This document shows positions 1 to 34,270 of a stretch of 34,270 nucleotides of DNA, one piece after another. Position 1 is the stretch's first letter. Each line of letters opens with the position of its first letter. The position numbers and the translations under genes are program-made. Below the pieces are notes generated by a model, which searched no databases, was not told the DNA's origin, and saw only the letters and a list, made by a program, of their open reading frames with translations. The DNA is from Elusimicrobiota bacterium (GTDB lineage: Bacteria; Elusimicrobiota; Elusimicrobia; O2-12-FULL-59-9), in the NCBI GenBank assembly GCA_016206405.1, contig JACQRQ010000102.1, positions 1 through 34,270 on the forward strand. The letters are read 5' to 3'.

Positions 1-13
1 GTTTTTGTCGCAT
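1..13 (-). CDS. 5' end of a minus-strand CDS running off the window (unknown product)
   Basis: Reverse complement reads CTTAAGGAGATTGACC-ATG-CGACAAAAAC: a good AAGGAG Shine-Dalgarno about 8 nt before ATG, same strand as and just downstream of the DUF4175-like gene. Confidence 0.4.
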
Positions 14-95
14 GGTCAATCTCCTTAAGAAGTAGACGATGAAAAGCTTTGAAATTATAGCCTATGCTTTGCCGCCTGTCAATTGTCGCGCCCGC

Positions 96-3000
96 TCACT
101 TTGTGATCTGCTTGAAATAGTCTTTGATGCCTTGCTCGTAGGCTTTCGGGTATTTTTCCTGCAAGGATTGCATGACTTCCTGGCGCACTTCTTGAGGCGG
201 GTGGTACTCCTTGTCCGACGGCAGCTCGACCGGTCCGACCGACGTTCCCATGCGTCCCCCCGACCATTGCCGCAAGGTGCGGGGCCGCCCCGCGCCGGAG
301 CGCTCCATCCCGCTTTCCATGGACTTCTGCTCCTGGGAGGCCGACTCCATCTGCTCCATGCCCTGGGCCAGCTTCTCGAGGGCGTTGGCGGCATGCTCCA
401 GGGCGGGAGGGCTCTGCAATGCCTCCAGTTCCTTTTGCGCCAGGGCCATGTCTTCCTGGGCCGAATCCAGGTTTTGCGAGACTGACGGCGGCAAAGCGAC
501 GGATTTGGAGCTCAAATCCCGCATCTTCTGCGCCAAAGCTTTCGCGCGTTCGTAGGTCTCGCCCTGTTGCCGCTCGGCCGCCCGAAAATCCTCCATCTCC
601 TTTTGCGTCGAAGGCGGGCTCACAATCTCCTTTCTGAGCAGTTCCAGTATCTCGGCTTCCCCGGACATCACGCCGGAAAATATCAAGGCGTCCGCTCTGA
701 AGGAGGCGGCGGTCTCGGTGGAGGCAAGGACCTTGTCCAAATTGACGAAGCGGCGGCCCGACTCCGCCTGCAGGCCTTGAAGGATCCGGCTCAAATTGTC
801 CGGAGCCGAGACCACCCGCCGCTGCGCGAATTCGCGCAGCACGGAATTCATCAAGCGCAAAGTTTCAAGATGAAGCGCTGCGCTCAAGCCCCCGGCCTTT
901 GCGATGAGACTCGCCTGCCTGGTTTCAAGCTCTTTCAACAGCTCCTTTTGAGCCTCCAAAAGTCTTTTCAGGCGCTCATCTTCGAGCTGCTGAATCTGCC
1001 GCACGCTCCGGGACTGCTGCTCCGCCACCTCCTGCCACAGCGCCCGCGCCTGCTCCATTTCCTGAGAAAGCAAATTGTCCCGCCGCGACATGGGATGCGC
1101 TCCCTGAGCGGCTTCGGCGAGGGTGTTTCGTATTTTTTCCAGCTCCCGGGAGAGGCGTTCGGCCAGAACGGCCGCTTTCTGCCAGTCCCCGCGCCGGAGG
1201 GCCGCGTCCAACTGCGCCGACAAGGATTGGGCGTCTCCGATCGGCACCTGGTAAATTTTTTGCTGCGCTTCCTCCTCCGGCGTTTGAGGTTTTTTCTTGG
1301 GTATTTGTTCGATGCGCTCGGCCAACGCCTGCATCTGCTCCCGGATTTTCTCCAGGGATTTTTCCAGCCGCTCCATGGTCTCGGGGGACGGCGCTTCTCC
1401 CGACTGCTCCAACTGCTGCAAGGACGACTTGAGATCCTCGCCGGCCTGAGACATGCGCTCCGACTGGCTGGCCAAATCCTTATATTGCTGGAAGCTTCTG
1501 CCCTCAGCCATCCACTTTCTGGCTTTGTCCAGCTCGCGGGATAGGACCTCGCGCACCTGCTGCGCCTTCTCCCAATCCCCGCTTTGAGCCGCCTGCCGGG
1601 ACTGCGGCAAAAGCCGCTCCTGCGCGAAATCAAAATTCTCCGCCAATTTTCGGAAGGACTCCACCATCCCGGGATCGGTGTAGGGATCTTGCTCCATCGC
1701 CTCGACAAGCTTTTCAAAAGAGGCGGCCGCCTCTTTCCACTCCGCGTCCGCTTCCGACGACATTTGTCCCCATTCGGACCCGGACTCCAAGCTGTTGACG
1801 ATCTTCTCCAGCCGCTCCCGGAGGTTTTTTTCCTTGGATGCCAGACCCTCCACCAAACCGTGCAATGCGCCCATCTGTTCCTGCACCGAATCATGCATTT
1901 GGTCGAAATCGATCAAGTACAGGCGATTCTTGGCGGACTCGCCCATTTGAGGTTGGGGGCTTCGATTGTCAATGGCTCTCAAGCTCATCTCCAGGACGCC
2001 GAACCCGAACTCGCTCAAATCCCAGGCAAAATGTCCGTTTTGCTCCTTGACCACCGCATCCGACGGCGAAAACCGCCGGACGCTGAAGGCGCGGACTTCG
2101 CCGGAAGCGGCCTCTTCTCCGGGCTCAGAAACGTTGGAAACCCCGGGGGGGCGCGGGGACACCCGGCGGATAAGAATCTGTATTTCCGTGAGGCCGAAAT
2201 CATCGCCGGCGGCGTAGAACACCGGCAGGGGATCCAGAGGGCTGATGGCCACCTCAAAAGCGGGAGACACAAGGTCGATGCCGGGCGGCTCATCCGGAAG
2301 GGCAAAAAGTTCGTGAATCACCGGCTCCGGATCGGATATCCCATCCGCGCCGTCGAGCCGCCAATAAAAAGTGGCGTTTTGACGCACGATAAACTGGAGT
2401 TGATAATCTCCGGCGGAGGTGAGCCGAAAATCCTGCCGGCTGCCGTCGCCCCAGTGGAGCGCGGCTGTTTTCAGCGGCGCCGACGGCTTGCCTATAAAGA
2501 TAACCCGGCTTCCGGCGGTGGCCGACAAATCCCCCCCGCCTGAAAATTCCTCGTCCGGCCTGCGGGTATAAGCGGGGTAATTCACCCGGTAGCGAATCTC
2601 GGCAAACTGAGGATAGGGCACCGGGGTCAGCTTATAGGCGGGGCTCCAAGCGTCCTTCCAGCGCAGCCGGTATTCCAAATTCTCCGTGAGCTCCGATATT
2701 CTGTACACAAAACGGCCGTTTTCCTCAAAATCCCATTTTTGCGCCTGCCAGACCCCCGAATCGCTCTTTAAATGAAGCTCCACTCTCTCCTGATTCGGGG
2801 CCTTCCAGCCCGCCTGAATATTGACCTCCTTGCCCCAGGCCAGACGCGCGTCTTTAGGCTCGATCCAAAGAAGCTCCTCAAGCGGAAGTTCCCTCCACGG
2901 GGCCAGGACGCGCTCCCATTGGGACGTTTGGCCGAATCTCAGAGCCGCCGCGAACAACGCCGCGCACAACAGCGCCGTCGAGGCCGCCGCCGCGGAGGGA

Positions 3001-3437
3001 CGGATGGAAAACATTTTTTCCAGCTCCGCCGGAACCAGCAGGCGCTCGGTCTGCGTCATATGGGCCTGCACCAAATCTTCGGAAACGCCCTCCCCGGTCC
3101 CGCCCCGGGAAAACTCCCAAGCGCTCATCAGATGCTGGCGCAGGCTGGGCCGCGATTGTTGAACCTGCTCCAGCACGCTTCGCCGGCTCAATCTGAAAAT
3201 CGGCCATGCCAGGAACTTGAAAACGGCCGCGGCCGCCAAAATCGCCTCCACGGCGAAAAGCGCGATGCGCCCGGCCTGCGGAATGGCGAAAAGGCGGTCG
3301 CATGCCGCCAGCAGCAAAACAGCCCCGAGAAAGACGGAAACGGATCGAAGCCCGCCCTCCAACAGAAGCTTCACCAGAAGCTGCCGCCGCCAGGACCTCA
3401 ACCGCCCATGCAGGATGGATTCGGAAGGAAGGGACAT
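96..3437 (-). CDS. Large DUF4175-like membrane/coiled-coil protein (1113 aa)
   Basis: Long ORF; N-terminal TM segments, then beta-rich segment and long Gln/Glu-rich coiled coil typical of DUF4175 proteins. Confidence 0.75.
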   Translation of the reverse strand: MSLPSESILHGRLRSWRRQLLVKLLLEGGLRSVSVFLGAVLLLAACDRLFAIPQAGRIALFAVEAILAAAAVFKFLAWPIFRLSRRSVLEQVQQSRPSLRQHLMSAWEFSRGGTGEGVSEDLVQAHMTQTERLLVPAELEKMFSIRPSAAAASTALLCAALFAAALRFGQTSQWERVLAPWRELPLEELLWIEPKDARLAWGKEVNIQAGWKAPNQERVELHLKSDSGVWQAQKWDFEENGRFVYRISELTENLEYRLRWKDAWSPAYKLTPVPYPQFAEIRYRVNYPAYTRRPDEEFSGGGDLSATAGSRVIFIGKPSAPLKTAALHWGDGSRQDFRLTSAGDYQLQFIVRQNATFYWRLDGADGISDPEPVIHELFALPDEPPGIDLVSPAFEVAISPLDPLPVFYAAGDDFGLTEIQILIRRVSPRPPGVSNVSEPGEEAASGEVRAFSVRRFSPSDAVVKEQNGHFAWDLSEFGFGVLEMSLRAIDNRSPQPQMGESAKNRLYLIDFDQMHDSVQEQMGALHGLVEGLASKEKNLRERLEKIVNSLESGSEWGQMSSEADAEWKEAAASFEKLVEAMEQDPYTDPGMVESFRKLAENFDFAQERLLPQSRQAAQSGDWEKAQQVREVLSRELDKARKWMAEGRSFQQYKDLASQSERMSQAGEDLKSSLQQLEQSGEAPSPETMERLEKSLEKIREQMQALAERIEQIPKKKPQTPEEEAQQKIYQVPIGDAQSLSAQLDAALRRGDWQKAAVLAERLSRELEKIRNTLAEAAQGAHPMSRRDNLLSQEMEQARALWQEVAEQQSRSVRQIQQLEDERLKRLLEAQKELLKELETRQASLIAKAGGLSAALHLETLRLMNSVLREFAQRRVVSAPDNLSRILQGLQAESGRRFVNLDKVLASTETAASFRADALIFSGVMSGEAEILELLRKEIVSPPSTQKEMEDFRAAERQQGETYERAKALAQKMRDLSSKSVALPPSVSQNLDSAQEDMALAQKELEALQSPPALEHAANALEKLAQGMEQMESASQEQKSMESGMERSGAGRPRTLRQWSGGRMGTSVGPVELPSDKEYHPPQEVRQEVMQSLQEKYPKAYEQGIKDYFKQITK

Positions 3438-3583
3438 GCGTGGCCTGATTATACAAATAAAAAAACGCGCGGCGGGGGCGGCAAAAGCGGCCCGGCCCTT
3501 CGGCTGGAAACCAACCTCTATTGGGCTGGGTCTTGGTGGGAGGAGCGCGCGCCGCGGAACGCGCCGATAACGACACCCAGCGG

Positions 3584-3602
3584 GGGGACGATGATCGTCC
3601 CC
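3584..3602. repeat. Near-perfect palindrome GGGGACGAT-G-ATCGTCCCC
   Basis: 9-bp arms around a single central base, in the gap upstream of the DUF4175-like CDS. Confidence 0.5.
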
Positions 3603-3627
3603 GGCGGCCGCTCCGCGCCGGCGTAAC

Positions 3628-3795
3628 CTAAGCCGTGGCGCCTTGGAAAGATTCTTCCTGCACCCAAATCAAATTCGTGGAGGCCTTATCCGGCTTGATC
3701 CAGCGCCCGCCTCCGCTCTTGTTGAATTTCCACACCACCCGCACCTGGATTCCGATTCGCGGGGTGTGATCCGTCTTGACGATTTTCTTTTTCAT
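3628..3795 (-). CDS. Small basic protein (~55 aa, MKKKIVKTDHTPRIGIQVRVVWKFNKSGGGRWIKPDKASTNLIWVQEESFQGATA)
   Basis: ORF from the internal ATG of the 3628..3810 ORF; GGAG 8 nt upstream of that ATG; no larger competing gene. Confidence 0.45.
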   Translation of the reverse strand: MKKKIVKTDHTPRIGIQVRVVWKFNKSGGGRWIKPDKASTNLIWVQEESFQGATA

Positions 3796-3853
3796 CGAGG
3801 GGTCTCCCAATCCGGCGTTTCCATAGTTTAATGTCCGCGCCGGCGCGCGGGGA

Positions 3854-3937
3854 GGGTCTTTCGGAGCCCAAAATGCCGGAAAAGGACCCAGCCCGAAGAC
3901 GGGCCTTAAGTCCTATTGGAGATAGGACCAAAGACCC
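3854..3937. other. Candidate structured RNA / leader or terminator element
   Basis: 8-bp closing stem GGGTCTTT (3854-3861)/AAAGACCC (3930-3937) enclosing hairpins GCCCG-AAGA-CGGGC (3891-3904) and GTCCTAT-TGGAG-ATAGGAC (3910-3928). Confidence 0.4.
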
Positions 3938-3943
3938 AGACGC

Positions 3944-4966
3944 TTAGACTAAGCGCCGGCGGTTGTTGCGCTCGATCATTTCGTAAGGGTACAACGAAGG
4001 CGGGCGGCTGAGGTCGTCGAGGACGGCCAGTTCTTCCGCGGTCAACTGGATTTTTTCGGAACTCAAGTTTTCCTGGAGCTGCTCGGGACTGCGGACGCCG
4101 AGGATCACGGAGGTCACCGGCGTTTTAGCTTGCAGCCATGCCAGCGCGATTTGAGAGGGGGTTGCCCGGCGGGCTTGGGCTATTTTATCCAGAGCCGCCA
4201 CGACGGCATGCCCTTGTTCGCGCTCATATCTCAAAAATTCCTCGTCAGCCCGGCTGAGGCGGCAGGCGGCGGGGCGGGGCCGGCCCGGCCTGTACTTGCC
4301 GGAAAAATATCCTTTGGCCAAGGGGCCCCAAACGATATAGCCAAGCCCCTCCTCCCGGCACACCGGCAGAAGCTCGTTTTCGACTTCCCGGCAAGCCAGA
4401 TTGTATTTGGCCTGCAGACAAGCGAAGCGTTCCAGGCGCAGGCGCTCCGAGACTCCCAGAGACTTGGCGATTTGCCAGCCGGAAAAATTGGAGCAGCCGA
4501 CATAGCGCGCCTTGCCCCAGCGCACCAGGTCATCAAACGCCTTCAAGGTCTCTTCGATGGGCGTGGCTTGGTCCCAAATATGAGCGTAATAAATGTCAAT
4601 CCAGTCCGTTCCCAGACGCTTGAGGCTGAGGTCGGCCGCCGACAAGATATGGTGCCTGGACAACCCCGTTTCGTTGGGACCCGCGCCGTCCGGGGCGTTG
4701 AAAACCTTCGTGCACACGAGAACCTGCGCCCGTTTTCCGCGCAGAGCGCGTCCCAGCAGGCGCTCCGACTCCCCATAGCTGTACATGTCGGCGGTGTCGA
4801 AACAGTTGATTCCGGAATCCATCGCCAAGTGGACCAGCTGCGAAGCCGCCTTTTGACCCACGCAGGCGACCCCGGGCCACAGCCTGGACGGCCCGAAAGT
4901 CATGCAGCCCAAAGAGAACTCCGACACCTTGATCCCCGTCCTTCCCAATGTCCGCATTCGCATCAA
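3944..4966 (-). CDS. Aldo/keto reductase family protein
   Basis: MRTLGRTGIKVSEFSLGCMTFG, FDTADMYSYGESERLLGRAL, YVGCSNFSGWQI motifs. Confidence 0.9.
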   Translation of the reverse strand: MMRMRTLGRTGIKVSEFSLGCMTFGPSRLWPGVACVGQKAASQLVHLAMDSGINCFDTADMYSYGESERLLGRALRGKRAQVLVCTKVFNAPDGAGPNETGLSRHHILSAADLSLKRLGTDWIDIYYAHIWDQATPIEETLKAFDDLVRWGKARYVGCSNFSGWQIAKSLGVSERLRLERFACLQAKYNLACREVENELLPVCREEGLGYIVWGPLAKGYFSGKYRPGRPRPAACRLSRADEEFLRYEREQGHAVVAALDKIAQARRATPSQIALAWLQAKTPVTSVILGVRSPEQLQENLSSEKIQLTAEELAVLDDLSRPPSLYPYEMIERNNRRRLV

Positions 4967-5008
4967 TATCCTCCTTCGCCGCGACCCAGGGCCTCAATCT
5001 CATTTTAG

Positions 5009-5014
5009 TATAAT
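5009..5014 (+). promoter_or_regulatory. Putative -10 box TATAAT for uvrB
   Basis: TATAAT 11 nt upstream of the uvrB ATG; no clear -35. Confidence 0.4.
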
Positions 5015-5025
5015 TTGCGGCAGCC

Positions 5026-7044
5026 ATGGCCTCGCGTTTCACGTTCAGCTCAAGTTTCAAACCGGCCGGCGACCAGCCCCAGGCCATCCGGGAGCTGGCG
5101 GAGGGCGTCCGCTCCGGCGCCCGGCACCAAGTTCTCTTGGGAGTCACCGGCTCGGGAAAAACATATACGGTCGCCAAAGTGATCGAGGCCGTCAACCTGC
5201 CCACCTTGGTGCTTTCTCCCAACAAAGTTCTGGCGGCCCAGCTTTACGCCGAGTTTAAATCCTTTTTTCCCGGCAACGCGGTGGAATATTTCGTCTCCTA
5301 CTACGACTACTACCAGCCCGAAGCCTACGTTCCTCAAACGGACACGTATATCGAAAAGGACGCCGCCATCAACGAGCACATCGACCAATTGCGCCTGAAG
5401 GCGACCAGCACCCTGTTGTCCCGGCGCGACGTCATCGTCGTAGCCTCCGTGTCGTGCATTTACAATATCGGCTCTCCTGAAAACTACAGAAACATGTGCG
5501 TTTTCTTGGAAGAAAACCGGCCCAAAAATCGCGCGGAGCTTTTGGACGGCCTGGTCAAGATTCAATATGAGAGAAACCAAGTCGAGTTCAAGCGCGGGGT
5601 TTTCCGCGTCCGCGGAAACGTGGTGGACGTTTTTCCCGCCTACAGCGACACCGCCTTGAGAATCGAGCTCGACGGCAACACGATCCGTTCCCTGGCGGAG
5701 ATCCACCCCGTCACCAGCCAGAAACTCAAGCGCCTGCGGCAATTCTGCATTTACCCCGCCAAACACTTCATCACTTCGCAGCCGCGCCTCGAGGCGGCTC
5801 TCGCGGCCGTCGAAAATGAGCTGGAGGAGCGGCTTGCCTGGCTGAAATCCGCCGGGAAAAATCTGGAAGCGGAACGCCTCCGGCAGAAGACGCGCTACGA
5901 CCTGGAAATGCTCAAGGAGCTTGGATTTTGCCACGGCGTCGAAAACTATTCCAGGCATCTGTCCGGCAAAAAGCCGGGGGAGCGCCCCGACTGCCTTCTC
6001 GACTACTTTCCCAAGGACTTTTTGATGCTCATCGACGAATCCCACATCGCCGTGCCGCAGATCGGGGGCATGTACGAGGGCGACCGCTCCCGCAAGCAAA
6101 CCTTGGTTGATTTCGGCTTTCGCCTCCCCTCGGCCCTGGACAACCGCCCGCTGAAATTCCAGGAGTTTGAAAGCCTCGCCCCGCAGGTCATCTACATTTC
6201 GGCCACGCCCGGACCCTACGAGCTCAAGAAGTCCAAGGGCGTCATCGTGGACCAGGTGATTCGCCCCACCGGCTTGGTCGATCCCCCGGTGATCGTCCGG
6301 CCGGCCGAGGGGCAAATTCAGGATCTCATCGGGCGCATCGAGACCCGGGTGCGGGGCAAGGAGCGCGTTCTGGTCAACACGCTGACCAAGCGCACGGCCG
6401 AGGACCTCTCCGCCTTCTTGTCCGCGAAGGGAATCCGCGTCCAGTACCTTCACTCCGATATCGACGCCCTGAGGAGGGTGCAGATTCTCAAGGAATTAAG
6501 GCAGGGAAATTTCGACGTTTTGGTCGGCATCAACCTGCTGCGAGAAGGCTTGGACTTGCCCGAGGTGTCCTTGGTGGCGATTTTAGACGCGGATAACGAG
6601 GGTTTCTTGAGGAGCGCGACCACCTTGATCCAAATCGCCGGGCGCGCCGCCCGCAATCTTAACGGCGAGGTCATTTTTTACGCCGACCGGCAAACGGCGG
6701 CGATGCGGCAGGCGATGGGTGAAATGGATCGCCGGCGAAGCAAACAGAGCCTGCACAACAAAAAATACCGGATCACGCCGCGCACCATTCAAAAGGCGGT
6801 GCACGAACTGGAGGAATTCGAGTACGAGGCAAAAAAGGAAACCCTATCCCTGCTGAAAAATCCAAAACTCGGGTCCATCGATAAAGCGAACCTTCCAGCC
6901 GTCGCCGCCGAGATCGAGAAGCAAATGAAAGAGGCTGCTGAGAATTTAGATTTCGAGCTGGCCGCGATGCTTCGGGATCAGTTATTTGAAATCAAAGAGA
7001 TGCGGGTGAAGCAGGGAAGCAGGGATCGAGCGATCAAGGAGTAG
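5026..7044 (+). CDS. uvrB: Excinuclease ABC subunit UvrB
   Basis: FKPAGDQPQAIRELAEG, LGVTGSGKTYTVAKVI, YVSYYDYYQPEAYVPQTDTYIEKD-type and C-terminal UVR motifs. Confidence 0.98.
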   Translation: MASRFTFSSSFKPAGDQPQAIRELAEGVRSGARHQVLLGVTGSGKTYTVAKVIEAVNLPTLVLSPNKVLAAQLYAEFKSFFPGNAVEYFVSYYDYYQPEAYVPQTDTYIEKDAAINEHIDQLRLKATSTLLSRRDVIVVASVSCIYNIGSPENYRNMCVFLEENRPKNRAELLDGLVKIQYERNQVEFKRGVFRVRGNVVDVFPAYSDTALRIELDGNTIRSLAEIHPVTSQKLKRLRQFCIYPAKHFITSQPRLEAALAAVENELEERLAWLKSAGKNLEAERLRQKTRYDLEMLKELGFCHGVENYSRHLSGKKPGERPDCLLDYFPKDFLMLIDESHIAVPQIGGMYEGDRSRKQTLVDFGFRLPSALDNRPLKFQEFESLAPQVIYISATPGPYELKKSKGVIVDQVIRPTGLVDPPVIVRPAEGQIQDLIGRIETRVRGKERVLVNTLTKRTAEDLSAFLSAKGIRVQYLHSDIDALRRVQILKELRQGNFDVLVGINLLREGLDLPEVSLVAILDADNEGFLRSATTLIQIAGRAARNLNGEVIFYADRQTAAMRQAMGEMDRRRSKQSLHNKKYRITPRTIQKAVHELEEFEYEAKKETLSLLKNPKLGSIDKANLPAVAAEIEKQMKEAAENLDFELAAMLRDQLFEIKEMRVKQGSRDRAIKE

Positions 7045-7071
7045 TGGTAGAGTGGTAAAGTGATAGAGTGG
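7044..7071. repeat. AGTGGTAAAGTGATAGAGTGG minirepeat
   Basis: 21 nt (7051-7071) identical to 16386-16406. Confidence 0.6.
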
Positions 7072-7090
7072 GGGACGGGGGAGTGAGCGA

Positions 7091-8140
7091 GTGAACAAGA
7101 AAAAACCGCGGCTGAATCCAAAATATATTAGCGCGCTCATCCGCAGCGCCTTAAGGGAGGACCTGGGGCGCGCCGGGGACATCACGACCTCCGGCTTAGT
7201 GCCTAAAAACCAAACGCTGACTGCGGTAATTCAGGCCAAGGAAAAAGGAATTCTCTGCGGCGCCGCCGTCGCCCGTGAAGTATTTCGCCGCGCCTGTCCC
7301 GGCGCGCGCGTGCGCATTTTGACGCCGGACGGTTCGCCGCTCAAGCCGGGCCGCGAAATCCTGCGGGTGACGGGCTCGCGCGAAATCCTCAGCGCCGAAA
7401 GAACGGCGCTGAATTTTCTCCAAAGACTTTCCGGCATCGCCACCCTCACAAGCGCTTTCGTCAAAAAAGCGGCCGGGACGCGCGCCCATATTTATGACAC
7501 CCGCAAGACGACGCCCGCGCTTCGGGCACTTGAAAAATACGCCGTGCGCTGCGGCGGCGGGCGAAACCACAGGATGGGACTCTACGATTCGGTCATGATC
7601 AAAGACAACCACATTCAAGCGCTGGAGCGAAAGGGAAGCTCCGGTTCGGCCCTGCGCGCCCTTCAAAACTTCGTGGCGCGGCGGCGCAAAGCGGCCTCCC
7701 CAGCCAAAATCACCATGGAGGCCAAAAACGCCTCCGAAATCGGCATGGCGCTGGCCTTGAAGGCGGACGTCATTTTGCTGGATAATATGTCCCCGCGCGG
7801 CCTGCGAAAAGCCGTCAGGCGCATTCGCGCGGCGGCCCCCTCCGCAGCGCTCGACACGCCGCTCTGCGGCTCCAATCGTCCCTTGCCTCCGGCAAGGGGG
7901 CGGGGACCCGGTGGCGCCGGCCCTTTCGCTGAGCTCAAGGACGATGGAAGCACCAGTGGTGCGAGACGAGGCGCGGCGGCGAGCCTCCGGAAAGGACGCG
8001 TCGAAATCGAAGCCTCCGGCTCGGTGAGCCTAAAGAACGTCCGCCGCGTCGCCGAGACGGGCGTGGACCGGATTTCCGTCGGAGCGCTGACCCACTCCGC
8101 GCCGGCGCTTGATTTGAGCCTGAATCTTATTGAACAATGA
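7091..8140 (+). CDS. nadC: Nicotinate-nucleotide pyrophosphorylase (carboxylating) with a ~50-aa in-frame insertion
   Basis: ALREDLGRAGDITTSGLV, LNFLQRLSGIATLT, YDTRKTTPALRALEKYAVRCGGGRNHRMGLYDSVMIKDNH, IEASGSVSLKNVRRVAETGVDRISVGALTHSAPALDLSL. Confidence 0.95.
   Translation: MNKKKPRLNPKYISALIRSALREDLGRAGDITTSGLVPKNQTLTAVIQAKEKGILCGAAVAREVFRRACPGARVRILTPDGSPLKPGREILRVTGSREILSAERTALNFLQRLSGIATLTSAFVKKAAGTRAHIYDTRKTTPALRALEKYAVRCGGGRNHRMGLYDSVMIKDNHIQALERKGSSGSALRALQNFVARRRKAASPAKITMEAKNASEIGMALALKADVILLDNMSPRGLRKAVRRIRAAAPSAALDTPLCGSNRPLPPARGRGPGGAGPFAELKDDGSTSGARRGAAASLRKGRVEIEASGSVSLKNVRRVAETGVDRISVGALTHSAPALDLSLNLIEQ
7829..8000 (+). repeat. In-frame repeat-like insertion inside nadC (boundaries approximate)
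   Basis: Low-complexity non-NadC segment SAALDTPLCGSNRPLPPARGRGPGGAGPFAELKDDGSTSGARRGAAASLRKG; 20-nt GCGGCGGCCCCCTCCGCAGC and GCGGGGACCCGGTGGCG blocks recur at 22894 and 22965 with the same 71-nt offset. Confidence 0.65.
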
Positions 8141-8167
8141 GGATGCGCGCGCTGAGCGCTTGAACCC

Positions 8168-8752
8168 ATGAAACTGCCCGGCATCACGCATTTTATGCAT
8201 TTCGTCGAGGTCGACTCGACGCAAAATCTGGCCAAGGCCATGGCCGAGGTGAATACCCCGAGCGGCTCCCTTTTCCTGGCCGACCGGCAGACGGAGGGAC
8301 GAGGCCGCCGGGGCCGCAAGTGGCAGTCCCCCGACGGCGGGCTTTATTTCTCCCTCGTTTTGCGGCCGGAGTTTTCGGTGGAAAAGCTGGGCGAGGTCAG
8401 CCTGTTGACGGCCTCAGCCGTCGCCAGCGCCCTCTACGCCCACACCGGCCTCTTGACCAAAATCAAAGCGCCCAACGACGTCCTCATGGCGCACCCCGCG
8501 AAGAAGCCGGCCTACAAGAAAGTTTGCGGAATTTTGGCGGAAGCAAAAGTGACGCTCAAGGGAAAAATCGCCTGGCTGACCATCGGCGTCGGCATCAACG
8601 TCAACAACGGCATGCCTCCGGGCCTGCCGAAAGCCGCGTCTCTTCACGAGCTGACCCAAAAAACCTACCACCTTCAGCCCATCCTCTTCTCGGTGCTCAA
8701 GGAATTCTGGAAAAACTACCGCATCTGGCTCAAAAAGCAAAAGCAGACTTAA
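8168..8752 (+). CDS. birA: Biotin--[acetyl-CoA-carboxylase] ligase
   Basis: EVDSTQNLAKAMAE, ADRQTEGRGRRGRKWQSPDGGLYFSLVLRP, KAPNDVL, GVGINVNN motifs. Confidence 0.93.
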   Translation: MKLPGITHFMHFVEVDSTQNLAKAMAEVNTPSGSLFLADRQTEGRGRRGRKWQSPDGGLYFSLVLRPEFSVEKLGEVSLLTASAVASALYAHTGLLTKIKAPNDVLMAHPAKKPAYKKVCGILAEAKVTLKGKIAWLTIGVGINVNNGMPPGLPKAASLHELTQKTYHLQPILFSVLKEFWKNYRIWLKKQKQT

Positions 8753-8811
8753 ATTAAAGGATGGAAATGCGGCCGGCCGTTGCGCACGCGTCGCAGTCTT
8801 AACGCCATGAG

Positions 8812-9124
8812 ATTTAACCCGAAAACCTCAGTTGCGGCGTCTTTCTCTTCTGAAAGTGCCGTACAAAATTATGCAACTGAGGTTGCACCCTACGCAGAGC
8901 TTCGGGTACTAGCCGGGAGGCCAGTGGCCTCCAGCGTGCTTGCGCCTGCGGCGCCGGAGCGGGTGCCTCTGACACGCCAAGTGCGCCGAGCTCTGCGAGG
9001 CGCCGGATAACCCCGTCGCTGTTTTACAGCGACAGCCGGAGCATGCACCACTGGCGCGCCCGGTGCCGCGAGCACTGCGAACGGCCCTGCGGGCGAATTC
9101 CCAACTGGGGAATTCGGGTTAAAT
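8812..9124. repeat. Structured dispersed repeat, copy A
   Basis: Perfect 12-bp terminal inverted repeat ATTTAACCCGAA (8812-8823)/TTCGGGTTAAAT (9113-9124); 10-bp inner stem CCTCAGTTGC (8826-8835)/GCAACTGAGG (8873-8882); blocks shared with 23585-23743. Confidence 0.75.
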
Positions 9125-9221
9125 GATCCTGCCGGCCGATCGTTTTGCCCGCCGGCGACGAGAGCGGACCGGGTTTGAATAAATTCCCACATCGTCTTCA
9201 ACGACTGTCGGAGCCGTTATC

Positions 9222-9998
9222 CTAAACCCAATGCTCGCCCATGAACTGCAAAAATGAGTTGACCTGCATTTGCTTCTTCAAGATAAAACCCGCCGCGGTT
9301 TTTTTTGCATGCCCGATGCGGGCCGTGACGCCCCTGCCTTTGAGGACGCGAAATCCCTCCTCATCGGTGAAATCATCCCCGATAAACACGACTTTCCATA
9401 ATTTCCCCAAGCGCCGCGAAATCTTGAGCAGCGCTTTCCCTTTGTTCCACTCGATCCTGGGCCTGACTTCCCATACCTTTTTCCCGGAGTAAATCATGAG
9501 TTGGCGTCGATAGGGCCGCATAAATCGGCCTAAAAGTTTTCGCAACGGGTGAGGCTTCAGACGCGAAGGCACATCCCTAAAATGAAGACTCAATGTGAGA
9601 CCTTTATTTTCAAGCCACGCCCCTGAGAAATCCTCCAAGGCGTCCCCTAATCCCAACGCCAACTCCTGCGTCGCCTTGCCAAAGGAGAACACCTCCGGGT
9701 GCCGCCATCGAATTTTCGGCCCTTGAATCTCCAATCCGTGGTTCCCGACGTAGTAGACTCCAGGCAGACCCACTCTTGCCCGCACCTCCTGCACCTCCCT
9801 GCCGCTGACGACAGCTACGCTGACATCGCGCATCTTTCGGAGGCGTCCGAGAAGCTCCCTCGTGCGGGCGGCCAGACAGGTGACCTCAGGCCGCGGCGCA
9901 ATTGGGCACAGGGTCCCGTCGAAATCCAGTCCCAAAAGGACGGGCTTGCCCTTAAAACCGTTTCTCACGGCGGTTTGCAATCGTCTCAAGCCCTTCAT
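9222..9998 (-). CDS. otsB: Trehalose-phosphatase-like HAD hydrolase
   Basis: LLGLDFDGTLCPIAPRPE, VAVVSGRE, YYVGNHGLEIQGP, VFIGDDFTDEEGFRVLKGRGVTARIG; internal ATG chosen over the upstream start. Confidence 0.88.
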   Translation of the reverse strand: MKGLRRLQTAVRNGFKGKPVLLGLDFDGTLCPIAPRPEVTCLAARTRELLGRLRKMRDVSVAVVSGREVQEVRARVGLPGVYYVGNHGLEIQGPKIRWRHPEVFSFGKATQELALGLGDALEDFSGAWLENKGLTLSLHFRDVPSRLKPHPLRKLLGRFMRPYRRQLMIYSGKKVWEVRPRIEWNKGKALLKISRRLGKLWKVVFIGDDFTDEEGFRVLKGRGVTARIGHAKKTAAGFILKKQMQVNSFLQFMGEHWV

Positions 9999-10093
9999 TT
10001 GCAATCCTCGCGGCGGAAGGATTCCATAATCCGTCCGCTGCGGCAACACCAATACTCCGCCAAATAGGACCTCGCAGCGGATTCGCGCCGGCG

Positions 10094-11551
10094 TTAAAAG
10101 CGCGCCCCGCTCTCGGCGCATTCATTCCCCGCTGGTCGGCCTTGCTCCGGCTCAAAAAAGGGCAGAACTACGGAAAATGTATTCCCGCCCCCGTCCTCAG
10201 ATCTTACCTGGATCCGCCCATTATGCTTGTCCGCCACCATCTTGCAGAAGGTCAATCCCAGGCCCATGTTTCGGCCCGATTCGCTCAGGGTTCGATACTT
10301 CGTAAAGATTTCGGATCGCATATGAATAGGAATGCTTTTTCCCTCATCGCGCACAAAAATTTCCACGCCGTCCCGCCCCGTGGAGCCGCTCGGACGGGCC
10401 CCAAGAGAGATCCTGCCGCCGGGGGGGCTATGATCGACGGCGTTAAGGATGAGATTGCCGACAAGCCGCTTGAGGAGGTCCCCGTCGCCATAAACCCGCC
10501 TCGATGAAAGCGGCTTGGGGACTTGGAAATCCCAACCGCGGCCTGTCTCCAAGACCGCCGCCGAACATGCTGCGGCGCACTCCTGCAGCAACTGACCGAT
10601 GGGAAGCCCCCTTTTTTTCAGCAGGACCCGAACATCGCTTAATCGCGCCATTTGAAGCGCAGTACTGATCATGCCGTTGAGGCGATCGAGAGCCCTGTGT
10701 CCCTGCAGCATTATCTGGAGCTTTTGGCGCTCGGGAAAGCGAAAATAATCTTTCCCGCCGATGAGATGCAGCGAGGCTTCGATAACGGTCACGGGTTGCC
10801 TTAAGTCATGCACGATCATGGCCGTCAACTCCTGCCGCAATTTCTCCAATCTTCGCCGTTTTTCGCGCTCCGATTGCAGAGTCTCGTACAGACTCTTGAA
10901 TTCTCTCGACAGGCGCCCGATTTCAGTGGTTTTTTCGACATCCGGGAAAGCGGGCGCCTTGCCTGAGCGGAAATTTTCGACCGCCTTTTGCAACAACTCC
11001 AACTTGCGCGCCAGCGCGCGGCCCAGCCGCCGCGCCATCCAAGCCAGCAGCAGAAGAATCCCTATCCCCAACGCGATCCCGCGAGCGAGGATCACGGACA
11101 GGCCTCGGCGAACCCCGCGCACAGAAATCCCCATGGCGGCGGTTCCCACGACGGCTCCCTCGCCGCCGTCGCGTAAGTCCCAGAATCTCTCAAAAACGGC
11201 GCCGGAAGCGCCATCCTCGCTTCGATCGCGCATCCCGGTCGCCGGTTTCCATCGAGAATCCGATCCGTGGAACAATAATTCCCCTTTGGCGCTCCACACC
11301 TTGAGATATGTCATGGAGGGCAAACGGATCAGCGGGCGCAGACTTCTATCGAGCCCGTTGCGGTCGCGGGCTTTAAGCGCCGGAACGGCAAGAGTCGAAA
11401 CTAGCGCGGCGATGGACTCGATGCGTGTTTTCATCCGGTCATGCATGACCCGCCGCGCGCTCAGAACTTGGTCGGCGACCAGCACCGCCAGACAGGCCCC
11501 CGAAACCGCTAAAACGCTCCAGAATATCGACTGTTTGAGCCCCACCACCAT
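10094..11551 (-). CDS. Membrane sensor histidine kinase
   Basis: Two N-terminal TM segments, HAMP-like region, MIVHDLRQPVTVIEASLHLI H-box, NLILNAVDHSPPGG N-box, GLGLTFCKMVADKHNGRI G-box. Confidence 0.92.
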   Translation of the reverse strand: MVVGLKQSIFWSVLAVSGACLAVLVADQVLSARRVMHDRMKTRIESIAALVSTLAVPALKARDRNGLDRSLRPLIRLPSMTYLKVWSAKGELLFHGSDSRWKPATGMRDRSEDGASGAVFERFWDLRDGGEGAVVGTAAMGISVRGVRRGLSVILARGIALGIGILLLLAWMARRLGRALARKLELLQKAVENFRSGKAPAFPDVEKTTEIGRLSREFKSLYETLQSEREKRRRLEKLRQELTAMIVHDLRQPVTVIEASLHLIGGKDYFRFPERQKLQIMLQGHRALDRLNGMISTALQMARLSDVRVLLKKRGLPIGQLLQECAAACSAAVLETGRGWDFQVPKPLSSRRVYGDGDLLKRLVGNLILNAVDHSPPGGRISLGARPSGSTGRDGVEIFVRDEGKSIPIHMRSEIFTKYRTLSESGRNMGLGLTFCKMVADKHNGRIQVRSEDGGGNTFSVVLPFFEPEQGRPAGNECAESGARF

Positions 11552-11615
11552 AGGATAACTGCACCGATGGCATTTGTAAAGACTATATTTAAAATGTTAT
11601 ACATTTATTTACTAA

Positions 11616-12521
11616 ATGTTGCCGATAAACTACCACCATCTATATTACTTCTGGACAGCCGCCAAGTCAGGCAGCATCGCCGCGGCGACGAAGGAAATTT
11701 ATTTAGCGCAGCCGACCCTCAGCCTGCAGATCAAGCGGCTGGAGGATTTTTTGGGCAAGAGACTCTTAATTCGCGGCCGCGAAGGGGTTTCCCTGACGCA
11801 TGAGGGGCGAATCGCGTTCGAGCACTGCGAGCGCCTGTTCCATGAAGGGCAGGAATTGCTTTCAGCGCTGGGGAAAGGCAAAAAAACGAGTCCAGTCGCG
11901 TTCCGGCTGGGAATGGTGGACTCCGTCCCGAGGGAGATAGTTCTTCAGGTTCTTAATTCCATCGAGAAGCGAGACCCCCTTTTGAAAGTCAATCTGCTCG
12001 GAGGATCAACCGAAGCGATGCGCGAGAGCCTGAAAAATTACGCTTTGGACTTGGTTATTTCTCATGTCGATTTTTCAATCCAGATGCGCGGGCAATTCCG
12101 GAGCCGCAGGGTGGGCAGGATTCCAGTATTTTTTGTCGCGGCCCCGCAGCTCGAAAAAAAAATGCGCTGGTTCCCGTCCGGTTTAAGGGGCGCCGCGGTC
12201 CTCCTGAGGCCCTCGGGAAACCCCATCCGCGCGGAGGTGGAACGCTTCCTCAAACGGCATCGGCTGGAAGTATCCTTGATGGCGGAGACGGAAGATTCCG
12301 ATCTCATCCAAACCTTGGCCGTCCAAGGCAAGGGGGTGGCGGCGCTGGATGCGTTGAGCCTGGAACACGAAATACGGCGTAAACGCCTGGTCAAGCTGCA
12401 CAAGAATCCCACCGGCATTTTGCTGGACATCTGGTTTTGGGCGGGCCGCCGGCCCCAATCAAATCCCGGTCTCAATCGGGTCATGGAAGGATTAATGGAG
12501 CGGTTCGTCATTGACGTATAG
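11616..12521 (+). CDS. LysR-family regulator, NhaR-like
   Basis: INYHHLYYFWTAAKSGSIAAATKEIYLAQPTLSLQIKRLEDFLGKRLLIR wHTH, adjacent to a Na+/H+ antiporter. Confidence 0.9.
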   Translation: MLPINYHHLYYFWTAAKSGSIAAATKEIYLAQPTLSLQIKRLEDFLGKRLLIRGREGVSLTHEGRIAFEHCERLFHEGQELLSALGKGKKTSPVAFRLGMVDSVPREIVLQVLNSIEKRDPLLKVNLLGGSTEAMRESLKNYALDLVISHVDFSIQMRGQFRSRRVGRIPVFFVAAPQLEKKMRWFPSGLRGAAVLLRPSGNPIRAEVERFLKRHRLEVSLMAETEDSDLIQTLAVQGKGVAALDALSLEHEIRRKRLVKLHKNPTGILLDIWFWAGRRPQSNPGLNRVMEGLMERFVIDV

Positions 12522-12605
12522 CTGTTAATATTGCTGGCCGTCGCATATTTAACTACCATGGTTGTTTATGCGGCAGGCGATTTTGATTTCAAAAGGAGGC
12601 GGCAT

Positions 12606-13832
12606 TTGAGCGTTGGGGCATTTCTTTTCACGATCGGCCTGATCATATACATCGGCGTCGTCGGGTCATTTCTCTTTGAGAGATACCGCATACCCGATGT
12701 TCTTAATCTCATCATCATCGGCTTTATTCTTGGCCCGCTGCTGCATTTGGTTAAGCCGAGCCTGCTCGCCTTATTGATGCCCTATGTTGGGGCCGTCGCC
12801 TTGGGGTTGATCCTCTTTGAAGGCGGGCTCGACCTTGATTTCGACAACGTCCTTTCACAGTTCGGGCTTTCCTTCCTTTTGGCGGCCGGCACCTTCCTGC
12901 TTAATATGGCCGCCATCGTGTTTTTCTACCGCTGGTTGACCGGATCGGGATGGATTCAATGCCTGTTGCTTGGGTCGGTGCTTGGCTGCGTATCCTCAGC
13001 CATTATCCTTCCGGTCAGCAGCAAGTTGAATGTGCCCGATTCCGTCCGGGCGGCGGTCAACATGGAGGCCGTCCTCTCGGATTTATGGGGGGTCATGACC
13101 ACCCTCGTGCTTTTGCGACTGGCGGAACTGAGGATTTTTGATCCGGGATACATGGTCAACGCGGTCGTCGGGGCTTTTTCGACGGCCATCGTGGGAGCTG
13201 GGATATTCGGGATGGCATGGCTTTGGGCGCTTGACCGGCTGAGAAAAAGCCCCTTCGCCTACATGATGACGTTGGCCGCCGTGATGGTTCTTTATGGTTT
13301 GACGGAGTTGGTGCACGGCTCAGGCCCCATGGCCGCTTTAACATTCGGCATCGTGCTCACCAACGCCGATAAGATCATGGCCGTCTTCGGCCAGAAATTC
13401 AAGTTCGTCTTGGATGAGAAGATCCGCTGGTTCAATACCGAGGCGACCTTCTTCGCTCGCACCTTCTTTTTCGTCTATCTAGGGCTGGTGATATCTCTCA
13501 AAACGTTAACGGCCGCTTTCTTCCAGGTGGCGCTGGTTATTTTCCTCATCATCGTCATCTGCCGCTATTTGGTCGTGCGCGCGGCGAAATTAATAATGAT
13601 AGAGAACAACCGGTACGCCGATGTCTACGTGGCGATGCTCCCTCGGGGACTGACGTCCGCTGTCTTGGCCAGCATGGTCGCGGCCGCCCGGATTCCGGAC
13701 ACCGAAATATTTTTGGAGTATGTTTTTGCGGTCATCTTATGCACCAATTTTCTAATGACCTGGATGATTTACAAGATCGAAAAGCCTCATTCGAAACAGG
13801 CAATTTCCAACGTGGGATCGCCCCCCGTCTAA
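12606..13832 (+). CDS. CPA1/NhaP-type Na+/H+ antiporter
   Basis: Polytopic; LIIIGFILGPLLH, LGLILFEGGLDLDFDNV, SAIILPVSSKL; TTG start preceded by AAAGGAGG. Upstream in-frame starts exist (ORF open from 12531). Confidence 0.85.
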   Translation: MSVGAFLFTIGLIIYIGVVGSFLFERYRIPDVLNLIIIGFILGPLLHLVKPSLLALLMPYVGAVALGLILFEGGLDLDFDNVLSQFGLSFLLAAGTFLLNMAAIVFFYRWLTGSGWIQCLLLGSVLGCVSSAIILPVSSKLNVPDSVRAAVNMEAVLSDLWGVMTTLVLLRLAELRIFDPGYMVNAVVGAFSTAIVGAGIFGMAWLWALDRLRKSPFAYMMTLAAVMVLYGLTELVHGSGPMAALTFGIVLTNADKIMAVFGQKFKFVLDEKIRWFNTEATFFARTFFFVYLGLVISLKTLTAAFFQVALVIFLIIVICRYLVVRAAKLIMIENNRYADVYVAMLPRGLTSAVLASMVAAARIPDTEIFLEYVFAVILCTNFLMTWMIYKIEKPHSKQAISNVGSPPV

Positions 13833-13985
13833 GCGGCGTTATATCGGCTTTCGCCTCGGTCCCTTTTCGCGGCTCAGCCGCCGGGAAATTCCATGCGCCG
13901 GCACCCAATCAAAACCTGCCTCATTCTAACCGCGCCGCTATTAAATTTGGCTCCCATGCCGCCGATGTGTTAAAATAGGCGCCAC

Positions 13986-14060
13986 GCTCCCATCGACTAA
14001 CGGTTAGGTCACCACCCTTTCAAGGTGGTAATAGGGGTTCGATTCCCCTTGGGAGCACCA
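13986..14060 (+). tRNA. tRNA-Glu (TTC), CCA encoded
   Basis: 7-bp acceptor GCTCCCA/TGGGAGC, ACCACC-CTTTCAA-GGTGGT anticodon arm (TTC), GGGGTTCGATTCCCC T-arm, ACCA 3' end. Confidence 0.95.
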
Positions 14061-14076
14061 ATTCTCCACTCTCGTC

Positions 14077-15573
14077 ATGAGAATCCAAAATCGATGGGCG
14101 TTGCCCCTGGCTCTGATCGCGGCCATTGGACTGGCGCTCAGCCGCTCAAGAGCGGACCCCGGCGCAGGGCGCCAGGCGCCCGGCCAAGCCGCGGTTTTCA
14201 AGGGCGAAAATTGCGCCTCCTGCCACGCCGATATCCGTGACGCCAAGCCCCTGCTTCCCGCCTTGCTGCCTGTGGCGGAGGAAAGCTTTGACGCGGTGGT
14301 GGTCGGAGGCGGCGTCGCGGGCTTGGCGGCGGCCTATTGGCTCAAAGACCTTAAAATTCTGGTTTTGGAGAAAGAAGACCGCCCGGGAGGGCACGTCCGC
14401 CGGGAATCCTTCGCCAACGGCCAATATCCCGTGGCGGCAGTCTATATTCTCGAACCCGAGGGGCCCATCCGGCAATTACTCGACGAGTTGGGGATAAAAC
14501 CGCAGCCTATCCGCGAACCGTCGGAAATGCTCGCCTTTGAAGGCCGCCGCATTTCCAAATGGCTTTCCACGGGCGCGGACGATTTTCCATACGAAGCCCG
14601 CAAGGAAATGAAAAAGCTCTCCAGAGATTTGGCCGTATTCAAGGAAGCCGACATAAAGTTCCCGGTCTCAAAATCGGCCCCAAAGCTCTTAAAGGCTTAT
14701 GAAGGCGTCAGTTTTCGGGAATATCTGCTGAAACACTACGGCCGCACGGCGGCCAAATTGGGCGACGCCTACTCCAAGGATATGTTCGGCGCGGGAGCCG
14801 CGCACGTCTCGGCCTTTATGGGTCTTTTCTTCATGATCGACGATTTTTACGATCAATTTTGCTGGGAGGGAGGCTTGGGACTCGTCAGCGAGAGGCTGGC
14901 CGAGGCGCTCGGCCCCCGCCTTCGGACCGGGGCCACCGTCGTTTCGGTCCGCCAATCCAAGAAAGGCGCGAGCGTGGAGTATCTTCAGGAAGGCCGGCGG
15001 CGCGCCGTCAACGCCCGAGCGGTTGTTTTCGCCACCCATATGATGGTCGTCGACCGCATCGCCCAGGACATCTCCGCGGCGAAGCGCGAAGCCATCCAAA
15101 AGGTTCAGTACTCGGCCTACGCGGTGGTGCCCATCTCTTTTAGGGAAACCGTCTGGGATAAGTCCTTCGCCCTGTGGAGCCCCGACACCGTCTTCACCGA
15201 CATCACCTTCCCGGACGTCGGCGGGCCGGACGGGCAGGTCGGCATCGCGTACATGCCGTTGGGGATGGCCGACGGCCGGAAATACCTGCTGGCCGCCTCC
15301 GATGAGCAAATCATCGGCCGCGTCAAGCGCGACCTGGATAAAATTATTCCCGGAGCGTCCAAAAAAATCCGCGAGGCCCGCGTCATCCGCTGGGGCCACG
15401 CCATGCCCGTGATGGGGCCCAATTACTTCCGGGACATACAGCCGGCGCTGGAGCGAGCGGAAGGCCGCTACTTTTTCAGCGGAGAAGACCTGCAATCCCC
15501 CTCGCTCGACGGCGTGATCTACTCCAGCTTTGAAGCCGCAAAAAACGCCCGCGCTTTCCTAAATAAAAACTAA
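14077..15573 (+). CDS. Exported FAD-dependent amine-oxidase/protoporphyrinogen-oxidase-like protein with N-terminal CxxCH motif
   Basis: Signal-like N-terminus, CASCH motif (14212-14226), FDAVVVGGGVAGLAAAYWL Rossmann motif, GGHVRR, C-terminal YFFSGEDLQSPSLDGVIYSSFEAAKNA. Confidence 0.85.
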   Translation: MRIQNRWALPLALIAAIGLALSRSRADPGAGRQAPGQAAVFKGENCASCHADIRDAKPLLPALLPVAEESFDAVVVGGGVAGLAAAYWLKDLKILVLEKEDRPGGHVRRESFANGQYPVAAVYILEPEGPIRQLLDELGIKPQPIREPSEMLAFEGRRISKWLSTGADDFPYEARKEMKKLSRDLAVFKEADIKFPVSKSAPKLLKAYEGVSFREYLLKHYGRTAAKLGDAYSKDMFGAGAAHVSAFMGLFFMIDDFYDQFCWEGGLGLVSERLAEALGPRLRTGATVVSVRQSKKGASVEYLQEGRRRAVNARAVVFATHMMVVDRIAQDISAAKREAIQKVQYSAYAVVPISFRETVWDKSFALWSPDTVFTDITFPDVGGPDGQVGIAYMPLGMADGRKYLLAASDEQIIGRVKRDLDKIIPGASKKIREARVIRWGHAMPVMGPNYFRDIQPALERAEGRYFFSGEDLQSPSLDGVIYSSFEAAKNARAFLNKN

Positions 15574-15960
15574 CCCAAAAAACCGCAGTGGGAGCAGTCC
15601 GCGCGTCAACAAACGATGAGATTGTTTATTCCTTAATTCTCCAGGGAGGTGACGTCGCACACTCCGCAGAGCTTCGAGCGCCGACGGTCCCCCAGAGGGG
15701 GACCCCCATCCTGTCGGAAGACCGCCATTGCAACCGCAGTCAATCCTATTCGGCGGCATGGTCCGCCGACCGTAATGGGGTACAGTCCCAAAGGGACGCC
15801 ATAGGGGCGGTAGCCCCTTGGGGAGCGCCTCCGCGATGCACCTTTTGAGCGGAGGCCCTAAGGCCCGAGAACCGTAAGGCTCGCAGGGCGCGACAAGGGG
15901 AAGGCGCCCCGGGACAGGACCCGGCGCGTTAAGTAAAAAAAATTTCTTCGGTAAACCCGG
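15571..15960. repeat. Structured dispersed repeat, diverged copy C (right boundary approximate)
   Basis: TAACCCAAAAAACCGCAGT left end resembles TAACCCGAAAACCTCAGT of copy A; 19/22 match GCACaCTcCGCAGAGCTTCGaG to 8885-8906; perfect hairpins GGTCCCCC-AGA-GGGGGACC (15686-15704), GTCCCAAAGGGAC, AGGGGC-GGTA-GCCCCT. Confidence 0.55.
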
Positions 15961-15990
15961 CGGCAAACCTCCCGAACAAAGGATTTTGTT

Positions 15991-16344
15991 TTATCCCCGT
16001 CCGGTGGAGAGCTCCTCGAAGGCGCGGTCGGATTTGGCGGCGAGATAAAAATCGCTTTCGCTCAAGCCGCCGATCTTATGGGTCCAGATCTCAACGCGGA
16101 CATGTCCCCACGCCACATGCAGGTCCGGATGGTGCCCTTCCGCCTCCGCGACGTCCCCCACGCGGTTGGCGAAAAGCATCGCCTCGGCAAAATTCTTGAA
16201 CTGATAAGCCTTTTCCAGCCGGCGCGACCCATGCGTCAATTGCCAGCCGCCGCCAAGCTCCCGAAGCATTTCCCCCGCCTTTTCCGGCGCCATCGAAGGA
16301 ATTCCCCCCCGGCACGGCACGCATTTCTTGTCGGCTAGACTCAT
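15991..16344 (-). CDS. Pterin-4a-carbinolamine dehydratase family protein
   Basis: AYQFKNFAEAMLFANRVGDVAEAEGHHPDLHVAWGHVRVEIWTHKIGGLSESDFYLAAKSD with N-terminal CVPCRGG. Confidence 0.92.
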   Translation of the reverse strand: MSLADKKCVPCRGGIPSMAPEKAGEMLRELGGGWQLTHGSRRLEKAYQFKNFAEAMLFANRVGDVAEAEGHHPDLHVAWGHVRVEIWTHKIGGLSESDFYLAAKSDRAFEELSTGRG

Positions 16345-16380
16345 TTGATTCTCCTCTATGGTGACCTAATGAAAAGCATT

Positions 16381-16582
16381 GATAAAGTGGTAAAGTGATA
16401 GAGTGGTAGAGTGATAAAGTGCCGACAAGCACAGAAACAACTTTAGCCAGTAGCGCACTTGTGGACTGACGTTTTGCCGCCCTCCCCATTCACTCTACCA
16501 CTTTCCCCCTTGCCACTTTACCACTTTACCACTCTACCACTTCCCCTCTCGCCACTCTACCACTTCCCCTCTCGCCACTCTA
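16381..16582. repeat. Inverted array of AGTGGTAAAGTG/AGAGTG-type minirepeats
   Basis: Plus-orientation units 16381-16421; reverse-complement units 16490-16582, including two exact tandem 23-mers CACTCTACCACTTCCCCTCTCGC (16530-16552, 16553-16575). Confidence 0.75.
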
Positions 16583-16610
16583 TATTTTGCCCCGCTTGAG
16601 TCCGAATTAG

Positions 16611-16616
16611 TACAAT
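16611..16616 (+). promoter_or_regulatory. Putative -10 box TACAAT for dapB
   Basis: TACAAT 6 nt upstream of the GTG start. Confidence 0.35.
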
Positions 16617-16622
16617 GGCCCG

Positions 16623-17288
16623 GTGAAGAGAATTCGGCTCACCGTGTGCGGCTGCCGGGGAAGAATGGGAAAGAGGGTCGTCGCGTTGGCCCGGAAGGAC
16701 CCCCGCTTCATCCTTGAGGGGCAAATCGACCGGCACAACCAAACACGTCTGGCCGAGGCGCTCCGCCATTCAAGCTGCGTCATCGATTTCACCTCGCCCG
16801 AATCCTCTCTGCGCCACGCGCTGGCGGCGGCCGGCAGCCGCGTCGCCATCGTCATCGGGACCACCGGCCTCTCCCCTTCCTCTATGAAAACCATCGCGGG
16901 TCTAAGGCGGAAAATTCCGGTGTTTTACTCGCCCAATATGAGCTGGGGCATGAACCTGCTTTTTGAAGCCGCCGGCCGCTTCCAGGCTCCGATGGCGGTT
17001 TATCAAAAGAAAATCGTGGAGACTCATCACCGCGGCAAGAAAGACGCGCCGAGCGGAACGGCCCTGAGGCTGGCGCGGCTTTTGGGAGGACCCGTTTCCA
17101 TCGCCTCGCGGCGGGTCGGGCGGGTCATCGGCGAGCATAAACTGATTTTAAACGGCCGCGACGAACATATTGAGTGGACGCATAAAGCTCTTTCCCGGGA
17201 CGCCTTTGCGCGCGGAGCGCTGGAAGCCGCCGCTTGGCTGGTCCAAAGAAGGCCCGGCTTTTACGGTTTCCCGGACTTGCTCAAATGA
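16623..17288 (+). CDS. dapB: 4-hydroxy-tetrahydrodipicolinate reductase
   Basis: VCGCRGRMGKRVVALA, VIGTTGLS, YSPNMSWGMNLLFEAA, VETHHRGKKDAPSGTALRLA motifs; GTG start. Confidence 0.95.
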   Translation: MKRIRLTVCGCRGRMGKRVVALARKDPRFILEGQIDRHNQTRLAEALRHSSCVIDFTSPESSLRHALAAAGSRVAIVIGTTGLSPSSMKTIAGLRRKIPVFYSPNMSWGMNLLFEAAGRFQAPMAVYQKKIVETHHRGKKDAPSGTALRLARLLGGPVSIASRRVGRVIGEHKLILNGRDEHIEWTHKALSRDAFARGALEAAAWLVQRRPGFYGFPDLLK

Positions 17289-17647
17289 CCCCCGCGCTTC
17301 GCCGCATCCTGGATTTCCTGGCCGGCCTTTTCTCGGAAGAGGAAGATCCCAATGAGCCGTGTTTCGACCCGGTCCACCTCGGCGCGACCATCATAGCGGT
17401 CCTGTGCGCTCAGGGAGCGCTGTTTTGGCTTCTGTGGACTCTGCTTGTGTATGAAGGGGGTCTCTTCGCCAAAATTCCGGCGATTTTTTCGGTCGTTTTC
17501 ACTTCCAAGACTTTGGCCGACTACGGCTACGAGGGGACCTACGCCATGGGGGTGTTTGAGGGTTGGTTCGCCAACCTGGCGGCCCTGCTGCTTTGCGCGG
17601 CGGCGACGATGCTCTTATGGAATCTTTTTCAGCGGAAAAAAAATTAG
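17285..17647 (+). CDS. Small two-TM membrane protein (~120 aa), unknown function
   Basis: ATGA overlap with the dapB stop; hydrophobic segments IIAVLCAQGALFWLLWTLLV and LAALLLCAAATMLLWNLF. Confidence 0.7.
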   Translation: MTPALRRILDFLAGLFSEEEDPNEPCFDPVHLGATIIAVLCAQGALFWLLWTLLVYEGGLFAKIPAIFSVVFTSKTLADYGYEGTYAMGVFEGWFANLAALLLCAAATMLLWNLFQRKKN

Positions 17648-18804
17648 GGACCAGCTCCCAATTGGAAAAGCTTCCACCCTACTTGTTCGTCGACATCGAC
17701 CGCAAGAAAAGGGCCGCCATTGACAAAGGCCTCGACGTCATCAACCTGGGAATAGGCGATCCGGATCTGCCGACGCCGGATTTTATCGTCGAGAAAGCGG
17801 CGGCCGCGCTGCGAAATCCGGCCCACCACCGCTATCCTTCCGGCAAGGGCGGCATCAAGCTCCGAGAGGCGATCGCGCGCTGGATGCGGGAGCGCTACGC
17901 CGTCGCCCTAGACCCCGAAACGGAAATCCTGGCGCTCATCGGCTCCAAGGAAGGGATAGGGCACCTTCCTCGCGCGCTGTGCGGCCCCGGAGATTTCGTC
18001 CTGACGCCGGACCCGGGTTATCCGCCTTACCGGTCGGGAACCATCCTGGCGGGGGCGGAACCCTTCCCGGTGCGCCTGGCGGAGTCCCGCGGCTTTCTGC
18101 CCGATTTGGAGGCGATACCGCCTGAGATCCTCCTCAAGAGCCGCCTTTTGTTCCTCAACTACCCCAATAACCCCACCGGCGCGGGAGCGCCGCCGGGTTT
18201 TTTCGAGAAAGTCGTCCGTTGGGCCGGGCGCCGCGGGATATGGACCGCCCATGACGCCGCCTATGCGGAGATGCGCATGGACGGGCTGCCGCCGGCGAGC
18301 TTCCTGCAGGCCGCGGGGAGCAAAGACGTCGGCCTTGAGTTTCACTCGCTTTCAAAATCTTTCAACATGACCGGATGGCGCGTCGGCTGGGCGTGCGGAA
18401 ACGCCCGCGCGCTCAAAGCCCTGGCCCAGGTCAAAGACAACTTCGATTCCGGTGTTTTTGGGGCCGTCCAGGAAGCGGCCATAGAAGCCCTGGGCGGAGG
18501 ATTGGAGGCCGTCAGGCAAAACATGGCCGTTTATAAAAAACGCCGCGAGAATTTCGCCCAAGGGCTTGAGACCTGCGGCTGGAAAGTCTTCGCGGGCGCG
18601 GGCACGTTTTATCTGTGGTGCCAAACGCCGCCTCGCTGCAATTCGATGCAGTGCGTGGAAAAGTTGCTCGACGACGCTCAAATCGTGGCCGTTCCCGGAT
18701 CGGGATTCGGCCGGTTCGGCGAGGGTTATGTCCGTTTCACGGTCACCGAAAAAGAAGACCGGCTCAAGACGGCTCTGTTGCGCATCGCGCAAATCAAATG
18801 GTAG
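17617..18804 (+). CDS. dapL: LL-diaminopimelate aminotransferase-like class I/II aminotransferase
   Basis: VINLGIGDPDLPTPDFIVE, HRYPSGKGGIKLREAIARWM, NYPNNPTGA, HSLSKSFNMTGWRVGWACG; next to dapB; ATG inside the preceding ORF. Confidence 0.85.
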   Translation: MESFSAEKKLGTSSQLEKLPPYLFVDIDRKKRAAIDKGLDVINLGIGDPDLPTPDFIVEKAAAALRNPAHHRYPSGKGGIKLREAIARWMRERYAVALDPETEILALIGSKEGIGHLPRALCGPGDFVLTPDPGYPPYRSGTILAGAEPFPVRLAESRGFLPDLEAIPPEILLKSRLLFLNYPNNPTGAGAPPGFFEKVVRWAGRRGIWTAHDAAYAEMRMDGLPPASFLQAAGSKDVGLEFHSLSKSFNMTGWRVGWACGNARALKALAQVKDNFDSGVFGAVQEAAIEALGGGLEAVRQNMAVYKKRRENFAQGLETCGWKVFAGAGTFYLWCQTPPRCNSMQCVEKLLDDAQIVAVPGSGFGRFGEGYVRFTVTEKEDRLKTALLRIAQIKW

Positions 18805-18831
18805 TGTAAATTTAAAGGGCCCAAACGACCC

Positions 18832-19650
18832 ATGGAAAAAATTACCGTCTCAAAACTGCTGCAAATGAAGCACAAGGGCGAAAAAATAGCCATGCTCACC
18901 GCCTATGACTGCCGCACCGCCCGTTTGCTCGAAGAGGCGGAGGTCGAGATCATCTTGGTCGCCGATTCCCTGGGCGCCTCGGTTTTGGGATATGAGAATT
19001 CCGTTCGCGTCACGGTGCAGGACATTCTTCACCACGCCCAGGCCGTCGCGCGCGGAGCTTCCAAAGCCCTGGCGGTCGCGGACATGCCGTTTCTAAGCTG
19101 CGAGATAGACCGGAAAACCGCCGTCAGAAACGCGGGCCTCCTGATCAAAGAGGGCGGCGCCCAGGCCGTCAAAGTGGAGGGAGGGCTTGCCGCGGCGTCC
19201 GTCATCAAAGAGTTGGTCAAAGCCGGCATCCCCGTGATGGGTCACGTGGGGCTGACCCCGGGAGCCCTGCGCCGCTTCGGCGCTTACAAGCTCCAAGGCG
19301 CCACGGAGGAGGAAGCCGGCAAAATCCTGACCGAGGCAAAAATCCTGGAAGGCTCCGGCGTTTTCGCGGTGATCTTGGAATGCATCCCGTCGGATCTGGC
19401 GAGAGAAATCACCCGGAAAATTTCCGTTCCGACCATCGGAATCGGCGCCGGTCCCCATTGCGACGGGCAGTCCCTTGATATTGACGACCTCTTGGGCCTG
19501 GGCGATGAGCCCAAGCCGAAATTCGTCAAACAATACGCGAACCTGCGTCCGCAAATGGCCGCGGCCGTCAAGGCGTTTCGCCATGACGTGCGGGAAGGTC
19601 TTTTTCCGGCGCCCGAGCAAGAATACAACGTGAAAAAGGCGGCCGCGTGA
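18832..19650 (+). CDS. panB: 3-methyl-2-oxobutanoate hydroxymethyltransferase
   Basis: KIAMLTAYDCRTARLLEEAEVEIILVADSLG, AVKVEGG, VMGHVGLTPGALRRFGAYKLQG, TIGIGAGPHCDGQ. Confidence 0.97.
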   Translation: MEKITVSKLLQMKHKGEKIAMLTAYDCRTARLLEEAEVEIILVADSLGASVLGYENSVRVTVQDILHHAQAVARGASKALAVADMPFLSCEIDRKTAVRNAGLLIKEGGAQAVKVEGGLAAASVIKELVKAGIPVMGHVGLTPGALRRFGAYKLQGATEEEAGKILTEAKILEGSGVFAVILECIPSDLAREITRKISVPTIGIGAGPHCDGQSLDIDDLLGLGDEPKPKFVKQYANLRPQMAAAVKAFRHDVREGLFPAPEQEYNVKKAAA

Positions 19651-20531
19651 CCCTGACGGCGACGCTTTTTCTCTTCGTCCTGATTTTGGCCCTGATCCTC
19701 CTGGCCGGGGGATACTACGGCTCGCAGATGATTCTGCATTCTCCCGACCGCGATCCCATTGAATTCTGGCCCGACCAGTTCCAACTGACCTACGAGTCGG
19801 TCGTCTTTCGGACCTCGGACGGAGTGCAATTGAAGGGTTGGTTCATTCCTTCCTCCAACGGCGGCTCCAAGACCATCCTGCTATGCCACGGTTGGGGCGC
19901 CAACAAAGGCAAGCTTCTGGCCTCCACCGAATTTCTCAACCGGAAGGGCGATTTCAATCTTTTTTACTTTGATTTCCGGACCCACGGCCAGAGCGGCGGC
20001 AGCCGCGCCAGCTTGGGGCTGCTGGAGGCGAGGGATTTCGACGCCGCGACGCAATTTCTGAAGGACCACAAACCCGAGTTCGCTTCCCGGCTGGGGACGT
20101 ACGGCCTGTCTCTGGGAGGCGCTGTGGCGCTTCTGGGCGCCGCCCGGCATCCTGAATACAAGGCGGTCTGCGTGGAAAGCACGTTCTGTTCCTACAACCA
20201 AGTGGTGCTGCGCTACGCCTCGCTGTTTTTCCATTGCCCCCGTCCGCTCGGGTTGGCCTCTCTGGCCTTCATGCGGCTGCGGTTGGGCGAAGATCCGGAG
20301 CCTTACAGCGCCATTTACCACGCGCGCAAGCTCGCGCCGCGCCCCATTCTCATCATCCATGGCGACAACGATCCGCGCATGCCCCTCCAGGAAGCGCGCG
20401 CTCTGTACGCCGAGTGCGGAGAGCCCAAAGAGCTATGGATTGTTTCCGGCGCCGACCACGGCAAATGCCGGGAGGCGTCGCCGGAAGAGTACGAGCGCCG
20501 CTTGCTGGCGTTTTTCGAAAAAAATATTTAA
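19647..20531 (+). CDS. Membrane-anchored alpha/beta hydrolase
   Basis: N-terminal TM, LLCHGWGANKG, GTYGLSLGGAVAL nucleophile elbow, ILIIHGDNDPRMP, GADHGKC; GTGA overlap with panB stop. Confidence 0.9.
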   Translation: MTLTATLFLFVLILALILLAGGYYGSQMILHSPDRDPIEFWPDQFQLTYESVVFRTSDGVQLKGWFIPSSNGGSKTILLCHGWGANKGKLLASTEFLNRKGDFNLFYFDFRTHGQSGGSRASLGLLEARDFDAATQFLKDHKPEFASRLGTYGLSLGGAVALLGAARHPEYKAVCVESTFCSYNQVVLRYASLFFHCPRPLGLASLAFMRLRLGEDPEPYSAIYHARKLAPRPILIIHGDNDPRMPLQEARALYAECGEPKELWIVSGADHGKCREASPEEYERRLLAFFEKNI

Positions 20532-20535
20532 GGGC

Positions 20536-21675
20536 CTAAGCCCGAATTTGACGGGCGGCCTGCGCGGCGGCTTGAGCCAACCACCGTTTGGCGTGCCGGG
20601 TCGCCTCGCCGGGGCCTCCGGCCAAATCCGACAAGGAAAGGGCGATCTCAATCCCTTCGCGCCTAAGCCGGGAACGCGCCGCGGGATCGATGCCGCCGCA
20701 AATCAAGATGACCGGTTTTTTCAACCTCTTGGCCATCCGGGCCAAGAATACCGGGCCCTTCCCAAAGAAGCTTTGCAGGTCCAAACGGCCTTCGCCGGAG
20801 ACGACGACGTCGGCCCGCCGGATGCGCCGTTCCGCCCGCAGCATTCTTAGAACCAGCTCCGCTCCCGGCCGAAGCTCGGCCCCCAGAAAACCGGCCAGTC
20901 CCGCGCCAAGGCCGCCCGCGGCGCCCGCTCCGGCAACGCCGGCGACCCGCACGCCCAGGTCGCGGGCGATGACGGCCGCGTAGTTGGATAAAGATTTTTC
21001 CAGGCGGGAGACCATCGCCGGCGTGGCCCCTTTCTGCGGGCCGTAAACCGCGGCGGAGCCCTTCGGCCCCAACAGCGGATTTTCCACGTCCGTGACGCCG
21101 AGCAATTTCGCCCTCTTTAAGCCGGAATGCAGCCCCGCCGCGTCGATCCTGAAGAGGCGAAGCAGCGGCGAGGCCCCCAAGGGCAAGTCTTTGCCGTTTC
21201 TGTCCAGGAGCCGGGCGCCCAGAGCTTGAGCCATGCCCGCGCCGCCGTCGTTGGAGGCGCTGCCTCCCAGCCCCACCAGAATGAGCCGCGCCCCGCTTGA
21301 AATCGCCGCCGCGATGAGTTCTCCGGTGCCGTAAGAGGTCGCTATCATCGGATCGCGGCTGCGCTCCGGCACCAATTTCAGCCCCGAGGCCAGCGCCATT
21401 TCGACCACGGCGGTCCTGCCGTCTCCGAGAATCGCGAAGGAGGATCGAATCTTCCTCCCCATCGGCCCCGTGACCGTCTTTGCGATCGCGCGCCCCCCGC
21501 AGCCTTGGAGCAGGACTTCCATGAGCCCGTCGCCGCCGTCGGCGATGGGCAAACGCTCAAGACGGCCGCGCGGAAACTCGCGCTTAAATCCCCGGGCCAA
21601 AGCCTCGGCCGCCTCGCCCGCGCTCAGGCAGGACTTGAAGGCGTTGGGAGCGATCAAGATTCGCGGGAACTTCAT
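20536..21675 (-). CDS. Glycerate 2-kinase (GarK/GlxK family)
   Basis: ILIAPNAFKSCLSAGEAAEALARGF, LPIADGGDGLMEVL, GLGGSASNDGGAGMAQALGARLLD, SGEGRLDLQSFFGKGP. Confidence 0.93.
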   Translation of the reverse strand: MKFPRILIAPNAFKSCLSAGEAAEALARGFKREFPRGRLERLPIADGGDGLMEVLLQGCGGRAIAKTVTGPMGRKIRSSFAILGDGRTAVVEMALASGLKLVPERSRDPMIATSYGTGELIAAAISSGARLILVGLGGSASNDGGAGMAQALGARLLDRNGKDLPLGASPLLRLFRIDAAGLHSGLKRAKLLGVTDVENPLLGPKGSAAVYGPQKGATPAMVSRLEKSLSNYAAVIARDLGVRVAGVAGAGAAGGLGAGLAGFLGAELRPGAELVLRMLRAERRIRRADVVVSGEGRLDLQSFFGKGPVFLARMAKRLKKPVILICGGIDPAARSRLRREGIEIALSLSDLAGGPGEATRHAKRWLAQAAAQAARQIRA

Positions 21676-23630
21676 CGCGCAGCCTCGCCCGTACTGCCGC
21701 TCAACATATCCCGCGTTCTGCGGAGATTATTGGAGGCCGCCTCAAACGCCGGCTCGCGCCGGGCGGCTTCCTCAAGGGGCGCCAGCGCTTGGCCGGGCCG
21801 CCCCAAGAGCATGGCCGTGGTGCCCAAGTAGAAAGGCAGACGGATCAAAGGGGCGCGTTCTTGCTGCAGCCGCGACAGCTCCTCCAGGGCCTGCGCTAGA
21901 TTGCCTTGGTCGATGACGGCCATAATCCCGCGCAAACGCTCATAAGCCAAGCGAAATCCCGGGGGTTCGCGCAAAGCGAATATTCTTTGGGCCTCCTCAG
22001 AGTCCGAAAACATCAATTGAAAACGGCCGCTATTTTGCGCCTGCTCCTGCAGCCGCTCGATGTCCCGTCGCCGCTCCTCGCGCCGGACCGAAGCCACGTT
22101 GATCGGCTGGTGATAATCGTCGAACCACAGATACCCAACCCCTTGCGCCAAGAGCCCGAAGTACCAGGCGTCCGGGTCGTCGAAAGAGCTGTAGCGCAAA
22201 GCCTTGCGCCCGCTGTAAAGATAAATGAAGTCCTTATAAGCGCCCATAAAAATCGCATCGCCGGGCGTTTGCTCGCGAACCCAGGCCAGAGTCCTTTCAG
22301 GCGGCGCATTCTCGTTTAAACGCCGGCGGCGCGCCGCCCGGACGACGCCCGCGTCCGCGATTAAAAACCAGCCGAACAGAGCGGCGGCGGCTCCGGCAAG
22401 GAGATATTTCGACCGCGGCATTCGACCCGCGATGGAGCGGGCTCCTTGCAGGCAGAAAACAAACAAGAAAGGAAGAATGGGAACCACGTAGCGCACATCC
22501 CGGTTGACCCAAAAAAGATGCAGGCATAAGTACAGCGCGACATATAAGCGCAGAAGCTTTCCCACCGGGTCTTTCCAGCCCTGCCGCTCCAAAAAACCAA
22601 CAAAAACGGGGACGGCCGCAAGCGTCGTCAGGAGAAGGACGCGGAAATCCGCCGGCGGCTCCCCCGGCCAGCCCCAGAAACCTTCGACAAAAAGGAGGGA
22701 AGGATAGTGGCTTAGTTGATCCCAGAATAAACGCCCTACCGTAGAGACCGCGCCGAGCCCCTCCCCCGAAACAGGAGGAAGTTCCAAGAAATATCCCGCC
22801 GGATTATTCGCCGTCCACCAATTGCGCAGGAAAGGCAAAAGCCACAGGGGAAAAGCTCCGGCCGCGAACGCCGCCGCCCGCCGCACGCGGCCTGCGGCGG
22901 CCCCCTCCGCAGCCCCAGGCACAGTGCCCTGGGACCCAGAAGCCCCAGTGGGGCGTGGGGAGCTGCGGGGACCCGGTGGCGTCGGAGACGCGCCGGCCTG
23001 CCCCTGCGCCGGGACGAACAACAAATACGCGCTCACCGCCGCTATCCACACGGCGCCTTGGGGGCGAATCCAAGCCGAAAAGGCGCAAAGCAGCCCGAGC
23101 GTAAACGCCGGCCGCATTTTTTCAGGGCGCGATTCGGGCGACCAACTTTGAAACTTTTTCAAAATGAGGAGGCTGAAAAGCAGAAAGGCGGGCTCAGACA
23201 TAACCGACCCGGATTGTTCGGCGGTCGAAGGATGAAACGCCCATAAGCCCGTCAATAGCGTCCTCTGCCCGGCGCTGAAAAATTCGCCGAATAGATTCCA
23301 TAACAGCAGCAGGCTGGCCAGCAGAAAAAGGAGCGAAGCGGCCTTGGCGGCCTGCATGGAGCCCGCCGCCGCCGCCGGCAGCAGAAGCAGCGGATAGCCG
23401 GGAAGCTGATGGGTCAAGGGGATTTCGCGGGGATGAGCCAAATCCACGTAGGCGCCGGAGCAAAGGCTTCGCGCAGCCAGCCAATGTCTGGCGTCATCGT
23501 TGAAGCGGCCCACGTAATAGTGATCGAGCGATAAAAAGTAAAGCAAGCCGGCGGCGCAGAAAAGAATCGGCAGGGGGGAGTGGCGGCTGGCCCGAAAAAC
23601 GCAGTTGCGGCTTTTCTCTTGTCCAAACAT
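21672..23630 (-). CDS. GT39/ArnT-like membrane glycosyltransferase with C-terminal helical repeats, containing an in-frame insertion
   Basis: DHYYVGRFNDDARHWLAARSL (GT39/83-like first loop), many TM segments, C-terminal TPR-like region; internal ATG at 23630 chosen (the ORF is open to 23786). Confidence 0.75.
   Translation of the reverse strand: MFGQEKSRNCVFRASRHSPLPILFCAAGLLYFLSLDHYYVGRFNDDARHWLAARSLCSGAYVDLAHPREIPLTHQLPGYPLLLLPAAAAGSMQAAKAASLLFLLASLLLLWNLFGEFFSAGQRTLLTGLWAFHPSTAEQSGSVMSEPAFLLFSLLILKKFQSWSPESRPEKMRPAFTLGLLCAFSAWIRPQGAVWIAAVSAYLLFVPAQGQAGASPTPPGPRSSPRPTGASGSQGTVPGAAEGAAAGRVRRAAAFAAGAFPLWLLPFLRNWWTANNPAGYFLELPPVSGEGLGAVSTVGRLFWDQLSHYPSLLFVEGFWGWPGEPPADFRVLLLTTLAAVPVFVGFLERQGWKDPVGKLLRLYVALYLCLHLFWVNRDVRYVVPILPFLFVFCLQGARSIAGRMPRSKYLLAGAAAALFGWFLIADAGVVRAARRRRLNENAPPERTLAWVREQTPGDAIFMGAYKDFIYLYSGRKALRYSSFDDPDAWYFGLLAQGVGYLWFDDYHQPINVASVRREERRRDIERLQEQAQNSGRFQLMFSDSEEAQRIFALREPPGFRLAYERLRGIMAVIDQGNLAQALEELSRLQQERAPLIRLPFYLGTTAMLLGRPGQALAPLEEAARREPAFEAASNNLRRTRDMLSGSTGEAAR
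22890..23020. repeat. In-frame repeat-like insertion in the GT39-like gene (boundaries approximate)
   Basis: Pro/Gly/Ala/Ser-rich segment GQAGASPTPPGPRSSPRPTGASGSQGTVPGAAEGAAAG; blocks at 22894-22913 and 22965-22981 identical to the nadC insert; hairpins CCCAGGCACAGTGCCCTGGG (22914-22933) and GCCCC-AGT-GGGGC (22942-22954). Confidence 0.65.
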
Positions 23631-23743
23631 CACAAATAATATTATGCAACCGCGTTTGCGCCTGCGGTGCCGGACAACCCCGTCTCGGCTGCGCCAAGAC
23701 GGCCCTGCGGGCGAATTCCCCAACTGGGGAATTCGGGCTAGCC
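23585..23743. repeat. Structured dispersed repeat, copy B (short form)
   Basis: Terminal inverted repeat GGCTGGCCCGAA/TTCGGGCTAGCC (1 mismatch); inner arms ACGCAGTTGC (23599-23608)/GCAACCGCGT (23646-23655); near-identical right end GGCCCTGCGGGCGAATTCCC(C)AACTGGGGAATTCGGG shared with copy A. Confidence 0.75.
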
Positions 23744-23792
23744 ATCGGCGCTGCGCGATTCTATCAAGTTTGAACCCCCCGTTCAATCATGT

Positions 23793-23798
23793 TATAAT
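23793..23798 (+). promoter_or_regulatory. Putative -10 box TATAAT for the CBM48-like gene
   Basis: TATAAT 9 nt before the TTG start. Confidence 0.4.
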
Positions 23799-23807
23799 TC
23801 ACGCAAC

Positions 23808-24242
23808 TTGAGAAAATTCGTCTTTTGGATTTTTGTCGCCTTGGCAACGGCATTTATGGTCGTTCCGTCTTTAACCGTCATTGACCACCTTGAAAAATAC
23901 CGTCAGGCGATCAAATTTTTCAAGGCCCAAGGATCGGTTATTGAGGGCCGCCGCTCCGGCGTGGCCGTCAAGCAGCCGTCGCAGGCGCATTTCGTCACCT
24001 TTTCTCTCAAGGCGCCGGAAGCGCGGAGCGTGGAGCTGGCCGGGGACTTCAATTTGTGGCAGCCGCAAAAATTCCTCCTAAAGGGCGGCAAGGCCAAGGG
24101 ACAGTGGGAGCTGACCGTGCCCCTCGCCGCCGGCCAATATCTGTACCTCTTTAAAGTGGACGGGCAATGGAAGCTGGACCCCGCCAACGCGCGGACCCGC
24201 CGTTATGGCGACACGGTTTCATCGGTTCTTTCGGTTCCATGA
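23808..24242 (+). CDS. Membrane-anchored CBM48/AMPK-beta-like carbohydrate-binding domain protein
   Basis: N-terminal TM; FSLKAPEARSVELAGDFNLWQPQKFLLKGGKAKGQWELTVPLAAGQYLYLFKVDGQWKLDPAN; TTG start. Confidence 0.85.
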   Translation: MRKFVFWIFVALATAFMVVPSLTVIDHLEKYRQAIKFFKAQGSVIEGRRSGVAVKQPSQAHFVTFSLKAPEARSVELAGDFNLWQPQKFLLKGGKAKGQWELTVPLAAGQYLYLFKVDGQWKLDPANARTRRYGDTVSSVLSVP

Positions 24243-26047
24243 GATTGATCCAGATCAAAAGCGCTTGGCTGTTGACGGCGTGCCTGTTGGCCGCGGCGTC
24301 CGCGCCGGCCGGCGCGGGGCTGTGGCCTCAAGCGTCGGTGGAAGACGAAAAGGCCGAGAGCCTGTGCCTCCTCTGGATTCCGCGCGAAGACCCTTTCGAC
24401 GCCGCCCCTCTCGCCAAGCTCCTCAAGGAAAATTCGGACTTGAGGCTGAGCGTCGCTTTGTCGGCGGAAGCGGCGGCGGAGCTCTCCACCTCGACGCTCC
24501 CGCCGGGCCGACTCGAGATCGCCATGCGCTTGAAAGGGGACCCGGTGCTGCCCATGATCTCCAATTTGCGCTCCCCGGAAATCGCTTACGGGGGAACCGC
24601 GGCGGCGACGGAGTTTTCCAGGCCGCAGGACATCATGCTGCGGCTGGCGCTGGCCCAAGACGCCTACACGAAGCTCGGGTTAAATCCCTCGGGTTTTGTC
24701 CCGGCGGCCGGCGCCCTCAGCCGCGAAACGCTCCGGCTTTTTCACCGCCTTCAAATCCGCTGGCTGGCGATCGGAGGGGCATCCTCGGAGCCGTTTCGCT
24801 CCCAAGGACTCAACCTGATCCCATTTCAAAGCTACCCGCCCGATGAAAGCCGGCCCGCGGCGGTTCAGGCCTACGTTTTCGATGAAGCCTCGGATTTGGC
24901 GCCACCGGGTTTCATGCTCGATTTTATCAGGGACCGGATAAAGTCCGGACGCGAAATACGCTGGCTCACCCTTTCGCAGCGGATCGCGGGCGAGCAATTC
25001 GCCGAACAGGCCGGGGAGTTCTCTTTGATCCCTTGGACCCGCGACTACGGAACATGGATCGGCGGCGAACGCAAGAACGGCGCCTGGGAGCTTTTGGCCA
25101 AAGCGGCCGAGGATCTGGAGGAATATCAAAACTCAGGACGGGCCACGATTAAAATCCTCGATCAAGCGGCGCAAAAGCTTTATCAAGCGGAAAGCGGCCG
25201 ATACTTCGCCGACGCCGGGAAACCGGAGAAACAAGCGACTGAAAAAGAATTCAGGCAAATCCTCGCGGACATATACGGGCTTCTGCAGAAAAGAATCCCC
25301 GCGGGCCTGGAGGACGCTTCCGAAAACGGCGAGGCGAACGCGCCCGGTCCAAGCGAAGGGGGAACGCCGGCGCCGTTTGTCGAAAGCGGAGAGACCTGGC
25401 TCAGATTCAACGATCCGGCGGGAGAGGCCTTCCGCCCCAAGGCGGCCGAAGTCTCCGTCTCAACGCAGGAGATTTCCGCCCATGCGGCCGCCGCGCCCAA
25501 CCTCTGGGATATAAAAACCTTCGAGGTTTCCTGGGATACCCGAGCCATCCATATGGCGTTCACCATGGAAACGACGTCGCCTTCGGCCCACGCCCCTTTT
25601 GGCTTTGACGATTTGCTTTTGGATGTTTATATCGATTTAAACAATCGGGCTGATTCCGGAATCGCCTCGTTGCTGCCTGGACGGCGCTTTCTTATGCTTT
25701 CCAAAGACGCGTGGGAATACGCCGTCACGATCAGCGGTTGGGGAGCGGAGGTCTTCCGCGCCGGCTTTCAAGGCGAAGCCATCCCGCTGCTGGCGCTTTC
25801 CCCGAAGTGGGACATGGCAAAGAACAGAATCAGCGTTTCCATACCCCGTTCCTTGATCCGCGGAGCTCCGCGGGGTTGGGGCTACCTGGCCGCCAGCATG
25901 GCCCTCAATTCCACCGCGACCGATCTTATTTATTTTGAGCCCTTGGATTCGGAGACGGGGCTTCCCCTTCTGGACGTTTTGTCGCCGGCCGGCCTTCCCA
26001 ATCCCATCAAAAGCTATCAGCGCCTGCCCGCGATCCGGGTGGATTAG
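24239..26047 (+). CDS. Exported GH57-like protein with C-terminal glucodextranase-C-like domain
   Basis: Signal peptide MRLIQIKSAWLLTACLLAAASAPAGA; C-terminus YIDLNNRADSGIASLLPGRRF...WEYAVTISGWGAEVF resembles glucodextranase C-terminal/DOMON-like modules; ATGA overlap with CBM48-like gene. Confidence 0.65.
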   Translation: MRLIQIKSAWLLTACLLAAASAPAGAGLWPQASVEDEKAESLCLLWIPREDPFDAAPLAKLLKENSDLRLSVALSAEAAAELSTSTLPPGRLEIAMRLKGDPVLPMISNLRSPEIAYGGTAAATEFSRPQDIMLRLALAQDAYTKLGLNPSGFVPAAGALSRETLRLFHRLQIRWLAIGGASSEPFRSQGLNLIPFQSYPPDESRPAAVQAYVFDEASDLAPPGFMLDFIRDRIKSGREIRWLTLSQRIAGEQFAEQAGEFSLIPWTRDYGTWIGGERKNGAWELLAKAAEDLEEYQNSGRATIKILDQAAQKLYQAESGRYFADAGKPEKQATEKEFRQILADIYGLLQKRIPAGLEDASENGEANAPGPSEGGTPAPFVESGETWLRFNDPAGEAFRPKAAEVSVSTQEISAHAAAAPNLWDIKTFEVSWDTRAIHMAFTMETTSPSAHAPFGFDDLLLDVYIDLNNRADSGIASLLPGRRFLMLSKDAWEYAVTISGWGAEVFRAGFQGEAIPLLALSPKWDMAKNRISVSIPRSLIRGAPRGWGYLAASMALNSTATDLIYFEPLDSETGLPLLDVLSPAGLPNPIKSYQRLPAIRVD

Positions 26048-26765
26048 CACCAAAGGTTTGCCGGGCGAATACAAAGGCGTGGACCCGGCGAACGCCGGCC
26101 CTTCTGAGTGCCCGGGCGCAATTTTCCAGCGTCGCGCCCGTGGTGCACAGGTCGTCCACCAAAAGACAACTCTTGACGGCCGGCGTCCAACCCGGCTTGA
26201 CGCTGAAGGCTCCCTCGACGTTGTTGCCCCGCTCCAGACGGCCCAGTTGCCATTGCGGCCGCGTGTTCCTGTTTCTTTCCAGAAATTCCCGAGCCGGCAG
26301 CCCGATACGCGGCGAAAGTTGATCCGCCAAAAGCAGGGCCTGATTGAAGCCTCTTTCCCGGCGGCGGCGGGGATGCAGTGGAACCGGGACGAGAATTTCG
26401 CATCCCTTCAACTCGGCATAGCGCTCCCAAGCCGCAGCCATCGCCTCTGCCATGAACCGCGCCAAATACCGCTTCTTGCGGTATTTCATCGCGTGCAGCA
26501 GCGACTGAATTTCCTCACAGTAAGGATAGACCGCGCGGATCAGGGAACATTGAAAGCGCCTTGAAGCCCCCCGGCAAGCCGGGCAATGGGCGCCTCCGTG
26601 CGGCAACGGCACCCCGCAGCGCCGGCAGAAAAGCGGGAGAATCGGCAGAACGCGGCCCATGCAGCCGCCGCAAAAGCAGCCGACTTCCGAAGGCTTCAAA
26701 TCGCGCCGGCAATGCACGCACGTCTTTGGAAAAAAGAAATGCAGCAGGCGATCTTTGAGGCTCAT
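26007..26765 (-). CDS. comF: ComF family phosphoribosyltransferase
   Basis: Zn-finger Cys pairs CVHCRRDLKPSEVGCFCGGC...CRRCGVPLPHGGAHCPAC; VPLHPRRRRERGFNQALLLAD; CLLVDDLCTTGATLENCARAL. Confidence 0.95.
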   Translation of the reverse strand: MSLKDRLLHFFFPKTCVHCRRDLKPSEVGCFCGGCMGRVLPILPLFCRRCGVPLPHGGAHCPACRGASRRFQCSLIRAVYPYCEEIQSLLHAMKYRKKRYLARFMAEAMAAAWERYAELKGCEILVPVPLHPRRRRERGFNQALLLADQLSPRIGLPAREFLERNRNTRPQWQLGRLERGNNVEGAFSVKPGWTPAVKSCLLVDDLCTTGATLENCARALRRAGVRRVHAFVFARQTFGANPPGSRAGADSF

Positions 26766-26770
26766 TCGGA

Positions 26771-29700
26771 TTAGAATTGAAAAGTCAGCGTGCTTCCGAT
26801 ATTATAGGCGACGAACTCCTCCTGCTTCACAAATTTGTGCCAAAGCCTGGAAAGCCCGGCGTTGAGGGTCAGCCGCAGATTCTTGGATATTTCGTAATCG
26901 CCGCTCATATCCAGGCTCAGGAGGTCCGAGTTGTCGCTTTGAGAAAGCGGCGAGCGCCGGTGCGACAAGCTGAGCGTATTGCTCCAGACTATGCGGTTTG
27001 AAAAAACGAGCTTTTTCTCGCTGAAGGGGATCAAAAAGCCCTTCGGAACTGAGAGGTCCGCGCGCGCCAGAACGCTCGGCGTGAGCGTCGTCACGTTGGT
27101 GGTCTGCTGACCCGTTCCCAAGGTCGCCAAATCAAAGGTGTAGTCCAGCTTGGTGGTGAAGCGCCAAATCCGCGCGTCAAAGGTGGTCTGCGCGCTGGCG
27201 TCCCGGTGAGTGGTCCTCTGAGTGACCTGGCCGATCCTCAAATCCTCATTGACCGTCGTCTTCTGGTTAAAAGAGGTCGAGGTGTCGAATCGATCGAGCG
27301 CCTTGAAGCGAAAGTCCGCGCCGAAGGATGTGTCCGCGTTTTGGTCGAGGCCCACGTTGACCGTCAACCGCCGCGCGAATTTAAAATTTGTGCCGGCGTT
27401 TTTCATCCATTTTTCCGCGCCCAGCAGATTTTCCATTTGCGTCATGCTCGCGGTCAGATCGGGAAAATTCAGCGAAAGCGTCCGGGTCAAAGTGCCCGTG
27501 TTGTCCCGGCGCTCCAAGCTCCGGCTGAAATTATTGGACAACGTGATCGTTTTGAGCGGCGCCTTTCGGGATTGCAGATCGTAGGCCTGAAACGGGCTCC
27601 ATCTTTGACTGGAAGTTATCGAATCGCGCAGAGTCAGCGTGGTCCGGCGCGCCACCGGGTTGGAAGGCGTCAAACGGTTGCGAACCCAGAGATTTGTGAG
27701 GCTCTCGAACTCCCTCTCCACGTTTTCCCAACTATCGCCGTCTGAAATCTGATAGGAGGAGGTGAGGGTAAACGACTGAAAAAGCTTGGAGCGGGTCCAT
27801 ATATCCCTTAGGGAAAAAGGCAGGTTGATGGTGCCGTCCGCGTTTCTTTTGACGGATTTAATGTCCCCGATGTCAAACCGGAAGTTTTGATCGCCGATGG
27901 TCACCGTCGAGACGTTGAGCAGGTTGTTTTCCGAATGCGAAATTTTATAATCGATGGATGGGGAAAGCCAATCCGCCAAATGCAGAGTCGCGTTGAACCC
28001 GGCGCTCTGGCTCTTCGATTTCGGATAGCTCAGTTTGACGAGTTGTCCGGTCGAAAACTCCTCGCGGCTTTCGCGGGCGCGGGCGAGGGAATAGGTGGGG
28101 TTGAATTTGGCGCCTCGCCAGAAATCAAAGCTGCCGCTGGCCGATAAATTGTCCAGAATTTCCTTGGTATTGGCGTTGCCGGGAAGCCGCAAAGCGTCCA
28201 CGGACCGGAAATTGACCCTGGAATCGGTGAGTTGGTAGCTAAAATTCACGTTTCGCGGAAGAAAAAAAATCTGCCACGGCACGCCGTAAGCGGTGGAAGC
28301 CGAATACGATCGCCGGTCGTCGAAACGCGTCGAGCTCTCATAGTCCACGGTATTTCGCGAAGCCGATAAGCTGACGCTGGGCAGTTTCCACAGGGTAAGC
28401 TCGCCCGCGCCCGACCGGTCCAAGCGCACCAGCTTTCCCTGGGACAACAACGATACGAGATTGGACTGGTCGCCGGTCAGCGCCACGCTCGGCGTCTCGG
28501 TGATTTGCCGCATTAGATTGAAGCGCATCGGAAAAAAGCTGAGGCGGCTGAAGTTGAGAAAGGCTTGATCCTGCTGATTGTCCTGATTGGCCACGACGGT
28601 CACCGGAGTCTGGAAATTGCGGTCCACTAAGCGGTGGCTGCCGCCGAAAGTCATCCAGTTGGGCACGCTGAAGTCAGCCGACAGTTTTCGCGCGTTTCCC
28701 GTGATTCTGCGCGGATCGGCCACATGCAATTCGTTAAGCCAGAGGGTCCCCGTGGATATGGCCACGCTCCCCGTGTTGTAAATCCCGGCGAACACCGAGG
28801 ACACGTTCTGAAAGCTGGGGTTGCCGGAGGATAAAGTGACGGCCTCATACGCCGAGGCGTTTTTCCAAGCGTCCGGAATATTGTCGCCGTTTAAATCCTG
28901 CAGCGTGGCGGTGAAAAGCCGCCAGCCGTTGAAATCGGACTTCACGGGAACGCGGAACTCATAGTAATTCTGCTCGTTGCCAAGCCGCAGGAAAAATGTT
29001 TGGGAGCCTCCCAGCGCGGGGCCGGGATTGATGGACGGATTGCTGTAGAGCAAGAACCGGAATTCCCGGTGCTGCGACAGGTCCACGGCCCTGGAAAAAT
29101 CCTGCTTGGTGAAGATCGTGGTGCCCGCCGTCAGATTGCGCATGGACAACGCCAGGGATTGCTCCACGCGGTTCTGGTTGTTGGCCTGCGTCGGGAGCTG
29201 CTGGCTGCCGTAAAGATCGTCGAACACCCCCCGGGCCTCGCCGACATCCCTAAAAATCGGCAGGTAAGCGGAATTATCGACGTTGTTGATGCTTCCGACC
29301 TGCAGCTCTCCGGACGGGCTCGGCGATCCCGGGGCGACGTTTTCAAATCGGGCGTTTTGCCATGCGCTTCCCACCACCGAGATGCGCGCGATGCGCAGGG
29401 CGCCGGAGGCCGCTCCGGAGGTGGAGCGGGTGATGGAAAATCGGAGCTGACGGATGGCCGCCCAGTTGTTGCGGCTCTGATCGTTGATCCCCAGGGGAAC
29501 CTGGAGGGTGTGCCAACCCGAAAAATCGACGGCCGTCCGGCTGGAGGTCGTGGTCGCGTCGAAAAATATCTGAGAGTCGGCGGCGCCGCCGCGGTAGCCG
29601 AAATCCCCGCCGCTCAAATCCTCGGCGTCGAGCCTGCCGTTGCGGTTTAAATCCTCGGCGTCGATGCGGCCGTTGGCGGCGCCCTGCTTGGGGAAAGGAG

Positions 29701-32158
29701 CCCTCTGCGTCCTGGGGTTGAAGGTCCACCCGTTGTCCTCGGTGCTTTGAAGGATGGTGTCGCCATTGAAGTCTTCCGTGTCCAAAATGCCGTCGCCGTC
29801 CGCGTCCTCGTTCACCGAGCCCACGCGCAAGTTGATTTTATTGTTGGAATTGTCGCCGAACACAACGAGCTCCAAAAAGGATTTCTGGGTGAAATCCAAG
29901 CCGACATCCGAATAGACGTAAACCAGGGAAACTTCCGTGCTTTGGCCGACTGAAAAATTATAATCGATTCTGAGAACCTTCTGAACTTCCTCGCTGGAGG
30001 AGCCGGCCTGGGCGTTGATTTCGCGAACCTTGACGTCTTCATTGTCCCATCCCAAGGACCCTGGATGGTCGGTCGGCGCTCCCTGGGGGTTGGAGGTGAT
30101 TACCCAGAAATTTTTGTCGGCGCTCGCGGAATCGTCCTGTTTGATGCCCTCCATATTGTCGATGAGCGCGAAATTCGAGATGTTCGGATTTTTCCCGCTC
30201 AGGGCGATCTCGCCTTTGAACGTGCCGGTCAAAAACGGCAGCAGCCGGATGTCTTTGAGCTGCGTGTCCGCCTCGTAGACCAACAGGCTCCGGGGAAGCT
30301 GCTGGATGCTGGGCGTCGTCGGCGGCTTGCTGGCGGCGTCATAGAGCATCGTCCCGCCGATGCTCCACCAACTCGTGATGTCAAAGGAGCCGCGCGCCCC
30401 CAGAATGGAATTGGTGGCCGAAGGGCCGAAAGGCGAGACTTCGTAGGCGACGTCGATCTTGCTGTCGAATTTGATCTGGTCTTCGTTGAAAAAAGTGATG
30501 ATGCCGATGTCGTAATCGATGAAATAATCGACGTTTCTGCGCAAAGCCTGGCCGTCCAGCAGCACCGACTCCGACTGCAGCACGAGACTCGGCTCCAAAA
30601 AAAACGTCTTAAAGCGGTTGCGAAACTCGACGAAAAAGATGCGCTGGCCGATGGGCGTGGGGGCATAAATTGCCGCCTCCACGAATGGTTTTTTAAGCTG
30701 AAAAGTGCCGTTTTCAAAGTCCACCTCGATCGTGCTGGGGTAAGCCTGCGGCGGGCTGAGCGCGGCTCCCACCTCCTGCCGGTTTCTGTCGAGAACCTGC
30801 AAAATGAAGCTTCCCCTCCCGTCGTCGCGCACGATGGAAGTGGCGCCGATGGAATAGAAAGTTTTCAGCTCCCGGGTGAAGCCCCTCTGCGTGGTCGTGG
30901 AGACGCCCCCCTCCGATATCGGCAGGTCGTTGGGCGTCTTGATGAGCCTGCCTGAAACCGTTTCGGTCGCCAAAACAAGCCGCTTGCCGTCGGCTTGGGT
31001 ATAATTGACGGCTACCACCGCCTGTTGGAGCAAGGCGTTTTTAAATGTGATGACGCCGCGCACGTAATCGATGATGTAGTCGGAGCCCGGCTTGAGTTGG
31101 ACGAAGTTCCCGGTGTAGCGGGCCGCGGATTCTCCCTCGTCGTTGACGGTGAGGCTCGAAACGTCGACGTTGGTTCTGCCCGCGCTCTGCACGTCCATCA
31201 AAACGATTTCCGATCCGGGAAGAATCGGAAGCCGCGTGGCGGTTCCAAAGCTTAAATCATAGAACTTGCGGCGGATATAGGAGGTATCAAGAATATCCCT
31301 GCTTTGGAGCTGCGTGTTTCCGATGAACTGCTTGGTTTTCGTGATTCCCTTGGTCCGGCTTCCGACAAGGGTGAAGCTCGCTTTTTTGAATTTCAGATCC
31401 ACGCGCACACCGAACAATTGTTTATTGTAAGACACGAATTCCGTCGCCGGAAGGGACAAATCAATGTCGCCGAAGGACGCGTTTTGGACCACCTCGTCGG
31501 CTTCGCCCTTGTAGGAAATGGATATGTCCTGCTTGTTGGGTTTGGTGTCGTCGTAATCCACGTTGACGCTGATTTTCTCCCCCACCTTGCCCTGCATCCG
31601 TATTTGAAGCTGCTGCTGAATGTCGAAAAAGTTCGTGCTTTGGGGCCGCGTGATGTTTTGCTGATTATTGAGAAACCTCTTGCCGTTGAAATTAAAAGAG
31701 ATCGTTTTCCTGCCGGTCACGGACAGGCTCGTGCCGTAACTGGGGACCTCCAACTCCGGCGAGAGTTCCGTGGCCGCGGGCGGGGCCTCCGCCGAGACCG
31801 GCTCGACTTTGGGCGTCTCCTCGGGCCCCTCCGCCGGGAGCGTTCCGGTTTCGATCGCGTTGCGGGTCTCATTCCACCTCTGCTGGCTGTATTGGAAAGA
31901 CTCCAACTCCATCAACAACAGCTCAAAATCCGCCTCCTCCGCCTTAGACTCCTCCTTGCCGAAAAGTATTTTCTCATCGTCTTTGTCCATCAGCCGGAAT
32001 CTTTCCGTCCCTGCGGAGGACCGCCACAGCGCGCCGTCGTCCTGGCCGAAAGCGGGCGAGCCGGCAAAGCCCGCCGTCAGCAAGACGGTCAGAAAAACCA
32101 TATGCGGCAAAGAAGGCGTTCGTTTAGACAAAAAGATACCCTTCTGCAACACGTCCAT
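26771..32158 (-). CDS. Very large SprA-like outer-membrane protein (1795 aa)
   Basis: Signal peptide; long beta-rich repeats; NFALIDNMEGIKQDDSASADKNFWVITSNPQG, LGWDNEDVKVREIN and DxDGxxDxED segments reminiscent of SprA; ends in aromatic F (TLTFQF). Confidence 0.65.
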   Translation of the reverse strand: MDVLQKGIFLSKRTPSLPHMVFLTVLLTAGFAGSPAFGQDDGALWRSSAGTERFRLMDKDDEKILFGKEESKAEEADFELLLMELESFQYSQQRWNETRNAIETGTLPAEGPEETPKVEPVSAEAPPAATELSPELEVPSYGTSLSVTGRKTISFNFNGKRFLNNQQNITRPQSTNFFDIQQQLQIRMQGKVGEKISVNVDYDDTKPNKQDISISYKGEADEVVQNASFGDIDLSLPATEFVSYNKQLFGVRVDLKFKKASFTLVGSRTKGITKTKQFIGNTQLQSRDILDTSYIRRKFYDLSFGTATRLPILPGSEIVLMDVQSAGRTNVDVSSLTVNDEGESAARYTGNFVQLKPGSDYIIDYVRGVITFKNALLQQAVVAVNYTQADGKRLVLATETVSGRLIKTPNDLPISEGGVSTTTQRGFTRELKTFYSIGATSIVRDDGRGSFILQVLDRNRQEVGAALSPPQAYPSTIEVDFENGTFQLKKPFVEAAIYAPTPIGQRIFFVEFRNRFKTFFLEPSLVLQSESVLLDGQALRRNVDYFIDYDIGIITFFNEDQIKFDSKIDVAYEVSPFGPSATNSILGARGSFDITSWWSIGGTMLYDAASKPPTTPSIQQLPRSLLVYEADTQLKDIRLLPFLTGTFKGEIALSGKNPNISNFALIDNMEGIKQDDSASADKNFWVITSNPQGAPTDHPGSLGWDNEDVKVREINAQAGSSSEEVQKVLRIDYNFSVGQSTEVSLVYVYSDVGLDFTQKSFLELVVFGDNSNNKINLRVGSVNEDADGDGILDTEDFNGDTILQSTEDNGWTFNPRTQRAPFPKQGAANGRIDAEDLNRNGRLDAEDLSGGDFGYRGGAADSQIFFDATTTSSRTAVDFSGWHTLQVPLGINDQSRNNWAAIRQLRFSITRSTSGAASGALRIARISVVGSAWQNARFENVAPGSPSPSGELQVGSINNVDNSAYLPIFRDVGEARGVFDDLYGSQQLPTQANNQNRVEQSLALSMRNLTAGTTIFTKQDFSRAVDLSQHREFRFLLYSNPSINPGPALGGSQTFFLRLGNEQNYYEFRVPVKSDFNGWRLFTATLQDLNGDNIPDAWKNASAYEAVTLSSGNPSFQNVSSVFAGIYNTGSVAISTGTLWLNELHVADPRRITGNARKLSADFSVPNWMTFGGSHRLVDRNFQTPVTVVANQDNQQDQAFLNFSRLSFFPMRFNLMRQITETPSVALTGDQSNLVSLLSQGKLVRLDRSGAGELTLWKLPSVSLSASRNTVDYESSTRFDDRRSYSASTAYGVPWQIFFLPRNVNFSYQLTDSRVNFRSVDALRLPGNANTKEILDNLSASGSFDFWRGAKFNPTYSLARARESREEFSTGQLVKLSYPKSKSQSAGFNATLHLADWLSPSIDYKISHSENNLLNVSTVTIGDQNFRFDIGDIKSVKRNADGTINLPFSLRDIWTRSKLFQSFTLTSSYQISDGDSWENVEREFESLTNLWVRNRLTPSNPVARRTTLTLRDSITSSQRWSPFQAYDLQSRKAPLKTITLSNNFSRSLERRDNTGTLTRTLSLNFPDLTASMTQMENLLGAEKWMKNAGTNFKFARRLTVNVGLDQNADTSFGADFRFKALDRFDTSTSFNQKTTVNEDLRIGQVTQRTTHRDASAQTTFDARIWRFTTKLDYTFDLATLGTGQQTTNVTTLTPSVLARADLSVPKGFLIPFSEKKLVFSNRIVWSNTLSLSHRRSPLSQSDNSDLLSLDMSGDYEISKNLRLTLNAGLSRLWHKFVKQEEFVAYNIGSTLTFQF

Positions 32159-32310
32159 TCAAAAACGCGTTCAGTTTCAGGGTTCCAGTATATCGCTATG
32201 CAATAGCCCAGTCAATGCTCGGACTTTCCGTCGAAAGCTCCGCGCATGGCCTCATTTCCTTGCGCCCGGCGCGGCGTCGAACGGCGGGCGCACGCAAACC
32301 GCATCTTTGA

Positions 32311-32316
32311 TATAAT
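32311..32316 (+). promoter_or_regulatory. Putative -10 box TATAAT for the lptF-like gene
   Basis: TATAAT 6 nt upstream of ATG 32323. Confidence 0.4.
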
Positions 32317-32322
32317 TCCTCC

Positions 32323-33468
32323 ATGCCGATCCTCTCCCGGTACCTCATCCGCCTGTACCTGCCGCTGTTCGCCGTATCCATGGGGCTTTTCATCTTCGTC
32401 CTGGTGATGCATAATTTCATCCGGCTGCTGACGATCGCGACGATGAAAGGAATCCCGCTGTGGTGGATCGCCAAATGCTTCGCTTTGCTGACGCCTTATT
32501 TCTTCAGCCTGGCGATCCCGACCGCCTTCCTGATCGCTTTGCTTCTGAGCCTGGGCCAGTTGGCCGAAGACGGCGAAATGACGGCCCTGAGAGCCTCCGG
32601 TTTCTCCTTCCGCCAAATCCTCTGGCCTCTGGGAGCCTTCGGCCTTTTACTGTGCGCGCTGCTGTTTTTTTTAAACCATCAGGTCAGTCCAAAGGGTCTC
32701 AAAGAGTTTAAAAACACCCGCGCCAAGTCCTTCTCCCAAATAAGCCGACTGGATCTGGAGCCCAACGTCTTCATGGAAATGGGGGATTTCAAGCTCTATG
32801 CCCGCCGGGTCGATAAAGAAAATCGCCGCATCCACGGGGTTTACCTTTTCCGCTATCAGGGCTTTGCCATGAGCCTGAGGGTCAGCGCCGAGGAAGGAAG
32901 CTACGCGCTGGATAAGGGAAACGGAATTTTCATGGCTTTGACAAACGGCGACATCTACATCCCCAATCTCGATGATCCCAGCCGGCTGACCTTGGCGCAA
33001 TTTGAAACCTACCGCATCTACATCCCCGCTCAAGCGCAGGCCGATTGGCAAAGAAACCCGGGAGTCCGTGAAATAGACAGCCTCACGCTGCTCAAAACCC
33101 TCCGCCGCCCCGGCTCAGGAACTGCGGCAAGCGGCGAATTGAACCCGCAGGCGCCGGACGGCGCCGCCTTCACCCTGAAAGACTTGGCCGGTTTCCGGAC
33201 TGAAATATCAACCCGCACCGCCCTGGCTCTTTCCCCGCTCGTATTTTTCCTCCTGGGAGCGCCTCTGGGCATACGCCTTGAGAAGCGCAGCCGCCCCATG
33301 GGCTTCGCGCTGAGCCTGCTGATGATATTTTTTTACTACGGATTTTTGGTTTACGGAGTCGGATTCGGAAACCGCCATCCCGACTGGTCGTGGATCGCCC
33401 CCTGGCTCCCCAACTTCATCGGCGCGGCTTCCGGGCTTTTTCTCTGCGTCCAAATGGCGAAAAAATGA
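32323..33468 (+). CDS. LptF/LptG family (YjgP/YjgQ) LPS export permease
   Basis: PILSRYLIRLYLPLFAVSMGLFIFVLVM, AIPTAFLIALLLSLGQLAEDGEMTALRASGFS, C-terminal TM pair. Confidence 0.92.
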   Translation: MPILSRYLIRLYLPLFAVSMGLFIFVLVMHNFIRLLTIATMKGIPLWWIAKCFALLTPYFFSLAIPTAFLIALLLSLGQLAEDGEMTALRASGFSFRQILWPLGAFGLLLCALLFFLNHQVSPKGLKEFKNTRAKSFSQISRLDLEPNVFMEMGDFKLYARRVDKENRRIHGVYLFRYQGFAMSLRVSAEEGSYALDKGNGIFMALTNGDIYIPNLDDPSRLTLAQFETYRIYIPAQAQADWQRNPGVREIDSLTLLKTLRRPGSGTAASGELNPQAPDGAAFTLKDLAGFRTEISTRTALALSPLVFFLLGAPLGIRLEKRSRPMGFALSLLMIFFYYGFLVYGVGFGNRHPDWSWIAPWLPNFIGAASGLFLCVQMAKK

Positions 33469-34270
33469 AAATCCTCACGCGCTACGTCATGAAAAGCTTT
33501 TTCATCCCCTTCGCCGCCGGGATTTTTGTGTTTTCGCTGCTCATCTTCCTGGGCAACTTTTTCGAGCGCCTGGACTCCCTGATCAAAAGCCCCGCGTCCC
33601 TGTGGGCCATCCTTCAATTTCTCTGGCTGGAAACTCCCTATTGGATGGTGCTCATCATCCCCATCGCCACGCTCACCGCGAGCATGCTGGCTATCGGCGG
33701 CTGGATCCGGAGCCGGGAGTACCTCGCCTTCCAGGCCGCAGGAATCGCTCCCGCCCAGATGCTGAGGCCGCTTTTTTACTGCGCGTCTTTGGTCGCCCTG
33801 CTAAGCTTCGCCGCCCAGGAGACGGTGCTCCCCTACTGCTATTGGAAATCGCAGGAGATTTTTCGCGAGCAGATCGAGCCGCGATACAGCCAGAAACAAA
33901 CGGTGTGGACCAAAATCGTGCTGGTGGGCGGGCCGGGGCAATTTTTAATCGTCGAGGAATTTGACCTGGGAGCAAAGCGGATGCGGCGGGTGGTCATGGA
34001 CCAATACGAGGGAGACCGGCTTCTCGGCCAAGTCGACGCCTCGGAGGCCGCCTGGGACCCGGCCGGGGAGACTTGGGTTTTTTCGCATGGAGTGCAAAGG
34101 GATTTTGCCGGCGGCGCGGTGCGCGAGAAAAAATTCGACCGGTTCGTCTCCAACTTGACCACCCCGCCCCAGCAGCTTATTCCTCCGAAAAAACGCCCGG
34201 AAGAGATGAGCCTGCGGGAACTGCGCCGGTACTCGAAAACCTTAAAGAGGCTGGGACTTTCGACGCGGGA
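33465..34270 (+). CDS. Second LptF/LptG family permease, truncated by window end
   Basis: ATGA overlap with the previous CDS; MKILTRYVMKSFFIPFAAGIFVFSLLIFLGNFFERLD...IPIATLTASMLAIGGWIRSREYLAFQAAGIAP; open to the window end, so absent from the ORF track. Confidence 0.9.
   Translation, partial: MKILTRYVMKSFFIPFAAGIFVFSLLIFLGNFFERLDSLIKSPASLWAILQFLWLETPYWMVLIIPIATLTASMLAIGGWIRSREYLAFQAAGIAPAQMLRPLFYCASLVALLSFAAQETVLPYCYWKSQEIFREQIEPRYSQKQTVWTKIVLVGGPGQFLIVEEFDLGAKRMRRVVMDQYEGDRLLGQVDASEAAWDPAGETWVFSHGVQRDFAGGAVREKKFDRFVSNLTTPPQQLIPPKKRPEEMSLRELRRYSKTLKRLGLSTR

Follow-up and report, generated by a model that had tools for sequence, protein, structure and literature searches.

A gene-less repeat of about 150 nt in Elusimicrobia with a covarying internal guide, probably mobilised as single-stranded DNA

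Detailed knowledge of single-strand transposition directed by a guide is limited to IS608, ISDra2 and, in part, REP systems. Elements of the IS200/IS605 type (IS608, ISDra2) have hairpin ends, carry a right tetranucleotide of their own and are inserted without duplication 3' of a tetranucleotide that is retained on the left. For IS608, the pairs A+16:T-3 and A+17:T-4 and the insertion 3' of the tetranucleotide kept on the left have been described (PMC5934647). PATEs of Haloquadratum and Halanaerobium are short and transposase-free, with near-terminal palindromes, no duplication and strain-specific insertions (PMC3119063, PMC7290912), and their ends match an IS605-type transposon of the same genome. 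SMRs of Haloquadratum end in inverted repeats that resemble no known transposon, cause no target duplication, are of non-coding length and have an enigmatic mobilisation (PMC3119063). REP, BIME and REPIN repeats are intergenic and of high copy number, consist of inverted hairpins with a tetranucleotide and are served in trans by a Y1-type enzyme, the RAYT (PMC8266576, PMC6006769).

The window analysed here, i.e. the whole stretch of 34,270 nt, belongs to a contig of genome G000 (2.29 Mb, 299 contigs, 81% complete). The first-pass annotation had reported two copies of a structured repeat, copy A at 8812-9124 and copy B at 23585-23743, and both were found at these positions with the shared blocks that it listed when the sequence was re-read. 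The 5' motif of the element occurs in the window only in copies A and B (shuffle mean, 0.09), and the element contains no ORF and no transposase, as had been claimed. Its limits were corrected. The ends were set from about 40 copies as CCCGAA...TTCGGG, followed by YTAG on the right, and the proper start is CCCGAA at 8818 and 23591, not 8812 and 23585; ATTTAA and GGCTGG, which had been taken for arms of the element, are both target DNA. The body is most often exactly 146 nt long. The features of the two copies are listed below.

8814..8817, + strand, left target tetranucleotide TTAA of copy A (target DNA, outside the element; assigned by the empty-site rule given below)
8818..9122, + strand, complete element, copy A (301-nt body plus right tetranucleotide TTAA at 9119-9122; covariance-model match, E 4.8e-32)
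8824..8884, + strand, hairpin H1 of copy A (arms 8824-8835 / 8873-8884)
8887..8998 (approximate), + strand, extra structured modules of copy A between H1 and the guide (109-nt insertion in the model alignment)
9004..9012, + strand, guide CGG-A-T-A-A-CC of copy A (T replaces the usual C and matches the right end TTAA)
9025..9073 (approximate), + strand, second extra module of copy A, at H3 (49-nt insertion in the model alignment)
9095..9115, + strand, terminal hairpin H5 of copy A, GAATTCCC-AACT-GGGGAATTC
23587..23590, + strand, left target tetranucleotide CTGG of copy B (assigned by the empty-site rule)
23591..23741, + strand, complete element, copy B (147-nt body plus right tetranucleotide CTAG at 23738-23741; covariance-model match, E 5.4e-40)
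23597..23657, + strand, hairpin H1 of copy B
23671..23679, + strand, guide CGG-A-C-A-A-CC of copy B (pairs with 5' CCG and 3' GG..TAG)
23713..23734, + strand, terminal hairpin H5 of copy B, GAATTCCCC-AACT-GGGGAATTC

Copy A is longer than copy B by its extra hairpin modules, which are found in other copies too, those at 8887..8998 being present in L054 (the ortholog of copy B in the congeneric genome G001), L057, L023 and L084. The inner arms change in step between the two copies, as had been noticed at first: those of copy A form a perfect 12-bp inverted repeat, and those of copy B, AAACGCAGTTGC / GCAACCGCGTTT, pair with one wobble. In the covariance-model search both copies were full-length matches, and further copies were found genome-wide and in relatives. 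No family of Rfam was matched.

The structural alignment comprised 33 copies. The fold supported by it consists of the hairpins H1 (12 bp), H2, H3, H4 and H5 together with two long-range helices. The first helix is formed by 5' CCR with an internal YGG, its variable pair being G-C in 25 copies and A-U in 8 with no exception; in the second, the internal C-A-R-CC is paired with the 3' end GGYT-G, one A being bulged. Over the 44 pairs in total, 96.8% of the cells are paired and two-sided changes occur at 19, an extent of covariation reached by 0 of 500 shuffles; structures slid along the same alignment as a control gave 18-43% pairing and just 1-6 two-sided covarying pairs. For the guide helices alone, 97.3% of the cells are paired with 12 compensatory cells, and again 0 of 500 shuffles reached the observed value. 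Maintenance of base pairing, as originally proposed from two copies, therefore lies far above both the shuffled and the slid controls.

The outer terminal stem from which part of that proposal was drawn did not hold as a conserved structure. It shows 0 compensatory changes on the 33 copies and is broken in the family of G002, where the CCCGAA/TTCGGG core, thought to be fixed, reads CCCAAA/TTCAGG. Pairing of the outer arms is not a family trait either, since the flanks beyond the tetranucleotides pair at chance (12, 14, 7 and 13 of 35 vs 33-40% expected), and in copies A and B it is attributed to near-palindromic YTAR targets and luck. The terminal inverted repeats are imperfect (CCCGAAn5CAGTTG at both ends), and the stem that they could form is without covariation. 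Instead of an outer stem, the 5' CCR pairs with the internal YGG and the 3' GGYT-G with the adjacent internal bases. In two copies of G002 (L055, L058) a GCCTGCCTGC..GCAGGCAGGC hairpin is inserted in the H1 loop.

The guide, YGG-A-C-A-R-CC, lies between H2 and H3, just 5' of H3, and is complementary to the joined ends GGYTAG/YCCR with one A bulged. Permutation tests stratified by family were performed on 37 copies, and 4 of the 32 guide-by-tetranucleotide comparisons gave p<0.05, these being exactly the predicted partners: R112 vs right N1 (p 0.0002), C110 vs right N4 (p 0.005), C110 vs left N4 (p 0.012) and R112 vs left N1 (p 0.022). R112 is G in five copies, every one with CTAG. C110 is changed to T in copy A (G000) and in L063 (G002, a different family), both with the right end TTAA and at TYAA targets. 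Left and right tetranucleotides are alike beyond what the guide accounts for (N1, p 0.0002; N4, p 0.007), the first base of both being T in 22 of 37 copies, and this might come about if the inserted loop slips and mismatches are then repaired. Pairing of the guide with both ends of the element is shown by these sequence comparisons, that with the left site or the target is supported more weakly, and the arrangement looks like one central guide for both ends. With IS608 the element shares the register (A:T-3 and A/R:T/Y-4) and a guide just 5' of a hairpin (PMC5934647); IS608, however, has separate guides GL and GR, whereas the present element showed a single covarying guide, which is centrally placed. 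A single shared guide for Y1 is not documented in the literature on Y1 systems consulted for comparison. A 214-nt sub-family of genome G011 (L174, L181) echoes the guide rule: in its GGGGCC[G/A]CCCC, internal G goes with the right end CTAG and A with TTAG. A second sub-family in G000 (L015 and L017, on contigs C27 and C140, respectively) has the left end CCTGAATTCTGC, another body and the same right hairpin, and its candidate guide, AGGTTGCCC or AGGTAACCC, is also complementary to the 5'-end CCT.

For the detection of empty sites, the joined flanks of 26 copies (with the element removed and the right tetranucleotide left out) were searched in G000 and G001. At 13 loci of these two genomes the other genome has an ortholog that runs without interruption through ~145-170 nt of joined flank, and two of the 13 empty sites fall in the window.

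4890..5050, + strand, empty site with target ATAT, junction 4969/4970 (orthologous to G001 copy L082)
24173..24327, + strand, empty site with target TCCA, junction 24252/24253 (orthologous to the second copy in G001 L054)

The former is flanked by an aldo/keto reductase gene on one side and by uvrB on the other. The left and right tetranucleotides differ in 9 of the 13 loci, 8 of which are clean, and 8 of 8 clean empty sites hold the left tetranucleotide (TCCA, TTGG, CCAG, ATAT, TCAA, CTAT, RTAG and CCKT), the right one being new at these sites (YTAG, once TCAG). Since the left tetranucleotide was present before and the right one is new, the inserted unit is the body plus the right tetranucleotide, without duplication; the absence of a target duplication suspected in the first-pass annotation is thus borne out by all 8 informative sites. 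One copy (L084) was inserted precisely at the terminal CTAG of a truncated copy older than itself. The single empty site obtained from distant genera was too diverged in sequence to read.

These sites bear directly on a rival account, by which the repeat would be a MITE mobilised by a DDE transposon (IS5-like or piggyBac-like) and its unequal tetranucleotides would descend, through later mutation, from a duplicated 4-bp YTAR target. The target rule of IS5 is YTAR, the ends of the element are imperfect inverted repeats (CCCGAAnnnnnCAGTTG), and the shared first T, the correlation between left and right tetranucleotides and their mostly identical form in distant families of the class would all suit such a MITE. 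We nevertheless regard it as improbable, because the tetranucleotide present at the 8 empty sites is the left one, in most cases not a YTAG, and the right YTAG arrived with the element, because a decaying duplication would not spare the left copy every time, and because a DDE mechanism leaves the covariation between internal guide bases and the right end unexplained. An exact target-site duplication was not found in this genus.

Precise insertion against empty sites in the sister species makes this a transposable element and not a resident RNA gene. The initial reading, an RNA or ssDNA-structure element rather than an ordinary MITE, was accordingly kept for its single-stranded logic and for setting the repeat apart from ordinary DDE-type MITEs, and given up as regards a resident RNA. 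Insertions are mostly intergenic and unbiased in orientation (sense 3, antisense 7, convergent 6 and divergent 5 where both neighbours were called), and the occurrence of every orientation relative to genes argues against a transcribed RNA function. That the repeat is a cis-acting regulatory or terminator RNA, passively duplicated, has the lowest probability of the explanations weighed, despite its strong hairpins (z = -6.5 for the fold of copy A) and its mostly intergenic location, for its ends are fixed, no T-tract follows H5 in copies A and B, and the clean presence/absence polymorphism refutes such an RNA as a full account; secondary roles of this kind are possible. Only slightly more credible, and still very unlikely, is a small RNA element that spreads through retrotransposition or reverse splicing and whose guide would play the part of an intron's exon-binding sequence. 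Pairing of the guide with the 5' flank and precise duplication-free insertion would also fit group I/II introns, and the compensatory changes are equally good as RNA, but self-splicing introns as known are larger than 150 nt, insertions occur in all gene settings alike, and no Rfam intron or ribozyme model was matched, by which an Rfam family or a self-splicing intron was rejected. An integron attC site was likewise rejected: attC sites have R'/R'' boxes RYYYAAC...GTTRRRY with cassette ORFs adjacent, whereas the right end GGGYTAG misfits GTTRRRY in most copies and the copies are single and dispersed, with no arrays.

The element is real, non-autonomous and recently mobile, being polymorphic between species. 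We consider it probable that it is a mobile element of ~150 nt which moves as ssDNA by peel-and-paste (HUH/Y1-type) and is catalysed in trans, the insertion rule and the lack of duplication being the hallmark of peel-and-paste movement of a single strand, of the IS200/IS605-, REP- and PATE-like kind. The substrate recognised would be the top strand in its folded form (H1-H2-guide-H3-H4-H5), in which the guide pairs with the 5' end (CCR:YGG) and the 3' end (GGYT-G:C-A-R-CC, one A bulged), and the tetranucleotide half of the guide may also pair with the target. On the right the strand would be cut 3' of YTAG, and on the left 3' of the target tetranucleotide. The ends would then be joined, presumably by Y1 chemistry, into an ssDNA circle with the junction GGGYTAG/CCCG, and re-insertion would take place 3' of a YTAG-like target, after which the element would have the target tetranucleotide to its left and would end in its own YTAG at the right. 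Against the Y1 reading stand the lack of an enzyme tied to the element, the different repeats beside the RAYT-like Y1 genes, two carriers with no PF01797 match, the absence of TnpB over the cut-off, the single guide in place of two, the likeness of left and right tetranucleotides in excess of the guide's effect, and a target looser than that of IS608. A GC-skew test, weak on contigs as short as these, gave no strand bias signal.

By this comparison the element appears to work like a single-strand element of the IS200/IS605 type, and it resembles PATEs, SMRs and REPINs. Insertion without duplication, a right tetranucleotide borne by the element and pairing of the guide with the right site (left, p 0.012 and 0.022) agree with IS200/IS605; unlike these, it has neither tnpA nor tnpB, five tandem hairpins, inverted-repeat-like ends and a looser, YTAG-like target, and neither separate left and right guides nor a Y1-encoding copy with matching ends was found (~30 loci). 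PATEs differ in lacking terminal inverted repeats and in having a partner transposon in the same genome; no such transposon was found for the element. SMRs are archaeal, and the part of their description consulted mentions no guide or covarying fold (PMC3119063). REPs are 20-50 nt long with GTAG 5' of the hairpin, compared with 150-350 nt and a multi-hairpin fold here (PMC8266576, PMC6006769). Because neither a two-guide layout nor a transposase that matches was found, the element was not filed under IS200/IS605, PATE, SMR or REPIN.

In the search for the enzyme, PF01797 (Y1) was detected in 16 of 18 carriers and in 139 of 235 class genomes, an association that is weak and phylogenetically confounded, and it had no match in the carriers G002 (82% complete) and G183 (90% complete). 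None of the ~30 Y1/RAYT loci examined in a non-exhaustive survey had the ends of the element. These Y1 genes are of the RAYT-like type, and such repeats as were seen beside them are their own and differ from the element (GGGGTCAGGCTTTAC, AAAAGGTA..TACCTTTT and GGGGACAGCGACCTA); for example, the genes L073 (G000:C8:600-1478) and L074 (G001:C5) are flanked by inverted repeats with GTCAGGCTTTAC or GTCAGGCTTGACATT, unrelated to the element. An element-like repeat of G138 (L185), situated at ~0.9 kb from a Y1 gene, was rejected as a link, because another gene intervenes and the Y1 gene has its own repeats. No TnpB was found over the cut-off in the four genomes searched, by which a TnpB/OMEGA partner was rejected. 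A longer, autonomous copy was rejected as well, since every locus that was read from one paired end to the other measures ~100-350 nt. We infer that an enzyme acting in trans moves the element.

That enzyme could be a RAYT (TnpA_REP) moving a REPIN/BIME-like element, a special case of the Y1 reading which we hold as possible but tentative. The RAYT-like Y1_Tnp genes of the 16 carriers and the inverted end hairpins, as in REPINs, speak for it, as does a 28-nt hairpin-only form of REP-like size, CCCGAATTCCCCAACTGAGGAATTCGGG + TTAG, situated immediately 3' of a stop codon (L014, G000:C41). On the other side, the RAYTs are flanked by their own repeats and not by the element, and co-occurrence says little when Y1 is present in 139 of 235 class genomes anyway and two carriers are without it. 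More doubtful still is a separate class of single-strand element, in which one internal guide would serve successively for the left and right ends and for the target and the enzyme would lie outside the known IS200/IS605 and RAYT groups. If one guide did serve all sites, target choice would be encoded in the element itself, which suggests a minimal gene-less substrate of 150 nt. The natural variation across a bacterial class, in which the guide, the right cut site and the target co-vary, acts as mutagenesis, and the element may offer a handle on the spread of PATEs, SMRs, REPINs and other repeats that lack a transposase.

The family numbers ~20 matches in G000 and more in G001. Copy B had 19 matches in G000, fragments included, and copy A had 47, because its extra modules recur elsewhere. 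Among the 41 genomes searched, matches were obtained in G001 (same genus, 24), G002 (another family, 15) and G011 (3), and none in most others. No earlier description was found in a search of the literature on Elusimicrobia repeats, an absence that is no proof of novelty, and phages and plasmids searched gave zero matches. The covariance model matched 11 of 235 class genomes, five of them belonging to another large family, in which the inner sequence is quite different and the ends are the same; the exact end pattern was present in 16 of 235 (reversed control, zero), and the two together gave 18 carriers among the 235 Elusimicrobia genomes. A viral-contig match and one inspected non-Elusimicrobia contig (L105, L078) were rejected as chance pattern matches, and the remaining non-Elusimicrobia pattern matches were left out of the carrier count. 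According to the pattern scan, the carriers are Elusimicrobia MAGs from groundwater and the subsurface, e.g. RIFCSPLOWO2_12_FULL_59_9. Relatives of ~130-170 nt in G136 (contigs C7, C19, C40, C49 and C67), in which both ends are inverted copies, have near-identical end sequences, which suggests a recent burst in that genome.
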